A stretch of 64,000 nt of DNA from Pedococcus sp. 5OH_020 (lineage in GTDB: Bacteria; Actinomycetota; Actinomycetes; Actinomycetales; Dermatophilaceae). This document shows, piece after piece, positions 1 through 64,000 of this stretch (positions are counted from its first letter, which is position 1; each line of letters starts with the position of its first letter). The notes beneath the pieces were generated by a model. That model did not search any database and was not told the origin of the DNA. It worked only from the letters and a program-made list of their open reading frames with translations. The position numbers and the translations under genes are program-made. The DNA lies in NCBI RefSeq assembly GCF_027812955.1, contig NZ_JAPYZV010000011.1:62001-126000 (forward strand), written 5' to 3'.

Positions 1-771
1 GTTCACGATCAGGTAGCCCAGTCCGGCCTTGGCGCCCACCATCTCGGCGGCGATGAGGACGAGGATCGAGGCCGTGCCGGCCATCCGGACGCCTGTGAAG
101 ATGGTGGGCACCGCCGAGGGCAGCACGACCTTCTGGAACAGCCTCAGGCTCCCGAGTCCCAGGGAGCGCGCCGCCCTGACCAAGAGTGGGTCCACGGTCC
201 GGACGCCGGCGATCGTGTTGAGCAGCACCGGGAAGAAGCTCGCGTAGGCGACGATCGCGATCTTGCTGGTCTCCCCGATGCCGAGCAGCAGGACGAAGAC
301 CGGCAGCAGCGCGAGGGCGGCGGTGTTGCGGAAGGCCTCCAGCAGCGGGGTGAGGAACTCGCGCAGCCCGTCGTACCAGGCCACCACGAGTCCCAGGCCG
401 ATGCCGGCGACGACGGCGAAGCTGAACCCGATCGCGGAACGGCTCAGGCTCGCGGCCACGTGCTGCTGGAGCTGGCCGCTCTGGACCAGGCCCCACCAGG
501 CCTGAAGTACCTCGTGCAGCGGTGGGAGGAACACCTTGCGGGCCGGGTCCAGCAGGTGCTGCGTGCCGTACTCCCACAGCAGCAGGAACAGCACGACGGC
601 CGCCGACCGCCGGGCCAGCCGCCCGATGCCCCGCGTGACGCGACGAGCTCTGGTATGCCGCGGGGTCACCGCCCCGGTGAGGGTCGGCCCGGCTGAGGCG
701 CCGAGATCCTGGGAGTCCAGACCCCCCGATCCCGCGAGGTCGCCTGCTGTGTCGAGGGTTGCTGTGCTCAT
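1..771 (-). CDS. ssuC: ABC transporter permease, sulfonate/taurine type (partial)
   Basis: This is a binding-protein-dependent permease whose C-terminus lies beyond the left edge; 257 codons are present. After a hydrophilic N-terminus of about 45 residues there are several membrane helices, for example the stretch VVLFLLLWEYG and a later one beginning AALALLPVFVLLLG. The cytoplasmic loop with RAARSLGLGSLRLFQKVVLPSAVP is the EAA-like motif that contacts the ATPase. The start ATG overlaps the stop of the ATPase gene by one base (TGATG), so the genes are translationally coupled. Family assignment to the SsuC/TauC/NrtB type rests on the operon (FMN reductase plus SsuA-like protein); substrate is inferred. 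Confidence 0.9.
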   Translation of the reverse strand, partial: MSTATLDTAGDLAGSGGLDSQDLGASAGPTLTGAVTPRHTRARRVTRGIGRLARRSAAVVLFLLLWEYGTQHLLDPARKVFLPPLHEVLQAWWGLVQSGQLQQHVAASLSRSAIGFSFAVVAGIGLGLVVAWYDGLREFLTPLLEAFRNTAALALLPVFVLLLGIGETSKIAIVAYASFFPVLLNTIAGVRTVDPLLVRAARSLGLGSLRLFQKVVLPSAVPTIFTGVRMAGTASILVLIAAEMVGAKAGLGYLIVN

Positions 772-1628
772 CAGGCTGCCTTCTCTGTGCCGTCGGGCTG
801 GATCTTGAGGTGACCGGCGTCCTGCGCCCTGCGGACCTCGTCGTGCAGGAGGGTCCAGACCTCGTGCCGGTAGTGGACGAAGCGCGGGTCGGACCGCAGG
901 TCTGTGGTGGCCTCGCGTTCGCCGAGGTCGATGTCGACCAGTGCCTTGAGCTGCCCGGGCCGCGAGCTCAGGACGGCCACCCGCTGGCCGAGGTAGACCG
1001 CTTCCTCGATGCCATGGGTGATGAAGACGACCGTGGTGTCGGTGGCTCGCCAGATCCGCAGCAGCTCTTCCTGCAGCTGCTCCCGGGTCTGCGCGTCGAG
1101 GGCCGCGAACGGTTCATCCATCAGCAGGATCCCGGGTTGGTAGGCGAGGCTGCGGGCGATGGCCACGCGCTGCTTCATCCCGCCCGAGAGCTCGTGCGGG
1201 TAGCGGTCCTCGAACCCCTCGAGCCCGACGAGGGCCAGGTTGTCGCGGGCGCGTTCGCTGCGCTCCCGACGGCTCAGACCGCCCTGCTCGAGACCGAAGG
1301 TGACGTTGGCAAGAGTGGTGCGCCAGGGAAACAGGGCATACTGCTGGAACACGATGCCGCGGTCCAGCCCCGGGCCAGCCACCTCCGCACCGTCCACGAG
1401 GACCCTGCCGCTCGTGGGCCGGGTCAGGCCACCAAGCAGGTCGAGCAGCGTCGTCTTGCCCGACCCGCTCGGTCCGACCAGCGTGAGGAACTCACCGCGC
1501 GGCACCTGCAGCGAAAGGTCATGCAGGGCGACCAGCGTGCGGTTCTGCGGCTGGTCCTTCGTGGCCCGCAGGGCGAACTGCTTGGTCACATGCGACAGCT
1601 CGATGTGGGCGCCGTCGTGACCGCTCAT
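771..1628 (-). CDS. ssuB: ABC transporter ATP-binding protein, sulfonate/taurine type
   Basis: This 285-residue ATPase powers the importer with the adjacent permease. Walker A (GPSGSGKTT) is at about residues 52-60, followed by the signature LSGGMKQRVAIARSLA and Walker B ILLMDEPFAALD, then the switch histidine in VVFITHGIEEA. These match the SsuB/TauB/NrtD branch. I chose the ATG that overlaps the upstream solute-binding protein stop by four bases (ATGA), because the longer reading frame further upstream runs antiparallel to nothing useful and simply shadows that gene. The nucleotide-binding motifs are complete, so the gene looks functional. Confidence 0.93.
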   Translation of the reverse strand: MSGHDGAHIELSHVTKQFALRATKDQPQNRTLVALHDLSLQVPRGEFLTLVGPSGSGKTTLLDLLGGLTRPTSGRVLVDGAEVAGPGLDRGIVFQQYALFPWRTTLANVTFGLEQGGLSRRERSERARDNLALVGLEGFEDRYPHELSGGMKQRVAIARSLAYQPGILLMDEPFAALDAQTREQLQEELLRIWRATDTTVVFITHGIEEAVYLGQRVAVLSSRPGQLKALVDIDLGEREATTDLRSDPRFVHYRHEVWTLLHDEVRRAQDAGHLKIQPDGTEKAA

Positions 1629-2728
1629 GACGCAGCCCCGGCCGCGAGTGCATTGAACCTGTTGGTGTACAGCTCGCCGGGGTTGAGCGCGCCCTGCTTG
1701 ACGATCCCGCTCTGCACGAGCCAGGGCTCCCAGCGGGTGAAGTCCTGGTCGCTGATGACACCGCCCTTGCTGGGGATCCCGACGCTCTTCCAGTACTTGA
1801 GGTTGTCGGTCTTCTCGTTGCGGCCCCGCTCGTCGATGATGGCGGTGAAGCGCGCGATGACCTCCTCGCGTGGGCTGGTTCGCTCCCACTCGATCGCCTT
1901 GGCCACTCCCGTGACGAACTCTTTGGCGGCGGCCGGGTGCTGGGCGATGAAGTCGTCCCGCAGGACGTACTGACCGCCGTTGAAGGCGCCGAACAGCTGG
2001 TAGTCACTGAACAGTGACCTCAGCCCTCCGGTGGCGATGGCGTGGTCCTGCAGGACTCCCGACAGGGTGCCGACGTCCACCTGACCGCGACGGACAGCCA
2101 GCTCGGTGTCGTTCGGGGGCAGAGGGACGAGCTGCACCTGCTTGATCTCCGCCGGGCTCAGCCCGTTCTTCTGCAGGTAGGTGTCGATGACGGCCTCGGC
2201 GTGCGCGCCGAGGGTGTTGACGGCGATCTTCTTGCCTATGAGGTCGCGAGCGCCTCGAATCGGGCTGTCGTCCTTGACATAGAACCCGTTGAAGGACTTG
2301 GCATCCTCGCCGTAGTAGTTCACGACTGCCTTGACCGGGGCTCCGGCCGCGATCAGCTTGACGACCGCACCTGAGAAGGCGCCACCGAAGTCGGTCTGAC
2401 GGGTTGCCGCGGACTGGATGTCCTGGGGGCCACTGGTGGTGTTGCCGACCCAAGTGAGCCTGATCGTCGGGAAGTAGCCGAGGTCGGCCGCCAGCTCGGG
2501 AAGCGAGACGGAGTTGGCGTTGCCCTGATAACGCAGTGTCACCGGGCCCTTGTCCCGGCCGGACGTGCTCGCCCCGCTCGACGGGAGCGAGCAGCCGCCG
2601 ACGAGGACCAGGGGTAGTGCAGCGACGAGGGAAGTCACTATGGCCGGGCTCGACGCGAGTGAGCGACGTGGGGTGAGGGAACCACTTGGGTTGAATGAAC
2701 GCTGTGGGTGGCGAAGGAGGGTGCGCAT
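1625..2728 (-). CDS. ssuA: ABC transporter solute-binding lipoprotein, SsuA-like
   Basis: This 367-residue protein should capture the substrate outside the membrane. It has a positively charged N-terminus, a hydrophobic segment and a lipobox-like LVLVGGC, so it is probably lipid-anchored. The body is typical of the SsuA/NrtA periplasmic-binding family: an N-terminal strand TLRYQGNANSVSLPELAADLGYF, the segment NGFYVKDDSPIRGARDLIGKKIAVN, and a C-terminal NRFNAL tail. It sits between the FMN reductase (TGATG one-base overlap) and the ATPase (ATGA overlap). Sulfonate as substrate is inferred from the neighbouring reductase and the SAM riboswitch; the desulfonating monooxygenase itself is not in the window. 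Confidence 0.9.
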   Translation of the reverse strand: MRTLLRHPQRSFNPSGSLTPRRSLASSPAIVTSLVAALPLVLVGGCSLPSSGASTSGRDKGPVTLRYQGNANSVSLPELAADLGYFPTIRLTWVGNTTSGPQDIQSAATRQTDFGGAFSGAVVKLIAAGAPVKAVVNYYGEDAKSFNGFYVKDDSPIRGARDLIGKKIAVNTLGAHAEAVIDTYLQKNGLSPAEIKQVQLVPLPPNDTELAVRRGQVDVGTLSGVLQDHAIATGGLRSLFSDYQLFGAFNGGQYVLRDDFIAQHPAAAKEFVTGVAKAIEWERTSPREEVIARFTAIIDERGRNEKTDNLKYWKSVGIPSKGGVISDQDFTRWEPWLVQSGIVKQGALNPGELYTNRFNALAAGAAS

Positions 2729-3303
2729 CAGGCCACCGCCTCGCGACGAGCAGCGCTGGCGGCGACCAGGGACCGGCCGGCGACGGTGTCGAGGAAGCCA
2801 GCTGTGACCTCGCGCAGCGGTCGCTGGGCGGCCTCGTCGAGCAGCACCTCACCGCCCTCGAGGAGGGTCACGTGCTCGGCCAGCACGAACCACCCCGGGG
2901 TGATGCTGCTGGGCGCGAGGCTTGCGAGCACCGGCCGGAGTGCGTAGTCGACGACGAGCACATGGGCTGGCGTGCCACCGGTGGCCACGGGGAGGACCAC
3001 CTTGCCGCGAAGCGCGAACTGCGGCAGCAGGTCCAGGAAGGTCTTGAGCAGCCCGCCGTAGGCCGCCTTGTAGACGGGCGTTGAGACGACCACGGCGTCG
3101 GCGGCGTCCAGGGTGGCCACGGCCCGGGCAACGTCGGGGTCGTGCGCGTCGCCACGCAGGAGGGGCGCTGCGGGCAGGTCCCGCAGCACGATCGGCACGA
3201 CGACGTGGCCGGCGCGTTGGAGCTGCCGGGCGATGTCGGAGAGAACTGCATCGGTCTTGGACGAGAGGGAGGGGCTGCTGGAGATCGTGGCAATGACAGC
3301 CAT
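2728..3303 (-). CDS. ssuE: NAD(P)H-dependent FMN reductase, SsuE family
   Basis: This 191-residue flavodoxin-like reductase supplies reduced FMN to a two-component alkanesulfonate monooxygenase. The start ATIS-SSPSLSSKTD matches the phosphate-binding loop of SsuE/NADPH-dependent FMN reductases, and STPVYKAAYGGLLKTFLD is the family's strongly conserved loop near the flavin. Length is normal for SsuE. A Shine-Dalgarno GAAAGGA lies seven bases before the ATG. It is the first gene of the sulfonate operon and is separated from the SAM-IV riboswitch and leader ORF by about 130 bases. Confidence 0.93.
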   Translation of the reverse strand: MAVIATISSSPSLSSKTDAVLSDIARQLQRAGHVVVPIVLRDLPAAPLLRGDAHDPDVARAVATLDAADAVVVSTPVYKAAYGGLLKTFLDLLPQFALRGKVVLPVATGGTPAHVLVVDYALRPVLASLAPSSITPGWFVLAEHVTLLEGGEVLLDEAAQRPLREVTAGFLDTVAGRSLVAASAARREAVA

Positions 3304-3431
3304 GGCGGTTCCTTTCGGGCACAGGGCATCTCCGGCCCGGCGCGAAGGCGCAGAGCCGTGAGGCAGAGAAGGGTTTCGCTACACCGAGGAGTCAGGGCGC
3401 GGTTGCGGCGAGGAGAGGGCGAGGAGACGCG

Positions 3432-3536
3432 TCAGCGACGACAGAGCGCGCTGGAGACCCTGAGCAGGTCGACGTGCCTGCGCAGGACCGGTCGACAGGA
3501 GCGATCAGCTGCCTGCCTGGATTCGTTGTCGCTCAT
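3432..3536 (-). CDS. small leader peptide ORF upstream of the sulfonate operon
   Basis: This is a 34-codon ORF lying between the SAM-IV aptamer and ssuE. Its C-terminal half reads LRRHVDLLRVSSALCRR. Short proteins ending in this RR-HVDL-x-RV-xxALC pattern are widely annotated as putative leader peptides upstream of sulfur-metabolism genes in Streptomyces and relatives; I recognise it from memory, not from a search. There is a cysteine at residue 14 and another third from the end. A plausible Shine-Dalgarno (GAGGA, 3546-3550) stands nine bases before the ATG. Known cysteine-rich leader ORFs in mycobacteria act as cysteine-responsive attenuators; this one has few cysteines, so a cis-regulatory role here is inference. 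Confidence 0.7.
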   Translation of the reverse strand: MSDNESRQAADRSCRPVLRRHVDLLRVSSALCRR

Positions 3537-3554
3537 CGGATCCCGTCCTCGAGT

Positions 3555-3681
3555 TGAGGCTCGAGAGCCTCGCGCTTGCGTCAGTCGCTCGACTGACGCC
3601 GGGTCCTCACCCGGAGCACCCAACCGCGAGTGGGAGGGTTGCCGTCCAGCGAGCCGGGGCTTGGCACTGGAGCTCATGACC
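3555..3681 (-). promoter_or_regulatory. SAM-IV riboswitch upstream of the ssu operon
   Basis: Read on the minus strand the element begins GGTCATGAG, then has GCCCCGGCTCGCTGGACGGC, the invariant CGGCAACCCTCC, GGTGCTCCGGGTGAGGACC and the late block GCAAGCGCG. This order matches the SAM-IV class found in actinomycetes. A hairpin GCGTCAGTC-GACTGACGC replaces the variable stem before GCAAGCGCG. Downstream, CCTC at 3556-3559 can pair either with GAGG at 3568-3571 in the aptamer tail or with GAGG at 3547-3550, the Shine-Dalgarno of the leader ORF, which suggests a translational expression platform. Confidence 0.92.
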
Positions 3682-4058
3682 TACGTCGAACGTAGTGGTT
3701 CAGTAGTTACCTACCAAACAAGTAGGATATACCTCTCGCATCGTGGGACGACAGGCGTCGCACACGCACGAAATCCGTTGCGCAGGAGGCTTTCAGCCGA
3801 GACAGCGGTCCGTCACACCGCCGCCTACCTGGGCCAAGGACAGGCCGGGCCAGACTGTCGGTGCGACCACGGTCCGGGTTTCGTTGGACGTAAGGCGACC
3901 CTGACCGTGTCGCAGCACAGGCCGTGGTAGCTGGCGCGCGGGCGATGTCCGCCGTGGCAGACCAGCCATACGGGCTGCGCCAAGGGCGAGTCGTCGCCCT
4001 ATTCAGGCACCACTGGCTTATCGGGGGCCCGCTGAAGGGGTCCGTGTGGCTGGCGCGT
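3682..4058. other. long intergenic region upstream of the ssu transcript
   Basis: Apart from the candidate promoter at its left end I find no gene or convincing structure in these 377 bases. Several open frames cross it, but none has recognisable protein sequence or consistent third-position bias. Confidence 0.6.
3689..3717 (-). promoter_or_regulatory. candidate sigma-A promoter of the ssu transcript
   Basis: On the minus strand TTGGTA (3712-3717) and TACGTT (3689-3694) are separated by 17 bases. The predicted start would fall about seven bases later, right at the first base of the SAM-IV aptamer, which supports the call. Confidence 0.55.
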
Positions 4059-5024
4059 TTACCCTGCCGTGCCACTCAAGATCGTGAAGGCGCGGAGGCT
4101 GGCCAGCTGCCGGTCCCACTGCGGGTGGCGGTCATAGGGTGCACGGAGCACCTCTAGCAGAAGCCGAGTGCGGGCCAAGGGGACGAGCAGGTCGTCCTCC
4201 TCGGGCGGGACCGGGCCGCCGGCAGCGCGGTAGGCCCGGACGAAGTCGTTCATCACGTCCCGGTTGAGCTCGCCGCCCTGGGACGAACAGAACGACAGCA
4301 TGGCACTGGCGAGGTCCCAAACCAGCCAGTCGAGCTCTGCTTCCTCCCAGTCCAAGACCGCGCTCACTCGCCCACCGCGGACAAGCACGTTACCCGCGAA
4401 GATGTCGTTGTGGGTCAGGCCCGTCATTGGGCGGCGGTCCCGGTCGATCCACTCGACGAGGCGGCCGAGTTTGCCGCGTTCGTGATGTATCAGTGGTTGC
4501 CAAGCGTCGAACTCGGAGGGGTATGGGCCGACCGCGGGTAGCGGGAGTTGCAACAGCCGTCGATGGTCCGGCCGCTTCGAGACCCGAACCCCGCAGGAGT
4601 GCAGGCGACCCACTTCCACGGCGACGGCGTGCCGGTCTGCGTGTGCGGCCGGCACGCCGTCGGCCCATGGCACGAGCCATACCGGACGGTTGTTGTGCCA
4701 GAACCAGGTCGACCCGTCGAGCGCGGGCCGCGGGGCTAAGGCCTCCGGTAGCTCAGTGCTCACCGCTCGGACAAGACGGTGCTCCCAGTCCATGCTGGCG
4801 GCGCTGCTCGGCGGACGCTTGATGTGCAGCACAACAGGCGCGTGGCCGTCCTGATCGACTCTCAACACGTCGTTGGCGTACCCGCCTGTGAGGCGCGTGG
4901 CGGTCGAGCGACCGCGGAGGCCGTAGCGCTGGCAGACCGCGTCCCACAGGTACGGGAAGTCCGCGAGCACGTCATCATGCACGCCACCATCCTCGCCTAC
5001 GAGTCCGCCATTGCGATCTCTCAT
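4059..5024 (-). CDS. APH-family small-molecule kinase
   Basis: This protein of about 321 residues has the aminoglycoside phosphotransferase/homoserine kinase II fold. The Brenner motif LTHNDIFAGNVLV supplies the catalytic Asp and the Mg-binding Asn, and VLDWEEAELDWLVWDLA carries the second metal-binding acid. The N-lobe contains LTGGYANDVLRV (nucleotide loop). The substrate cannot be named: family members phosphorylate aminoglycosides, choline, homoserine or other hydroxyl compounds, and nothing nearby points to resistance. The start is uncertain between ATG at 5024 and an in-frame GTG at 5042, neither with a strong ribosome binding site. Confidence 0.8.
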   Translation of the reverse strand: MRDRNGGLVGEDGGVHDDVLADFPYLWDAVCQRYGLRGRSTATRLTGGYANDVLRVDQDGHAPVVLHIKRPPSSAASMDWEHRLVRAVSTELPEALAPRPALDGSTWFWHNNRPVWLVPWADGVPAAHADRHAVAVEVGRLHSCGVRVSKRPDHRRLLQLPLPAVGPYPSEFDAWQPLIHHERGKLGRLVEWIDRDRRPMTGLTHNDIFAGNVLVRGGRVSAVLDWEEAELDWLVWDLASAMLSFCSSQGGELNRDVMNDFVRAYRAAGGPVPPEEDDLLVPLARTRLLLEVLRAPYDRHPQWDRQLASLRAFTILSGTAG

Positions 5025-5142
5025 GTCGGTTCCGAGATGCACTGGGCATTGAGGAGAGGTCGCCGCTCACCGCGTCATTGCGCCGCGGGAGCGGCAGACT
5101 CGCAGGGCGCTGCCTGCGGTGTCGTCGTGTGCGCCATGGCCT

Positions 5143-6108
5143 CTATGAGCTCGCACGGGTGGCCAGCTCGTCGTTCGCCTCACGCCAGCGCCCGATCATC
5201 GCGGGGCCGCCGTGACCGTCGCCCTCATCGACGATGAGGTTCGACTCGGGCCAGCTGCGGGAAAGCTGCCAAGCAGTGATGGTCGGCGAGGAGATGTCGC
5301 GTCGACCGTGAAGGAGGATGCCCGGGATGCCGTGCAGGCGCTCCATGCGTTCGAGGATGGGCGGTTCGCAGAAGCCGTCGTGGGCCCAGTAGTGCGCGGT
5401 GAGACGTGTGAAGGCCAGCCTGAAGCGGTCTTCGAGCCACCGGGTGTCTCGCTGGAAGCCTCCGGCGCCGATCGAGATGTGAGTGTCTTCCCACAGGGCC
5501 CACTCCTGGGACGCCGCCTCACGGACCGCTGGTTCCGGCGATTCCATGAGGCGGGCATATGCCTCGACCAGCCGCCCCTTCCCTCGCTTGTATCCGATTC
5601 CGGACTGCTCAGCGTGGCAGGCGAAGCGCTCCCATGCCTCGGGAAATATGTCGCCGACGCCTTCGGTGATCCAGTCGACCTCGCGGCGGCTGGTCGTAGT
5701 CACTGCGAACAGCACGAGACCGAGGACACGCTCCGGGTGAGCCTGCGCGTAGGCGAGCGCCAGCGTCGACCCCCACGACACTCCGTCAAGGATCCACGCA
5801 TCGATGCCAAGATGTTCGCGCAGGTGCTCCATGTCCTGGATGAGGTGGGCCGTCGTATTTGTGACAAGAGAGGTCGACGGATCAGACGCGTGCGGCGTGG
5901 AGCGGCCACAGCCCCGCTGCTCGAAGCCCACTACCCGTGTGGCAGTCAGGTCGAAACGGTTGCGGTAGAGACTGGTTCCCAGGCCACCACCGGGGCCGCC
6001 GTGCACATAGAGCGCCGGGACCCCATGGGGAGATCCCCACTCCTCCCAGTAGATCTGCTGACTCTCACCGACGCCGTGCAGCCCCTGCTTACGGGGTCCC
6101 TCAGTCAT
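5143..6108 (-). CDS. pip: alpha/beta hydrolase, prolyl aminopeptidase family
   Basis: This 321-residue protein resembles proline iminopeptidases (peptidase family S33), which remove N-terminal proline. It shows the oxyanion region YVHGGPGGG, the strand-turn FEQRGCGRSTPH, the nucleophile elbow GVSWGSTLALAYAQAHPERV, and a late VDEGDGHGG segment for the catalytic His, all in family order. The usual elbow is GGSWGS; here Val replaces the second Gly, leaving the Ser and Gly that matter. The chosen ATG starts MTEGPRKQG; the open frame continues upstream but loses all similarity there. Confidence 0.85.
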   Translation of the reverse strand: MTEGPRKQGLHGVGESQQIYWEEWGSPHGVPALYVHGGPGGGLGTSLYRNRFDLTATRVVGFEQRGCGRSTPHASDPSTSLVTNTTAHLIQDMEHLREHLGIDAWILDGVSWGSTLALAYAQAHPERVLGLVLFAVTTTSRREVDWITEGVGDIFPEAWERFACHAEQSGIGYKRGKGRLVEAYARLMESPEPAVREAASQEWALWEDTHISIGAGGFQRDTRWLEDRFRLAFTRLTAHYWAHDGFCEPPILERMERLHGIPGILLHGRRDISSPTITAWQLSRSWPESNLIVDEGDGHGGPAMIGRWREANDELATRASS

Positions 6109-6398
6109 GGGCACGCACGCTATGACAGCGTCCCGGGCAGGTCCACTGTCCCTCGCGGAACGTCGGCTTTGGCCGTGATGCGCGCATGGACGACGTGTGT
6201 CCCTCCGCGGCGTCGAGGCCGGGAGGCGCCTATCGGTTTGCCGGAGTCCAGACGTCCCGCGGCGCGACACCCGTGAAGGTAGGCCGTCGTCCCCCTCGGC
6301 CTGTTGCTGGCCAGCGTCGGGCGACGCCGGGACTTCATGAGCATCCGTGGGCGGTCTCGCACCAGGCGATCCGACAGATCGCCGAGGCCCGCCACGAG

Positions 6399-6992
6399 TC
6401 AGTGAACGGTCTCGTGGTTGTGGCACATCTCGACGAACCTCGCGATGCGCGCGGCCCGGGTCTCCGGCTTCTTCGCATCGTGGATGCGGTACAGGATCGC
6501 ATAGCGGTTCGCGCCTCCGAGTGTCTCGAAGAACGCCTTGGCCTGCGGGTCGGCCGCGAGCGCTGCAGCCAGGTCGTCGGGGACGGTCGCACTCTTTTGG
6601 CCGGCGTAGGCCGCCGCCCAGCGGCCGTCCGCCTTCGCCGCGTCGACCTGCGCCTGCCCTGCCGGGTGCATGCGACCGGCCTTGATCAGCGCCTCGGCCT
6701 TGTCCCGGTTGATCTGCGACCATTTGCTGCGCGGCCCGCGGGGGGTGAAGCGCTGCAGCCAATAGGTCTCGTCGTATCCCCGCTTCTGCCCGTCGATCCA
6801 GCCGTGGCAGAGAGCGACGTCGAGCGCTTCGAAGTAGCTGACCGTCTGCGCCGCGCCCTTCTTCCCAATCTTGAGCCAGAAGCCGCGGTGGTCGGCGTGG
6901 TGCTCGGCGAACCACGCCTCGCAGTCGGGCACAGTGGCGAATGAGATCACCGGCTGGCCGGCCAGCTCCTGAGGCGTCTCCTCGCCGGACAT
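6399..6992 (-). CDS. YdeI/OmpD-associated family protein
   Basis: This 197-residue protein has the hallmarks of the YdeI-like family: an N-terminal domain with ADHRGFWLKIGKKG and YFEALDVALCHGWIDGQKRGYDETYWLQRFTPRGPRSKWS, and a C-terminal helical part with GGANRYAILYRIHDAKKPETRAARIARFVEMC. The fold is DUF1801/YdhG-related and the biochemical role is unknown. It is separated from the downstream hydrolase by 290 bases in which I see nothing coding. Confidence 0.85.
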   Translation of the reverse strand: MSGEETPQELAGQPVISFATVPDCEAWFAEHHADHRGFWLKIGKKGAAQTVSYFEALDVALCHGWIDGQKRGYDETYWLQRFTPRGPRSKWSQINRDKAEALIKAGRMHPAGQAQVDAAKADGRWAAAYAGQKSATVPDDLAAALAADPQAKAFFETLGGANRYAILYRIHDAKKPETRAARIARFVEMCHNHETVH

Positions 6993-7244
6993 GCGGCCAT
7001 CCTGTCACCGCTCACCGACAGGATGGCCAGCTTCGCGTCGCTCCAAGCAGCGAGGACCGCGGCGCCGGACCGACCTCGCACCGCCAGGACCTCCACGCTG
7101 GCTGTCAGGGTTCCCCCTGAACGCCCCCTGAACCGACCAGCAATCGGCCCGGAACCTGTTGTGGTCCCCACCGACCGATCTCTACCTTGGTCGGGATGGC
7201 GCCGTGCGGGGTGCGCCGCAGCCCCACGGTGAGAGGCACGGACG

Positions 7245-9395
7245 ATGACGCAGACACGCATGGACGACGTCGGGCGGTTCGCCTGGTTCCCGTCCTCCAA
7301 GGTGACGAAGTGGTTCGTGCTCGGCTTCTGGCTCGTCGTGTTGGCCGCCGCTGTGGGCCCGGCGGGGAAGCTGACTGGGGTCCTCAACAACGAGGCGGTC
7401 GCCTGGCTCCCGCAAGACGCGCAGTCGACGCAGGTCGTCAGACAGATCGAGGCGTTCCAGAGCAAGAACGAGTTCCCGGCCGTGATCGTCTACGAGCGCG
7501 CAGCCGGCATCACGCCACAAGACCAACAGGCCGTGGCCGCGCAGGTGGCGAAGTTCAACGCGCTCGCGCCGGTCAAGAGCGAGACCGTGGGACCGATCCC
7601 GGCCAAGGACGGCAAGGCCCTTCAGGTCGTCATTCCGGTGGATGCCGGAGACGGCGGCTGGGACACGCTCGGCGCCACCGTAGATGACCTGCGCCAGATC
7701 GGCAACGAGCATCCGGACGGCCTCTCCATGCACATCACCGGTCCGGTCGGGTATGCCGCCGACTCCTCCGAGGCGTTCTCGGGCATCGACGGCAAGCTGC
7801 TGTACTCCGCCATGGGGGTCGTGATCGTCATCCTCCTGCTGACCTACCGAAGCCCGGTCCTGTGGCTCATCCCGGTGGTCTCGGCCGGCACCGCTCTGTT
7901 CGTCGCCCAGGCGGTCATCTACTTCCTGGCCAAGGGCGACACTCTCACCGTCAACGCCCAGAGCTCCGGCATCCTCACCGTCATCGTTTTCGGCGCGGGC
8001 ACCGACTACGCCCTGCTGCTCGTCGCCCGCTACCGGGAGGAGCTCCGCCGTCACGAGAACCGCCACGAGGCCATGGCGTTCGCGCTGCACCGCGCCGGGC
8101 CGGCCATCCTCGCCTCGGGCGCCACCGTCATCGCCGGCATGCTGTGCCTGCTCGTTGCCACGATGAACTCGACCAAGGGCCTAGGTCCGGTCGCCGCCAT
8201 CGGGATCGCCGTGGGTCTGCTGGTGATGCTGACTTTGCTGCCCGCACTGCTCGTGGTCTGCGGCCGCTGGATCTTCTGGCCGGTGCGGCCCACGTACGGC
8301 TCCGTCGACCACACCCGCGACGGCGTGTGGGCGCGCGTCGGTCGCCGGATCGCGCGCGCCCCGCGACGCACCTGGGTCGTCACCTCGCTCCTGCTGGCGG
8401 TCGCCTCCCTGGGGATCCTCCAGCTCAACGCCGTCGGGCTGCAGAACAAGGACGCCTACTACGGCACACCGGAGTCCGTCGTGGGGGAGCAGGTGCTTGC
8501 GAGGCACTTCCCGGCGGGGTCCGGCTCGCCGGTCATGGTGCTCGCCAACGCCCGCCAGGCCGACGCCGTCAAGAGTCGGCTGGAGTCGGTCCCGGGCGTG
8601 TCCACCGTCGCTCAGCCGGTCACCAAGGGGGCGCGGTCGCTCATCCAGGCGACGCTCACGGATGCCCCCGACTCCGACGCCGCCACGGCGACCGTCGACC
8701 GCATCCGCGCCGCCGTCGCAGGCGTCCCCGCAGCTGACGCGATTGCCGGTGGGGACACCGCCACGCGGGCCGACACACTCCGCGCGTCCGCCGACGACAA
8801 CGTCCGGATCATCCCGCTCATCCTCGGCGTCGTGCTACTGATCCTCGTGCTGCTGCTCCGTGCCGTCACGGCCCCGCTGATCCTCGTCGGCACCGTGGTG
8901 CTGTCCTATGGCGCGGCGATGGGTTTGTCGGCGTTGCTCTTCCGGCAGGTTCTCGGCTTCGCCGGCGCGGACTCCTCGCTGCCGCTGTTCGTGTTCGTCT
9001 TCCTCGTCGCTCTCGGCATCGACTACAACATCTTCCTCATGACCCGGGTCCACGAGGAGGCCAAGGAGATCGGCACCCGCCGTGGCGCCCTGCTCGGCCT
9101 CGGCGCCACGGGGGGCGTCATCACCTCGGCCGGGCTGGTGCTCGCCGGCACGTTTGCCGTCCTCGGCACCCTTCCCGTGGTGACCTTCGCCGAGATCGGG
9201 ATCGCCGTCGCGCTCGGCGTCCTCCTCGACACGCTTGTGGTCCGCTCGGTCCTGGTGACCGCGCTGAACCTCGACGTCCGCGGGCGGATGTGGTGGCCGA
9301 GCCGCCTGGCGCGCACCGACCGTGACCTCGACACGGTGGACACGGCGCCGGAGGAGGAGCCGGAGGGCACTCCCGCTCTCGAGCCGGCTCACTGA
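7245..9395 (+). CDS. MMPL-family membrane transporter
   Basis: This 716-residue protein is an RND-superfamily exporter of the MmpL type, usually moving lipids or hydrophobic compounds outwards. It has an N-terminal helix near residues 20-40, a large extracytoplasmic loop, a block of helices with the conserved FGAGTDYALLLVARYREEL, a central cytoplasmic stretch, a second loop, and a second block with ALGIDYNIFLMTRVHEEA. The paired D-Y residues are the proton-relay positions of the family. It stands alone, with a hairpin terminator 22 bases after the stop. Confidence 0.92.
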   Translation: MTQTRMDDVGRFAWFPSSKVTKWFVLGFWLVVLAAAVGPAGKLTGVLNNEAVAWLPQDAQSTQVVRQIEAFQSKNEFPAVIVYERAAGITPQDQQAVAAQVAKFNALAPVKSETVGPIPAKDGKALQVVIPVDAGDGGWDTLGATVDDLRQIGNEHPDGLSMHITGPVGYAADSSEAFSGIDGKLLYSAMGVVIVILLLTYRSPVLWLIPVVSAGTALFVAQAVIYFLAKGDTLTVNAQSSGILTVIVFGAGTDYALLLVARYREELRRHENRHEAMAFALHRAGPAILASGATVIAGMLCLLVATMNSTKGLGPVAAIGIAVGLLVMLTLLPALLVVCGRWIFWPVRPTYGSVDHTRDGVWARVGRRIARAPRRTWVVTSLLLAVASLGILQLNAVGLQNKDAYYGTPESVVGEQVLARHFPAGSGSPVMVLANARQADAVKSRLESVPGVSTVAQPVTKGARSLIQATLTDAPDSDAATATVDRIRAAVAGVPAADAIAGGDTATRADTLRASADDNVRIIPLILGVVLLILVLLLRAVTAPLILVGTVVLSYGAAMGLSALLFRQVLGFAGADSSLPLFVFVFLVALGIDYNIFLMTRVHEEAKEIGTRRGALLGLGATGGVITSAGLVLAGTFAVLGTLPVVTFAEIGIAVALGVLLDTLVVRSVLVTALNLDVRGRMWWPSRLARTDRDLDTVDTAPEEEPEGTPALEPAH

Positions 9396-9722
9396 CGACG
9401 CGCACTACTGCTGGCGGTGCGGTATGCCGCGGAGCCGGGCTCCGTGGCATACCGCACGACGGTCTTGGGTGCTGACCGTTGGCAGGTGCCGGCGGTCGGC
9501 CAGTCCCTGGACCCTCAGTCCTGGACCGCGACGGGGGGCCTGGCGGACCGGGAGCACCACGTCGGTCCGACGGGGAAGCCATGGCACCGCGATCGCCGTC
9601 GCGGGGTTGGACCCGTAGACGAGCAGGGGCGCGAGGACGCCGGGGACGGGCAGGTGGCCCAGGGCCAAAGGTCCCGTCTCAACGCACCCTCGGACAGAGC
9701 CCCCGGTGCGTAGCATGACGCC
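9396..9722. other. intergenic region between the MMPL and cyclase genes
   Basis: The region holds the terminator at 9418-9456. The remaining roughly 265 bases show no recognisable gene; they presumably contain the cyclase promoter, which I could not place. Confidence 0.5.
9418..9456 (+). terminator. intrinsic terminator after the MMPL gene
   Basis: Two 19-base arms (9418-9436 and 9438-9456) are complementary except for one mismatch and are separated by a single base, giving a very stable hairpin. No T-tract follows, as is common in actinomycetes. Confidence 0.75.
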
Positions 9723-10994
9723 ATGGGGACGGCGGAGGTCCTCGGTCGGAAACGAGCCGGGCCTTGGGCTGTGGTCCACGGGCTGCTCGAGCGGCTATCC
9801 CGTCTTGGCGCTCGACCTGGCCTGACGGACGACGAGTCTCTGCGTCAGGGGACGCTTGTCCTCGCCTCCGTCCTCATCGCCCTGCTCGCGTGCGTCTGGG
9901 TCGGGACGTACCTCGTCCTCGGGGACCCGCGGTCGGCGGCCATCCCCGGGACGTACCAGCTGACCACCGTCGTGGGTCTTGTCATGCTCTCGCGCACCAA
10001 GAACTTCCCGGTGTTCCGCGTAACCCAGCTCTCCGTCTACCTCGTGCTGCCCGCGCTGCTCCAGGTCTCGCTGGGGGGCTTCGTGGCCTCGAGCGGAATC
10101 GTCCTCTGGGCGGTCATCGTGCCACTGGCGGCGCTGGCCCTCGTCGGACCGCGTGAGGCGACCCCGTGGCTCTTGGCGTACCTCGGTGAGGTCCTGGTCC
10201 TCGCCCTGCTCGACCCGCGGCTGGCGGAGCATCCCGCCGACGTCCCGCCTGCCGTCGCCACGGGCTTCTTCGTGCTCAACGTCGGGGGAGTCACGGTGAC
10301 GGCCTACCTCATGCTGGGCTACTTCGTGGAGCAGCGGCAGAGGATCGGTGCCGCTCTCGAGGTCGAACGCGCACGTTCCGAGCGCCTCCTGCTCAACGTC
10401 CTGCCCGAGCCGATCGCCCAGCGGCTGAAGGTGCATTCCGGTGTCATCGCAGAGCACTACGAGCACGTGAGCGTCCTCTTCGCCGACCTGGTCGGCTTCA
10501 CCACACGTGCGCAGACCATGCCGCCGAGCGAGCTGGTCGCCCTGCTCGACCGCATCTTCTCCGCCTTCGACCGGGTGGCCGACGCTGAGGGCGTCGAGAA
10601 GATCAAGACGATCGGCGACGCCTACATGGTCGCTGGCGGGCTGCCCGAGCCTCGACCGGACCATCTGGAGGCCGTCGTTCGCACGGCATTCGGCCTGCGC
10701 GACGAGATTGCTCGAATCGCGGGTGAGCCCGGCTTGGAGTGGCTCGCGATCCGCATCGGCATCGACGCCGGCCCCGCGGTGGCCGGCGTCATCGGACGCC
10801 GCAAGTTCATCTACGACCTCTGGGGCGACACGGTGAATACAGCGAGCCGGATGGAGTCGCACGGGCTGTCGGGCCAGATCCAGGTGACGGAACGCGTCGC
10901 GGCTGAGCTCGGCTCGAGCGTCACGGTGCGACCCCGCGGGACGATCGAGGTCAAGGGAAAGGGTCCGATGGCCACCTTCTTGCTCGACCGGTGA
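9723..10994 (+). CDS. membrane-bound class III adenylate/guanylate cyclase
   Basis: This 423-residue protein has six predicted membrane helices (about residues 40-205), a short helical linker, VERARSERLLLNVLPEPIAQRL, which resembles the signalling helix of such cyclases, and a class III catalytic domain from about residue 250. Metal-binding FADLVGFT, the KIKTIGDAYMVAGG segment and the DLWGDTVNTASRMES region with transition-state residues are present, so it should be active and ATP is the likely substrate. The architecture matches actinobacterial cyclases with a 6TM sensor. An imperfect CCTTCCACCAC / GTGGTGTGGAAGG inverted repeat just after the stop could terminate it and the convergent TfoX-like gene. 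Confidence 0.9.
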   Translation: MGTAEVLGRKRAGPWAVVHGLLERLSRLGARPGLTDDESLRQGTLVLASVLIALLACVWVGTYLVLGDPRSAAIPGTYQLTTVVGLVMLSRTKNFPVFRVTQLSVYLVLPALLQVSLGGFVASSGIVLWAVIVPLAALALVGPREATPWLLAYLGEVLVLALLDPRLAEHPADVPPAVATGFFVLNVGGVTVTAYLMLGYFVEQRQRIGAALEVERARSERLLLNVLPEPIAQRLKVHSGVIAEHYEHVSVLFADLVGFTTRAQTMPPSELVALLDRIFSAFDRVADAEGVEKIKTIGDAYMVAGGLPEPRPDHLEAVVRTAFGLRDEIARIAGEPGLEWLAIRIGIDAGPAVAGVIGRRKFIYDLWGDTVNTASRMESHGLSGQIQVTERVAAELGSSVTVRPRGTIEVKGKGPMATFLLDR

Positions 10995-11026
10995 CCCTTC
11001 CACCACGTGAACCTTCGGCGACCGTG

Positions 11027-11359
11027 TCAGTGGTGTGGAAGGCTGCGCGCGTACTCGGCGCTCCGGTCGACCCAGTCGCGCAGCTGGTCCTGCGTCGCGT
11101 AGCCCTCCTCGCGCACCCGCACCCAGCCTTTCATCGCCCGACCGCGCATCTCGAAGGGCACGACGGTGTCGCCGTCGAGGAGCGCCTCGGCGTCCTCGGG
11201 CTCCAGCCGCACCATCAACCCACCGCGGCCGCTGACGGTGACCGACATGTTCCCGTTCACGAGGAAGGTCAAGCCGCCGAACATCCGCTTCTCCGTGACG
11301 TCGAGGTCGTCGCCGACCAGGTCCCGGATCCGCTGTGCCAGCTCCTCGTCATACGCCAT
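11027..11359 (-). CDS. TfoX/Sxy N-terminal domain protein
   Basis: This is a 110-residue single-domain protein. The sequence DVTEKRMFGGLTFLVNGNMSVTVSGRGGLMVRL is diagnostic of the TfoX N-terminal domain, and YATQDQLRDWVDRSAEYARSLP is the usual ending. In Proteobacteria Sxy/TfoX regulates competence, but stand-alone N-terminal domains in actinomycetes have no established role. I preferred the ATG at MAYDEEL over the longer frame because similarity begins there. It is divergent from the aldo/keto reductase. Confidence 0.88.
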   Translation of the reverse strand: MAYDEELAQRIRDLVGDDLDVTEKRMFGGLTFLVNGNMSVTVSGRGGLMVRLEPEDAEALLDGDTVVPFEMRGRAMKGWVRVREEGYATQDQLRDWVDRSAEYARSLPHH

Positions 11360-11427
11360 GGACCGATCCTGCCGCACGAACCGAACCCCGCCCAGCACAG
11401 TCCGGTTCCACGACATACGGTTGCAGC

Positions 11428-12438
11428 ATGGAATTCCGATACCTCGGCAACAGTGGACTCAAGATCTCCGAGATCACCTACGGCAACTGGCTCACCCACG
11501 GCTCGCAGGTGGAGAACGACGTGGCGACGCAGTGCGTGCGCGCCGCGCTCGACGCGGGCATCAGCACGTTCGACACGGCGGACGCCTACGCCAACACGAA
11601 GGCGGAGGTCGTGCTGGGTGAGGCGCTCAAGGGCGAGCGGCGCGAGAGCCTGGAGATCTTCACCAAGGTCTACTGGCCCACCGGCCCGGCAGGCAAGAAC
11701 GACACCGGCCTGTCCCGCAAGCACATCATGGAGTCGGTCAACGGCTCGCTGAAGCGGCTGCAGACCGACTATGTCGACCTGTACCAGGCCCACCGCTACG
11801 ACACCGAGACGCCGCTCGAGGAGACGATGACGGCGTTCGCGGACATCGTCCGCCAGGGCAAGGCGCTCTACATCGGGGTCAGCGAGTGGACCGCCGACCA
11901 GATCCGCGAGGGCCACAAGCTGGCCCAGGAGCTCAACATCCAGCTCATCTCGAGCCAGCCGCAGTACTCCATGCTGTGGCGGGTCATCGAGGGCGAGGTC
12001 GTCCCGACATGTCAGGAGCTCGGCCTCAGCCAGATCGTGTGGAGCCCCATCGCGCAGGGTGTGCTGACCGGCAAGTACAAGCCCGGACAGCAGCCGCCGG
12101 AGGGCTCGCGTGCCGCCGACGAGAAGGGCGGCGCCGACATGATCAAGCGGTTCATGAACGACGACGTCCTCACCCGGGTGCAGAACCTGAAGCCCATCGC
12201 CGACGAGGCCGGACTGTCCATGGCCCAGCTCGCCGTCGCCTGGGTCCTTCAGAACCCGAACGTCGCCGCAGCGCTCGTCGGGGCCTCGCGTCCCGAGCAG
12301 GTGCACGAGAACGTCAAGGCCGCGGGCGTGAAGCTCGAGCCGGAGGTCCTCGGCAGGATCGACGAGGTCCTGGGGGACATCGTCGAGCGTGGCCCGGGCA
12401 AGACGCAGGAGACTGCCCCCAAGACACGCGTCGCCTGA
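11428..12438 (+). CDS. aldo/keto reductase, potassium-channel beta-subunit-like
   Basis: This 336-residue NADPH-dependent oxidoreductase belongs to the AKR superfamily. The catalytic pair Asp52/Tyr54 lies in FDTADAYANTKAE and the catalytic Lys at about residue 80 in EIFTKVYW. The segments LQTDYVDLYQAHRYD and SPIAQGVLTGKY and the C-terminal ALVGASRPEQVHENVKA (cofactor site) are those of the AKR6 / KvBeta / YghZ group. The N-terminus MEFRYLGNSGLKIS is the family's usual start. Substrate is unknown, probably small aldehydes or ketones. A strong hairpin terminator follows. Confidence 0.92.
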   Translation: MEFRYLGNSGLKISEITYGNWLTHGSQVENDVATQCVRAALDAGISTFDTADAYANTKAEVVLGEALKGERRESLEIFTKVYWPTGPAGKNDTGLSRKHIMESVNGSLKRLQTDYVDLYQAHRYDTETPLEETMTAFADIVRQGKALYIGVSEWTADQIREGHKLAQELNIQLISSQPQYSMLWRVIEGEVVPTCQELGLSQIVWSPIAQGVLTGKYKPGQQPPEGSRAADEKGGADMIKRFMNDDVLTRVQNLKPIADEAGLSMAQLAVAWVLQNPNVAAALVGASRPEQVHENVKAAGVKLEPEVLGRIDEVLGDIVERGPGKTQETAPKTRVA

Positions 12439-12466
12439 CGCCGGCGCACCCGCAGACGTTTCCGGT

Positions 12467-12497
12467 GGGGCGGCTGGATCAGCGATCCAGCCGCCCC
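12467..12497 (+). terminator. intrinsic terminator after the aldo/keto reductase
   Basis: A perfect 14-bp stem (GGGGCGGCTGGATC with its complement) and an AGC loop, followed by CTCTGCTT, begins 28 bases after the stop codon. Confidence 0.85.
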
Positions 12498-12594
12498 CTC
12501 TGCTTGCCGCGAGAACCGACGCCTCGACGTCCGAACGGGCGTATTTCGCGCAAAACGGCCACGAGGCTTCAGCGAGCGAGGCACGATCTGGTCC

Positions 12595-13995
12595 GTGGGT
12601 GGCCCAGGGGGTAGTGCCGACGAGCACGCCAAGCGACTGATGGATCAGGCCGGCGCCTGGGCGGCTGGCGCCGAGGGGGAACGGCGCGTGGCAGCCGCTC
12701 TGGATGGCCTGCCTGCGGCGTGGACCGTGGTCCACGACCGCCTGTTGCGTCCGGGGAGGTCCGAGGCCAACCTCGACCACGTCGTCGTCGGACCTGGGGG
12801 CGTCCTTCTCGTCGACGCCAAGAACCGCGCCGGACGGGTCACGGAGCACGACGGCGGCCTATTCCAGCATCGCGTGCGGGACGGTCGTCGCGAGACGGTC
12901 AGCCTGGCGGGTGAGCTGAAGAAGGTCCACGGCATGGCGGCCTACATGGCGGCGGAGTCCGACCTGGCCGTCACGCCGGTCATCTGTCTTGCCGGCTCCC
13001 AGGAGGGAGAGTTCGGTGCCCCACGTATGGTGCGGGGCGTCTGGGTCGTGCCCTTGTCGGCACTCAACGGCTGGATCGGCTACCGGCCGGCTCTCCTCCG
13101 CCCTGAGGAGGTGGCGAGTGCGGTAACGCGCGTGCTGACCGACTTCCCCTCCACCACCACGGACCCCGACCTCCTCTCCGCGATGGGTAAGGCGGCCGAA
13201 GCGGGGCACGCGCGCCAGCGGAGCGGCCGAGGTGGCCGACCTCCGCGCAGTTCTGCACACCATGCTGCCGGCCCGGGCCGCTCGGGGCCGCGACCGCGGA
13301 AGCATGGCGCCATGCGCACGCTCGGTAGCCTCTTGGCCCTGATGGCTGCGACTGCCTTGTTCCTTGGCGTGCTGGAACGGCTACCGTCGCTTGTCCCTGC
13401 AGGACCCGAACGGAGCGCTGATGGGGACAGTTCTACGATCACACCGTCGGGGACCTCCTCCACCACAGGTGCCCGCGTAGCTACCGCGACGAAGAGGCCG
13501 GTTGCTCCCACCAAGCCGGCGGGCGACACGAAGAAGCCGGCCCAGACGAAGGTGACCGCGAGGGCCGCCGTACCCAAGCCGTTGGGGCCGCCTGACTGCG
13601 CGACGGCGACTGCCTCACAAATCAAGGCCATCATCAAGAGGTCAGTTCAACCCGTTGCGGTGAGCACCGGCTGCGCCTGGGGCACCAGGCTCGATGATGA
13701 GTCCACCGTCCTCGTGACGATCGTCATGACGCCCGACCACGCGCCATACGACACCGCGCTCGCAACGTCGGCGAAGCAGCGGCGGGTCGTGTTCGGCACC
13801 AGTCTGGACTCCACCTTCCTGCCTGCCACCAAGGCGTCCGTGGCGCGGGGCCGGCCCGTCACGAGGGGCTCCAGCGGGATCAAGGCGCGGGCGGACACGG
13901 TGGTGGTCGTGTCGACGAGGAAGCTGGGCATCTCCGATGACCGGGGCCGTCAGCTGGCTGTGGCGATCGCGGCAGCCGCCAATTTCGGCGGCTGA
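12595..13995 (+). CDS. NERD-domain protein with membrane anchor
   Basis: This protein of up to 466 residues starts with a nuclease-related (NERD) domain: GAEGERRVAAALDGL, VVHDRLLRPGRSEANLDHVVVGPGGVLLVDAKNRAGRV carry the acidic and Asp-x-Lys residues of the fold. After a basic Pro/Gly-rich linker comes one membrane helix at about residues 242-262, then a Thr/Lys/Ala-rich segment and a C-terminal domain with two cysteines (PPDCATATASQIKAIIKR and STGCAWG) that is probably outside the cell. NERD plus an extracellular domain is unusual; the C-terminal domain resembles DUF3558-like lipoprotein domains only loosely. The start may be GTG 12595 or ATG 12640. Confidence 0.8.
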   Translation: MGGPGGSADEHAKRLMDQAGAWAAGAEGERRVAAALDGLPAAWTVVHDRLLRPGRSEANLDHVVVGPGGVLLVDAKNRAGRVTEHDGGLFQHRVRDGRRETVSLAGELKKVHGMAAYMAAESDLAVTPVICLAGSQEGEFGAPRMVRGVWVVPLSALNGWIGYRPALLRPEEVASAVTRVLTDFPSTTTDPDLLSAMGKAAEAGHARQRSGRGGRPPRSSAHHAAGPGRSGPRPRKHGAMRTLGSLLALMAATALFLGVLERLPSLVPAGPERSADGDSSTITPSGTSSTTGARVATATKRPVAPTKPAGDTKKPAQTKVTARAAVPKPLGPPDCATATASQIKAIIKRSVQPVAVSTGCAWGTRLDDESTVLVTIVMTPDHAPYDTALATSAKQRRVVFGTSLDSTFLPATKASVARGRPVTRGSSGIKARADTVVVVSTRKLGISDDRGRQLAVAIAAAANFGG

Positions 13996-14059
13996 GTAAC
14001 CGCTGAGCCCGGGGGCAAGGTCCATTGCTTGGGTGCGGCAGGGATCGGGCGCCCCACGC

Positions 14060-14086
14060 TGTCACAGCCCTACTCGCTATCTCGTC
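14060..14086 (+). promoter_or_regulatory. ECF41-type promoter of the epimerase-sigma operon
   Basis: TGTCACA at 14060-14066 and CGTC at 14083-14086 are separated by exactly 16 bases, which is the published target consensus of ECF41 sigma factors. It lies about 40 bases before the epimerase start, in front of the operon that encodes an ECF41 factor, so autoregulation is expected. Confidence 0.85.
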
Positions 14087-14124
14087 TCATGCACCACAGG
14101 CACTCAAGACGAAAGGTGAAGATC

Positions 14125-15099
14125 ATGCACGTCTTCGTGGCAGGCGGCTCAGGAGCGATCGGACGGCAGCTCGTGCCGCAGCTCGTGGGGCGAGGACACC
14201 TGGTGACCGCCACGACGACCAGCAAGGCGAAGCTGCCGCTCCTCGAACAGCTCGGCGCCCGGGCCGTCATCCTCGACGGCCTCAACGCAGCCCAGGTCGG
14301 GGAGGCGGTCGCAGCCGCTCAGCCCGACGCGATAGTGCATCAGATGACCGCGCTGGCCGGCAAGCCGGACCTCAAGCACTTCGGACGCTGGTTCGCGACG
14401 ACGAACCGGCTGCGCACGGAGGGGACGGACCATCTCCTCGCCGCAGCGCAGGCGTGCGGAGTCGGGCACGTGGTGGCGCAGAGCTACACCGGGTGGACCA
14501 ACGTCCGCGTCGGTGGGTGGGTCAAGACGGAGGACGACCCCTTCGACGCCGAGCCGCCGAGGCCGCAGCGCGAGACCTTGGCAGCTATCAAGCACCTGGA
14601 GACCGAGGTGGCGAAGGCGGGGGGTGCTGTGCTGCGGTACGGCAACCTGTACGGACCTGGTGCCACCGACGCCATGGTGCCCATGGTGCGGAAGCGACAG
14701 TTCCCGGTGATCGGTGGCGGGACGGGGTACTGGTCCTGGGTGCACGTCCACGATGCCGCTGCAGCCACCGGGCTGGCGCTGGAGCTGCGTACCCGCGCGG
14801 TGCTCAACATCGTCGACGACGAACCGGCCCCGGTGGCACAGTGGCTCCCGTACTACGCGGAGTCCGTGGGGGCACGGCCGCCGCTGCGGGTCCCCGGGTG
14901 GGCCGGCCGTTTGCTCGGCGGTGAGGTGGCGGTGTCGATGATGACCCAGACCCGGGGCTCCTCGAACGCGCGCGCCAAGCAGGAGCTCGGATGGCGGCTG
15001 CGGTGGCCCAGCTGGCGGCAGGGGTTCCGCGAGGGACTGCGCCTCACGGATGACCCAGGCGACCTCCGCGCCGACGGCGGCCTCCGGGAGGATGCATGA
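14125..15099 (+). CDS. NAD-dependent epimerase/dehydratase-like protein
   Basis: This 324-residue extended short-chain dehydrogenase has the dinucleotide loop VAGGSGAIGRQLVPQLVGRGHLV at its N-terminus, and RYGNLYGPGATD and WSWVHVHDAA in the substrate half, as in NAD-dependent epimerases. The usual YxxxK is not obvious. A ribosome binding site (GAAAGGTGAA) precedes the ATG. The stop overlaps the ECF41 sigma gene by four bases. ECF41 factors are typically linked to a carboxymuconolactone decarboxylase, oxidoreductase or epimerase (COE) gene that they control, and this gene fits that role. The substrate is unknown. Confidence 0.88.
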   Translation: MHVFVAGGSGAIGRQLVPQLVGRGHLVTATTTSKAKLPLLEQLGARAVILDGLNAAQVGEAVAAAQPDAIVHQMTALAGKPDLKHFGRWFATTNRLRTEGTDHLLAAAQACGVGHVVAQSYTGWTNVRVGGWVKTEDDPFDAEPPRPQRETLAAIKHLETEVAKAGGAVLRYGNLYGPGATDAMVPMVRKRQFPVIGGGTGYWSWVHVHDAAAATGLALELRTRAVLNIVDDEPAPVAQWLPYYAESVGARPPLRVPGWAGRLLGGEVAVSMMTQTRGSSNARAKQELGWRLRWPSWRQGFREGLRLTDDPGDLRADGGLREDA

Positions 15100-16058
15100 C
15101 CGACGCCGACTTCGAGCAGCTGCGTCCGCTGCTGTTCTCCATCGCCTACCGGATCCTGGGCAGCGTGAGCGACGCGGAGGACGCGGTACAGGAGACCTGG
15201 CTGCGCTACCACGCGAGCGCCACGCCACCGGTGTCGCCCAAGGCGTTCCTCTCCGCGATCGTGACCCGCGTGTCGATCGACGTCCTTCGGTCGGCCCGGG
15301 TGCGCAGAGAGCGGTATGTCGGCCACTGGCTGCCCGAGCCGCTGCTCACGGATACCGCCGCTGAGGGGACCGACCTCGCCTGCTCCACCCGCGTGGCCAC
15401 TGACGAGAGCCCCGAGCGGGCCGCAGAGCTCGCCGACTCCTTGTCGATGGCGGCGTTGCTGCTCCTCGAGCGGCTGTCACCGGTCGAGCGAGCGGTCTTC
15501 GTGCTGCATGACGTCTTCGGGTACCCGTACGCCGAGATCGCCGAGATCGTCGGCGAGAGCGAGGCGAACTGCCGACAGCTGGCTTCCCGGGCTCGCCGGC
15601 GCGTGTCGGAGGAGCGACCGCGTTTCGACACGGACCGCCGAGAGCGCGAGACGCTGGCGAGGCGGTTCTTCGACGCCTTCACCGTGGGCGACCTCGAGGG
15701 CCTCCTCGACCTGCTCGCCGCAGACGTGCAGGTGTATGGCGACGGCGGCGGAAAGGCCCCGCAGTGGATGCGCGTGGTCATGGGCGCGGACAAGGTCGCC
15801 CGGATGTTCGCCGGGCTGGGGGCCCGCGTCCCTCGTGCCGGAGTGTCCGTGGACCGGCGCGAGGTCAACGGCCAGCCCGGCGCCATACTGCGGGACCGGG
15901 AGGGGCGCACCATCAACGTCATCTCCCTCGACATCCTGGACGGGCGCATCCAGGTGATCCGGTCGGTCATCAACCCCGACAAGCTCCACCATCTCGGACC
16001 GGTCGCCGACGCCTGGGCCCTGATGCGCGAGTCCCGTCCCCGCGGCTCAGAGGCGTAA
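15096..16058 (+). CDS. sigJ: ECF41-family sigma factor (SigJ-like)
   Basis: This 320-residue sigma factor has sigma-2 (LFSIAYRILGSVSDAEDAVQETWLRY), sigma-4 (LSPVERAVFVLHDVFGYPYAEIAEIVGESEANCRQLASRARRRV) and a C-terminal SnoaL-like domain that replaces an anti-sigma factor. The three ECF41 landmarks are present: WLPEP in the linker (residues 78-82), DGGGK at about 215 (family DGGGR) and NPDKL at about 293. The SnoaL-like extension is known to be required for activity and to modulate it in ECF41. It is cotranscribed with the upstream epimerase (ATGA) and overlaps the convergent EVE gene by 12 bases. Confidence 0.94.
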   Translation: MTDADFEQLRPLLFSIAYRILGSVSDAEDAVQETWLRYHASATPPVSPKAFLSAIVTRVSIDVLRSARVRRERYVGHWLPEPLLTDTAAEGTDLACSTRVATDESPERAAELADSLSMAALLLLERLSPVERAVFVLHDVFGYPYAEIAEIVGESEANCRQLASRARRRVSEERPRFDTDRRERETLARRFFDAFTVGDLEGLLDLLAADVQVYGDGGGKAPQWMRVVMGADKVARMFAGLGARVPRAGVSVDRREVNGQPGAILRDREGRTINVISLDILDGRIQVIRSVINPDKLHHLGPVADAWALMRESRPRGSEA

Positions 16059-16589
16059 CGGCGCCACGAGGCTGCTCCAGCCGGCTGCTTCCAGCTCCGT
16101 CGGCTCCAGGTACCTCACCAGAGCTTCCAGCTCAAGGGGGGTCAGGTACGTGGGGTTGCTCATCACCGGAATGCGCAACGGCTCGCACCCGGCGGTGACC
16201 GGGTCGGCCCTGAGCTGCGAGCGGGAGACTGGCTCCGACAGCAGGACGGACCGGAAGGGGGCGCACGAGACCTGCCGGAGCGGGCCGTTGCGGTCCTCGA
16301 GCCCGTCCGAGGCAACCGGATGAGGCTTCACGGGCTCGGTCACCACGCCGATCTCGTGGATACCGGGTCGGTGCCTGCCACTGATCCACAGCACGAAGGG
16401 GTCGCCTGTCCCGACCAAGCCACTTCGGTAGGTCGACCCCATCCGCCAGACGCCCTCAAGCGTTGATCCGGGCTCTCGCCGCAGGCCGTCGTGGCCGCCG
16501 AAGTAGTCGCAGTCGTCGTGGGGGTTCCCCTTGAACACCCACGCACCGACGTCGGCGCGGGTCAGCCGCCTCGTCTGGGCCCCTCGCAT
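16047..16589 (-). CDS. EVE-domain (PUA-like) protein
   Basis: This protein of about 180 residues begins with an EVE-like fold: GAWVFKGNPHDDCDYF, then a segment with STYRSGLVGTGDPFVLWISGRHRPGIHEIGVVTEP, which matches the conserved EVE region around the modified-base pocket. EVE domains bind modified nucleobases in DNA or RNA, and stand-alone versions occur near restriction or RNA-modification genes; none is adjacent here. The C-terminal 40 residues (TYLTPLELEALVRYLEPTEL) are a separate helical tail. A GAGG ribosome binding site six bases before the ATG supports this start. Its 3' end overlaps the sigma gene. Confidence 0.75.
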   Translation of the reverse strand: MRGAQTRRLTRADVGAWVFKGNPHDDCDYFGGHDGLRREPGSTLEGVWRMGSTYRSGLVGTGDPFVLWISGRHRPGIHEIGVVTEPVKPHPVASDGLEDRNGPLRQVSCAPFRSVLLSEPVSRSQLRADPVTAGCEPLRIPVMSNPTYLTPLELEALVRYLEPTELEAAGWSSLVAPLRL

Positions 16590-16781
16590 CCTTACCCTCA
16601 CGTGTGTGCGGCGGGCCGGGCCCGCCCCGTCGACAGAAGCCCTGACATCCTCAGCCCATTCGCCAGGCGTGTCCACCCGGGAAGAGGCCCCGTACCTGTT
16701 GCCAGGAGGTGGCCCTCCTTGGTCGACTATCTCCACTGGGTCCTGCCCACCCGGGGCACGACCGAGCGGACGGAGGTCTCC

Positions 16782-17228
16782 ATGAGCAGTGAGGTCGACA
16801 GCACACCCGAAGACGCAGACGCCGGAGAGCCGGAGGCCGGCGTGCACGTCGGTGTGACGGTCCCCGCGTCCACCGACCAGGTATGGCAGCACCTGATCAG
16901 CCCGGACGGCACCGAGGCCCTGCTCGGTGAGGGCGCACGGCTCGGCAACAAGGGTGAACCGTGGCGCGCCGCGGACGGGTCGTATGGCGTGATGCGCAGC
17001 TTCCACCCGGTGGAACAGGTGCGCGTGACGTGGCACCCGTACGAGGACGGCCCGCTCAGCATGGTCGACATCCAGCTCCGGCCCGAGGGCGACGCGACGA
17101 GGGTCGAGCTGTTCCACGAGGGCCGCGGGATCGCCGGCGACCCACGAGGGGACTGGCAGCACTGGGACGAAGCGCTCGGGCGGTTCAGCTCCGGCGTGGG
17201 CGCCTCTCAGCTCACCCAAACCACCTGA
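16782..17228 (+). CDS. SRPBCC (AHSA1/START-like) domain protein
   Basis: This 148-residue protein contains one helix-grip domain: VHVGVTVPASTDQVWQHLISPDGTEALLG at the start, VRVTWHPYEDG in the middle and GIAGDPRGDWQHWDEALGRF in the C-terminal helix. These features are typical of Activator of Hsp90 ATPase homologue 1-like proteins in actinomycetes, which bind small hydrophobic ligands; no function is known. A GGAGG ribosome binding site lies six bases before the ATG. It is divergent from the EVE gene and convergent with mmuM. Confidence 0.85.
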   Translation: MSSEVDSTPEDADAGEPEAGVHVGVTVPASTDQVWQHLISPDGTEALLGEGARLGNKGEPWRAADGSYGVMRSFHPVEQVRVTWHPYEDGPLSMVDIQLRPEGDATRVELFHEGRGIAGDPRGDWQHWDEALGRFSSGVGASQLTQTT

Positions 17229-17287
17229 GCTCGTCGCGACGTCCGCACTCAGGCTGCCACCTCATCGTCCTGGACGGCCGATGGGGG

Positions 17288-18241
17288 TCACGGCTCAGCG
17301 ACGGCGCGGATGTCTTCAGCGACGGCGCGGATGTCGTCCGGCCCCACCCGGCAACAGCCCCCGACGTAGCGCGCACCGGCCACCGCCCATTCGGCGGCTT
17401 GGTGTGGGTCGAACGAGCCGTCCCCAGCCCAACGCCGGTTCACCGCGTCCCAGGTCTCCCCGCCGTTGGGGTACGCCACCGCTGGCCTGCCGGTCATCGC
17501 TACTGCTCGCTCGACGGCGGTCCGCACGTCGGCCGGTGCGCAGCAGTTGACACCCACCGCGAACACCGCCCGGGAGGACGCGGCAACCCCGAACGCCTCG
17601 TCGATCGGCTGACCCGCCCTGGTGCGGTCTCCGTCGACGGAGTAGGAGAACCACGCGGGCAGCCCGAGCTGGTCGAGCAGCTCGACGAGGACCTCGGCCT
17701 CGTCGAGGTCCGGGATCGTCTCCACCGCGAGGAAGTCCGGCCCGGCTGAGGCGAGCAGCTCCATCCGTGGCCCGTGGAACTCCCGGAGCTCTGCACGTGA
17801 GACGCCGTAGCGGCCCCGGTACTCCGAACCATCCGCCAGCATCGCGCCATACGGCCCGACCGAGGCGGCGACCCACCGGGCGAGGCCGTCGCCTACCAGG
17901 GATTCTCGCACCTCCACCGCCAGGACGACGCTATGGACGATCAGGCTCTCCGCGTCGGCGCGGTCGAGGCCTGCGCGCGCGAAGCCTGGCACGCTGGCCT
18001 GGTAGCTGGCCGTCGTCGCCACGCGAGCGCCGGCGTCGTAGTAGGCCCGATGCACCTCGGCGATCTCCTCCGGCGCGTCGCCAAGCAGCCGCGCCGTCCA
18101 GAGGGCGTCGCTCAGGTCGTGGCCTCGAGCCTCCAGGGCGTTGGAGAGGCCGCCGTCGAGGACGATGACCCGGTCCGCCTCACCCTGTGGCTCGCGCTCG
18201 CCAGAGAAGTCGTCGCTGCGGTGAGGAGGCTCCGCGATCAC
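17288..18241 (-). CDS. mmuM: homocysteine S-methyltransferase
   Basis: This 317-residue enzyme transfers a methyl group from S-methylmethionine or S-adenosylmethionine to homocysteine, giving methionine. The N-terminal VIVLDGGLSNALEARGHDL, the segment TTASYQASVPGFARAG, VGVNCCAPADV and ARYVGGCCRVGPDDIRAV carry the three zinc-binding cysteines of the pfam02574 family. The last residues DDIRAVAEDIRAVAEP come from an exact in-frame duplication of about 20 bases (see repeat). No riboswitch is seen upstream, unlike the other methionine genes in the window. Confidence 0.92.
   Translation of the reverse strand: MIAEPPHRSDDFSGEREPQGEADRVIVLDGGLSNALEARGHDLSDALWTARLLGDAPEEIAEVHRAYYDAGARVATTASYQASVPGFARAGLDRADAESLIVHSVVLAVEVRESLVGDGLARWVAASVGPYGAMLADGSEYRGRYGVSRAELREFHGPRMELLASAGPDFLAVETIPDLDEAEVLVELLDQLGLPAWFSYSVDGDRTRAGQPIDEAFGVAASSRAVFAVGVNCCAPADVRTAVERAVAMTGRPAVAYPNGGETWDAVNRRWAGDGSFDPHQAAEWAVAGARYVGGCCRVGPDDIRAVAEDIRAVAEP
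17296..17337. repeat. 21-bp tandem duplication at the 3' end of mmuM
   Basis: Two 21-base units (17296-17316 and 17317-17337) differ only near their right end. On the minus strand they encode EDIRAVA-type repeats, adding seven residues to the C-terminus of the methyltransferase without breaking the frame. Confidence 0.85.
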
Positions 18242-18649
18242 GCCACCATCTTCCTCCCGGTGGGCCGCTGCTTCGTCTCGTAGGGGCAGCCACCGGAGCC
18301 GAGCAACCGCAGGCCCGGGAGGTCACCGCTGGGGAATCCGTGATGCCCCGGTGCAGGGTCGGTGCCATGAGCTGCCGCTTGTTCGAGACGTGCTGCAGAC
18401 CGACGAGGTGGCCCAGCTCGTGCATGACGACAGCGCGGGCAACGGCGTGACCGCCCGTCCCTCGCAGCGCCCTCGTGATCTGCGGAGTGCCGAGATAGAC
18501 CCTCCCTCCGATGAAGCGAGTCGTGACCGAGATGCTGCCCAGCTGGTACACGGGGCCACCCATCCCCGTCACCGGGCCCTTGAGCTGTGGCACCACCTGT
18601 GAGGTCGTCCACGCCACCAGGACCGCGCCCGCGGCGGCCGAGGAACCCG
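18238..18649 (-). pseudogene. truncated, frameshifted matrixin-like zinc metalloprotease
   Basis: The frame from about 18648 downwards reads VAWTTSQVVPQLKGPVTG and then VARAVVMHELGHLVGLQHVSNKRQLM, with a complete HExxHxxxxxH zinc site. At about 18341-18345 the similarity moves to another frame, FPSGDLPGLRLLGSGGCPYETK, ending at 18238; one missing T in GATTTCCCC explains the shift. The N-terminal half of such proteins, including a signal or membrane segment, is absent because the threonine aldolase gene occupies that position. No good start codon exists. It is therefore a decayed gene unless the shift is a sequencing error. Confidence 0.75.
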
Positions 18650-19732
18650 TCAGTCGGCGACGAGCTCCGCCCGTAGCGCCGCAGCGAAGGAGTCGACGTC
18701 CGCCTCCGTGGTGTCGAAGGAGGTCATCCAGCGCACCTCGCCGGTCGACTCGTCCCACACATAGAACGGGTACAGCTTCTGCAGCCGCGCGGTGACGTCC
18801 TGCGGCAGGACGGCGAAGACCGCGTTCGCCTGGACCGGCCGCAGCACCTGTACCCCCGGGATGGCCCGCACCGCCGTCTCGAGCCGCTGCGCCATGGCAT
18901 TGGCGTGGCGGGCGTTGCGCAGCCACAGGTCGCCGGAGAGCAGCGCGTCGAACTGGGCCGAGAGGAACCGCATCTTCGAGGCCAGCTGCATGGAGGACTT
19001 GCGCAGGTAGTCCATGCCGCGGACCGCGTCCGGGTTGAGCACCACGACGGCCTCACCGAGCATGAGCCCGTTCTTCGTGCCGCCGAACGAGACGATGTCG
19101 ACGCCGACGTCGGTGGTGAAGTCGCGCAGCGGCCGGTCCAGGGCGGCAGCGGCATTGGCTATGCGGGCCCCGTCCAGGTGCACCGCCATGCCGAGAGTGT
19201 GGGCATGCTCGACGATCTCGGCGATCTCCTCCACGGAGTACAGAGTGCCGAGCTCGGTGCTCTGGGTGATGGAGACGACGCCCGGCTGGGCGCGGTGCTG
19301 GTCGTCGAAACCGTAGGCCTGGGTGTCGATGGCGTCCAACGTGAGCGTGCCGAGAGGCGCCCCCACGGGCAACAGCTTGAGACCGCCCATCTTCTCGGGG
19401 GCGCCGCACTCGTCGACGTGGATGTGTGCGGAAGCGGCGCAGATCACCGACTGCCAGCGCTCCGTGACCGCTTGCAGCGCAACGACGTTGGCGCCCGTAC
19501 CGTTGAAGACCGGGTATGCGGTGGCGTGGCCGCCGAAGTGTCCGCGGAAGACGTCCTGGAGGTGCTCGGTGTACGCGTCGGCACCGTAGCTGACCTGGTG
19601 CCCCCCATTGGCCAGGGCGATGGCCTCGAGGACCTCGGGGTGCACGCCTGCGTAGTTGTCGCTGGCGAAGCCGCGGGCCTGGGGGTCGTGGAGCCGGCGG
19701 GCCGAGGTGGTGCGGCTGGTGGGCGTCGTCAT
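18650..19732 (-). CDS. ltaE: low-specificity L-threonine aldolase-like PLP enzyme
   Basis: This 360-residue protein belongs to the beta-eliminating lyase family that splits threonine to glycine and acetaldehyde. It begins GFASDNYAGVHPEVLEAIALAN, has AHIHVDECGAPE and VHLDGARIANAAAAL (cofactor-binding Asp), and SFGGTKNGLMLGEAVV with the PLP-binding lysine. Its start overlaps the SDR stop by four bases (ATGA), so both belong to one operon with DUF6421. Its stop abuts the protease remnant. Confidence 0.9.
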   Translation of the reverse strand: MTTPTSRTTSARRLHDPQARGFASDNYAGVHPEVLEAIALANGGHQVSYGADAYTEHLQDVFRGHFGGHATAYPVFNGTGANVVALQAVTERWQSVICAASAHIHVDECGAPEKMGGLKLLPVGAPLGTLTLDAIDTQAYGFDDQHRAQPGVVSITQSTELGTLYSVEEIAEIVEHAHTLGMAVHLDGARIANAAAALDRPLRDFTTDVGVDIVSFGGTKNGLMLGEAVVVLNPDAVRGMDYLRKSSMQLASKMRFLSAQFDALLSGDLWLRNARHANAMAQRLETAVRAIPGVQVLRPVQANAVFAVLPQDVTARLQKLYPFYVWDESTGEVRWMTSFDTTEADVDSFAAALRAELVAD

Positions 19733-20499
19733 GAGATGCGCTTTCCGTTGAGCTCTGCGGCGGGCCGCAGGAAGAGGTCGTGGATGGTGTCGGCGAGGGC
19801 GGCGACGTCGGTGTACCCGCTGAAGGCTGCCTCAGGCTTGGCCTGCCGCATCTCGGGGGTGAGCAGTGCCTTGATGGGCAGGATCAGGGCCGCGGCGTCC
19901 GTGCCGGCAAAGGAGTCGGCCACCGCCAGGGTCCAGGCCTCGGCGGCAGCCTTGGCGGCGCCATACATGGCATTGGTGGAGACAGGTGCCTGCGCCTGGA
20001 CCGTCGAGATGAGGACGAGCCGCCCGCGTGGGCTCGCCTTGAGCGCGTCGTGGAACGCGCGCGAGGTGTGGAGCAGCGTGCGGATCAGCAGGTCGTGCAA
20101 GAGGTCCCAGTCCTCGAGGGGTTCCTCGGCGAGATGGACCCCGCCTCGCCACCCGCCGACGAGATGAGCAAGCCCGTCGACCCGCCCGTGCCGCGCGACC
20201 ACATCCGACGCCAGGTCAGCCGTCGCGGCGGCGTCCAGCAGGTCGACCGCATGTGCCTCCACCCGGTCGCTCCCGGTTGCCTCTCGCGCTGCTGCCACGA
20301 CCTGCTCGGCACGCTCCTGGGAGGAGTCCAGCGCCACCACGGTCGCCCCAGCGCTCGCCAGTCGCTGCACCAGTGGTGGACCGGCCGAGCCGCCGGCGCC
20401 GGCCACGACGACGACCAGGTCCGACAGCGGCTCCATCAGGCCGTTCGAGGAGGCGGCTGTCGCGTCAGGGCTCAGGGGCATACCGACAGTCTGGCTCAC
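19729..20499 (-). CDS. short-chain dehydrogenase/reductase
   Basis: This protein of 256 residues has a Rossmann loop VVVVAGAGGSAGPPLVQRLASAGATVVALD, the segment DGLAHLVGGWRGG and an active site with Ser (LVLISTVQAQ) and YGAAK (Y-x-x-x-K). I chose the GTG at 20499: it overlaps the DUF6421 stop (GTGA) and follows a GGGAGAGG ribosome binding site by four to five bases, whereas the ATG at 20481 has none. The substrate is unknown. The order DUF6421-SDR-threonine aldolase with overlaps suggests a shared pathway. Confidence 0.88.
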   Translation of the reverse strand: MSQTVGMPLSPDATAASSNGLMEPLSDLVVVVAGAGGSAGPPLVQRLASAGATVVALDSSQERAEQVVAAAREATGSDRVEAHAVDLLDAAATADLASDVVARHGRVDGLAHLVGGWRGGVHLAEEPLEDWDLLHDLLIRTLLHTSRAFHDALKASPRGRLVLISTVQAQAPVSTNAMYGAAKAAAEAWTLAVADSFAGTDAAALILPIKALLTPEMRQAKPEAAFSGYTDVAALADTIHDLFLRPAAELNGKRIS

Positions 20500-22610
20500 A
20501 GGGCCTCTCCCGTGATGCCCGCGGTGGAGGCGACGACGTCCTCGAGCTTGCGACGCAGCGACTCGTAGAACACGTTGAGCGGGAACTCGTCCGGGAGGAC
20601 TGCATTCGTCAGGTCCTTCGGCGGTCCGTCCAGCGGCAGGGCCGTGGCGCCCTGCGCCCACCGAGACGCCGGGTGCGGGCTGACGTAGCGCGTCACGAGC
20701 TCGTACGCCGCGAGCCAGTGCGCCACCCGCGAACGGTCGATGCCGTCACGGTAGAGCTTCTCCACGCTCTCGCAGAGGTCGACGACCGCTCCGGGCAGGC
20801 GACGCCAGTCGAGGGTGAGCCGGTTGTCTGTCCAGCGCAGCACGTCGTTCTGGTGGAGGTAGCCGAACAGCAGCTGACCGCCCAGCCCGTCGTAGTTGCG
20901 CACCCGGTCGCCGGTGATGGGAAAGCGGAAGAGCCGGTCGAAGACGATCGCGTACTGCACCAGACGGGCATGGGGCTCGCCCGCCTCCTCCAGCAGCACC
21001 GCCTGCCGGAACGTGTTGAGGTCGCAGCGCAGCTCCTCCAGCGCATACAGCCAGAACGGCATCCGCTGCTTGATCATGAACGGGTCGAACGGCAGGTCCC
21101 CGTGGCTGTGCGTCCGGTCGTGGATCATGTCCCACAGCGCGAAGGCACTCTGCGCGAGGCCCTGGTGGTGGACGAGCCGCTCGGCGTCCGGGGGGAGCCG
21201 CAGCGAGAGCGTGTCGGCGGCGGCAGTAGTGATGCGGCGGAAGCGCGCCGCCTCGCGATCGGCGAAGATGGCGCCCCAGTGGAACTTCGGCACCTCGCGC
21301 ACCGCGACCGTCTCCGGGAACAGCACGGCGGAGTTGGTGTCGTACCCCTCGGTGAAGTCGACCAGCTCGAGCGACAGGAACATCGGGTTGTCGTACTCAC
21401 GCTCGATCTCGGCCAGCCACTGCGGCCAGTACACCCGGGCCCAGATCGCCTCGAACTGCCGGTTCGGGTTGCCGTTCTGGGTGTACATGGGGAAGACGAC
21501 GAGATGCTCCAGGCCGTCCTCACGGCACAGGTCGGGCCGGAACTCGACGACGGAGTCGAGGAAGTCGGGGACCTCGAACCCGCCGTCCACCCACTTCTGG
21601 AGGTCGCCACGCACAGCAGTCAGGTAGGCCGCGTCGTGGGGGAAGCGGGGCGCAAGGGCGGCGATGCGCTGACTCAGCTCGGCGACGAGCGCAGCAGCGC
21701 GGTCCAGGTCATGCCCTGCCTCGCGGTCGATGGAGCCGTCCTTGACCTGCATGGCCCGGAGCTCCGTCACGGCGGACTTGAGGGCGAGCCAGTCGCCGTC
21801 GCGCGCCTGAGAGCTGTTGGTGCGAGCCTTGCTCCCGCGACTCGCGGTGCGGCCATGACCTGCCGCCCAGGTGACGGCGTTCGACCACAGCGCCCTGTGG
21901 TCGAGCTCGTGGATGGAGTCGTCGCCGAAGAGGTCGGAGTCGGCGAAGGCGACGACGCGGCCGTCGCCGAACTCGGTGGCCACCGCGAGAGGCGCGGAGG
22001 CCGGGTGGGCACTGGGACCGGTGCGCGCCAGCACCGTGGCCTGAGGAGCGGCGCTCACGTCGAGCACGCCCGACCGGTAGAAGCACACAGCCGACACGGC
22101 AGTCAGCGCGCTGTGCGCGTCGCGCCCGGTGGGCAGGTCCGCGAGTACCCAGGTCGACACGCCGTTGTGTCGCTGGGCAGCATCCTGGACGGTCGTGCTC
22201 ACCACGCCGATGCCGAACCTGCGCAGGAGCTCCGTGAGGTTGTTCCCGTAGATGTCCTGGTCGCACTCGGCGAGGACCACCAGCCCACCGCCGGCGCGCA
22301 CGAACTCCGCGACGGCGTCGATCTCCTCGCCGGTGAAGCGGGGGGAGCCCTGGCCACTGGAGCGCTCGGTCCCGTGCGCCGCCGGGTGGGCGACGACGAG
22401 CACGTCAGCCTGCGCCAGGCCTGCCGCCTCCAGCGGCTCGTGGTTGGCTGCGACGGTGAAGCCGCGGCGAGCGAGGACCCTGGCGGCCTCGCCGTAGGAG
22501 GCGTCCGCGGCGTTCGCCGGGTTGAGCGCCAGAGCGCGCTCGACGTCAAGGGTCCACGCCTCGCTGTGGGCCTCGTCGAACAGCACGTGGGGGAACAGGT
22601 CGTGCCTCAC
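20496..22610 (-). CDS. DUF6421 family protein
   Basis: This 704-residue protein is of unknown function. Residues 1-200 look like a Rossmann/class I amidotransferase-like domain (ADVLVVAHPAAHG, FVRAGGGLVVLAECDQDIYGNNLTELLRRFGIGV, VVAFADSDLFGDDSI). The remaining 450 residues have a distinct conserved domain rich in aromatic and His/Asp residues, with YTQNGNPNRQFEAIWARVYWPQWLAEIE, LWDMIHDRTHSHGDLPFDPFMIKQRMPFWLYALEELRCDLNTF and YLHQNDVLRWTDNRLTLDW. The HDRTHSHGD stretch could be a metal site. The GTG start follows an AGGAG eight bases upstream; the 55 codons before it look non-coding. It is first in the operon with an SDR and threonine aldolase. Confidence 0.8.
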   Translation of the reverse strand: MRHDLFPHVLFDEAHSEAWTLDVERALALNPANAADASYGEAARVLARRGFTVAANHEPLEAAGLAQADVLVVAHPAAHGTERSSGQGSPRFTGEEIDAVAEFVRAGGGLVVLAECDQDIYGNNLTELLRRFGIGVVSTTVQDAAQRHNGVSTWVLADLPTGRDAHSALTAVSAVCFYRSGVLDVSAAPQATVLARTGPSAHPASAPLAVATEFGDGRVVAFADSDLFGDDSIHELDHRALWSNAVTWAAGHGRTASRGSKARTNSSQARDGDWLALKSAVTELRAMQVKDGSIDREAGHDLDRAAALVAELSQRIAALAPRFPHDAAYLTAVRGDLQKWVDGGFEVPDFLDSVVEFRPDLCREDGLEHLVVFPMYTQNGNPNRQFEAIWARVYWPQWLAEIEREYDNPMFLSLELVDFTEGYDTNSAVLFPETVAVREVPKFHWGAIFADREAARFRRITTAAADTLSLRLPPDAERLVHHQGLAQSAFALWDMIHDRTHSHGDLPFDPFMIKQRMPFWLYALEELRCDLNTFRQAVLLEEAGEPHARLVQYAIVFDRLFRFPITGDRVRNYDGLGGQLLFGYLHQNDVLRWTDNRLTLDWRRLPGAVVDLCESVEKLYRDGIDRSRVAHWLAAYELVTRYVSPHPASRWAQGATALPLDGPPKDLTNAVLPDEFPLNVFYESLRRKLEDVVASTAGITGEAL

Positions 22611-23057
22611 CAATATCAACTCCTGGGCCGAAGAACTTTCGGTGCGGACGCTACCAGACGGGATAACTTGTCGAATAATCCGCTCAACGCGGTGCTTTCT
22701 CCTACAGGGCAACCGTCGACGTGCGACCTCCCGGTCGCCGGAATGGTGAAGTGGCGAAGTGACCTCGACGTCCACAGGAGACGAGGCGCGAGTTACCCGG
22801 CGATCGTCTCAGCGGCGACCGCACGAGACGCCAGCGGCGCTCGCCGCACCGTCGTCAGGTACCAGCCGCCGACGCAGCGCAGGACTGTCCGAGGGTCCAG
22901 GATGGCGGGACCGCTGCGGATGATGGTGCGCGAGGCCGACGGCGTCGTCCCGCGGTGGTGCCGTCGGGCGGAGCGTTCAGTGATCGCTTCCTGCTCGGCC
23001 AAGGGACACGTCATCCGGCTGGGGCCGTGAACGCGGTGGTCGTGCCGCACCCGCCCT
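22611..23057. other. intergenic region with no recognised gene
   Basis: These 447 bases separate two minus-strand genes. Open frames exist on both strands, but their translations are Arg/Pro-rich and lack family resemblance. The promoter of the DUF6421 operon presumably lies near 22640-22720; I could not place it. Confidence 0.5.
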
Positions 23058-23519
23058 TCAGCCGGACATGGCGCTGGGGAAACGCGTGACGAAGTCGAGC
23101 AGCCGGACCTCCTGCGGCGTCACGGTGATCTTCGCCATGGGTTGTCCACTCATCTGCTCCACCCAGGCGGCGCCCGCTTCCGGGCCCATGTAGCGGACGC
23201 ACGCCTCCGCATACTCCGGCACCATGCCGCCGACCTGCTCCACCGCGACGTTCCCGCGCACCATCAGGACGCCGAACGGGAAGGACTCCTCGTCGATCGT
23301 CAGGGCCACCTGGTCACTCGCGACGAGGGCCGCCACCTTCGGGGCGTGCGGCTGGGTGGCGAACGTGAACACCGAGCCGTTCCAGTGGAAGGCGATGGGG
23401 ACCACCCTCGGCGTGCCATCGGTCCAGCAGTAAGCCAGGCGCGCCGGGATCCTCGACTCCAGCAGCTTCTGAGCCACCGGGTCGTCGAGGAGCTCGAGGT
23501 GCTGTTCGTGACTCATCAT
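23058..23519 (-). CDS. pyridoxamine 5'-phosphate oxidase-like FMN-binding protein
   Basis: This protein of about 153 residues has the split-barrel fold: IPARLAYCWTDGTPRVVPIAFHWNGSVFTFATQPHAPKVAAL is the conserved N-terminal half of PNPOx-like proteins, with VALTIDEESFPFGVLMVRGNVAVEQ as the dimer-side strand. Members bind FMN or F420 and reduce or oxidise varied substrates; specificity cannot be read here. Three potential starts lie within nine bases (GTG 23525, ATG 23519, ATG 23516), of which the ATGs fit the upstream AGGGTGG best. Confidence 0.88.
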   Translation of the reverse strand: MMSHEQHLELLDDPVAQKLLESRIPARLAYCWTDGTPRVVPIAFHWNGSVFTFATQPHAPKVAALVASDQVALTIDEESFPFGVLMVRGNVAVEQVGGMVPEYAEACVRYMGPEAGAAWVEQMSGQPMAKITVTPQEVRLLDFVTRFPSAMSG

Positions 23520-23655
23520 GACCACCCTTCGTCAGGAGAGGATGAGCCCCACCAGCCTAGGAACCGGCCGCCCCGGGGTGATCGCCAATTCGTCGTATGG
23601 CGCGACGGCCGACCTGCTCTCAAGGCAGCCCGCCGACGGCGCGGAGCGCGAGGCC

Positions 23656-25014
23656 TCAGCCCCGGGGGAGAAGCGAGGGGCGCACGACCCGGACCGAGGC
23701 CGAGGTCAACCCCACGCGCAGCGAGGCGGTGCGCGCCAGGTGCCGGCAGACCAGGATCGTCACGACCGCCGGGACAGCGCCGGAGGCGAACAGCCCCACC
23801 CGCGGCCCGAGGTGCTCGGCGAGGAGCCCGACGACAGGCCCTCCGAGGGCACCGCTTCCGATGAAGACCAGCATGTAGAGGCCGACGATGCGGCCCCGGA
23901 TGTGGTCTGCCGCCGCCAGCTGGACCAGCGACTGGGCCGACGTCAGGAAGGCCAGGTTGGCAGCGCCGACGGTGGTCAGGAGCAGCGTGAACGTCAGCTG
24001 GTCGGGCGCCGCCGCCGCCAGTACCAGGGCCGTCGCGAGAGCCCAGGCGGCCAGGCCGACCGTGCGGAGGCGAAGCGGCTTGGTGCGGCGTGCGGTCGTC
24101 ATCGCGCCGACCAGCGCTCCGGCAGCCACGACGCCGTTCAGCAGTCCCAGACCTGTTGCCCCTGAGTGGAACTCGTTCTTGGCAAATGCTGCGAGGGTGA
24201 CGGGAAGGCTGATCGTGAAGAAGCCGAAGGAGCCGACCATGACCACCGGCCAGAGCACCGTGGGGGTTCTCAGCGCGTACGCGAGGCTCTCTCGGATGCT
24301 GGCCGTCGCCTGCTCACCAGTCACAGGGTCTGTCGCCGCCTGCTGCGCCGCGGTGCCGTCGCGCCGGCTTCTGCGGGACGTGTCCTTCATGAGCAGGAGG
24401 GCGATGACGGGGGCGACGAACGTCAGGGAGTTCACCGCGAAGGCGTAACCGGCGCCCACTGTGCCCATCAGGAAGCCGCCCACCACGGGGCCCACCATCG
24501 CCCCGATCTGGAAGGTGCATGAGACGAGGCTGATCGCGTTGGGCAGGTGGGCCGTGTCGACCACCTCGGAGACGAATGACTGACGCGCCGGGTTGTCGAC
24601 CGCGGTCACGACCCCGAGGACGATGGCTATCGCGAAGACGTGCCAGACCTGCACGCGCCCTGAGAGCGCAAGCGCGGCCAGCGTCGCCGCCGTGATGGCC
24701 ATCGAGATCTGCGTCACCAGAAGGAGGCGGCGCTTGGAGAACCGGTCGGCGAGCAGCCCGCCGTGCAAACCCAAGAGCAGCGTCGGCATGAACTGGCACG
24801 CCGTGATGGCACCCACGGCGGCCGGGCTGTCCGTGAGGGTGAGGACCAGCCAGTCCTGGGCAAGGCGTTGGATCCACCCGCCGGTGCCGGAGACCAGCAG
24901 CCCACTGAGCAGCAGGCGGAAGTTGCGGTTTGCGAGGGAGGGAAAGGTACGCGAGACCAGCGGCGTAGCAGGGAGCTGAGGAAGGCGGACAGAAGTAGCG
25001 GCGGCAAGACCCAT
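23656..25014 (-). CDS. MFS transporter (EntS/MFS_3-like exporter)
   Basis: This 452-residue protein has about twelve membrane helices. The N-terminal SLANRNFRLLLSGLLVSGTGGWIQRLAQDWLVLTLTDSPAAVG and GLLADRFSKRRLLLVTQ (motif A loop) are typical of the MFS_3/EntS-type group, which includes many actinobacterial efflux proteins. The motif DNPARQSFVSEVV in the middle is also characteristic. It is divergent from a LysR regulator 175 bases away, which likely controls it. Substrate is unknown. Confidence 0.9.
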   Translation of the reverse strand: MGLAAATSVRLPQLPATPLVSRTFPSLANRNFRLLLSGLLVSGTGGWIQRLAQDWLVLTLTDSPAAVGAITACQFMPTLLLGLHGGLLADRFSKRRLLLVTQISMAITAATLAALALSGRVQVWHVFAIAIVLGVVTAVDNPARQSFVSEVVDTAHLPNAISLVSCTFQIGAMVGPVVGGFLMGTVGAGYAFAVNSLTFVAPVIALLLMKDTSRRSRRDGTAAQQAATDPVTGEQATASIRESLAYALRTPTVLWPVVMVGSFGFFTISLPVTLAAFAKNEFHSGATGLGLLNGVVAAGALVGAMTTARRTKPLRLRTVGLAAWALATALVLAAAAPDQLTFTLLLTTVGAANLAFLTSAQSLVQLAAADHIRGRIVGLYMLVFIGSGALGGPVVGLLAEHLGPRVGLFASGAVPAVVTILVCRHLARTASLRVGLTSASVRVVRPSLLPRG

Positions 25015-25137
25015 GAGTCGTCCTGGACGTTTCGTAGCGGTTCGGTGTGAGTCGGTGCATGGAGAGGTACTGGTCAATTGTGGCTTGCCGGCTGCGCGCT
25101 CGCCGTATTCTGAGAACGTATGAGTGATATAAGTGTT

Positions 25138-25152
25138 ATTGCGGTTCGCAAT
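25138..25152. promoter_or_regulatory. candidate LysR operator
   Basis: ATTGCG-GTT-CGCAAT is a perfect 6-bp inverted repeat with a 3-base centre, in the gap between the MFS exporter and the LysR gene. Its size and dyad fit a LysR-type recognition site. Confidence 0.5.
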
Positions 25153-25189
25153 GAGACTTCTGCGGGCCCGCGCATCCGAGAGGTCAACC

Positions 25190-26065
25190 ATGTACGAACC
25201 GGAGCTCCTCAGGACCTTCCTTGCCGTTGCGCAGTCCTTGAGCTTCACCCGGGCGGCGCAGTCTCTCGGCATTCGTCAGCCCACGGTGAGCCAGCATGTG
25301 CGCCGCCTCGAGGAGGCCGTGGGGCGGCCTCTCTTCGTTCGTGACACCAGGCGCGTCGCACTCACCTCGGACGGGGAGGCGATGGCCGGGTTCGCGCGCG
25401 AGATCCTCGCCGCGCAGGAACGTGCAGTCGGCTACTTCACCGGTTCCCGGCTCTCGGGCCGGCTCAGGTTCGGGGTCACCGACGACCTTGCGCTGACACC
25501 ACTCCCGAGGATCCTGCGGGACTTCCGCCAGCTCTATCCCCGGATTGACCTCGAGCTGGCCGTCCTCCAGAACGAGAGCCTTCTTCGTCGTATCGAGTCC
25601 GGACACCTCGACGTCGCCTTCGTCAAGCGGGCGGCCCACACCCCGACGATCGCGCGCGGTCAGCTGGTGCGGCGTGACCAGCTCCTCTGGGCAGGCGTGG
25701 ACAGCATCCGCCTGGATGCGGAACAGCCCGTGCCGCTCGTGCTGTACCAGGCGCCGAGCCTGAGCCGGTCGATCAGCGTCCAGGCTCTGGAGAAGGTGGG
25801 CCGGCGCAGCCGCATCACCTGTACGGTGCGCGGCGTCAACGGCGTGCTGGCGGCGGTGCGCGCCGGACTTGGCGTGGCGGTCATGGCCCGCACCCTGATG
25901 CCCCCGGACCTCGTGGAGGTCTCGTCGACCAGCAAGCTCCCCAAGCTGCCGCACCTCGACCTTGTGCTGCTCACCAACCGGCAGGCTCCCGCGGAGCCCG
26001 CAAAGGCGCTCACCTCAGCCATCCTCGCCAGCGGCGCACCGCTCCAGCCGGTCCAGGGCCACTGA
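25190..26065 (+). CDS. LysR-family transcriptional regulator
   Basis: This 291-residue regulator has a winged helix-turn-helix at its N-terminus (LLRTFLAVAQSLSFTRAAQSLGIRQPTVSQHVRRLEEAVG) and a periplasmic-binding-like effector domain beginning at LSGRLRFGVTDDLALTPLPRIL. AGAGG precedes the ATG by seven bases; an upstream in-frame ATG at 25151 would add 13 residues with no similarity. It is divergent from the MFS transporter, the classical arrangement of a LysR regulator and its target. The effector is unknown. Confidence 0.92.
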   Translation: MYEPELLRTFLAVAQSLSFTRAAQSLGIRQPTVSQHVRRLEEAVGRPLFVRDTRRVALTSDGEAMAGFAREILAAQERAVGYFTGSRLSGRLRFGVTDDLALTPLPRILRDFRQLYPRIDLELAVLQNESLLRRIESGHLDVAFVKRAAHTPTIARGQLVRRDQLLWAGVDSIRLDAEQPVPLVLYQAPSLSRSISVQALEKVGRRSRITCTVRGVNGVLAAVRAGLGVAVMARTLMPPDLVEVSSTSKLPKLPHLDLVLLTNRQAPAEPAKALTSAILASGAPLQPVQGH

Positions 26066-26206
26066 CCCGTCGATCGGTGGGTCTGAGAAGTGATGGGTGT
26101 GAACGACCGGTTGGGCGCAGGGGCTGGTGGTGTGGCGAGGGGTCCCTACACTGACTCGAAGCAAGTGGGGGTTAACGCAGGCCTCCTATGAGTTCGGGGG
26201 GTAGTC

Positions 26207-26818
26207 ATGCGTCCAGCGGGGTACGTCGTGGTGGCGCTCGCGCTGTTGTCCGCCGCCGGCTGCAGTGGGGGAGCCGGCGACGGACAGCAGCCGTCTGCGG
26301 ATGGATCGGCGACCGGCGCCCCGACCAAGGGCTCACCGACGACCACCGGACCCAGCACGTCGAGCACAGTCGCGACTTCCAGTACGACAGGGTCCCGCCC
26401 CGCGGACAGCTATCCGTCAGCGGCAAGGGCCCACACCGACGCAGGCGGCAAAGCCTTCATCGAGTACTTCTTCGACGAACTAAATGCTGCCTACACCAAG
26501 CCACGGAGGGCCGCGATGCGCGCCCTGAGTGACGGCGGCTGTTTGTTCTGTAGGAAGACCGACAAGGATCTCGAGGGCTATCTAGCTCGAGGGGAGCGAT
26601 ATACAACGTCGCCTGTGGAGGTTCGCCACCTGACGAAGGCAGACGGCGCTCCGTCAGATCAGCGATACTTCGCTGGGCAACTGCGTCAGACGGGGTCGCC
26701 GTTGGTGGCCGCAGATGGCCATGTGCTGTACCACGATAAGCAGGCAACCGGCGCAGTCAACATCGCGGTTCGTTGGGCGCATGGCCGTTGGGTCTTGTAC
26801 GAAGTTGAACACGCATGA
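26207..26818 (+). CDS. DUF6318-like lipoprotein
   Basis: This 203-residue protein has a lipoprotein signal (VALALLSAAGC, Cys at about 19), a Thr/Ser/Gly-rich linker of about 50 residues and a C-terminal domain with AFIEYFFDELNAAYTKPRRAAMRALSDGGCLFCRKTDKDLEGYLARG, which is the pattern of actinobacterial DUF6318 proteins with two conserved cysteines. Function is unknown. The second half of the gene is visibly lower in GC than its neighbours. Its stop overlaps the next gene's start (ATGA), so the two secreted proteins are coupled. Confidence 0.8.
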   Translation: MRPAGYVVVALALLSAAGCSGGAGDGQQPSADGSATGAPTKGSPTTTGPSTSSTVATSSTTGSRPADSYPSAARAHTDAGGKAFIEYFFDELNAAYTKPRRAAMRALSDGGCLFCRKTDKDLEGYLARGERYTTSPVEVRHLTKADGAPSDQRYFAGQLRQTGSPLVAADGHVLYHDKQATGAVNIAVRWAHGRWVLYEVEHA

Positions 26819-27753
26819 GCGCCTCTCTAGCGCTCGTCTTCGCCGTGGGGCTCGTGCTGACCCCAAGCTCTAAGTCCACGGGTGACGTCCCGCCTCCCAG
26901 CGCCCTCGGTAACGTGATTTCCACCGGCGTCCGCATTCATACGCTGGGCCGAGGCGCTTTGGAGGGGTATCAACGCGAGGCTGACCGCGCCGCGCTGCCG
27001 CAGGCCAAGCCACCGTTCCTGGTCTTCGCCTCGACGGCGAACTGCGTCAAGAGCACGCCGGACTCCCGCATCGACGACGCATCCTGCACCAACATGGACG
27101 CCCCCTGCGTGGGCAACACGGCCGCCCAGGGACTCGGACCTGCGGTGAAGGTCTTCCGCTCACGCGTCGACCAGACCGGCAAGCCGGTCGACCGCAGTGG
27201 TGCCGTGATCGCGGCTGCGGCGTGGGAGTACCTCGGCGTCACGTGCTTCCCCGACCTCGTGCCCGGGCATCGGCCGGCGCTCACCATGGCGCAGATCCAG
27301 GCGGCATTCCACAACACCGACTTTGCGCACGCCGCACTGCACGTCCAGCCGGAGGGTAACCTCACGCTCGTCACCCTGCCGACGTACTTCCAGCTGCGCT
27401 GGCCTGCTTCAGGGTTCGGTCCCGATGAGATCGACGCCGTCGACCCGGTGCGGATGAGTGGCTTCCAGGTCGAGATCCGACCTCGGCTCGCCTCAGTCAC
27501 CTATGTCTTCGGAGACGGCGCGACCGCCGGACCCACGCAGTCGCTCGGCGGGCCCTATCCGACCGGAGACGTCATCCACGCTTATCGCAACGGTGGACGG
27601 TTCGAGACCCATGCGGATGTCACGTACCGCGGGCAGTACCGCGTCGCAGGCGGTGCGTGGCTGGATATCCCGGGCGACGTGACGATCACGGGGACGACCC
27701 GGCAGGTGGAGGTCAAGACGGCAGAGGCGCGCCTCTACGGCAACCCGGGCTGA
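26815..27753 (+). CDS. secreted protein with a PKD-like segment
   Basis: This 312-residue protein has a short hydrophobic N-terminus (SLALVFAVGLVLTPSS) that may be a weak signal peptide. Four cysteines lie between residues 75 and 145. The C-terminal third, VTYVFGDGATAGPTQSLGGPYPTGDVIHAYRNGGRFETHADVTYRGQYRV, has the Y-x-FGDG and Y-x-x-x-G pattern of a PKD-like fold. Such proteins commonly follow a DUF6318 lipoprotein in actinomycetes, as far as I recall. Extracellular location and coupling to the upstream gene are clear; the role is unknown. Confidence 0.75.
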   Translation: MSASLALVFAVGLVLTPSSKSTGDVPPPSALGNVISTGVRIHTLGRGALEGYQREADRAALPQAKPPFLVFASTANCVKSTPDSRIDDASCTNMDAPCVGNTAAQGLGPAVKVFRSRVDQTGKPVDRSGAVIAAAAWEYLGVTCFPDLVPGHRPALTMAQIQAAFHNTDFAHAALHVQPEGNLTLVTLPTYFQLRWPASGFGPDEIDAVDPVRMSGFQVEIRPRLASVTYVFGDGATAGPTQSLGGPYPTGDVIHAYRNGGRFETHADVTYRGQYRVAGGAWLDIPGDVTITGTTRQVEVKTAEARLYGNPG

Positions 27754-28031
27754 CCGTGGTCCCGGCTCTGGAAGGTCGCCAGCGGCTGGACCTCCCCGAA
27801 CGCGGTACCCATCGCGCGCGCCGCCGCGAGCCGGCTCACGAGCGCGTCGGCGCGCCTGCCGACGCGGTCGGTGTGCTCGAGCGCGGCCAGGCTGTCGGCG
27901 CAGGTCTGAGGATGGGAGGGGTGGCTGCTGGTCGCGCCGCATCGGCACCACCAGCCGGTTGCGGGGTCGTCTGACGCCCCCGCAACGCCGTCGCTGCGAA
28001 AGGGGTCGGTGGCGGGGGGACCACTGGACAT
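27735..28031 (-). CDS. small hypothetical protein with a CxC...C motif
   Basis: This 98-residue ORF is convergent with the secreted protein and overlaps it by 19 bases. Roughly 85-90% of its third codon positions are G or C by hand count, which supports real coding. The N-terminal part contains GWWCRCGATSSHPSHPQTCADS, suggesting a small metal-binding site, followed by an amphipathic helix HTDRVGRRADALVSRLAAARAM. I do not recognise the family. Confidence 0.55.
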   Translation of the reverse strand: MSSGPPATDPFRSDGVAGASDDPATGWWCRCGATSSHPSHPQTCADSLAALEHTDRVGRRADALVSRLAAARAMGTAFGEVQPLATFQSRDHGQPGLP

Positions 28032-28090
28032 GGAACGGGACGCTACGTCGGCTCCTGCGGGCCGTCACGGCCATCGACCTCGGGGCCACC

Positions 28091-28120
28091 CGTTCGGCCG
28101 ATCAGGGGACCGGCCGAACG
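28091..28120 (-). terminator. intrinsic terminator after the secreted glycosidase
   Basis: CGTTCGGCCG and CGGCCGAACG form a perfect 10-bp stem with a 10-base loop, 14 bases beyond the glycosidase stop. Confidence 0.7.
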
Positions 28121-28133
28121 CCTCCACCTTCGG

Positions 28134-30773
28134 TCAACCGGTGACGGTAAGGGTGTGGGCTCCCGCCGTGGTGGGTACCGTCACCTCCGCTCCGCGGTTG
28201 GTCTGACGCACGGTGACGTGGTGCACCCGACGTCCGTCAAGGAACACCACGCGCGGGTGCGACCCTCGAGGCAGCGTGTGCCCGATGAAGACCTTCGCCG
28301 CCCCTACGGACCGCTCAGTGCTGATCGACGTGACGTACGTGCTGCCCGTGTGCGTCGCCCGGACGTCCACGAACCCCTGCCCCAGCCTGATGTGGTCTCC
28401 TCGAACCGTCGTCTGCCCCTGCGGCACCTGCGGCACGACGTCGAGCCGGCCGTAGCCCAGGTCTGGCCTGACGCCAAGCCACTGGTGGACGACCGGCCAC
28501 GCAGTGCCGTAGTTGCCCCACGCCTGCATGAACATGGACCGGCAGGTCCAGCACCTGTCGATGTTGGGTCCCTGGTCCGGGGAGGGGAAGATCTCCGGCA
28601 TGGCGCCCGGCTGCTCGTCCGGGGTTCCGCCCGTCGCCGGCTCGCCGAACATCGGCTCCGCCAGCGCGTGGGTGTACCGCTGCTGCTGACCAGGGCCGAG
28701 CCGCCCGTAGTTGCCCTCGCCCACCGACTGGATCGACGTGGTGAGCCCAAAGATCACCTTCTCGCCCGCTCCGGTCGGACCGCCGCCGCAGCCTGTGTGG
28801 AACAGCCCTGGGTTGAGCGGGTGCGCACCGCTGTAGCAGGGGTCCTCGCGTCCGGCGAGCGCTGCGGAGCCGTGCGAGTACGGCGCCAGCCCCGGCACGG
28901 TGGTTCCGTGGATCCTCAGCTCCGCCTCCATCGGCGTCTGACCGATCCAGTGCTTCTGGAACGACTGGACGTTGCCCGGATCCCTGAGCGAGTCGGCATA
29001 CTGGGCGGCCGCGTCGAACCACCACGTGCCGTCGAAGCGCTGGTGCAGCCGGCGGGCGAGGTTGGTGGCCCAGGCATACGTCCGGCCGTCGTGCCTCGAC
29101 CGCGCCATGTCGGCGAGGTCGTAGAGCCCGCGGATGAAGTAGACGGTGTTGTCGAGCTTCTCCTGACCCATTCCGCTGCGCTCGACGTTGCCCAGACCCT
29201 CCGGCCAGCCGTCGTGGTCGGCGTCGAGGTTCCTCACCACGTACCGAAGGTTCCGCACCGAGAAGTCGTACATCTCGTCCCGGAAGCCGTTGTCTCCGGT
29301 CCAGCGCCAGAGGAGGGCCACCGTACTGGGGAACTTCACCGTCTCGTCGGTGTTGAAGTCGTATGCCGTGGTGCCGTCCGCGTTGGTGCTCCGGGAGTCG
29401 TGCCCGAACCAGATGGAGCCGTCGGAGACCACCTCGTGGGTCACCACTCCTGACCTGTTGTTGAGGATGTCGGAGATGTCGCGCAGCGCCCGGAGGTGTG
29501 ACTCGATGGCCTCGAACTGGCCCACGGAGACCGCCGCGAACGCCGTGTACTCGGCGTCGGTCCCGAAGATCCACGGGTAGTCCGGGTAGCCCGCCCCGAT
29601 CCACGTCGCCCGTGGGACGGTCCCCAGGGGAGCCGGGAACTGCTTGCCCTGGTTGGTCCAGCGGATCTGCAGGTTCTCGGCGCTCTGGGTGAGGTCCGCG
29701 ATGTTCTGCTTGCCCCACTCGACAGCGTTCTGTACCAGCGGGTCTCCGGGCAGCGAGAGCTGGGTCATCTCCGAGAGCGCCTGACGCCGGGCCTTCTTCT
29801 CGGTCAGCTGGGCGGCCGGGTCCTGAAGGGCTCGATCCAGCTCTGCCCGCGCGGACGGGAGCCCCTGGTCGGAGCCGGCGACGGCCAGCCAGACGGTGGT
29901 GGAGGCTCCGGCAGCCAAGGGGACGGAGTATGTCAGCTGTCCGCCGGTACCCCGGCCGAAGGGCCCGTCGTCGCACTCCGACGGCTTCGGCTCCGCGGGA
30001 GCCCCGGGCTCAGTGCCCGTGCAGCGGTGGCCGGGCTGCGGTCCCCAGAACTGGTCGCCGATGGTGCCGGCGCTCGGCGTCGCCGCGCTCCCCACCAGAG
30101 CCGCATAGTGGTGCGTCGGGGCCCCCGGGAGGGCACCGTCGTCGGTGAAGACGAGGCTCTTGCCGTCGTAAGCGCCGTGGTCCGGCAGGTTGTCGCTCGC
30201 GTTGGGCGTCACCCCGGTGAACCCCCACGGGTACTGCCCCATCAGCTCCGAATGTGCGTCCACGGCGAGGGTGGCCGTGCGGCCGGCGCCCGGGTTGGTG
30301 ATCGTCAGGCCGAACAAGGCAGCCCGCGTGCCGTCCGGCACGAAGTCGGTCCGCCGCACCTCGAGACCGGCCGTGGTCGGCAGGTCGTACCGGGTGTAGC
30401 CCCAGCCGCTGGAGAACGACGTCGCCGGACCGACCCACTGACCGTCGAGACCGAACCAGATGCCGTCGACCATCTTCATCGGCGGCGTCCAGACGCCGCC
30501 CATCTCACCGGTGATGTGCCAGCCGTTGGCGTAGAAGCGACCGTCCTCGAACCCGATGGAGTACGCCCGCGTGCCGGCCGCCACCTCACGACGGTCCGCG
30601 AGCCGCGTGGTGGCAGAAAGCTCGGACGGCCCGGTCGAGCCGGTCTCTGCAGAGACGCGCGGGACGGCACCGCTCAACGCCGTCACACCACCGCCCGCGG
30701 ACGCGGGTAGCTGCCCCACCATCGCGGTGCCCAGCACTGCCGCTGTCGCTGCGATCACGAATCTCTTAGACAT
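28134..30773 (-). CDS. large secreted glycoside hydrolase-like protein ((alpha/alpha)6 barrel)
   Basis: This 879-residue protein carries a Sec signal peptide (cleavage near ASAG, residue 26). Residues 40-330 form a beta-rich domain; residues 370-800 look like an (alpha/alpha)6 barrel of the amylo-alpha-1,6-glucosidase/GH63-like superfamily: PDYPWIFGTDAEYTAFAAVSVGQFEAIESHLRAL, VVSDGSIWFGHDS, NTDETVKFPSTVALLWRWTGDNGF, LDADHDGWPEGLGNVERSGMGQEKLDNTVYFIRGLYDLADMA and QAWGNYGTAWPVVHQWLGVRPDLGYGRLDVVPQVP. The Asp/Glu residues in these stretches are candidate catalytic acids. The C-terminal 80 residues are a small beta domain. The sugar substrate is not predictable. A tandem 9-bp repeat lies in its upstream region. 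Confidence 0.82.
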   Translation of the reverse strand: MSKRFVIAATAAVLGTAMVGQLPASAGGGVTALSGAVPRVSAETGSTGPSELSATTRLADRREVAAGTRAYSIGFEDGRFYANGWHITGEMGGVWTPPMKMVDGIWFGLDGQWVGPATSFSSGWGYTRYDLPTTAGLEVRRTDFVPDGTRAALFGLTITNPGAGRTATLAVDAHSELMGQYPWGFTGVTPNASDNLPDHGAYDGKSLVFTDDGALPGAPTHHYAALVGSAATPSAGTIGDQFWGPQPGHRCTGTEPGAPAEPKPSECDDGPFGRGTGGQLTYSVPLAAGASTTVWLAVAGSDQGLPSARAELDRALQDPAAQLTEKKARRQALSEMTQLSLPGDPLVQNAVEWGKQNIADLTQSAENLQIRWTNQGKQFPAPLGTVPRATWIGAGYPDYPWIFGTDAEYTAFAAVSVGQFEAIESHLRALRDISDILNNRSGVVTHEVVSDGSIWFGHDSRSTNADGTTAYDFNTDETVKFPSTVALLWRWTGDNGFRDEMYDFSVRNLRYVVRNLDADHDGWPEGLGNVERSGMGQEKLDNTVYFIRGLYDLADMARSRHDGRTYAWATNLARRLHQRFDGTWWFDAAAQYADSLRDPGNVQSFQKHWIGQTPMEAELRIHGTTVPGLAPYSHGSAALAGREDPCYSGAHPLNPGLFHTGCGGGPTGAGEKVIFGLTTSIQSVGEGNYGRLGPGQQQRYTHALAEPMFGEPATGGTPDEQPGAMPEIFPSPDQGPNIDRCWTCRSMFMQAWGNYGTAWPVVHQWLGVRPDLGYGRLDVVPQVPQGQTTVRGDHIRLGQGFVDVRATHTGSTYVTSISTERSVGAAKVFIGHTLPRGSHPRVVFLDGRRVHHVTVRQTNRGAEVTVPTTAGAHTLTVTG

Positions 30774-31155
30774 GTACGTCCTCCGACTCGACCCGGACCT
30801 TCAGTCCGGGTAGCGCGACGCGAAGGGCCGGAGCGCGTCGCTGGGCTCCGTGTGCCGGTGCGATTCTCCACGTTCTCGACATTCGCGACATTCTCGACAA
30901 GGTCTGCCCGTGCGGGAATGTCCAGTTTTCGGACGCTACACCCGGCCGCGAAGCGAGGCAACGGTAGGCGTCCACCAGCTTCCAGCCCCGGAACCGTCAG
31001 CCAACTGACGTACTGGAAGAACAGAAGAACTACGGATTCGCCTGCGCCGCAGCGCGTTTAGGGTCGTCGTCTGCCGCGCAGAGCGACCAGCCCTGTGCGA
31101 GCTCACGATTCACGACAACACGACTGACGACCACTCACAGAACCATGGAGACCGC
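30774..31155. other. divergent regulatory region
   Basis: These 382 bases separate the divergent glycosidase and secreted-protein genes. Besides the 9-bp repeats I see no gene. Both promoters must lie here but neither shows a clear consensus. Confidence 0.55.
30864..30899 (-). repeat. four 9-bp direct repeats upstream of the glycosidase gene
   Basis: On the minus strand TGTCGAGAA, TGTCGCGAA, TGTCGAGAA and CGTGGAGAA follow each other without gaps. They begin 91 bases before the glycosidase start and could be a binding array for a regulator, spaced just under one helical turn. Confidence 0.6.
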
Positions 31156-31671
31156 ATGAGACTTGTTCGCCTCGCCGCCGCGGCTGCCTTCGCCCTGGCC
31201 ACGACCGCCATCCCCGTGACCAGCGCCACGGCGGCTGAGCTACCCGCGCCCGAGGTCGCCTGGGTCGGCAGCCATGTCGTGGCCAACGGCAGCGACGCCT
31301 ACATCCAGGCCAAGTACCGGTGCTACGGAGGCGAGACCGGAACCCACCTCTGGGCGTCCATCAAGCAGGGCGGAGAGGACCCGACCGCCGACGGCTCGGG
31401 CATGAAGTCCACCGCGTGGTACGACACCAACTACCAGTACGCCAACGACCCTGCCGGTCAGACGATCGGCTGTGACGGCCACTGGCACGTGCAGCGGTTC
31501 ACGGTCAAGCTGGTCGACCACCCGTTCGGTACGGACTATGTGTCCCAGACGCTCCAGAACGGTCCGGCGTGGGTGCAGTTCTGTGTCTTCGACTCCAGCG
31601 CGACGGACGACAACTTCCCGCAGGGCTTCGCCTACAGCTACAGCTGGAAGAGCGTCATCGCGCAGCACTGA
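31156..31671 (+). CDS. secreted protein of unknown function
   Basis: This 171-residue protein has a typical signal peptide (MRLVRLAAAAAFALATTAIPVTSATAA, predicted cleavage near residue 27). The mature part of about 145 residues has three cysteines and a beta-rich look (SDAYIQAKYRCYGGETGTHLWASIKQGG; GCDGHWHVQRFTVKLVD; AWVQFCVFDSSATDDNFPQGFAYSYSWKSVI), reminiscent of small immunoglobulin-like actinobacterial exoproteins. GGAG stands a few bases before the ATG. I do not recognise a named family. Confidence 0.8.
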   Translation: MRLVRLAAAAAFALATTAIPVTSATAAELPAPEVAWVGSHVVANGSDAYIQAKYRCYGGETGTHLWASIKQGGEDPTADGSGMKSTAWYDTNYQYANDPAGQTIGCDGHWHVQRFTVKLVDHPFGTDYVSQTLQNGPAWVQFCVFDSSATDDNFPQGFAYSYSWKSVIAQH

Positions 31672-31687
31672 CTCATCCTCGGGCCAC

Positions 31688-32044
31688 TCAACGACTGCTG
31701 GTCTCACCCGTCTGTCGGCGCAGCCGCGCGTTGTCGCGGCGCAGCTCCCGGTTGTCGGCCCGCAGGTCCTCGTTGCGCGCGGACAGCTCGGCGTTGTGGT
31801 CCTCGATCTCCAGCACGCGACCGGTCGCCGCCAACGTCACGCCCTCGTCGACGAGCCGGCTCACGCGCTGGATCCGGGCCACGTCGGCGTCGCTGTAGCG
31901 GCGCGTGCCGCCCTCGGTCCGGGCGGGCCGGACGAGCCCGAACTGCTCGTACAGGCGCAGCGTGGGGATCGGCAGACCCGCCAGGTCGGCCGCCACCGAG
32001 ATGGCATACACAGGGCGCTGGGAGACCGACTCGGACTCGCTCAT
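31688..32044 (-). CDS. hspR: MerR-family regulator, HspR-like
   Basis: This 118-residue protein has a MerR winged helix: YAISVAADLAGLPIPTLRLYEQFGLVRPARTEGGTRRYSDADVARIQRVSRLVDEGVTLAATG. The YAIS start and RPARTEGGTRRYS are typical of HspR, the repressor of heat-shock genes. The C-terminal third (HNAELSARNEDLRADNRELRRDNARLRRQ) is a heptad-rich coiled coil for dimerisation. It is divergent from an Hsp20 gene with 137 bases between, so it most likely controls that gene and itself. It is not linked to dnaK here, unlike the classical HspR. Confidence 0.85.
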   Translation of the reverse strand: MSESESVSQRPVYAISVAADLAGLPIPTLRLYEQFGLVRPARTEGGTRRYSDADVARIQRVSRLVDEGVTLAATGRVLEIEDHNAELSARNEDLRADNRELRRDNARLRRQTGETSSR

Positions 32045-32057
32045 AAGTGCCCCGGAG

Positions 32058-32070
32058 GACTTGACAAGTC
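32058..32070. promoter_or_regulatory. palindrome in the MerR/Hsp20 intergenic region
   Basis: GACTTG-A-CAAGTC is a perfect inverted repeat 14 bases before the regulator start. It contains the CTTGA/CAAG half-sites seen in HspR-type (HAIR) operators, although with much shorter spacing than the classical CTTGAGT-N7-ACTCAAG, and it overlaps a TTGACA that could be the -35 for hsp20. Confidence 0.55.
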
Positions 32071-32181
32071 GATACTGTCCGCTCTACAAAATCTGTAGGA
32101 CATGCCTCACATCCTACCGGGTCGTGAGCGAGTCCGAAACCAAGACACCACACACCACGATCGCACTGGAGGTGGCTGACG

Positions 32182-32607
32182 ATGCTGATGCGGACTGACC
32201 AGTTCCGCGAGCTGGACCGGCTGGCCCAGCAGGTGTTCGGGACGATGTCCCGGCCCACGGTGATGCCCATGGACGCCTGGCGGCAGGGCGAGAACTTCGT
32301 GGTCGAGTTCGACCTTCCTGGGGTCGACCCCAGCTCCATCGACCTCGACGTCGAACGCAACGTCCTCACCGTGAAAGCCGAGCGTCCGGGGCTGGAGGAC
32401 GAGGTGGAGACGATCGCCACGGAACGGCCGCGTGGAGTCTTCAGCAGGCAGCTGTTCCTGGGCGACACGCTTGCGGTCGACCGGGTGCAAGCGTCGTACC
32501 ACGACGGCGTCCTGCGACTGTCGATCCCCGTGGCGGAGGAGGCTAAGCCTCGCAAGATCCAGATCCAGTCCGGCTCCGACCGCGAACCGACGGCCATCTC
32601 GGCCTGA
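32182..32607 (+). CDS. hsp20: small heat shock protein, Hsp20 family
   Basis: This 141-residue chaperone contains an alpha-crystallin domain: [43 protein letters not shown], then [45 protein letters not shown] with the usual G-V-L-x-L core. It prevents aggregation of unfolded proteins without ATP. GGAGG lies nine bases before the ATG. Expression is probably repressed by the divergent MerR/HspR-like protein. Confidence 0.95.
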
Positions 32608-32620
32608 CCGAGGTTCGCCG

Positions 32621-32878
32621 ATGGAGCGTGCGCTGCCATCGACCCAGGACGCGTGGGTCGACCTGGTCTGTGCGGACGAGGAGCTGCTGCGAGCCGAGTT
32701 CGAGGCCATCGTTGCCGAGAGCTGGCAGAGCGAGGACCCGCCCGCGCCCGTCCGTCCGGTGAGCCCTGCTCACCGACCGGCGGCGGGCCTTCCGCGACCT
32801 GAGGCCGGTGTCGGGCCGGCCGAGACCGTGGTGCTGGAGCACCTACCGGGACGGCAGCGTTCGCCTCCGTGCCGGTGA
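32621..32878 (+). CDS. small hypothetical protein downstream of hsp20
   Basis: This 85-residue ORF starts 13 bases after hsp20. The N-terminal half, STQDAWVDLVCADEELLRAEFEAIVAESWQSE, is a compact acidic helical segment that looks genuinely coded; the C-terminal half is Pro/Arg-rich and less convincing, so the true end may be affected by a frameshift. It is probably cotranscribed with hsp20. I do not recognise the family with certainty. Confidence 0.5.
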   Translation: MERALPSTQDAWVDLVCADEELLRAEFEAIVAESWQSEDPPAPVRPVSPAHRPAAGLPRPEAGVGPAETVVLEHLPGRQRSPPCR

Positions 32879-33007
32879 CGCACCCCCGGACGCTGTCCGC
32901 GCTCGTGCGGTGTGCTCGATGTGAGCATCGTGCCAGGCACGACTGTGCGATCGTCGGCCTGCTCCCGGCGCCCTGAAGGCGCGCGCACACCAAGTGGCGC
33001 GGGCAGC

Positions 33008-33040
33008 CAGGCCGGGGCCCCTGACGGGGGCCCCGGCCTG
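33008..33040. terminator. bidirectional intrinsic terminator
   Basis: A perfect 14-bp stem (CAGGCCGGGGCCCC with its complement) and a 5-base loop lies between the hsp20 unit and the convergent amidase gene, suited to stop transcription from both sides. Confidence 0.85.
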
Positions 33041-33091
33041 CTCGTGTCCCGCGGAGCTCGTCAGCGAACCTCGGCGGACCGTGGCGTCGCC

Positions 33092-35386
33092 TCAGCGAAC
33101 CCCGAAGATCCGGGTGACGGCTCCCCAGGGCGCGGTGATGGCCTTTGCGGCGCCGAAGCCCCCCTTGCCGTTCCCCGTGTAGACGAAGCTGTGGTTGAGC
33201 GGGGTCCGCGCGATGAGGTCCGCGCGACCGTCTCCGGTGAGGTCGCCGGTGGAGAAGACGGTGTTGTACATCTGCCATCCCCGCGAGAGCACCGTGCCGG
33301 GCTTGTAGCCCGTCCCGGTGCCGGTCCCGGCATACAGGTACATCGTTCCCGCCGGTGTGCGGCCCAGCAGGTCCGGCCGGCCGTCACCGGTGACGTCGCC
33401 GGGGGTGACCAGCTGAGTGAACATCTGCCACCCGGTCCCGATCCGGCGAGCCGCGGCGGAGAATCCGCCGACGCCGTTGCCGGTCACCAGCCACAGCTCC
33501 CCGTTCGTCTTGCGGGCCAGAAGGTCCGGCTTGTGGTCACCGTTCCAGTCTCCGGGCGCCAGAAGGTCGGAGTAGGCACTCCAGCCGCGCGCGATGACCA
33601 CCGGTGACCCTGTGAAACCGCCCACCCCGTTGCCCTTTGACAGCACCAGCTCGCCGGTGGACCGGAGCCCGAGCACGTCGGAGCGCCTGTCGCCGGTCCA
33701 GTCGCCGGGGGAGAGGAGCCGGGTGTACTGGTTCCAGCCGGAGGAGAGGCGCACCGGCTTGCCGATGGTCCCCACACCGGTGGGGTAGTAGTACAGGTCG
33801 CCCGTCGCGACCCGTCCCATGACGTCCCCGCGCCCATCTGCGTTCCAGCCCGCCACCGGTGCCGGCGTGGGCGAAGGCGCAGGCGTTGTCGAGACGGGGG
33901 TGTAGGCGAGTCCGGACAGCGCCTTCCAGTCGTTGGCGGCCACCTTGCCGGTTACCACCAGGCTCTTGGCCTTCTGGAACGCCGTCACCGCAGAGGTGGT
34001 CATCGCGCCGTACGCGCCGTCTGCAGTGCCCACCGAGAAGCGGCGCCGGTTCAGCTCGAGCTGCAGGTCGCGGACCGGGTAGCCGGTCGAGCCGTTGGCC
34101 AGGGTCAGCGAGCCGTACGCGGCGTACAGGCCGGCCGTGGTGACCGGGAGCGGCCCGGTGGTCGAGGAGTACTTCGCGTACATCGCCGCCTTGCTGCGGA
34201 TGGTGTCCATCTGCGGGTAGAGGTACTTGCCCGGGCACAGCGTGTACGAGGTGTTCTGGTGCGCGTGGACGGTGGGAAGCGTCACGACGGTGCCCGCGGC
34301 GTACTTGGTCCCCGTGCCGCCTGCGGAGGTGAGCTGCGTCGTGCCGAGGGGGTCGACCCCGTACTGCGAGAGCTTCCATCCTGCGACGCGGGCCAGTGCG
34401 TCGACCATGACCGCGGGCGCGGTGGTGGTCTCGTAGTTGCCGATGGCGGAGACCCCCATGGTGTCGGTGTTGAACCCCATGGCGTGCGCGCCGCGGACCG
34501 GCAGGGTGATCGAGCCGGCCCTCCCCTCGTACACCCGTCCCCACTTGTCGACGAGGAAGTTGTACGCGATGTCGGACCAGCCCAGGCCCATCGTGTCGTA
34601 GGCGTAGATGCCCCGGACCTGGGCTGCGGCGGTGGCCTCCGTGTAGTCGTTGGTCCCCGCCGTGTGGTGGATCGTGATGGCCTTCACCGTGGTGTTCAGC
34701 GTGGTGCTGCCCCGCAGCGACTCGTCAGCGCCCCACTGGGCGCGGGTGATGATGGTGGGCTGGACGGCCGCCGCTGACGCGGAGGCGGGATGCTGGGGCG
34801 CCAGGTCGTCGTCGGCGGGCGAGGTACCGGGGTCGATGGTCGTGACCTTCAGGTCGGGCAGCGGCTTCCCGTCCGGGGTGTCGACGCGGACCTGGACGGC
34901 GTCGGCGCCTCCGGTCACCAGGGGGGTGGTGCCGACCCGCGCCTTGGCGGCCTCACCGGTCGTGCCGTCCGGACCATCGTCGGGAATGGCGAGCGACTCC
35001 CACGTCGACCACCCGGCGTTCTCCCGCACCCGCATCCGGACGCTCACCTCGCTGGCGTCGACGCCAGCGCCCGTCGCCCAGGAGACGCCCGCGACGGTGA
35101 ACGGCTTCGTCGCCTGCTCTCCGGTGACCACCACCGGCGAGACGCGGTGCCCGCGGGCGACGCGCGCGGTCGCCCCTGCGGTGGTCCCCTTCTGGGTCGC
35201 TCCGCTGTTTGTGTCGGTCGCCGTACTAGAGCCGGCGAGATACCTGGCATCGATGCCTCTGATGGACATGCTCACCACCTTCGGCGTCACCGGCCGTGGC
35301 TTGTCCGGAGCAGCGAACGAGACGGTGGGCAGGGCGACGAAGGCGGGGGTGAGGCTGACGGCGAGTACGGCATGAATCAGGCGCAT
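33092..35386 (-). CDS. secreted N-acetylmuramoyl-L-alanine amidase with FG-GAP-like repeats
   Basis: This 764-residue protein has a signal peptide (cleavage near SFAA, residue 26). Residues 210-370 form a PGRP/amidase_2 domain: ITRAQWGADESLRG, AITIHHTAGTNDYT, YNFLVDKWGRVYEGRAG and VHAHQNTSYTLCPGKYLY, giving the zinc ligands and the conserved Cys. A peptidoglycan-binding domain follows (LANGSTGYPVRDLQLELNRRRF to VVTGKVAANDWKAL). After a Pro/Thr linker come five FG-GAP/VCBS-type repeats of the form W-x-GDx-xGDG-xxDLLxR, likely wall or surface binding. It should cleave or bind peptidoglycan outside the cell. It is followed by the shared terminator. Confidence 0.92.
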   Translation of the reverse strand: MRLIHAVLAVSLTPAFVALPTVSFAAPDKPRPVTPKVVSMSIRGIDARYLAGSSTATDTNSGATQKGTTAGATARVARGHRVSPVVVTGEQATKPFTVAGVSWATGAGVDASEVSVRMRVRENAGWSTWESLAIPDDGPDGTTGEAAKARVGTTPLVTGGADAVQVRVDTPDGKPLPDLKVTTIDPGTSPADDDLAPQHPASASAAAVQPTIITRAQWGADESLRGSTTLNTTVKAITIHHTAGTNDYTEATAAAQVRGIYAYDTMGLGWSDIAYNFLVDKWGRVYEGRAGSITLPVRGAHAMGFNTDTMGVSAIGNYETTTAPAVMVDALARVAGWKLSQYGVDPLGTTQLTSAGGTGTKYAAGTVVTLPTVHAHQNTSYTLCPGKYLYPQMDTIRSKAAMYAKYSSTTGPLPVTTAGLYAAYGSLTLANGSTGYPVRDLQLELNRRRFSVGTADGAYGAMTTSAVTAFQKAKSLVVTGKVAANDWKALSGLAYTPVSTTPAPSPTPAPVAGWNADGRGDVMGRVATGDLYYYPTGVGTIGKPVRLSSGWNQYTRLLSPGDWTGDRRSDVLGLRSTGELVLSKGNGVGGFTGSPVVIARGWSAYSDLLAPGDWNGDHKPDLLARKTNGELWLVTGNGVGGFSAAARRIGTGWQMFTQLVTPGDVTGDGRPDLLGRTPAGTMYLYAGTGTGTGYKPGTVLSRGWQMYNTVFSTGDLTGDGRADLIARTPLNHSFVYTGNGKGGFGAAKAITAPWGAVTRIFGVR

Positions 35387-35627
35387 GAGGGTTCCGTGTC
35401 AAGTAGTGAGTCCGGTGTGGCCAGCGTGAAGACTGGCATGTTGTGACCGCTGCTGCCCGGTTCGGACCCGAAGTGTGGCCGTTCGGACGACCCCGGCCCA
35501 GGCGTGTCCCGAGCGTGCACGGGCGGCGCATGGGGTATGGCGGGGCAGGTTGCCGCATGATCGCCCCGGGGGTGCCCCTGGGGATAACGCGCCGGATCCG
35601 GCTGGCCAGTGGGGCAACATGCGGGAC

Positions 35628-36076
35628 ATGAGCTACGCAGACCTCCCGGACGACATCCGCTCGATCTCGCTGGCGGACGAGGCGGTCCAGGCCGACGTCA
35701 TCGACCTCATCCTCGGGATGGAGGACCGTCGCAGCGGCGCCCTCGCCCTCATGCTGTGCAACGCGGCGGACCAGGGCGTCCAGCCGATGGTGCTGGGTGA
35801 CCTGGCCGAGGCCTCGCCGGTCGCCGACCTGCGTCGGCTGCTCGAGCTTCTCGTGCCCGTCGTGGGGGAGACCAGGGCTCGCTCCTCATGGGCCGCGGGA
35901 GGCGGCGCGGTCTGCTGCCCACCGAGCTCGACCGGGCCTGGCATGCGACGACCGTGGAGGCCTGTGCTCGCCACGGGGTCCGTCTGCTGGGGTTCTACCT
36001 GGCCTCCCCGCAGGGCATCAAGGCCCTCCCCGCGCCGGCGGTCGCGAGCTCGGCGCCGCCTGGTCCTGAAGGCTGA
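35628..36076 (+). pseudogene. frameshifted conserved hypothetical gene
   Basis: The first part (from ATG 35628) encodes SYADLPDDIRSISLADEAVQADVIDLILGMEDRRSGALALMLCNAADQGVQPMVLGDLAEA and continues to about codon 82 (LLELLVPVVGET). From there the sensible sequence lies in another frame: GSLLMGRGRRRGLLPTELDRAWHATTVEACARHGVRLLGFYLASPQG, ending at 36076. Restoring one G in the run at about 35875 joins both halves into a protein of about 149 residues. I know such proteins only as conserved actinobacterial hypotheticals. A sequencing error, a real mutation or programmed frameshifting are all possible. Confidence 0.7.
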
Positions 36077-36108
36077 CGCCCCGGCTTTCTCACCGCGAGG
36101 GTGGTCGG

Positions 36109-36900
36109 TCAGTAGTACTGGCGGGCCAGCTGCCGAAGCCTCGGCCACTCGCCGCCGATGCCCAGGTCGCGCCCTAGGTCCAGCATGGTGGCCTCGAAGA
36201 GCGCACTGGTGGAGATGAAGGCCGGGTGGATGTGCCCGAACACCTCGAGGGTCACGGTTCCGTACAGCCGCGCCCAGGCGCGCTCGAACAGCCAGATCAT
36301 CCCGGCCGCGGGTACGCCGAGGCTGTCTGTGACGGCCTGCGGCTTGAGCTCCTCGTGGAGCGCCTCCAGCAGTCGGGGGTCCAGCTCGGAGTCGTCCGGA
36401 ACGGGGAACTGGTACGAGGCCCACAGGGCACCGAACAGCTCGCTGAAGAAACCTGCGAAGAGCTGGACGCCTGTGTCGTCCGGACCGCGGCTGTCCAGAG
36501 ACGTCATGAGCGGCGGCGTGCATTCGGCCACGGCTGCCAACGTCGCGGACGTCGGGGAGGCGAACACGAGCTGGAACTCCTCGCGGTTGGTCAGCGCCCA
36601 GGCGCGGAACGCCGCCGTGGAGACGACGATCCGAGCCGCAGGGTCGTCCAGGGGCTGAGCGTCACGGGCCACAGCCATCGCGGCGACGACGTCGGCGAAG
36701 ACCGACCTGGCCACCAGGCGCATGAGCTCGGCGTGGCTCTCCACGTAGCGGTAGAGGGCCGGCGGCGTGAGCCCCATCTCCTGCGCCACTGCTCGCAGGG
36801 AGACGTCCTGCGCCTCGCGCAGAAGCCGGCGCGACACCTCGACGATCTCCTCGTACGTCGCCTGGCGCTGACGTTCACGACGCGTTGGTGCTGTCGTCAT
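36109..36900 (-). CDS. TetR-family regulator (WHG/TetR_C_33-like)
   Basis: This 263-residue regulator has the TetR helix-turn-helix (TYEEIVEVSRRLLREAQDVSLRAVAQEMGLTPPALYRYVESHAELMRLV) and a long ligand-binding region with FRAWALTNREEFQLVFASP, which marks the WHG-type C-terminal domain common in actinomycetes. It is divergent from an MMPL exporter with 113 bases between the start codons, so it most likely represses that exporter and itself through the inverted repeat at 36940-36970. Confidence 0.9.
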   Translation of the reverse strand: MTTAPTRRERQRQATYEEIVEVSRRLLREAQDVSLRAVAQEMGLTPPALYRYVESHAELMRLVARSVFADVVAAMAVARDAQPLDDPAARIVVSTAAFRAWALTNREEFQLVFASPTSATLAAVAECTPPLMTSLDSRGPDDTGVQLFAGFFSELFGALWASYQFPVPDDSELDPRLLEALHEELKPQAVTDSLGVPAAGMIWLFERAWARLYGTVTLEVFGHIHPAFISTSALFEATMLDLGRDLGIGGEWPRLRQLARQYY

Positions 36901-36939
36901 CACGCCTCCTCGACTCGTCCGTGAACCCTTGACAACGAA

Positions 36940-36970
36940 GTTTACACCCTTCACTGTTAATGCCGTAAAC
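36940..36970. promoter_or_regulatory. operator/promoter between tetR and MMPL genes
   Basis: GTTTAC (36940-36945) and GTAAAC (36965-36970) form an inverted repeat. For the minus-strand tetR gene the same bases give TTTACG-N17-TGTAAA, a reasonable sigma-A promoter, so a bound repressor would cover both -35 and -10. Confidence 0.55.
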
Positions 36971-37013
36971 ATCCGTGATGCGTCGTAGTGGAACTGGTTC
37001 GGAGTTGGTGGAC

Positions 37014-39251
37014 ATGCAGACCTGGGGTCGGTTCGTGGCCAGGCGGTCGTGGGCAGTGCTGCTGGCGGGAGTGGCGGTCGTCCTCGCCGCGGCGGCATAC
37101 GGCATCGGGGTCTTCGGTGACCTCTCCAACGGCGGGTTCGACGACCCCGCCACCGAGTCGGCGAAGGAGCTGGCCCTGGAGCAGGCCGCCTTCCCCGGCC
37201 GGGAGACGGACCTCGTCGTCGTGTACTCCAGCGCCGACAGGCAGGTGCAGGACCAGGCCTTCCAACGCGCGGTGACCCAGACGGTGGCGGCGCTGCCGCG
37301 CGATGCCGTGAAGGCGGTCGTGAGCACCTACACCACGCCCTCACCCGCACTGGTCAGCGGCGACGGTCACGCCACGCGGGTCCTGGTGACCCTGGCCGGC
37401 ACCACCCAGGACGAGAAGAGCACGAGCTGGGATGCGGTCAAGGGTCACCTGAAGGCGCCTGGGCTGACCACCAGTGTCGGTGGGCGGTGGGCCGTCTTCG
37501 GAGACGTCAACGAGCAGGTCTCGAAGGACATCGCCCGAGCGGAGTCGCTCACCCTGCCCGTCGTCCTGCTGCTCAGCCTGCTCATCTTCGGGAGCCTCGT
37601 CTCCGCCCTGATGCCCACCCTCGTGGGGGCCATCGCCGTGCTCGGGGCGTTCGCGGCCGTCCGCGTCGTCACGGACCTCACCGACGTGTCGGTCTTCGCC
37701 ATCAACGTCATCACGCTGCTGGGCATGGGCCTTGCCATCGACTATGCGCTGTTCGTCGTCAGCCGGTTCCGCGAGGAGCTCGCCGCGCAACCGGACGAGT
37801 CGCGGGAAAGCGTGCGCGCCGCCATCGCCCGCACCATGTCGACCGCGGGCCGGACAGTGCTGTTCTCCGGTCTCATCGTCGCGGCGTCCTTGGCCTCTCT
37901 GCTGCTGTTCCCGCAGAACTTCCTGCGGTCCATGGGATACGGAGGTGTCGCCGCGGTGCTCGTCGCGATGACGGCCGCGCTGACCGTCCTCCCAGCGCTG
38001 CTCAGCGTGCTGGGGCACCGCATCGAGCTGGGCCGGATGCCGTGGCGTCGCGGTGCTCGGGTCGAGCAGGCGACTGCGCTCCATGGCACGGACGACGACG
38101 TCGTACGAGGCGCCTGGGCACGCGTGGCCCACAGCGTCATGCGGCGGCCCGTGGTGTACCTCGTCGCGATCACCGTGGGCCTGCTGACCCTTGCCAGCCC
38201 CTTCGCCGGTGCCCGATGGGGAAGTGTCGACGAGCGCGTCCTCCCCGCCAGCTCGCCCAGCCGGCAAGCGGCGGACCTGCAGGCGAGGCTCTTCGGTGGC
38301 GAGACGGCCTCGGCGTCGATCGTGGTCCGCGGAGCGTCACCCGAGCAGGTCGCCCGGTACGTCACCGAGGTGCGCACCATCCACGGCATCAAGGAGGTGC
38401 ACGTGGCTGCCGCGCGGTCTCGCGGCGGACAGGACCTGACCCTGGTGCAGGCCAGCTGGGCGGGCAGCTCACAGAGCGGTGCCAGCCAGGCAGTGGTGCG
38501 CGAGCTGAGGGCGGTCGACCCGCCCGGGGGCGGCACGACGCTGGTCGGTGGTGCCACCGCCGATGCCGTCGACCTCATCTCCTCCGTGGGTGAGCACCTG
38601 CCGTGGATGGGGCTGGCCGTCGCCCTCGTCATGCTCGTGCTGCTCTTCGTGGCGTTCGGCTCGATCGTGCTGCCGCTCAAGGCGATTGCGATGAACGCGG
38701 TGTCCATCGGGGCGAGCTTCGGCGTCGTCACGTGGATCTTCCAGCACGGGCATCTGTCCGGCCTCCTGGGGTTCACCTCCCCTGGCTATCTGGACGTCAC
38801 GCAGCCGATCCTGATGCTGGCCATCCTGTTCGGCCTGTCCATGGACTATGAGGTCTTCCTGCTCAGCCGCGTCCGCGAGGAGTGGGACCGTACGGCGGAC
38901 AACACCCGCGCCGTCGCCGCGGGGGTGCAGCGCTCGGGCCGGATCATCACGAGTGCGGCGCTGCTGCTCGCCGTCGTGATCGGCGGGTTCGCGACGAGCG
39001 GGATCGTCTTCCTCAAGATGATCGGGATCGGCATGCTCGTCGCCGTCCTTCTCGACGCAACCGTCGTCCGCGCGCTCCTCGTGCCCGCCACCATGCGGCT
39101 GCTCGGACGGGCCAACTGGTACGCCCCCCCGCCCCTGGCGCGGTGGTGGCAGCGCCACGGGCACCGGGAGAGCCCGGATTCCCGGTCCGAGCCTCAGCCG
39201 AGCTCCCCGGGTGCGGTGCCTCACCACACGGATCTGTTGCCGCAGCCCTGA
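37014..39251 (+). CDS. MMPL-family membrane transporter
   Basis: This 745-residue RND-type exporter begins QTWGRFVARRSWAVLLAGVAVVLAAAA (first helix). The first helix block contains LLGMGLAIDYALFVVSRFREEL and the second LFGLSMDYEVFLLSRVREEWDRT, the D-Y proton-relay motifs of MmpL/MMPL proteins. The extracytoplasmic loops follow helices 1 and 7. The last 45 residues are a hydrophilic Pro/Ser-rich tail. GGAG precedes the chosen ATG by nine bases; GTG/ATG codons at 36975-36980 are alternatives. It is probably induced when the divergent TetR regulator is released. The substrate is unknown. Confidence 0.92.
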   Translation: MQTWGRFVARRSWAVLLAGVAVVLAAAAYGIGVFGDLSNGGFDDPATESAKELALEQAAFPGRETDLVVVYSSADRQVQDQAFQRAVTQTVAALPRDAVKAVVSTYTTPSPALVSGDGHATRVLVTLAGTTQDEKSTSWDAVKGHLKAPGLTTSVGGRWAVFGDVNEQVSKDIARAESLTLPVVLLLSLLIFGSLVSALMPTLVGAIAVLGAFAAVRVVTDLTDVSVFAINVITLLGMGLAIDYALFVVSRFREELAAQPDESRESVRAAIARTMSTAGRTVLFSGLIVAASLASLLLFPQNFLRSMGYGGVAAVLVAMTAALTVLPALLSVLGHRIELGRMPWRRGARVEQATALHGTDDDVVRGAWARVAHSVMRRPVVYLVAITVGLLTLASPFAGARWGSVDERVLPASSPSRQAADLQARLFGGETASASIVVRGASPEQVARYVTEVRTIHGIKEVHVAAARSRGGQDLTLVQASWAGSSQSGASQAVVRELRAVDPPGGGTTLVGGATADAVDLISSVGEHLPWMGLAVALVMLVLLFVAFGSIVLPLKAIAMNAVSIGASFGVVTWIFQHGHLSGLLGFTSPGYLDVTQPILMLAILFGLSMDYEVFLLSRVREEWDRTADNTRAVAAGVQRSGRIITSAALLLAVVIGGFATSGIVFLKMIGIGMLVAVLLDATVVRALLVPATMRLLGRANWYAPPPLARWWQRHGHRESPDSRSEPQPSSPGAVPHHTDLLPQP

Positions 39252-39347
39252 CCTGCGAGTACCGCATCGTCTACCGCATCGGACGGAGCAGCGATTTGAT
39301 CCGAAAGAAGGAGCCGGACCAGACGCGCGACCACTGATACTGGTCTC

Positions 39348-40934
39348 GTGCTGGGGACGCGCTTCGCGCAGACGCTGGACGCTGCCCAACGGGGGGACGA
39401 GCGAGCCTTCAGCGCGCTCTGGCGCGACGCCAACCCGGTGATAACCCGCTACCTGCGCGTGACGGGGCAGGACGATCCGTACGACGGGGCCTGTGAGGCG
39501 TGGGTCACCGTGCTACGGGGCCTCCCCGGGTTCTCCGGCGACGAGACGGCCTGGCGGGTCTGGGTGCTCGCCTGCGCACGGTTGCGGGCCCAGGAGGGCA
39601 GCCTTCGTCAGGCATGGTCGGAAGTCACGGTGGTGCAGGGGCTGGAACTGCGCGACGACGACATCACGCTCGAGGACCTCGTCGAGCCGGGCGAGGCCAT
39701 CGACCCGGAACACCGGGGGCTCGGCGACACCGTCGCCGCCCTGCGTCAGCTGCCGCTGGGACAGGGTGAGGTGGTGATGCTGCGCCTCGGTGCCGGGCTC
39801 CCGGTGCAGGCCGTCGCCGACGTGGTGGGCGCCGACGCCCAGACCGTTCGCCGGGCGGAGGAGCAGGGCCTGGAGAGGCTGGGCGCCGACGCGGAGCTGC
39901 TGGAGTGGTCTCTGACGGCACCACCCCTGGCAGCAGAGCTTGCGGACGAGTCCGTCGCCACCGCAGCCTTCCGCGGCGTACCCAAGAAGGCCTCGCATCG
40001 CCCGGGGGCGTCGCCCATCGTCGCCACCGCGGGTGCGCTGCATCCAGGCAAGGGCGGGCGGTCAGGCGTGACCGTCATCCGCGCGTCCCGTACGGCGCTC
40101 CTCGGCGTGGCCGCCGTGTGCGCGTCGGCAGCCACGCTGGGTGGCCTGGGGGCGGCCGCGTACGTCGGCGCCCTTCCGAGGGCGGTGCAGCAGGTCGCCC
40201 ACGACGCGCTCGGCGCCCCCGGCCCGGGGTCCGGCGCCTGGGGCAGACGTCATCGCTCTGCGGTGCCCGCGCCCGTGGGCCCGGACGCGACGGGCAGCCC
40301 GGCCCGGGGGCTGTGCCAGGCGTGGAGGCAGGACAAGTCCAAGGGCGTCGCGCGTGAGGTGTCCGTCGCGTTCCGCACCCTGTCCGTCGCAGCTGGGGGA
40401 GCCGCGAAGGTCGAGGCGTACCGCACCGTCGTGCTCTCCACGCCGTCCGGCGCGCCGGGCGGGGGTGCGCCAGGTCCCCGCGGTTCGGGCCCTACGGTCA
40501 CCGCGACTGGGGTGACCGGCGGCGGTCCGTCCGTCACCAGCGGCTCGCAGACTGAAGAACCGAGTACGACAGCGACCCAGGGCGGAAGGCGTGCACCTCA
40601 CGGCTCGCGCACTCACACCGCGGCGGCGACGACCACGAGGACCTCGAACACCAAGAGCTCCACTAAGACCTCCACCAGCAAGGCGCCGACCCCTAAGACG
40701 TCGAGCACCAAGAGCTCGACGAAGACCTCCAGCCCCCAGCCGTCGAAGAGCCGGACCTCGACGCCCAGGCCTTCGAACACCACGACGTCGAACACCACGA
40801 CGTCGAACACCACGACGTCGAACACCACGACGTCGACCCCCCGGACCTCGACCACCAAGAGCTCGGGCACGAATGGCAGCACCAAGCCTGGCAGCCCCAA
40901 ACCCACCAGCACCGGGACCGCGTCGCCCGCGTAG
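39348..40934 (+). CDS. membrane-anchored ECF sigma-like protein with Ser/Thr-rich tail
   Basis: This 528-residue protein starts with an ECF-like part: GDERAFSALWRDANPVITRYLRVTGQDDPYDGACEAWVTVLRGLPGF (degenerate sigma-2) and LRQLPLGQGEVVMLRLGAGLPVQAVADVVGADAQTVRRAEEQGLERL (sigma-4-like helix-turn-helix). A membrane helix follows at about residues 244-270 (TALLGVAAVCASAATLGGLGAAAYVG), then about 255 residues predicted outside, the last 130 nearly all Thr/Ser/Lys/Pro with a TSNTT tandem repeat. The sigma-2 -10-contacting helix is poorly conserved, so promoter recognition is uncertain. Two membrane proteins follow in the same direction with short gaps. The N-in/C-out topology resembles a sigma factor fused to its own membrane anchor. 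Confidence 0.75.
   Translation: MLGTRFAQTLDAAQRGDERAFSALWRDANPVITRYLRVTGQDDPYDGACEAWVTVLRGLPGFSGDETAWRVWVLACARLRAQEGSLRQAWSEVTVVQGLELRDDDITLEDLVEPGEAIDPEHRGLGDTVAALRQLPLGQGEVVMLRLGAGLPVQAVADVVGADAQTVRRAEEQGLERLGADAELLEWSLTAPPLAAELADESVATAAFRGVPKKASHRPGASPIVATAGALHPGKGGRSGVTVIRASRTALLGVAAVCASAATLGGLGAAAYVGALPRAVQQVAHDALGAPGPGSGAWGRRHRSAVPAPVGPDATGSPARGLCQAWRQDKSKGVAREVSVAFRTLSVAAGGAAKVEAYRTVVLSTPSGAPGGGAPGPRGSGPTVTATGVTGGGPSVTSGSQTEEPSTTATQGGRRAPHGSRTHTAAATTTRTSNTKSSTKTSTSKAPTPKTSSTKSSTKTSSPQPSKSRTSTPRPSNTTTSNTTTSNTTTSNTTTSTPRTSTTKSSGTNGSTKPGSPKPTSTGTASPA
40771..40830. repeat. 15-bp tandem repeat, four copies
   Basis: Units of the form CGTCGAACACCACGA fill 40771-40830; only the first differs, by one base. 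They encode TSNTT repeats in the extracellular tail of the sigma-like protein and are a likely site of length variation between strains. Confidence 0.9.
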
Positions 40935-40944
40935 GCTTCCCGCC

Positions 40945-41310
40945 GTGCTCTACGCCCTGACCGTGGTGGTCTTCGTCGCCTCTGTGTGCCTCATGGGGCT
41001 GTCGGGGTGGTACGCCGTCCGTAGCCGGCTCGTGGACGACCGGCTGCTGCTGGTCGCCGCCCTTCTCGAGCTCGGTCTCCTCGTCCAGCTCGTCGTCTGC
41101 CTGGCTCATCTCGGCAGGGTGCCGGGCGGCCCCGGTGAGCGGGCGACGTTCGCGGCGTACGCGGTGACGCTGCCCTTCGTCCCACCCGCAGCCGCCTTCC
41201 TCGCCCTCAAGGAGAAGACCCGCTGGTCGATGGGCGTCGTGGCCGTGGGCGCCTTCGCCGCGGGCGTGATGACCGCTCGGCTGCAGCAGATCTGGAACCT
41301 TCGTGGCTGA
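40945..41310 (+). CDS. four-helix integral membrane protein
   Basis: This 121-residue protein begins at a GTG ten bases after the sigma-like gene. It has about four helices (LYALTVVVFVASVCLMGLSGW; LLLVAALLELGLLVQLVVCLAHL; ATFAAYAVTLPFVPPAAAFLAL; WSMGVVAVGAFAAGVMTARL) and ends with the conserved-looking LQQIWNLRG. Its function is unknown; similar small membrane proteins occur throughout actinomycetes. It overlaps the next gene by eight bases, suggesting a shared transcript. Confidence 0.75.
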   Translation: MLYALTVVVFVASVCLMGLSGWYAVRSRLVDDRLLLVAALLELGLLVQLVVCLAHLGRVPGGPGERATFAAYAVTLPFVPPAAAFLALKEKTRWSMGVVAVGAFAAGVMTARLQQIWNLRG

Positions 41311-41728
41311 CGGCGTACGGTCCACCCGGTCCGGGCCGGGCATTCTCCTGGTCGCTGTCTACGGTCTCCTCGCGCTCGCGGCGACCGGGCGTTCGACGCT
41401 CCAGATCCTGGAGTACTTCTCCCGCGCGCCGTTGGCGTACCTGCTGTCCGCCGTGGCTGCCGTCATCTACGTCGTGGCGACGGTGGCCTTGGCCCGCGGC
41501 GACCGCACCTCGCGCAGGGTCGCCCTCGTGGCCATCTCCGTGGAGCTGGCTGGGGTGCTCGTGGTCGGGCTGGCCTCCTACCTCGCTCCGAGCGCCTTCC
41601 CGGACAAGACGGTGTGGTCGCACTTCGGGTCCGGGTACGGCTTCGTGCCCCTGGTCCTGCCCATGCTGGGGCTTGCCTGGCTCAGGCGGACCGCTCGTCC
41701 AGCGGCTCCAGTAGCAGGACCGGGATGA
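41303..41728 (+). CDS. integral membrane protein
   Basis: This 141-residue protein starts with GTG inside the end of the previous gene. It has four hydrophobic segments (ILLVAVYGLLALAATGRS; LAYLLSAVAAVIYVVATVALA; VALVAISVELAGVLVVGLASY; FGFVPLVLPMLGLAWL-like end). The stretch KTVWSHFGSGYGFVPL is the pattern found in many actinobacterial small membrane proteins next to ATP synthase or unknown genes. Function is unknown. The 3' end overlaps the convergent Ddn-like gene by 47 bases. Confidence 0.8.
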   Translation: MADGVRSTRSGPGILLVAVYGLLALAATGRSTLQILEYFSRAPLAYLLSAVAAVIYVVATVALARGDRTSRRVALVAISVELAGVLVVGLASYLAPSAFPDKTVWSHFGSGYGFVPLVLPMLGLAWLRRTARPAAPVAGPG

Positions 41729-42128
41729 GCCGGTCGGTCTTGGTCTGGTACTCGGCGTAGGGCGGGTAGGCCTCCACACACCGCTGCCACCACTGCTCAC
41801 GCTCGGCCCCATGGATCTCGCGGGCCCGCACGGTCCAGGTGCGGTCGTCGTCCTGAAGGTCGAGCACAGGGTTCTTCAGCAGGTTGCGGTACCACTTCGG
41901 GTGCTCAGGGGCACCACCCTTGCTCGCCACCGCCGCATATACGCCGTCGTGCTCGACCCGCATCAACGGGACCTTGCGCACCTTGCCGGAGATGCCCAGC
42001 ATCGTGAGCAGCACGACGGGACGTCCCATGATGTCGACAGCGCGGGTGGTCCCCTTCGCCTCGATCGCCTCCACCTGGTCCCGCACCCAGCCAGCGGCGC
42101 TGGGCGCGTACTCACCCTGGATAGTCAT
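41682..42128 (-). CDS. deazaflavin (F420)-dependent nitroreductase family protein, Ddn-like
   Basis: This 148-residue split-barrel protein has the Ddn family pattern: [56 protein letters not shown], where the GKVRK-PLM and GG-P-HPxWYxNLxxNP segments bind F420. [33 protein letters not shown] is the usual end. It reduces quinones or nitro compounds with reduced F420, or may serve redox defence. The presence of F420 biosynthesis in this organism is implied but not shown. Confidence 0.92.
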   Translation of the reverse strand: [148 protein letters not shown]

Positions 42129-42229
42129 GGACCCATGCAAACACGGTGCCCAGCGCCTTGCATCACGGGGGTGCTGCTGCGTCCGTCCGTCATGAGAGAC
42201 GGGGATGCCCCGCGCGGGCGTGGCAGGCG

Positions 42230-42235
42230 TAGCCT
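42230..42235 (+). promoter_or_regulatory. candidate -10 element for the metY transcript
   Basis: TAGCCT fits TAnnnT and lies seven bases before the SAM-IV aptamer start, at nearly the same distance as in the ssu and metX leaders. No clear -35 is seen. Confidence 0.35.
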
Positions 42236-42242
42236 CGGCCCA

Positions 42243-42359
42243 GGTCATGAGTGCCAGCTCACAGCCCCGGCTTGCTGGCCGGCAACCCTCCTCCGCGGTG
42301 GGGTGCCCCGGGTGAGGACCTGGCGCACGGCATCCGCCGAGCGCAAGCGCGGGAGACCG
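42243..42359 (+). promoter_or_regulatory. SAM-IV riboswitch upstream of metY
   Basis: The element contains GGTCATGAGTGCCAGC, AGCCCCGGCTTGCTGGC, CGGCAACCCTCC, GGGGTGCCCCGGGTGAGGACC and GCGCAAGCGCGG in the SAM-IV order. About 107 bases remain before metY, including a strong CACCGTCC-CC-GGACGGTG hairpin at 42374-42391, so control may be by termination, unlike in the metX leader. This riboswitch and its leader fill most of the 338-base gap between the Ddn-like gene and metY. Confidence 0.95.
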
Positions 42360-42373
42360 ACCTCTGTATCCCG

Positions 42374-42391
42374 CACCGTCCCCGGACGGTG
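42374..42391 (+). terminator. hairpin in the metY leader, candidate expression platform
   Basis: An 8-bp perfect stem with a CC loop, 14 bases downstream of the SAM-IV aptamer. It could act as a T-less terminator formed when SAM is bound. Confidence 0.45.
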
Positions 42392-42466
42392 GTGCCTGTG
42401 GCGACCATCGGCAAGGGGCGACCCAGCCTCCGCGCACGCGGCGTACACCACTGAAAGGGCATCCAG

Positions 42467-43786
<1,320 letters not shown>

Positions 43787-43846
43787 GCCCGGCAAGGTCG
43801 GGGGCGGCAGAGCAAGGCAGGCCGGGGCCCGCCAGCGCGAAAACGT

Positions 43847-46800
43847 ATGCTGCGGTGTGTGTCCGCCTCTGGTTCCGTGCAGTCGTCCACTGCCCGGAAC
43901 CGGGGTGGTCGCCGCCGGGGTGCCGGCCGGCGAGCCACCATCGCGCTCCCGGCCCTGCGCTACCCCGAGCAGCTACCGGTCGTCGGTCGCAAGGACGACA
44001 TCGCGGCAGCCATCCGCCACCACCAGGTCGTGGTGGTGGCGGGGGAGACGGGGTCGGGGAAGACGACGCAGCTGCCGAAGATCTGCCTCGAGCTCGGCCG
44101 CGGCCGGGAGGGGCTGGTCGGGCACACGCAGCCCCGGCGGATCGCCGCTCGCTCCGTCGCGGAGCGGATCGCGGAGGAGCTGCAGGTCGAGCTCGGTGGC
44201 GTCATCGGCTACCAGGTCCGGTTCACCGACCACAGCAGCGACGGCACCCTGGTGAAGGTCATGACGGACGGCATCCTCCTCAACGAGATGCAGCGGGACC
44301 GGATGCTCCGCAAGTACGACACGATCATCATCGACGAGGCCCACGAGCGAAGCCTCAACATCGACTTCATCCTGGGGTACCTCAAGCAGCTGCTTCCGCG
44401 GCGGCCCGACCTCAAGGTCGTGATCACGTCGGCGACCATCGACCCGCAGCGGTTCGCCCAGCACTTCGCCGACGCCGAGACGGGGGAGCCGGCGCCCATC
44501 ATCGAGGTGTCGGGGCGGACGTACCCCGTGGAGGTCCGGTACCGCCCCCTGGTCGACCCCGACCGTCCTGACGACACGGAGCGTGACCAGGTCACCGGTG
44601 TCTGCGTCGCGGTGGAGGAGCTGTGGACGGAGAGCCGGGGTGACGGGGGGGACCAGGACATCCTGGTGTTTCTCTCCGGAGAGCGGGAGATCCGGGACAC
44701 CGCCGATGCTCTGTCGTCGATGAGCCTTCCCGCGACAGAGATCCTCCCGCTCTACGCACGCCTGTCCGCAGCGGAGCAGCACCGGGTCTTCGCACGCTCC
44801 AGCGGCCGCCGGGTGGTGCTGGCCACCAACGTGGCCGAGACCTCGCTGACCGTTCCCGGCATCCGGTACGTCGTGGACGCCGGTACTGCGCGGATCTCCA
44901 GGTACAGCCAGCGCACGAAGGTGCAGCGCCTGCCCATCGAGCCGGTCTCCCAGGCCAGCGCGAACCAGCGCGCCGGTCGCTGCGGGCGCGTGGCCGACGG
45001 GATCTGCATACGGCTCTACTCCGAGGAGGACTACGAGGCCCGACCCGAGTTCACCGAGCCGGAGATCCAGCGCACGAGCCTCGCCTCGGTCATCCTCCAG
45101 ATGACCTCGCTCGGGCTCGGCGATGTCGCCGCCTTCCCCTTCGTCGATGCCCCGGACCCGCGCCAGGTGGCCGACGGTGTCAGGTTGCTGGAGGAGCTGC
45201 AGGCGTTCGAGACCGCGGTCGAGGCGCCTGCGGCCTCCTCGTCGCGAGGACGTGGGCGGCGAGCGGAGCGCCGGCTCACGCCGTACGGTCGGTCCCTGGC
45301 CCGGCTGCCCGTCGACCCACGGCTCGGGCGGATGCTCTTGGAGGCGGGGCGGCTGGGCTGCACCCGGGAGGTGCTCGTCATCGTCGCCGCGCTGTCCATG
45401 CAGGACCCACGGGAACGGCCCGCCGACAAGCAGACCCAGGCAGACCAGTCGCACGCCCGCTTCCGCGACGAGCACTCCGACTTCATGTCGCTGCTCAACC
45501 TCTGGGCTTACCTCAAGGAACGCCAGAAGTCTCTGAGCCACAGTGCGTTCCGGCGGATGTGCCGCACCGAGTTCCTGCACTACCTCCGCGTCCGGGAGTG
45601 GCAGGACCTGCACAGCCAGCTTCGCAAGGCCTGCCAGGACGTGGGAGTGGACCCGCGACAGGCCACGGCGGCACCGGACCAAGAGCCGCAGGCCGACGTC
45701 ATCCATCAGGCTCTGCTGGCCGGGCTGCTCTCACAGATCGGGTTGCGCGACGAGGTACGGCGCGACTACCTCGGTGCCCGGGGTGCGCGGTTCGGCATCT
45801 CGCCCGGCTCGACGCTCTTCCGGCGACAGCCCACCTGGGTCATGTCGGCCGAGCTCGTGGAGACCACCCGGCTCTGGGCCAGGACCAACGCGCGGATCGA
45901 CCCTGTCTGGGCCGAGCGGCTGGCGCCCCACCTCGTCAAGCGGACCTACTCGGAGCCGCGGTGGTCTCGGAAGCAAGGGGCGGCGCAGGCGACCGAGCGC
46001 GTGACCCTCTACGGGATCCCGCTGGTCGCAGCGCGCACCGTCGGGTATGCGCGGGTCAACCCCGCCGAGTCCCGCGAGCTGTTCATCAGGCATGCGCTCG
46101 TGGAGGGCGACTGGGACACCCATCACGCGTTCTTCCGCTCGAACCAGGCTCTGCTGCAACGACTCTCGGAGCTCGAGGAGCGCGCCAGACGCCGTGACAT
46201 CGTCGTGGACGAGGAGGACCTGGTCCACTTCTACGACGAGCGCATCCCCGCCGACGTGGTGTCACAGCGGCATTTCGACCGCTGGTGGAAGGACGCGCGC
46301 CGTCACAACGCCGACCTGTTGAGCTTCACCGAGGAGCTGCTCACCCGGGACAGCGCGGACGAGGTCTCGGCGCAGGACTACCCGAGGGTGTGGCGCCAGG
46401 GGGGCCTCGAGCTCGCGGTGACCTACCAGTTCGAACCGGGCTCCGCCGCCGACGGCGTCACCGTGCACATCCCCGTACAGGTTCTGAACCAGGTCATGGA
46501 CGAGGGCTTCGACTGGCAGGTGCCAGGGCTGCGCCACGACCTGGCGACCGCCTTGGTACGCGGGCTGCCCAAGGCCGTACGGCGCAACCTCGTCCCGGCG
46601 CCGGACCATGCGGCGCGCGCTCTCGCCGACGCCAGACCCGGAGGTGGCCGCAGCCTCGTCGACGAGCTCAGCAGGGTGCTGTACGCCCAGACCGCCGTGC
46701 GCGTCGACCCGTCCGACTGGTCCGTGGAGGCCGTCCCGGACCACCTTCGGGTGACGTACAGCGTGGAGGACGGTAGTGGGCGAGTGCTCGGACGGGGCAA

Positions 46801-47755
46801 GGACCTGACAGCCCTGCGGGAAGCGCTGGCAGGGCAGGTGCAGCAGCGGATGTCGCGGGCCGGTGCCTCCATCGAGCGCAAGGGCTTGCGACAGTGGGAC
46901 TTCGGCGAGCTGCCGGCGACCTTCACCTCCGACTCGGGCGGGCTGACCGTCCAGGGCTTCCCCGCCCTCATCGACCGCGGCGACAGTGTGGACCTCCTCG
47001 TCCTGGCCGGCGAGCGGGAGGCCCAGGCCGCGACCACGCTGGGAGTACGCCGGCTGGTCCTGCTGAACACGACCGCACCCTGGAAGCGCGTACTGGCCAG
47101 GCTCACCAACGCGCAGAAGCTGACGCTCGGGGACAACCCACACGGCTCCGTCCCGGCTCTCCTGGAGGACGCGCTGGCCTGCGCGGTCGACTCCATCGTC
47201 TCGGAGCGCCCTGGCGGCGCTGGCGCCGTGCGGGACGCCGGCGCGTTCCAGGAGGTGCTCGCAGCTGTCCGTACCCACGTGGCGACGCGGGTTCTCGCGG
47301 TCGTGGACGAGGTCGAGCCCGTGCTCGCCGAGGCAAGGCAGGTCCGCAGCGAGCTCGACCGGCTGACTGCCCCAGCGGCGGCATCCCTGGTTGCGGACGT
47401 GCGTGCCCAGCTCGACAGCCTGGTCTACCGGGGTTTCGTCGCGGACACCGGCCTGGACCGACTGCGGGACCTCCGGCGCTATCTGCGGGCCATGGCGCAA
47501 CGGCTCCAGAAGGCGCCGTCCTCACCTGCCGCCCTGGCGCGGGACGCCGCGAGCCAGGAGGTGGTCGACCGGGTGGAGAGCGCGTATGCCGACCTGCTCG
47601 ACTCGCTGCCGGCGGTCGAGCGCCGCTCCGACCGGGTCCGCGAGATCGGCTGGATGGTGGAGGAGCTGCGGGTCAGCCTGTTCGCTAACGGGCTCGGCAC
47701 CGCATACCCCGTGTCCGAGAAGCGGATCCGCGCCGCCATCGCCGCCCTCGGCTGA
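43847..47755 (+). CDS. hrpA: ATP-dependent RNA helicase HrpA
   Basis: This 1302-residue DEAH-box helicase is full length for actinobacterial HrpA. Motif I GETGSGKTT lies at about residues 65-73, DEAH at 163-166, SAT (motif III) near 188, then TNVAETSLTVPGIRYVVDAG (motif V) and QRAGRCGRVADG (motif VI), followed by the ratchet/OB region and the long HrpA-specific C-terminal domain (DUF3418) ending RIRAAIAALG. HrpA unwinds RNA and rescues stalled ribosomes in E. coli. The start could be later than the ATG used here (a GTG at the MSASGS segment fits too). Confidence 0.95.
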   Translation: MLRCVSASGSVQSSTARNRGGRRRGAGRRATIALPALRYPEQLPVVGRKDDIAAAIRHHQVVVVAGETGSGKTTQLPKICLELGRGREGLVGHTQPRRIAARSVAERIAEELQVELGGVIGYQVRFTDHSSDGTLVKVMTDGILLNEMQRDRMLRKYDTIIIDEAHERSLNIDFILGYLKQLLPRRPDLKVVITSATIDPQRFAQHFADAETGEPAPIIEVSGRTYPVEVRYRPLVDPDRPDDTERDQVTGVCVAVEELWTESRGDGGDQDILVFLSGEREIRDTADALSSMSLPATEILPLYARLSAAEQHRVFARSSGRRVVLATNVAETSLTVPGIRYVVDAGTARISRYSQRTKVQRLPIEPVSQASANQRAGRCGRVADGICIRLYSEEDYEARPEFTEPEIQRTSLASVILQMTSLGLGDVAAFPFVDAPDPRQVADGVRLLEELQAFETAVEAPAASSSRGRGRRAERRLTPYGRSLARLPVDPRLGRMLLEAGRLGCTREVLVIVAALSMQDPRERPADKQTQADQSHARFRDEHSDFMSLLNLWAYLKERQKSLSHSAFRRMCRTEFLHYLRVREWQDLHSQLRKACQDVGVDPRQATAAPDQEPQADVIHQALLAGLLSQIGLRDEVRRDYLGARGARFGISPGSTLFRRQPTWVMSAELVETTRLWARTNARIDPVWAERLAPHLVKRTYSEPRWSRKQGAAQATERVTLYGIPLVAARTVGYARVNPAESRELFIRHALVEGDWDTHHAFFRSNQALLQRLSELEERARRRDIVVDEEDLVHFYDERIPADVVSQRHFDRWWKDARRHNADLLSFTEELLTRDSADEVSAQDYPRVWRQGGLELAVTYQFEPGSAADGVTVHIPVQVLNQVMDEGFDWQVPGLRHDLATALVRGLPKAVRRNLVPAPDHAARALADARPGGGRSLVDELSRVLYAQTAVRVDPSDWSVEAVPDHLRVTYSVEDGSGRVLGRGKDLTALREALAGQVQQRMSRAGASIERKGLRQWDFGELPATFTSDSGGLTVQGFPALIDRGDSVDLLVLAGEREAQAATTLGVRRLVLLNTTAPWKRVLARLTNAQKLTLGDNPHGSVPALLEDALACAVDSIVSERPGGAGAVRDAGAFQEVLAAVRTHVATRVLAVVDEVEPVLAEARQVRSELDRLTAPAAASLVADVRAQLDSLVYRGFVADTGLDRLRDLRRYLRAMAQRLQKAPSSPAALARDAASQEVVDRVESAYADLLDSLPAVERRSDRVREIGWMVEELRVSLFANGLGTAYPVSEKRIRAAIAALG

Positions 47756-47775
47756 GCCGGGGCGGCGATCCTCGC

Positions 47776-49326
47776 TCAGGCGAGGTGGACGTTCTCGTGT
47801 CCGTCGCTGGACAGCACCTCGTGCTTGACGTTGAGGAACATGAACGTGATGACGGCACCGACGAGGATCATCGCTGAGCCCACCAGGTAGGCGTGCCCGG
47901 AGCCGAAGGTCTGCGCCTGCAGGGCGATCTGGTGCTTCGCGGCCTGCAGCTGGTCGGCGGAGAGATGTCCAGAGGCCGCCTTCGCCTGCAGGGCAGCGCC
48001 CAGCTCAGCCCCCCGGTCCCTGGCCCCGTTGGCGAACACGGTGCTGAGCGTCGCCAGCCCGAGCGCGCCGCCCACCTGCTGCATGGTGTTGAGCACTGCC
48101 GAGGCGACGCCGGAGTCCTCGCTGGCCACACCGGCGACCGCGGTGAGGGTCATCGGGACGAAGGTCAGCCCCATACCGACGGCCAGGGTGACGATCCAGG
48201 GCAGCAGGCCAGTCGTGTAGCCGCTGTGCACGTCGAGCCGGGAGAAGCCGAACATGCCCACTGCCGCGAGCGTCGCCCCGGAGCCCGAGATCCAGCGCGG
48301 GTCCACCCGCGTCATCAGGGTGGAGGCGATCTGGGCCGCGACGACGATGCCGAACGAGAACGGCAGGAAGGCGAACCCCGACTTCAGCGGCGAGTAGCCG
48401 AGGACCTGCTGGATGTAGAGGCCGAGGAAGTAGAACATGGCGAACATGGCCGCGCCCACGATCAGCATCACCGCGAACGACGTGCCGCGAGTGCGGTCGG
48501 CGAGGATGCGGATCGGCATGAGGGCGTGGGGAGACCGCGCCTCGACCACGAGGAAACCCCCGAGCAGCAGCACGCCGGCGACCAGGGTTCCGATCGTGGT
48601 GGCGGACGTCCAGGAGTCGCTCGCGGCGTTCGTCAGCCCGTAGACGAGCGACACGAGCCCGGCCGTGCCGAGCACCGCACCGGGAACGTCGACCCGCCCG
48701 TCTCCGCGGGGGGACTCCGCCAGGAAGCGGGGCGCCAGCGTGGCGACGAGGATGCCGATCGGCACGTTGATGAACATGGTCCAGCGCCAGTCGACCTCGG
48801 TGAGCGCGCCGCCGAGGATCAGCCCGACAGCCGCGCCGGCGCCCGACATCGCGGCGTACACACCCATGGCCCGGTTGCGAGCCGGCCCGGCGGGGAAGGT
48901 CGTCGTGATCAGCGCCAGGGCAGTCGGTGAGGCCAGCGCCGCGCCGACGCCCTGTAGGGCACGCGCCCCGAGCAGCATGCCCTCGGTCTGAGCGAGGCCG
49001 CCCAGCAGCGAGGCGGCGGCGAAGAGAAGGACCCCGGTCATGAAGACCCTGCGACGCCCGAAGAGGTCGCCGAGGCGTCCACCGAGCAGCAGGAGGCCGC
49101 CGAACGCCAGCGTGTAGGCGGTGACGACCCAGGAGAGGTTCTCCTGGGTGAACCCGAGGTCGGTCATGATGTGCGGCATCGCGATGTTCACGATCGTGCC
49201 GTCGAGGACGACCATCAGCTGGGCCGCGCTGATGACGGTCAGGGCGATGCCGAGGTGCCTTCCGCGGCTCTCGGCCACGTCGGGTTCCGGGGTGGAGCCG
49301 TGCTCGAGCACTGCTGTTGAAGACAT
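47776..49326 (-). CDS. MFS multidrug exporter, DHA2 (14-TM) family
   Basis: This 516-residue transporter has 14 predicted helices. AAQLMVVLDGTIVNIAMPHI (motif D1), LGDLFGRRRVFMTGVLLFAAASLLGGLA (motif A) and ALASPTALALITTTFPAGPARNRAMGVYAAMSGAGAAVGLILGGALT (motif C) define drug:H+ antiporters of the EmrB/QacA type. A GGGACCTCC-ATG start region gives the ribosome binding site. It follows the tetR gene on the same strand after 43 bases, so both probably form one autoregulated operon. The substrate is unknown. Confidence 0.94.
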   Translation of the reverse strand: MSSTAVLEHGSTPEPDVAESRGRHLGIALTVISAAQLMVVLDGTIVNIAMPHIMTDLGFTQENLSWVVTAYTLAFGGLLLLGGRLGDLFGRRRVFMTGVLLFAAASLLGGLAQTEGMLLGARALQGVGAALASPTALALITTTFPAGPARNRAMGVYAAMSGAGAAVGLILGGALTEVDWRWTMFINVPIGILVATLAPRFLAESPRGDGRVDVPGAVLGTAGLVSLVYGLTNAASDSWTSATTIGTLVAGVLLLGGFLVVEARSPHALMPIRILADRTRGTSFAVMLIVGAAMFAMFYFLGLYIQQVLGYSPLKSGFAFLPFSFGIVVAAQIASTLMTRVDPRWISGSGATLAAVGMFGFSRLDVHSGYTTGLLPWIVTLAVGMGLTFVPMTLTAVAGVASEDSGVASAVLNTMQQVGGALGLATLSTVFANGARDRGAELGAALQAKAASGHLSADQLQAAKHQIALQAQTFGSGHAYLVGSAMILVGAVITFMFLNVKHEVLSSDGHENVHLA

Positions 49327-49369
49327 GGAGGTCCCCTTGTGTGTAGTGGGTGGTGCGTGGACGGGTGGT

Positions 49370-49990
49370 TCAGCCGCGCGGCAGCGTCGCTGCGCAGGAG
49401 GGAAGGACGACGCTGTCCACCAGGGCGATGAGGCGGTCACGGGACGGGCCGGAACCCGTCAGCATCGCCTCGTGGAGGCTCATGGCCGGGAGGATCGAGG
49501 CCAACAGAGAGAGATCGGCGCCCTTGCCGATCTCGCCCCGCTCCTGGGCGGCGCGGAAGGTCTGGAGCGTCACGGCGAGCTTCGGGGCCACGAGCCGGGT
49601 GACGACCGCGTCGTGGAACTCCGGGTCCCGGTGCATCGAGGTGAGCAGGGCCCCAAAGATCTGGATCGGTCGCTCGTCTGCGATGCCGCCCTTGGCGCAG
49701 GCCTGGGCGATGAGGTCACCGCGTAGCGAGCCGGTGTCGGGGTAGCGGTCCGCCTCCACGCCGAGCATCAGCTGCAGCGCGTCGATGACGAGATCTACCT
49801 TCGTCCGCCACCGCCGGTACAGGGTCGCCTTCGACGCCTTCGCCGCGGCGGCGACCGCGTCGAAGCTGAGCTTGTCGTAGCCCAGCTCGACGAGCGTCTC
49901 GAGGGTGGCCTCCAGGATCTGCCGCTCGCGGTCGCCCTCGACGCGCGGACGGCTGCGCGTCGCCTCGTCGGTGCTGGTGCGGGGGCCCAC
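49370..49990 (-). CDS. TetR-family repressor of the DHA2 exporter
   Basis: This 206-residue protein contains a TetR helix-turn-helix (RERQILEATLETLVELGYDKLSFDAVAAAAKASKATLYRRWRTKVDLVIDAL) and a C-terminal domain of the TetR_C_11-like type (RDPEFHDAVVTRLVAPK). The GTG start follows AAAGG by six bases; an ATG at 50030 would place the start on top of the operator palindrome and is less likely. It precedes the exporter gene and probably represses the operon through the AACGAAAC dyad. Confidence 0.9.
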   Translation of the reverse strand: MGPRTSTDEATRSRPRVEGDRERQILEATLETLVELGYDKLSFDAVAAAAKASKATLYRRWRTKVDLVIDALQLMLGVEADRYPDTGSLRGDLIAQACAKGGIADERPIQIFGALLTSMHRDPEFHDAVVTRLVAPKLAVTLQTFRAAQERGEIGKGADLSLLASILPAMSLHEAMLTGSGPSRDRLIALVDSVVLPSCAATLPRG

Positions 49991-50011
49991 GACCGGCCTT
50001 TCTCTCGATAG

Positions 50012-50028
50012 AACGAAACTGTTTCGTT
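50012..50028. promoter_or_regulatory. TetR operator palindrome
   Basis: AACGAAAC-T-GTTTCGTT is a perfect 8-bp dyad about 20 bases upstream of the tetR start, in the stretch that should hold the tetR-exporter promoter. Confidence 0.8.
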
Positions 50029-50183
50029 TCATCGAACAGTCGGACGAGCCTCGTCTATTCCGCAAGTCGAACGTGGGGCTGTGCCATGGAATCCCGGGCC
50101 CACCCCGCGCGTTGCCAATGACAAGACCGCGCCACCGCTGGATCCTTGACGTAACGCCAGACAGACAGACCGTTGGAGTCATC

Positions 50184-51116
50184 GTGCTGAACCCTTCCGA
50201 GCTCTACCACTTCGAGACCGACACGGACCCGCGGGAGCTGCGCGCCTCGGTGATGATCGTCGCGCTCGCGGGGTTCATGGACGCCGGGCACACGCAGCGG
50301 CTTCTGACCGACCACCTCCTGGCCACGGGGGAGTCGACCGTCGTCGCGTCCTTCGACACCGACCAGCTCCTGGACTACCGCAGCCGGCGTCCCGCCATGG
50401 TGTTCGACACCAACCGCTGGCTGAGCTATGAGGACCCCTGCCTGGTCCTGCACCGGTTGCTGGACCGTGACGGCACCGCATACCTGGTCCTCACCGGACC
50501 GGAGCCCGACTTCCAGTGGGAGCGGATGGCGGAGTCGATCCGCCAGCTGGTCGTACGCCTCGGCGTCGACCTGGTGGTCACCGCGCACGGCATCCCCATG
50601 GCGGTGCCCCACACCCGGCCCATCGGCCTGACCGCTCACGCCACCGACCCTCGCCTCATCCCCTCACAGGACAACCCGTTCGGCCGGGTGGAGGTCCCCG
50701 GCAGCCTCGCGTCACTGCTGGAGCTACGTCTGGGGGAGTCCGGGCACGACGCGATCGGGTTCGCCGTCCACGTACCGCACTACCTGGCCCAGGCGGAGTT
50801 CGCCGATGGTGCGGTGACCGCGCTCAACGCCATCACCGCGGCGACCGGGCTGAACCTGCCGATCGACGACCTCGTCGCTCAGGCGGGGCTCAACCGCGCC
50901 GAGATCGCTCGCGAGGTGGAGGGCTCCGAGGAGGTGTCCCAGGTGATCGCCGCGCTCGAGCGTCAGTACGACACGTTCGTCGAGGGGCGCCAGAAGCCGA
51001 GCCTGCTCGCCACCGATGTCAGCGAGCTGCCCTCGGCGGACGAGATCGGGGCAGAGTTCGAGCAGTTCCTACGGCAGGTCAACGACGACGGGGACAGCGC
51101 CGACAGCGGCGGCTGA
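50184..51116 (+). CDS. PAC2-family (proteasome assembly chaperone-like) protein
   Basis: This 310-residue protein has the PAC2 fold: VMIVALAGFMDAGHTQRLLTDHLLATGESTVVASFDTDQLLDYRSRRPAMVFDTNRW, LVLTGPEPDFQWERMAESIRQLV and GIPMAVPHTRPIGLTAHATDPRLI are the actinobacterial PAC2 signature. It continues with AIGFAVHVPHYLAQAEFADGAVTALNAI and a helical tail. In actinomycetes PAC2 proteins occur with or without a proteasome and their role is not settled. The start is the GTG (VLNPSELYHFET). Confidence 0.92.
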   Translation: MLNPSELYHFETDTDPRELRASVMIVALAGFMDAGHTQRLLTDHLLATGESTVVASFDTDQLLDYRSRRPAMVFDTNRWLSYEDPCLVLHRLLDRDGTAYLVLTGPEPDFQWERMAESIRQLVVRLGVDLVVTAHGIPMAVPHTRPIGLTAHATDPRLIPSQDNPFGRVEVPGSLASLLELRLGESGHDAIGFAVHVPHYLAQAEFADGAVTALNAITAATGLNLPIDDLVAQAGLNRAEIAREVEGSEEVSQVIAALERQYDTFVEGRQKPSLLATDVSELPSADEIGAEFEQFLRQVNDDGDSADSGG

Positions 51117-51158
51117 CGGCTGGAGCCGGCACGGCGGTAGCTGACGGCCGGAGCCGGT

Positions 51159-51959
51159 TCACACGCTGGCATCCCGTGCCCGCGCGAAGCTGTAGAGGCC
51201 GAATGCCGCCAAGCCGGCAGCCATGATGACCAGGAGGACCGTGCCGAACGGCTGGTCCCGTAGGGACTTCAGAGCCCCGTCCAACCCGCTCGCCTCCTGA
51301 GCCCGTCGCTGCAGCCCGGCCGCCACGAACAGCACTCCGACGATGCCCAGCGCCACGCCCTTGGCGCTGTACCCCACCTGGCCCGCGCGCACCGCCGACG
51401 CCCCCGGGTGCTTCTGCAGCTCCTCGAAGAACTTCTTCGTCACACCCTTGTAGACGTAGTAGACCCCCACGCCGAGGACAGCCAGGCCGATGGCGACGAC
51501 CAGCAGGCGGCCGCCCGGCTTGTCCAAGAGCTTCGACGTGAAGTCCACCGTCTGCCGCCGGCTGTTGTGCCCCCCGCCGCGCGCGAAGGTGAACGCCGAC
51601 CAGCCCAGGACCAGGTAGACGACAGCCGTCGAGGCCGACTTGGTGCGCTCCGCCCAGAGGTCCTTCTCCCGCCCCCGGTACACGACGACTGCGTCGGCGA
51701 GCTGCCACACAGCGAGACCGAGGAAGCCCACGACGCCGATCCACAGGAGCACCTTGCCGAGTCCGCTTCCCGCGAGTGATCCCAGCGCCCCGCTCTGGTC
51801 GGCGTTCTTGCCGGAGCTTCCGAACGCCACCTGGAGGGCGATCCAGCCGATCAGGACGTGCAGCAGACCGCTGACGGCGTAGCCGACACGGGCTGCGGCC
51901 TCCAGGGCGGGGTGGTCTGAGGCACGGGCCGCGGCCAGCTTGACGTCATGTCCATCCAT
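51159..51959 (-). CDS. DUF1206 integral membrane protein
   Basis: This 266-residue protein consists of three repeats of two helices, each starting with an A-R-x-GY-x-xxG-x-xH/Y pattern (VGYAVSGLLHVLIGWIALQVAF; STAVVYLVLGWSAFTFARGG; GYSAKGVALGIVGVLFVAAGL), the hallmark of DUF1206. Function is unknown. It is convergent with the PAC2 gene; the 42 bases between them contain two near-identical GCTGACGGC-GGAGCCGG copies. Confidence 0.9.
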   Translation of the reverse strand: MDGHDVKLAAARASDHPALEAAARVGYAVSGLLHVLIGWIALQVAFGSSGKNADQSGALGSLAGSGLGKVLLWIGVVGFLGLAVWQLADAVVVYRGREKDLWAERTKSASTAVVYLVLGWSAFTFARGGGHNSRRQTVDFTSKLLDKPGGRLLVVAIGLAVLGVGVYYVYKGVTKKFFEELQKHPGASAVRAGQVGYSAKGVALGIVGVLFVAAGLQRRAQEASGLDGALKSLRDQPFGTVLLVIMAAGLAAFGLYSFARARDASV

Positions 51960-52063
51960 GGGCCCACCTAACCACTGACCTAGGCCGTCGACAGTGTGGA
52001 TCGCCCCAAGCCCGTGGGTCTCAGTGCACCAACCCGTGAGGATCCAACGCCGGCGCCTCGCGG

Positions 52064-53755
52064 CTACTCCTTGGCCTCCGACCAGCGACGGACCACCGAG
52101 GCGTCGACCACGAACCTCACCTGGGTCGAGCCCGTCCAGCGCCGCGCGCTGTCCTGCAGCGCGGTCACCAGGCGCGCTCGGGCCTCCTGCGCCGCCGGCT
52201 CCGGGACGTGCAGCAGGAGCTCGTCGTGCAGGCACAGCACGATCCGGGCTCCCAGGTCGCGTGTCGTGGCGCGGACCGTGGCGGCCCACGCCTTGAAGAG
52301 CTCGGCCGCGGAGCCCTGGACCACTGCGTTCCGCGCGAACCGTCCTCGGGCGGCGTCGTACGCCGCGGCGTTCTCGGGGGCCGCGTCGGTGAGCACCGCG
52401 TCCAACCTGACGAGGCGGCCACCATACGTGCGCAACGGTTCCCGGCGAAGGCCGGCGGCATACGCGGCGTCGAGGTAACGCATGGCCACCGGGTAGGCCC
52501 GCTCCAGCCCCTTGAGAGCCTCACCGGCCGCCCCGCTGCGCTGGCCGTACATCGCCGCAAGGACCGCCACCTTGGCCACGGGCCGCTCCACCCCCAGGGT
52601 GCTCGCCACGGGTGCGTAGAGGTCGTCGGCGCGGGTCGCGGCGGCGAGGTTGGCGTCACCCGAGACGGCCGCGAGCACCCGCGGCTCGATCTGGCCGAGG
52701 TCGGCGCGCACGAAGACGTGGCCGGGATGCGCGGCAACGGCGGGACGTAGATCCGTCGGCAGGTTGTGCAACCCGTTCTGCGCCGTCATCCGGCCGGCTG
52801 CTCCGTCGGAGGCGGTCCAGCCGCCGCGAAGCCGGTCATCGGGGCCGACCTGTGCGTCGAGCCAGCCGTAGCCGTACGTGGTCGCGATCCGTTCTGCCTT
52901 GCGCCAGTCGAGCAGCGCTCCCACGACGGCGTGGGACTCGCGGTACGGCTCGAGGACCCACTTGCGCGTGTTGGGCACCGAGACGCCGACCGCGGCCAGA
53001 AGGTCCTTGACCTGCAGAGGGTTTCGCAGGTCGGTGTGTTCGCGGCCCGGCACGTGCTTGAGCACCGCCCGGTCCCTCTCCGCGCGGATCCGCCGGGCGT
53101 CCGCGTCGTCGACAGGTCGTGGACCGGCTGCCTCGCCGATGAGCTTCTCCGCGGTCGCGCGGTCCAGCGGCAGGCCGTCGCGTGCCAGCTCGAGGCAGAG
53201 GAACGCTGCCGCGGACTCGCTCTGCGCGGTGGAGATGGCCCTGGGACCCACGTCCGCCAGTGCCGAGGCCTGCCGGGCGGCGCAGTCGAGGGCCGCCTGG
53301 CCCCACGCGAGGAGCTCCTCGTCGTCCGGGCACCAGGACGCCGTACCGGCCACCGCGCGCAGGTACCCGTCCCTGCGGACCACGCCGGACGCGGTGTCCG
53401 CGTCGTCTGGCGTCAGGGTGTCGAAGAGGTCGCCGCGCGCTGCCCGCGGAAGGCCGGCCCGATCCAGTCCATACGCCGTGGCCCAGGCGAGCTGCGCTCC
53501 AGCCTCCCAGCCTCCGACGAGGAGGCGGTGCGCTTCCGCGACATCCCAGCACCGGGCCACCGGCACCCCGCGGGCGGCCAGGGGCGCGGCGTCGTAGGTC
53601 GCCGCCCACCAGACGAAGCGGACGTCAGCGGCGGCGTCGAGCCCCTGGGCTGCGCTGGCCACGACGTCCGCCGGACCGCAGTCCGACACATCAGGTCCGA
53701 CGAGGGCGGCTCGACCGTCCGGGGACGTCACGAACGCGACAGGTGCGGCAGCCAT
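52064..53755 (-). CDS. DNA polymerase I-like protein (bifunctional 3'-5' exonuclease/polymerase type)
   Basis: This 563-residue protein is a short family A polymerase common in actinomycetes alongside normal PolA. The N-terminal 200 residues replace the exonuclease domain (VRFVWWAATYDAAPLAARGVPVARCWDVAEAHRLL is an exonuclease-like segment, weakly conserved). The polymerase domain has motif A (VRADLGQIEPRVLAAVSGD), motif B region (KVAVLAAMYGQ) and motif C (IVLCLHDELLLHVPEP) with the two catalytic Asp residues. The role is probably in repair. No 5' nuclease domain is present. Confidence 0.9.
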   Translation of the reverse strand: MAAAPVAFVTSPDGRAALVGPDVSDCGPADVVASAAQGLDAAADVRFVWWAATYDAAPLAARGVPVARCWDVAEAHRLLVGGWEAGAQLAWATAYGLDRAGLPRAARGDLFDTLTPDDADTASGVVRRDGYLRAVAGTASWCPDDEELLAWGQAALDCAARQASALADVGPRAISTAQSESAAAFLCLELARDGLPLDRATAEKLIGEAAGPRPVDDADARRIRAERDRAVLKHVPGREHTDLRNPLQVKDLLAAVGVSVPNTRKWVLEPYRESHAVVGALLDWRKAERIATTYGYGWLDAQVGPDDRLRGGWTASDGAAGRMTAQNGLHNLPTDLRPAVAAHPGHVFVRADLGQIEPRVLAAVSGDANLAAATRADDLYAPVASTLGVERPVAKVAVLAAMYGQRSGAAGEALKGLERAYPVAMRYLDAAYAAGLRREPLRTYGGRLVRLDAVLTDAAPENAAAYDAARGRFARNAVVQGSAAELFKAWAATVRATTRDLGARIVLCLHDELLLHVPEPAAQEARARLVTALQDSARRWTGSTQVRFVVDASVVRRWSEAKE

Positions 53756-53799
53756 GGCGACGCCATCCTGTCACCTCGGCCCGACGGGGCCGGCGACAG

Positions 53800-54282
53800 T
53801 CAGACCTGCGACTTCAGAGCGGTCTGACGCTTGATGCGGCTCAGCATGCCCACCATCCCGCGCAGGCGAAGCGGTGAGACGGCCTCGGCCAGCGAGAACC
53901 GGTAAGGGGCATCGTCCGGCACGGCGAGCACCTCCTCGACGGTCAGGCCGTCCAGCCCTTCGTGGAGGATGCCGGCGAACCCCCTGGTGGTCGGTGCCTC
54001 CGGCGGTGCCGAGAAGAAGAGGTTGACCCGTCGTTCCGACGCCTCCGTGGCCGGTTCGTCGCCCACCTCTACGAGGAGGAACAAGGGCGACTGGCACTCC
54101 TGGACCTGCTCCATCGACGCGGTCGCCCCGACATACCGCTCGGGCAGGTCGGGCAGGCCCTCACTGAACTCGAGCAGCAGCTCGAGCCGCTCCGGTGGCG
54201 ACAGCTCCGCGAAGTCGCGGGCGATCTCCGCCAGCGCCGGCGGAAGGTCAGCTGTCTCGGGGATCGCGGATGCCGGCGCCAT
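53800..54282 (-). CDS. sufE: SufE family Fe-S cluster assembly/sulfur acceptor protein
   Basis: This 160-residue protein accepts persulfide sulfur from a cysteine desulfurase and passes it to the Suf scaffold. The acceptor cysteine is C63 in MEQVQECQSPLFLLVEV, with the usual LELLLEFSEGLPDLPERY before it and FAGILHEGLDGLTVEEVLAVPDD after it. It sits ten bases downstream of a sulfurtransferase gene in the same direction, so the pair may be cotranscribed. The normal suf operon is not in the window. Confidence 0.95.
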   Translation of the reverse strand: MAPASAIPETADLPPALAEIARDFAELSPPERLELLLEFSEGLPDLPERYVGATASMEQVQECQSPLFLLVEVGDEPATEASERRVNLFFSAPPEAPTTRGFAGILHEGLDGLTVEEVLAVPDDAPYRFSLAEAVSPLRLRGMVGMLSRIKRQTALKSQV

Positions 54283-54291
54283 TGCCGAGGC

Positions 54292-55176
54292 CTACCTCTC
54301 CACCGGGACGCGGACGGAGTTGCCCCACTCGGTCCACGAGCCGTCGTAGTTCCGGACGTCGTCGAAGCCCAGAAGGTGCCTGAGCACGAACCAGGTGTGC
54401 GAGGAGCGCTCACCGATGCGGCAGTAGGCAACGGTCGGCTCGGACGGCGACAGGCCCTGCTCCTGAAGGTAGATGGCCTCCAGCTCCGGCCGGGACTTGA
54501 ACGTCCCGTCCTCGTTCGCAGCGCGGGCCCAGGGCACGGACCTGGCCCCGGGGATGTGGCCGCCGCGCATGGCGCCCTCCTGCGGGTAGTCGGGCATGTG
54601 CAGCAGCTCGCCGCTGTACTCGCCGGGAGACCGGACGTCCACCAACGGTTTGCCGAGGTGTGCCAGGACGTCCTCCTTGAAGGCGCGGATCGGCGCGTCG
54701 TCGCGCTCCACGACCGGGTAGTCGGCCCCGGTGACCGTCGGGACGTCCTTGGTGAGCTCGCGCCCCTCCGCCACCCACTTCGACCGACCGCCGTCGAGCA
54801 GCCGCACGTCCTCGTGCCCGAACAGGGACATCACCCACAGGGCGTAGGCCGCCCACCAGTTGTTCTTGTCGCCGTAGATCACCACGGTCGTGTCGCGGGC
54901 CACGCCGCGCTCCGACATCACCGAGGCGAACCGCTCCCCGTCGACGTAGTCCCGCATCACCGGGTCGTTGAGGTCCTGGTGCCAGTCGAGCTTCAGGGCG
55001 CCCGGGATATGACCGGTGTCGTACAGCAGGACGTCCTCGTCGGACTCCAGGACCGCGACACCGTCGGGGCCACCGACATTGCCGGTCTCGATCTGCTCAG
55101 CCAGCCACTCGGTGGTGACGAGCCGCTCGGGATGGGCGTACTGGGAGAAGGGATCTTCGTTGCGGGGCTCAGCCAT
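54292..55176 (-). CDS. sseA: sulfurtransferase with two rhodanese domains (SseA-type)
   Basis: This 294-residue protein has two rhodanese modules. The first (residues 20-150) lacks the cysteine, and the second carries the active cysteine C252 in [16 protein letters not shown]. Segments [24 protein letters not shown] and [15 protein letters not shown] are the conserved repeats. The CRIGERS loop is typical of actinobacterial thiosulfate sulfurtransferases such as CysA2/SseA. The ATG is followed by a normal N-terminus; SufE follows after ten bases. Confidence 0.94.
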
Positions 55177-55246
55177 GCTGTCAAGGCTAAACCTGCTGGT
55201 CATGCGCGGTCGTGGCAGGATGACCGGACACCGTCTAGGAGGCTTC

Positions 55247-55981
55247 GTGGGATTTCTGGGGTTGGGCAAGGACGGCACCGCACACGCCGCTGAGCAGGGA
55301 GGACGCACCGGGTCAGCGCTCGAGCGGGCCAGGAACGGGCACCGGGAGGAGGGCATGTTCTCGGGAGCGGTCACCGGCCTGGTCGAGCAGCTGCTCGACG
55401 CCGGCATCGACGGCAGGGGACCGTTCGACTCCGCCCAGACGGTGGCCGACGTACGACGGGCCGAGAAGGCGGACGCGGAGCAGGCGGTCGAGGCGGTGGT
55501 GCGCAGCCACGTGAAGCTCGCCGCTGCCGGAGGGTTCGTCACCGGGCTGGGAGGCTTCATCACTCTGCCGGTCGCGCTGCCGGTGAACGTGCTGGAGTTC
55601 TACATCGTGGCCACCCGGATGGTGGCGGCCGTCGCGACGCTGCGGGGCTACGACACCAAGCAGCCGGAGATCCGCTCCGCGGTCCTGCTCACCCTCGTGG
55701 GGGCCGAGTCCGAGGACCTCCTGAGGAAGGCGGGAGTCGCGACGACGGGTCGGCTGTCCAACCTCGCCGCCCAGCGGCTCCCCGGACCTGCGCTCCTGGT
55801 CGTCAACAAGGCCGTGGGGTTCCGCCTGCTGGCGAGTGCGGGAAAGAAGACGCTGAGCCGGTTCGGCAAGGGCGTCCCGGTGGTCGGCGGTGTGATCGGT
55901 GCGGGGCTCGACGGCTACCTCCTGACGAAGATCGCGGAGCACGCCCGGCACGAGTTCCCGCCGAGGACCACGGCACTCTGA
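55247..55981 (+). CDS. EcsC family protein
   Basis: This 244-residue protein belongs to the EcsC family (first seen next to the Bacillus Ecs ABC transporter; function not settled). The hydrophobic stretch [45 protein letters not shown] and the later [28 protein letters not shown] are characteristic. The GTG start is chosen because a strong TAGGAGG stands five bases before it. It is divergent from the sulfurtransferase gene. Confidence 0.9.
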
Positions 55982-56207
55982 AGGCTTGATGGCGGGCGCT
56001 GGGGCAGGTGGCGGCCGTACCCGGGTCGCCCCGGCGTGGCGCGGTGGGCCCAGGTCCGTGCTCAGGGGCGAAGGGAACCGTCGACCGGGGAACCGCAGAG
56101 CGCGACCGGGCGTCAGAAGGCTGACCACGGGCGCGACTCCCTCGCTCTGGTGGTCCTGTGAAACGTGCCCGGGCCGACGAGGCGCCCGGGGAGCAAGGAG
56201 AACCTTC

Positions 56208-56609
56208 ATGGCTGTGAACCGTTTCGGTGCCTTCCGCACCATCGCGACCGCACTGCGGACCGCGACCCGACCGGGTGCGCCGGGCCTCGGCGAGCGGGCC
56301 GCCAGCATTCCGAGGCTGGTGCGCGCGACCTTCAGCGGCGAGTATGTCGGGACCTCTCGGCGGCGGCTCCTGCTCCTCGTGGGCGCCCTGCTGTACGTCG
56401 TGTCTCCGGTCGACTTCATGCCGGAAGCGCTGCTGTCGGTGTTCGGTCTGGCCGACGACGCCGTGGTCGCGTCCTGGATAGCGGCGGCACTGGTGAACGA
56501 GACCGAGTCGTACCTGTCGTGGGAAAGGGCCGGTGGTCGTTCCCGGCAGAGGGCCGAGCGGTCGAACGACCCGGCGAGCGAGACCGTCCGCGGGTCGGTC
56601 GTCGACTGA
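56208..56609 (+). CDS. DUF1232 (YkvA-like) membrane protein
   Basis: This 133-residue protein has a core of two short hydrophobic segments around RLLLLVGALLYVVSPVDFMPEALLSVFGLADDAVVASWIAAAL. The SPVDFMPE and G-x-xDDA motifs define DUF1232. Function is unknown; plant and bacterial relatives sit in membranes. AAGGAG lies seven bases before the ATG. The 226 bases between it and ecsC hold no gene I can identify. Confidence 0.92.
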   Translation: MAVNRFGAFRTIATALRTATRPGAPGLGERAASIPRLVRATFSGEYVGTSRRRLLLLVGALLYVVSPVDFMPEALLSVFGLADDAVVASWIAAALVNETESYLSWERAGGRSRQRAERSNDPASETVRGSVVD

Positions 56610-56747
56610 GCCCTCCAATGGGGGGTGAGTGACGCCGCCGCCCCCAAGGCGGTAGCCGATACCCACAGCGTCGTCCGGGATCCGTCGCCGTCCACAGGAG
56701 CAGCCCAGGCGGCTCCATAGTGCGGTCCTGACCGCCACCGTGGGGCC

Positions 56748-57872
56748 ATGACCTCGATCAGCCTGCGCGGCCCCGGTGACGTCGTGGCAGCCCTTCCCTT
56801 CCAGCTTGGCTACCACCCCGAGGACGCCGTGGTGGTCATCGCGCTTCACGACCAGGTCGTCGGCATGATCGAGCGGCTGGACCTGCCCGCCCACGAGCAC
56901 GCCCCGGAGGCCGCTGACGAGCTGGTGCGACCGCTCCGTCGTGAGCGCCCCGATGGCGTCCTCGTCGTGGCTTACGAGTCCGTGGCCGGCGCGTCGCAAC
57001 CGGTGCTGGAGGCCCTCAGCATCGCTCTCGTAGGTTCTGGCATCCCGCTGCTCAACCGTCTCGTGGTGCGAGGTGGGCGGTGGTACTCGGTCGGCTGTGA
57101 CTGCTGCCCGAGGGACGGCACGCTCGTGCCCGACCCGGCGGACTCGCCTGCCGTGGCGGAGCTCGTTGGGCTGGAGATGTCACCGCTGCCGGCGCGTTCG
57201 GCGCTGTCCTCGATGGTTGCCGTCGACTCGCGACGTGCCGTACCCGTGGGGGCGGCCCTGAGGCGGCTGACCGGGCCCGAGACAGGCGTGCCGCAAGCCA
57301 CCGCCGGGGGACGTGCGGCGCAGGACCACCGGATCGCCGTGCAGCGCCTCTCCTGGCTGGCGACCTGGGCTGTGGTGCTCGACGTCTCGGACGGTGCGCC
57401 CCCTGTTGAGGGCATCCGGCCTCGGGACGTCGCCGAGCTGGTCCTCAGCCTGGGTGACCTCCAGCTTCGGGACGGGCTCGTCGCGTGGCTGTGCCCCGGC
57501 ACCCTGCCACTGGACCTGCTCTCGGACGACCTGGTCGACGGGTTCCACACCGTGCTTCCCACGCCGGCCTGGGGAGACCCCGACCTGCGAGACACCGCCC
57601 TCCAGGACGGCAGTGCCTCCATCGCGGGGCGGCGTCTGGTCGCGAGGCTCCAGGCGTTGTGTCGGGCGGTCCCCGACCCCTCGGCGGCGGGGGTGCTGAC
57701 TGTCCTCGCCAACGTGGCGTGGTGGCTCGGCGACGGGGCGGTAGCCCGGGTCTGCCTCGACCGGGCACTCGAGCACTCGCCGGACTACCGGCTGGCGGAG
57801 CTGACCCGACGGCTGGTCGAGGTCGGGCTGCGTCCCCGCGGGCGCGGTCGGCACCCGGTGTCCCCCCGCTGA
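56748..57872 (+). CDS. DUF4192 family protein
   Basis: This 374-residue protein shows the DUF4192 pattern: ISLRGPGDVVAALPFQLGYHPEDAVVVIALHDQVVGMIERLDLP at the start, RWYSVGCDCCPRDGTLV with vicinal cysteines, and a C-terminal tetratricopeptide-like segment VLANVAWWLGDGAVARVCLDRALEHSPDYRLAELTRRLV. It is restricted to actinomycetes and has no known function; the CDCC motif suggests a bound metal. It precedes the metX riboswitch on the same strand. Confidence 0.9.
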   Translation: MTSISLRGPGDVVAALPFQLGYHPEDAVVVIALHDQVVGMIERLDLPAHEHAPEAADELVRPLRRERPDGVLVVAYESVAGASQPVLEALSIALVGSGIPLLNRLVVRGGRWYSVGCDCCPRDGTLVPDPADSPAVAELVGLEMSPLPARSALSSMVAVDSRRAVPVGAALRRLTGPETGVPQATAGGRAAQDHRIAVQRLSWLATWAVVLDVSDGAPPVEGIRPRDVAELVLSLGDLQLRDGLVAWLCPGTLPLDLLSDDLVDGFHTVLPTPAWGDPDLRDTALQDGSASIAGRRLVARLQALCRAVPDPSAAGVLTVLANVAWWLGDGAVARVCLDRALEHSPDYRLAELTRRLVEVGLRPRGRGRHPVSPR

Positions 57873-57981
57873 GAGTCGTGGTGCGGGAGCGCCGGGCGAC
57901 GACCAAGGGAGCGAGGCCGACGAGCCGGAGTGAGCGTGAGTCCAATGAGTGGACGACGGGGACGGCGGCCAGGGTGACTCG

Positions 57982-57987
57982 TATCAT
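57982..57987 (+). promoter_or_regulatory. candidate -10 element for the metX transcript
   Basis: TATCAT lies eight bases before the SAM-IV aptamer and would place the start right at the aptamer's 5' end. The -35 is poor. Confidence 0.45.
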
Positions 57988-57995
57988 GGCCCGCA

Positions 57996-58107
57996 GGTGA
58001 TGAGTCCCAGCTTCGAGCCCCGGCTTGCTGGGCGGCAACCCTCCTCGCGATGGGGTGCCCCGGGTGAAGACCTGGCCGACCCTGACCCGGGCGGCAAGCG
58101 CGATGCC
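57996..58107 (+). promoter_or_regulatory. SAM-IV riboswitch upstream of metX
   Basis: The order GGTGATGAGTCCCAGC, GAGCCCCGGCTTGCTGGG, CGGCAACCCTCC, GGGGTGCCCCGGGTGAAGACC and GCGGCAAGCGCG matches SAM-IV. The aptamer's last conserved bases end only two bases before the AGGAG ribosome binding site of metX (58110-58114), so SAM binding should block translation directly. Confidence 0.95.
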
Positions 58108-58122
58108 ACAGGAGCAGTACCG

Positions 58123-59259
58123 ATGACCACGACGTCCCGACCACCCGCCACCTCCGGTGCTTGGCGCGACGGTGACCCCGTGGGTGCCAGGAAGTTCGTC
58201 CAGCTCGGCGCCGTGGAGCTGGAGCGAGGGGGTGTCCTGCCGCAGGTGACACTGGCCTACGAGAGCTGGGGCCGGCTGAACTCCCGGCGCGACAACGCCA
58301 TCCTCGTCGAGCATGCCCTTACCGGAGACAGCCACGTGGTCGGTGGGGTGGAGGCCGGACACCCGACTCCCGGCTGGTGGGACGGCCTCATCGGTCCAGG
58401 CAAGGCGCTGGACACCGATCGCTTCTTCGTCATCGCGGCCAACGTCCTGGGGGGGTGTCAGGGCAGCACGGGCCCTGCCACTGCGGCCCCGGACGGCCGA
58501 CCGTGGGGCAGCAGGTTCCCGTTCATCACCGTCCGCGACCAGGTCCAGACGGAGGCGCTCCTGGCGGATGCGCTGGGCATCCACCGCTGGCGCATGGTCC
58601 TGGGCGGTTCGATGGGTGGCATGCGCGCACTGGAGTGGGCGGTGACGCATCCGGACCGGGTCGACACGGCGGTGATCCTGGCCAGCACGCCGTACGCGAC
58701 CGCGGAGCAGATCGGCTGGTGCCAGGCCCAGGTGCTCGCCATCCGGGCTGACCAGCATTTCCACGGCGGCGACTACTACGACCGGCCCGCGGGCCCCGAG
58801 ACGGGGCTCGGGATCGCGCGCCGCATCGCCCATGTGACCTACCGCAGCGAGCTGGAGCTCCACGAACGGTTCGGCAGGGAACCTCAAGGCACCGAGGAGC
58901 CGCTGGGTGGCCACGGACGGTACGCGGTGGAGTCCTATCTCGACCATCACGCGGGCAAGCTGGCGGGGCGCTTCGACGCGAACTCCTACATCGTGCTCAC
59001 GGAGGCCATGAACTCCCACGACGTGGGCCGCGGCCGTGGGGGAGTGAAGGCGGCGCTGGCCGCCGTGACGAGCCGCCTGGTCGTCGTCGCCGTGGACTCC
59101 GACCGCCTCTACCCGCCCCGGCTGTCGCTGGAGGTGGCCCAGGCCGTGCCGGCGGCGCAGGTCCACACCGTGCACTCGGAGTACGGCCATGACGGCTTCC
59201 TGATCGAGCTGGACCAGGTGGCCGGGATTGTGGCAAGCGTTCTCTCCGGTCCCAGCTGA
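58123..59259 (+). CDS. metX: homoserine O-acetyltransferase
   Basis: This 378-residue alpha/beta hydrolase-fold enzyme acetylates homoserine using acetyl-CoA. The nucleophile is Ser163 in LGGSMGGMRALEW; the Asp and His are in VVAVDSDRLYPP and SEYGHDGFLIE. LTGDSHVVGG and NVLGGCQGSTGP are typical of MetX. It provides O-acetylhomoserine for MetY. The ATG follows AGGAG by eight bases and lies just downstream of the SAM-IV aptamer. Confidence 0.97.
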   Translation: MTTTSRPPATSGAWRDGDPVGARKFVQLGAVELERGGVLPQVTLAYESWGRLNSRRDNAILVEHALTGDSHVVGGVEAGHPTPGWWDGLIGPGKALDTDRFFVIAANVLGGCQGSTGPATAAPDGRPWGSRFPFITVRDQVQTEALLADALGIHRWRMVLGGSMGGMRALEWAVTHPDRVDTAVILASTPYATAEQIGWCQAQVLAIRADQHFHGGDYYDRPAGPETGLGIARRIAHVTYRSELELHERFGREPQGTEEPLGGHGRYAVESYLDHHAGKLAGRFDANSYIVLTEAMNSHDVGRGRGGVKAALAAVTSRLVVVAVDSDRLYPPRLSLEVAQAVPAAQVHTVHSEYGHDGFLIELDQVAGIVASVLSGPS

Positions 59260-59327
59260 GGCGAAGGATTTCCGGTAGCGTCGCCACCGCGGCCACTGCC
59301 GCGAGGTCGACGAACGAGGAGGTTTCC

Positions 59328-59729
59328 GTGGCCATCGTTGTGGGCTATGTCCCGACGAAGGAAGGGCGCGCGGCGCTGCGCCGAGCAGCGGACGAGTCGC
59401 TGCTGCGCAAGGCGAAGCTGATCGTCATCAACTCCCAGCGGGGTGGCCGCGACTTCGACGGAGACGAGGCACAGCGGTTCGAGAGCGAGCTCAACCGCAT
59501 CCAGAGCGAGCTCGACGAGGAAGGTCTGGAGCACGAGGTCCGTCAGCTGGTACGCGGCAACGAGCCAGCGGAGGACCTCATCGCGGTGGCCGAGCAGGAG
59601 AACGCCGACTTCATCGTCATCGGTCTGCGTCGCCGCACACCGGTGGGCAAGCTGATTCTCGGCTCGAACGCCCAGCGGATCCTGCTGGACGCGTCCTGCC
59701 CCGTGCTGGCCGTCAAGGCCGAGGCCTGA
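59328..59729 (+). CDS. universal stress protein A family protein
   Basis: This 133-residue protein has one Usp domain: AIVVGYVPTKEGRAALRRAADE at the start and IVIGLRRRTPVGKLILGSNAQRILLDASCPVLAVKAEA at the end, including the ATP-binding G-x2-G-x9-G-S/N-like pattern. It therefore probably binds ATP. GAGGAGG lies six bases before the GTG start. Its position between metX and sigA appears to be simple chromosomal context. Confidence 0.93.
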   Translation: MAIVVGYVPTKEGRAALRRAADESLLRKAKLIVINSQRGGRDFDGDEAQRFESELNRIQSELDEEGLEHEVRQLVRGNEPAEDLIAVAEQENADFIVIGLRRRTPVGKLILGSNAQRILLDASCPVLAVKAEA

Positions 59730-59934
59730 GCGAGCGGTTCTCACGGGCCGAATCCTGGCTCCGATGCGGGATCTGGGGCGTTCTCGTTTTACAATGTCAT
59801 CAACGAAGCCGTCGGGGCCCCGCCCGAGCGGTCTCCGCAATACTTCCGCCCCCGCAGTTGTTATCACTAACGTCCCCTCAGGCATGTTCGTGATGGCGTG
59901 CGCCGTGCCGCGAGTCCGCGACGAAAGGTAGTCC

Positions 59935-61671
59935 GTGTCGCCTGTGTCCAAGAAGGCTGCGAGCCCCGCACCCTCGCTTCCGACGGAGTTCTCCCACCCC
60001 GCACTGCAGAGGTTGCTCAAGCAGGGCCATACCAGTGGTTCGGTCGACAGCGAGCAGCTGCGCGCGGCCCTGCAGGGAGCCGAGGTGGCTCCGAAGCGGA
60101 TGAAGGCCGTGCTCCGGTCGCTGGACGAGCAGGGCATCCACGTGACGCTCGACACCACGACGGCGACGCGCGCCGTGGCCGCCACCGCCACGCGCAAGAC
60201 GACGACCGCCTCCGCCAAGCCGGCTGCCGGCGGCAGCGGGACCGGCGTGTCCAAGGCGGCCGCAGCCAAGAGCAGTACGGCCAAGGCCGGCACGGGGAAG
60301 ACGGCGGCCGGCACGACGACGTCTGACGCGGGCTCTTCCAGCGAGGGCGCCTCCGGTACCGACGCCGTAGCCGCCGGCGCGTCGAAGTCCGCCGCAGCGA
60401 AGGCGACGGTGAAGGCGGCCGCAGCCAAGGCCACCACCACCAAGAAGGCCGCCGCGGCAGCAGCGGGACAGGGCAAGCCTGCGACGAAGAAGTCCGACAC
60501 CAAGGCCGGAGCCGTCAAGGCAACCGACGATGCGGCCGCTGCCACTGGGGCTGCGGGCGACGAGGTCGTCGGAGAGCTGGACGAGGACGCCGAGGCCGAC
60601 GCGGAGCCCACCGACGTCGTCGAGTCCGAGCTAGAGGACGTCGTCATCGAGGACGACGTCGAAGCGGACGACAAGAAGGATGACGAGACTGAGGAGTCCG
60701 GCTTCGTCCTGCGCGACGACGACGAGGACGACGCCCCCGTTCAGCAGGTGGTGACCGCCGGTGCGACCGCGGACCCGGTCAAGGACTACCTCAAGCAGAT
60801 CGGCAAGGTCGCCCTCCTGAACGCCGAGCAGGAGGTCGAGCTGGCGAAGCGCATCGAGGCCGGGCTGTTCGGCGAGGAGCGCCTGAACTCCGGCGAGAAG
60901 ATCGACATGAAGCTCAAGCGTGAGCTGTGGTGGATCGCCCAGGACGGCAAGAGGGCCAAGAACCACCTGCTCGAGGCGAACCTGCGTCTCGTCGTGTCCC
61001 TCGCCAAGCGCTACACCGGGCGCGGGATGCTCTTCCTCGACCTCATCCAGGAGGGCAACCTCGGCCTGATCCGCGCCGTCGAGAAGTTCGACTACACCAA
61101 GGGCTACAAGTTCTCGACGTACGCGACGTGGTGGATCCGCCAGGCGATCACCCGCGCCATGGCCGACCAGGCTCGCACCATCCGCATCCCAGTCCACATG
61201 GTCGAGGTCATCAACAAGCTGGCCCGTGTGCAGCGCCAGATGCTTCAGGACCTGGGCCGCGAGCCCACGCCCGAGGAGCTGGCCAAGGAGCTCGACATGA
61301 CCCCTGAGAAGGTCGTCGAGGTCCAGAAGTACGGTCGCGAGCCCATTTCCCTGCACACCCCCCTCGGTGAGGACGGCGACAGCGAGTTCGGGGACCTCAT
61401 CGAGGACTCCGAGGCCGTCGTCCCCGCGGATGCCGTGAGCTTCACGCTCCTGCAGGAGCAGCTTCACTCGGTGCTCGACACGCTCTCCGAGCGCGAGGCC
61501 GGGGTCGTGTCGATGCGGTTCGGCCTGACTGACGGCCAGCCGAAGACGCTCGACGAGATCGGCAAGGTCTACGGGGTGACCCGTGAGCGCATCCGCCAGA
61601 TCGAGTCCAAGACGATGAGCAAGCTGCGTCATCCCAGCCGGTCGCAGGTCCTGCGCGACTACCTGGACTGA
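59935..61671 (+). CDS. sigA: primary RNA polymerase sigma factor (SigA/RpoD)
   Basis: This 578-residue protein is the housekeeping sigma factor. Residues 20-70 are a region 1.1-like part, 75-200 a Lys/Ala/Thr-rich linker, 205-250 very acidic. Regions 1.2-2.4 follow ([93 protein letters not shown]), then region 3 and region 4 ([32 protein letters not shown]). GTG is the start. The long histone-like linker is typical of actinobacterial SigA/HrdB. A TACAAT (59790-59795) could be a -10 upstream. Confidence 0.97.
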
Positions 61672-61697
61672 CGGCCCGCCACATTTTGGCGCTTGTG

Positions 61698-61728
61698 CAG
61701 GTCAGGTGCCCTCCCGGCACCTGACCTG
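61698..61728 (+). terminator. intrinsic terminator after sigA
   Basis: CAGGTCAGGTGCC and its exact complement form a 13-bp stem with a CTCCC loop, 27 bases after the stop, followed by TCCTATTT. Confidence 0.9.
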
Positions 61729-61784
61729 TCCTATTTGCCGGCTGCACAGCGCTCCTAGTCCAGATATCACACTCGGGTGGCGGG

Positions 61785-62459
61785 GTGCCCCGCAAGCCCG
61801 CCACACCGCCGCTCGACGCGCTGCTGCCGTCGTGGCTGCTGTCCCTGCGCGCCGACCGCAAGAGCGAGCCGACCCTGAAGAGCCATGCCGACGGCGTCCG
61901 GTTTTACCTGGCGTGGTGCACACAGAACGGGGCCGAGCCACTGGACCGGAGCCGTCTGCGCGGATGGGTCGCTGCGCTGCTGGACGGCGGGAACCAGCTT
62001 GCCACCGCGCGGTCCCGGCAGCTGGCGGTGCGCCGGTTCACCGCCTGGCTCGCAGAGGAGGGGGCGCTGCCCGACGACCCGTTCGTCGGGATCAAGGCGC
62101 CCCGGCTCGACACCGCCGTGGTCGAGCCGCTGTCCGAGGACCCGCTCCGGGCGCTGCTCAAGGCGTGCCAGCCGCCCCGCGGGGCCACGCCGGCGGAGGC
62201 GCTTCGCCACCGGCGGGACGGCGTGGATGCTGTGTCACGGTGGACCCTGGGCATCGTTTGGTTGGTCGCCGAGAGCACGACCTCGCATCTCCTCCCTCGA
62301 GCGTCCAGCGGCGGCGAGGGACATGGGCGCGTGTCCCGGGCTGACTCGTGGCACCCTTCACTCCCTGGGTACCGTCACGGTGACCTGTACGGTCGCCCCG
62401 TGACCGCGGAGCGGCTGGGCAGAACGCGAAAGCCTGCTTGCCATGCGAGCCGCCGTTGA
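61785..62459 (+). pseudogene. truncated tyrosine recombinase (phage integrase-like) remnant
   Basis: Codons 1-145 encode the N-terminal core-binding domain of a XerC/integrase-type recombinase: PLDALLPSWLLSLRADRKSEPTLKSHADGVRFYLAWCTQNGAEPLDRSRLRGWVAALLDGG and TARSRQLAVRRFTAWLAEEGALPDDPFVGIKAPRLD. From about 62215 the sequence becomes unrelated (after ALRHRRD), and none of the catalytic Arg...His-x-x-Arg...Tyr residues is found in any frame. The C-terminal half has therefore been lost or replaced. It may mark a past integration next to sigA. No att repeat or other mobile gene is visible. Confidence 0.75.
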
Positions 62460-62589
62460 CGGCGCCGAAACTCCGACCGGGCGGCAGCAGGCCAGCGGGT
62501 GACTACAGGCTGGCTGATCCGGCTGGCGACCCGGCGCTCGAGGGCTCCGGGTTCTGGCGTGTCTTGGCGCACAGCTTCTACGCTCAAGC

Positions 62590-63111
62590 ATGAGCCGATT
62601 CACGTTGGGTAAGCGGCATGACCCGCACGGGGGCGCCGCGGGCGCGCCGGAAGATCCAATGGTGCGGCAGTACCGCTACCTGCTTCGCACCGCACCGGCT
62701 GATGCACTTGAGGCCGCCCACACGGAGGCTCTGCCGCTACTGTCCGAGGGGCACCGCCAGACCGTCCTGGAGACGGTCAGAAGCAGCCTGCTGGTGGGCG
62801 ATCACCTGACCACGGGTGACCACGTGAGGCTCGCCCACCTTGTGACGGAGGGCGAACGCAGGACACCTGGCCAGCTACTGGCAGGTCTGCCGGAGGAAGT
62901 GCTCCAGGAACTCGCCACCACCGTCTTAGAGTCGGAGTCGTCCTTCGGGCTGCTGGGCGGATACGCGCACTGGGACGGAGCCGAGCCGCAGCGCGCCGAC
63001 GAATCAGCATGGGCGGACGGCGGTTTCGACCCCAAGGCGGGCCGCTGGGACGCCCGCGACGACACGAGGGGCGGCCGAGGCTTCGAGGCCGGTGCCGGCC
63101 CTAGTAGATGA
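62590..63111 (+). CDS. conserved hypothetical actinobacterial protein
   Basis: This 173-residue protein starts SRFTLGKRHDPHGGAAGAPEDPMVRQYRYLLRTAPADALEAAHTEAL, a sequence I recognise as a recurrent actinobacterial hypothetical protein without a known role. The middle is alpha-helical; the end is Gly/Asp/Arg-rich (GGFDPKAGRWDARDDTRGGRGF). No membrane segment is seen. Its stop overlaps a possible next ORF (ATGA). Confidence 0.8.
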   Translation: MSRFTLGKRHDPHGGAAGAPEDPMVRQYRYLLRTAPADALEAAHTEALPLLSEGHRQTVLETVRSSLLVGDHLTTGDHVRLAHLVTEGERRTPGQLLAGLPEEVLQELATTVLESESSFGLLGGYAHWDGAEPQRADESAWADGGFDPKAGRWDARDDTRGGRGFEAGAGPSR

Positions 63112-63380
63112 CGCTGCCGACTGGCGCAGGAGACTTTCGACGCAGAAGGAAGCTGCCGAGTCTGGCGCGACGAGAACCTGCTCGGAATCCGTTACCCAAC
63201 GAGTTCGCAGCGGTTGCTGCTAAACAACCCACCCAAGGACTGTGGCTCGGGGAGGCCGAGGAGGGCCACTACGCCTCAGTGCGGGGGACGCTGCACCACA
63301 ACACCGTCGCACAGCACTCCGGCTACGTCGAAGCGCACGTGGCGCAACAAGTTCCCATCGCTGCCGTGGCCATGCCGTAG
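63108..63380 (+). CDS. possible small ORF overlapping the previous stop
   Basis: This 90-residue frame starts at an ATG that overlaps the previous stop by four bases. Third-position G/C is weak in the first third but high in the rest (GLWLGEAEEGHYASVRGTLHHNTVAQ). No family is recognised, so it may be a gene remnant instead of an active gene. It occupies most of the otherwise gene-free stretch 63112-63467, in which I see nothing else. Confidence 0.3.
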   Translation: MTLPTGAGDFRRRRKLPSLARREPARNPLPNEFAAVAAKQPTQGLWLGEAEEGHYASVRGTLHHNTVAQHSGYVEAHVAQQVPIAAVAMP

Positions 63381-63467
63381 TCTGATCGAGCCATTTGGCG
63401 CCCCAGGCGTGGTATCTCATACCGATGTACGACCGCATCTGCTGGTTGCGCCCCTACGGTGTGCCGC

Positions 63468-63827
63468 ATGCCGAACGCGCAGCTCGAGGTTCATTCCATG
63501 ACCGTGAAGATCCTGGGGCGGGTCCTGCCCGGGCCGCGCGTCTACAACTGGCGATTCGTCGAGTGCACCATCGTCGGCCCCGCAGTGCTCTACCCGCGTG
63601 TGGAGACCACCTTCATCGACTGCCCGATTCCGATCTCCGGCCTGATCGAGGTGGGGCAGAGCCCCTATGACGGGTGGATCGCGCTGGACAGTTGCGCGTT
63701 CGTCCGTTGCGTGTTCCAGGACGTGTCCCTGGCTACGACTCGCGACTACATCGACCTGTTCCACCTAGACGCGCGACCGGCCGCCGCCCTGGTTCGCGGG
63801 CCGGGCCCTGCCGGTGCGCGGATCTGA
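63468..63827 (+). CDS. hypothetical protein with beta-helix-like pattern
   Basis: This 119-residue protein reads MPNAQLEVHSMTVKILGRVLPGPRVYNWRFVECTIVGPAVLYPRVETTFIDCPIPISGLIEVG and ALDSCAFVRCVFQDVSLA. The recurring F-x-x-C-x-I/F steps look like a pentapeptide-type or right-handed beta-helix. It may start at GTG 63459 instead. The family is not named to my knowledge, and beyond 63827 the remaining 173 bases to the window edge contain no clear gene. Confidence 0.6.
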   Translation: MPNAQLEVHSMTVKILGRVLPGPRVYNWRFVECTIVGPAVLYPRVETTFIDCPIPISGLIEVGQSPYDGWIALDSCAFVRCVFQDVSLATTRDYIDLFHLDARPAAALVRGPGPAGARI

Positions 63828-64000
63828 CCCATGCCATGCCCCGATGGACGTAGTATCCCGGCCTCCGGAGGCTGACCGCTTTCCCGGACGCCTCAGCTGC
63901 GGCGATGACCGTCTTGGACGGGAGTCCGTCAGATGGTGCACCCAGCCGCCGGAGTTCCGCGGTCGTGCCCTGGACCCGCTCGCGCAGGCCAGCCGGTCAC

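What the first reader, a model, noticed from the sequence alone, without database searches (positions are those of the whole stretch)
3432..3717. SAM-IV aptamer, pairing switch and leader peptide stacked upstream of the sulfonate operon
On the minus strand the order is promoter, SAM-IV aptamer, 34-codon leader ORF ending HVDLLRVSSALCRR, then ssuE. CCTC at 3556-3559 can pair either with GAGG inside the aptamer tail (3568-3571) or with the leader ORF's GAGG ribosome binding site (3547-3550). So SAM may control translation of the leader, and the leader may in turn control the operon. The aptamer class and the leader-peptide family are each known; a serial arrangement in which the riboswitch acts on a sulfur leader ORF is one I have not seen described. 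The downstream coupling is inference.
Basis: partly seen in the sequence, partly recalled or inferred. Interest (0 to 1): 0.78.

Follow-up and report, generated by a model that had tools for sequence, protein, structure and literature searches.

The report
SAM riboswitch gating sulfur leader peptide
In front of a bacterial sulfonate-scavenging operon, an RNA sensor for the sulfur metabolite SAM sits directly before the start of a tiny leader gene of a sulfur-regulation family, and related bacteria keep the same two-part order before several sulfur operons, so the operon probably needs two RNA-read signals to switch on.

Summary
On the minus strand: promoter-like box, SAM-IV aptamer (3567-3681, 103.9 bits), Shine-Dalgarno, 34-codon leader ORF (3432-3536, NF042934, 29.6 bits, cut-off 27), C-rich spacer, ssuE and ssuA/B/C-like genes. 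It is not a one-off: in this genome's family, 29 of 54 leader matches (25 of the 42 over cut-off) lie directly behind a SAM riboswitch, 24 SAM-IV and 5 SAM-I, in nine genera. Two more cases lie outside that set. The helix competing with the aptamer's 3' pseudoknot covaries. Pairing of its other strand with the leader's Shine-Dalgarno is not above chance, and equilibrium folding of this window's RNA shows no switch. Best reading: SAM represses initiation on the leader; leader translation, perhaps with stalling at its Cys-containing end, then decides whether Rho stops transcription before ssuE. The first step has comparative support, the second is inference. Riboswitch-controlled uORFs are known in Mycobacterium tuberculosis; my capped open-access searches showed none acting on a sulfur leader peptide.

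The parts
3689..3694 (-). -10-like box TACGTT; transcript predicted to start at or next to the aptamer's first base
   Evidence: TANNNT ends 5-11 nt before the aptamer in 25 of 25 SAM-IV tandem loci, shuffled rate 0.09; the generic sigma-70 scan found no promoter in 3250-3950
3567..3681 (-). SAM-IV riboswitch aptamer
   Evidence: RF00634, 103.9 bits, E 5e-18
3625..3630 (-). P3-loop strand CUCGCG of the 3' pseudoknot (PK2; its role is recalled from the SAM-IV family)
   Evidence: complementary to 3574-3569
3569..3574 (-). tail strand CGCGAG of PK2; its GAG is shared with the anti-anti-SD hairpin
   Evidence: pairing past CGC by at least 2 nt in 22 of 25 tandem loci
3556..3571 (-). hairpin GAGGCU-CUCG-AGCCUC (anti-anti-SD with anti-SD), overlapping PK2
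   Evidence: -9.4 kcal/mol; covariation in relatives
3546..3550 (-). leader Shine-Dalgarno GAGGA, 9 nt before ATG
   Evidence: sequence
3432..3536 (-). leader ORF MSDNESRQAADRSCRPVLRRHVDLLRVSSALCRR
   Evidence: NF042934 29.6 bits, cut-off 27; motif with synonymous changes in 30 tandem loci
3441..3443 (-). Cys codon (UGU) near the end of the leader
3304..3431 (-). untranslated C-rich, G-poor spacer, candidate Rho loading region
   Evidence: first 90 nt: C 0.48, G 0.21; top percentile of its locus for C minus G; no terminator on the minus strand
2728..3303 (-). ssuE, NADPH-dependent FMN reductase
   Evidence: TIGR03567 182.4 bits, cut-off 164.05
1625..2728 (-). ssuA-like substrate-binding protein
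   Evidence: TIGR01728 67.4 bits, below its cut-off of 163.5
771..1616 (-). ssuB-like ABC ATPase (start approximate, inside the ORF 771-1889)
   Evidence: PRK11248 255.2 bits, below its cut-off of 357
1..771 (-). ssuC-like permease, cut by the window edge
   Evidence: PRK11365 129.1 bits, below its cut-off of 347

Best explanation
A two-stage RNA regulator. The transcript starts at the aptamer. When SAM is plentiful, the aptamer and its 3' pseudoknot (CUCGCG with CGCGAG) form. This breaks the hairpin GAGGCU/AGCCUC and frees the AGCCUC strand to mask the leader's Shine-Dalgarno, so the leader is not translated. When SAM is low, the hairpin forms and the leader is translated (supported by anatomy and comparison, not by experiment). 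Leader translation then controls the operon. Untranslated leader and C-rich spacer invite Rho, so the operon is off when SAM is high. When the leader is translated, a ribosome slowed or arrested near its conserved ...RVSSALCR end (Cys shortage or nascent-peptide arrest) would cover the start of the C-rich tract, in the manner of tnaC, and let RNA polymerase reach ssuE (inferred). The net logic would be AND: sulfonate scavenging only when SAM is low and the leader's own sulfur signal is also low.
For: Aptamer and leader pass curated cut-offs. The arrangement recurs in 29 of 54 family leader matches with SAM-IV or SAM-I, in Nakamurella lactea and in genome G225. 13 of 17 SsuE genes found in the family lie downstream of a SAM-IV-leader pair, 8 directly and 5 about 4 kb on (coordinates; that the 5 share a transcript is not shown). 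In the genus, the 2 of 11 genomes with SsuE are the 2 with the pair. The competing hairpin covaries and overlaps PK2, whose extension covaries weakly (57 of 2000 swaps reach it). Holding PK2 lowers mean SD accessibility over 25 loci. In the SAM-I cases the leader SD lies in or next to the P1 3' strand (by eye). In this genome's C27 SAM-IV a similar platform stands directly before an ATG (by eye). The leader peptide varies synonymously. The spacer is C-rich with no terminator.
Against: The window's own RNA shows no switch at equilibrium (SD unpaired 0.21 unconstrained, 0.23 with aptamer and PK2 enforced; short model 0.21 free, 0.31 held, the wrong direction). Five of 25 loci go the wrong way and six do not change. 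Anti-SD to SD helices are not above chance. In G008 the competing hairpin is only 4 bp and fails the 5-bp test, as do L057 and L088. 10 of 30 tandem loci have a spacer below the 80th percentile for C over G. 25 of 54 family leader matches have no riboswitch detected. No expression, ribosome or SAM data were available.
Confidence: 0.55

Rival explanations
1. Riboswitch and leader are two independent regulators in one 5' UTR: SAM-IV acts on the operon by some other route (for example premature termination in the leader), and the leader acts by itself; neither controls the other.
For: Each part also occurs alone: SAM-IV in 150 of 186 family genomes, leaders in 39; 25 of 54 leader matches have no riboswitch detected. 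The SD-masking helix is not above chance and the window RNA shows no switch.
Against: The leader start is the first start with an SD behind the aptamer, as picked by hand, its SD roughly 15-30 nt past the aptamer, and the SAM-I cases put the leader SD in or next to P1 (by eye). No intrinsic terminator was found.
Confidence: 0.25
2. Plain riboswitch-to-uORF polarity, as for the M. tuberculosis Mbox: SAM blocks leader translation and Rho then terminates; the leader is only a translated spacer and senses nothing itself.
For: Same anatomy as PMC12810186; C-rich spacer.
Against: The leader's motif is kept as a peptide across genera with synonymous change, which a mere spacer would not need, though loci were found through that motif; 25 of 54 leader matches in the family have no riboswitch detected.
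Confidence: 0.15
3. Chance neighbourhood of an aptamer and a spurious small ORF.
For: The generic ORF list shows many chance ORFs here.
Against: Recurs in nine genera with synonymous variation in the peptide; the joint pattern matched in 0 of 100 shuffles of the window.
Confidence: 0.02

Closest known systems
M. tuberculosis pe20 Mbox controlling uORF2/Rv1805A (PMC12810186: abstract, results part 1 of 2 and discussion seen)
   Same: A riboswitch with a translational platform acts on a small ORF ahead of the operon, with Rho-dependent termination.
   Different: Ligand Mg2+; the uORF's role is unclear and it is not presented as an attenuator peptide; aptamer unrelated.
M. tuberculosis ppe2 B12 riboswitch and uPPE2 (PMC11260477: abstract and one results section seen)
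   Same: Riboswitch-controlled uORF whose translation is needed for the next gene.
   Different: Stop/start overlap between uORF and gene, with evidence against a Rho explanation there; here a 128-nt gap separates leader stop and ssuE start.
Cysteine-responsive polycysteine leaderless uORFs of mycobacteria (Canestrari et al. 2020; not held, known only from passages in PMC9031893 and PMC9094748)
   Same: Small upstream ORF with cysteine codons thought to read cysteine supply by ribosome speed.
   Different: Those ORFs are leaderless with contiguous Cys codons; this one has an SD, a riboswitch and isolated Cys codons.
Candidate cys-operon leader peptides with suspected tna-like Rho control (PMC1262725: passages seen)
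   Same: Leader peptide, no terminator, pyrimidine-rich spacer.
   Different: No riboswitch in the passages seen; Cys runs.
SAM-IV riboswitch (RF00634)
   Same: Aptamer, pseudoknots, platform next to an SD.
   Different: The regulated ORF would be a leader peptide, not an enzyme or transporter gene.
E. coli tnaC (recalled; tna is also named in PMC1262725)
   Same: Proposed geometry: stalled ribosome at the leader end masks an adjacent Rho site.
   Different: Untested here; the signal would be sulfur, not tryptophan.

Membership tests
SAM-IV riboswitch RF00634 | covariance-model score over gathering cut-off | tested here: met
   103.9 bits against 38
SAM-IV riboswitch RF00634 | 3' pseudoknot between P3 loop and tail (that this defines the family is recalled) | tested here: met
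   complementarity only: CUCGCG with CGCGAG, 6 bp
SAM-IV riboswitch RF00634 | SAM binding | not testable with these tools
   needs in-line probing or calorimetry
NF042934 cis_reg_atten leader peptide | profile score over curated cut-off | tested here: met
   29.6 bits against 27
NF042934 cis_reg_atten leader peptide | translated, regulates the downstream gene | not testable with these tools
   synonymous variation suggests translation
Polycysteine leaderless attenuator | run of Cys codons | tested here: not met
   two isolated Cys codons, one in the motif
Polycysteine leaderless attenuator | leaderless start | tested here: not met
   SD and a long structured 5' region; the transcript start itself is predicted
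Riboswitch-controlled uORF (Mtb type) | uORF SD sequestered in the ligand-bound state | tested here: inconclusive
   set-level fold effect; no excess of SD helices; no switch in own RNA
Riboswitch-controlled uORF (Mtb type) | Rho-dependent termination in the leader | not testable with these tools
   composition only
Intrinsic-terminator attenuator | terminator between leader and gene | tested here: not met
   none on the minus strand in 3250-3950

The most novel reading that the evidence does not exclude
A general two-input RNA gate: SAM riboswitches of two classes (SAM-IV and SAM-I) have been placed in front of the same sulfur-sensing, possibly arrest-type leader peptide, so that the riboswitch decides whether the second sensor is read at all. 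Operon expression then follows an AND of low SAM and low cysteine (or another sulfur signal read by the nascent peptide), carried out through Rho.
Probability: 0.35. Interest if true: 0.8.

Novelty: new variant of a known kind. Interest (0 to 1): 0.62.

Why it matters
It would be a riboswitch whose target is itself a regulatory sensor. That makes two sulfur metabolites readable in series on one short RNA, and gives an independent way to find what the widespread ...VDLxRVxSALCR leader peptides sense (matches in 225 of 393 class genomes sampled). The pair recurs with two aptamer classes and several sulfur operons, so the logic can be tested in a simple reporter.

Tried and rejected
An 81-codon in-frame extension of the leader, starting at an ATG inside the aptamer (3677), is open in this window. 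I rejected it because several relatives lack that ATG (GGTCACGAG; others keep GGTCATGAG), several have in-frame stops nearer the leader, and the short form scores higher (29.6 against 26.6 bits).

The first gapped pattern in the genome search (0 of 186 genomes) was void: one N was missing, and it did not match even this genome. The corrected pattern matches it. I draw nothing.

Of 24 genome contigs pattern hits, 16 have SAM-IV over the cut-off. Eight do not: L044, L045 and L055 carry leader-like peptides, and L041-L043, L048 and L064 look like chance reading frames. Fifteen of the 16 are the same loci as G-handle loci, judged by equal contig length; only L057 (Nakamurella) is additional.

Of the 54 family leader matches, 12 are below the curated cut-off, among them 4 of the 29 behind a riboswitch (L107, L111-L113). 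L106 (G133, 26.3 bits) sits in a 643-residue frame that looks like CysN by eye and is probably not a leader; it is kept in the 54.

The non-tandem SAM-IV comparison found only two unique tails, because the regular expression was too narrow; no conclusion is drawn. The 46-base match of G007 is taken as chance: no SsuE in that genome and no such operon visible around it. The first covariation test (6-mers; 16 of 22 with a run of 5 or more, swapped mean 9.9, maximum 15) could not see helices with short loops and was replaced. One search left out the three sequences without a 5-bp helix (L057, L088, L093). In one search one of 11 ORF pairs was dropped for unequal length. Start codons of 25 tandem leaders were picked by hand.

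Full report
What is there. The ORF passes the curated cut-off of NCBIfam NF042934, 'putative leader peptide' (29.6 bits against 27). A TANNNT box ends 5-11 nt before the aptamer in 25 of 25 SAM-IV tandem loci examined (shuffled rate 0.09), so the transcript probably starts with the aptamer; in Corynebacterium glutamicum RNA-seq puts the start of the SAM-IV transcript 2 nt before the aptamer (PMC3890552, passage). The generic sigma-70 scan found no promoter here. The window holds two further SAM-IV aptamers and the genome five in all. Of the five loci, with 1.5 kb on each side, only this one shows the leader motif, and NF042934 exceeds its cut-off once in the genome.

Conservation of the arrangement. 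A joint pattern scan of the species-genome collection gave 24 stretches. Rfam finds SAM-IV over its cut-off in 16 of the 24: Terrabacter, Terracoccus, Humibacillus, Janibacter, Phycicoccus, Luteipulveratus, a Micrococcales MAG and Nakamurella lactea. In the family of this genome (186 genomes), SAM-IV occurs in 150 genomes, and NF042934 gives 54 matches in 39 genomes, 42 of them over the cut-off. I fetched the 53 other leader loci. Rfam finds SAM-IV in 23 and SAM-I (RF00162) in 5 of the 53. With this window, 29 of 54 leader matches (25 of the 42 over the cut-off) lie behind a SAM riboswitch, 28-90 nt from aptamer end to the matched motif, in 20 genomes and nine genera; 25 of 54 have none detected. 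One of those 25 is probably a CysN gene. In a class-wide sample the leader occurs in 225 of 393 genomes. Of the 30 best-scoring loci returned I tested 20, and 1 of 20 has SAM-IV before the leader (L136 of genome G225, which belongs to another family; its reading frame ends SRRHVDLVRVASCTCR). Whether Nakamurella belongs to that same family was not checked. So the pair is common in this family and, on this small and biased sample, rarer elsewhere in the class.

Link to sulfur genes. Seven kinds of downstream gene were seen in tandem loci: SsuE, an SsuA-like protein, cysteine dioxygenase-like cupins (PF05995), ABC permeases and substrate-binding proteins of the amino-acid type, luciferase-like monooxygenases and, for SAM-I, OsmC-like proteins (eight representatives by Pfam). 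Of 17 SsuE genes found in the 186 genomes, 8 lie directly behind a SAM-IV-leader pair and 5 lie about 4 kb further along behind one; 4 do not (coordinates). In the genus, SsuE occurs in 2 of 11 genomes, and these are the two with the pair.

Is the leader translated? In 30 tandem loci (24 SAM-IV and 5 SAM-I of the family, plus Nakamurella) the 12 codons up to the residue before the Cys position keep H, D, L, R and V at five positions in all 30, while the codons vary synonymously (for example R: CGC 14, CGG 11, AGG 3, CGT 1, CGA 1). The loci were found through this motif, so residue conservation is partly selected; the synonymous variation is not. In ten close pairs dN is below dS every time, once only just (0.032 against 0.036), and for this window against G008 it is 0.12 against 0.26; the ORFs are short and the pairs overlap. 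This supports translation of a conserved peptide; it is not proof.

Does the riboswitch act on the leader? For: the leader SD is the first SD-start pair behind the aptamer tail, as picked by hand. Directly after the conserved CAAGCGC a 5-bp helix (G-U allowed) can form with a strand shortly downstream in 19 of 22 unique sequences, against a mean of 2.5 and a maximum of 8 for shuffled downstream sequence, and a mean of 10.5 and a maximum of 16 for swapped strands, in 1000 trials each. The strand pairs change together (GAGGC/GCCUC, GGACC/GGUCC, GGGCC/GGCCC). Its first bases also extend the 3' pseudoknot: by at least 2 nt in 22 of 25 loci; over 15 unique combinations the mean extension is 2.33 of 3 against 2.01 for swaps (57 of 2000 reach it). 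So the two structures exclude each other in part. Holding the pseudoknot bases lowers mean SD accessibility from 0.53 to 0.39 over 25 loci; in 40 shuffle sets the mean change was 0.001 with sd 0.026 and a maximum of 0.060. By locus it falls in 14, stays within 0.01 in 6 and rises in 5 (this window, G008, L065, L080, L100). Related loci are not independent. In the five SAM-I loci the leader SD lies in or next to the 3' strand of P1 (by eye). Against: the anti-SD strand does not pair with the SD better than shuffles or swaps (mean longest helix 3.83 against 3.57 and 3.92, 18 unique sequences). The window's own RNA shows no switch at equilibrium, neither in the short model (0.21 free, 0.31 held) nor in the full model (0.21 unconstrained, 0.23 with aptamer and pseudoknot enforced). 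The competing hairpin alone is -9.4 kcal/mol against -4.9 for the four SD pairs and -8.6 for an alternative SD-masking helix CUCGAG/CUCGAG; the best short-model fold that keeps the hairpin is -15.3 against -16.8 overall. The pairing switch is therefore well supported for its first half, at the level of the family, and open for its second half.

From leader to operon. No intrinsic terminator lies on the minus strand between 3250 and 3950. The spacer is C-rich and G-poor: C 0.48 and G 0.21 in the first 90 nt. In 30 tandem loci the median percentile of C minus G within the locus is 0.89; 20 of 30 reach 0.8 and 10 do not. Sulfur logic fixes the sign: SAM should shut a scavenging operon, so if SAM shuts the leader, leader translation must be permissive (inference). 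The Mbox of M. tuberculosis shows that a riboswitch can act on a uORF together with Rho (PMC12810186, parts seen), though its authors note a main termination site upstream of the uORF. ppe2 needs its riboswitch-controlled uORF, there by coupling rather than Rho (PMC11260477, one section seen). Seliverstov et al. proposed a tna-like Rho mechanism for cys leaders and called the prediction weak (PMC1262725, passages). The stall at the Cys codon or motif is inference.

Known or new. Parts and principle are known: SAM-IV, the leader family, and riboswitch-controlled uORFs. A SAM riboswitch acting on a sulfur leader peptide did not appear in what I saw of the open-access library: searches. Most of these lists were capped (for example 25 of 2,465 papers, none of the 25 holding 'SAM-IV'; 15 of 239), and most entries were seen as listing only. 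Of the four papers holding both 'SAM-IV riboswitch' and 'leader peptide' I saw passages of three, and none describes it; the fourth was not opened. Canestrari 2020 and the SAM-IV discovery paper are not held. The negative is therefore limited. I rate it a new variant of a known kind.

Noticed in passing
L066, L079, L089, L097, L109 (genomes G053, G054, G062, G168): SAM-I riboswitches, not SAM-IV, sit directly before the same leader peptide family; the picked downstream gene is OsmC-like in L066 and L089 (Pfam) and looks so by eye in L079 and L097; the leader SD lies in or beside the P1 3' strand (by eye).
   Followed up: partly
window 3732-3749 (-): A motif like GTCCnnnATgcGAGA lies upstream of the promoter and recurs at a similar place in several tandem loci (by eye); it may be an activator site adding a third, transcriptional input. 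Not tested statistically.
   Followed up: no
L136 1095-1212 (-) and 1314-1430 (+): Two SAM-IV aptamers back to back on opposite strands; the plus-strand one precedes a leader peptide.
   Followed up: no
L111, L112, L113 just after the leader stop: Janibacter spacers carry short inverted repeats, three copies in L111, two in L113 and one in L112 (by eye), which look like dispersed repeats.
   Followed up: no
L086, L087, L095, L099, L101, L105, L116 (leaders without riboswitch): In 7 of the 25 leaders without riboswitch a TANNNT box lies 4-9 nt before a candidate start codon, as in leaderless mRNA (no control run); the family may have leaderless and riboswitch-gated versions of one leader.
   Followed up: partly
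window 42243-42355 (+) and 57996-58106 (+): Two more SAM-IV aptamers in the window, not followed by a leader of this family; by eye one has a start codon within about 30 nt of its tail, the other about 120 nt away.
   Followed up: partly
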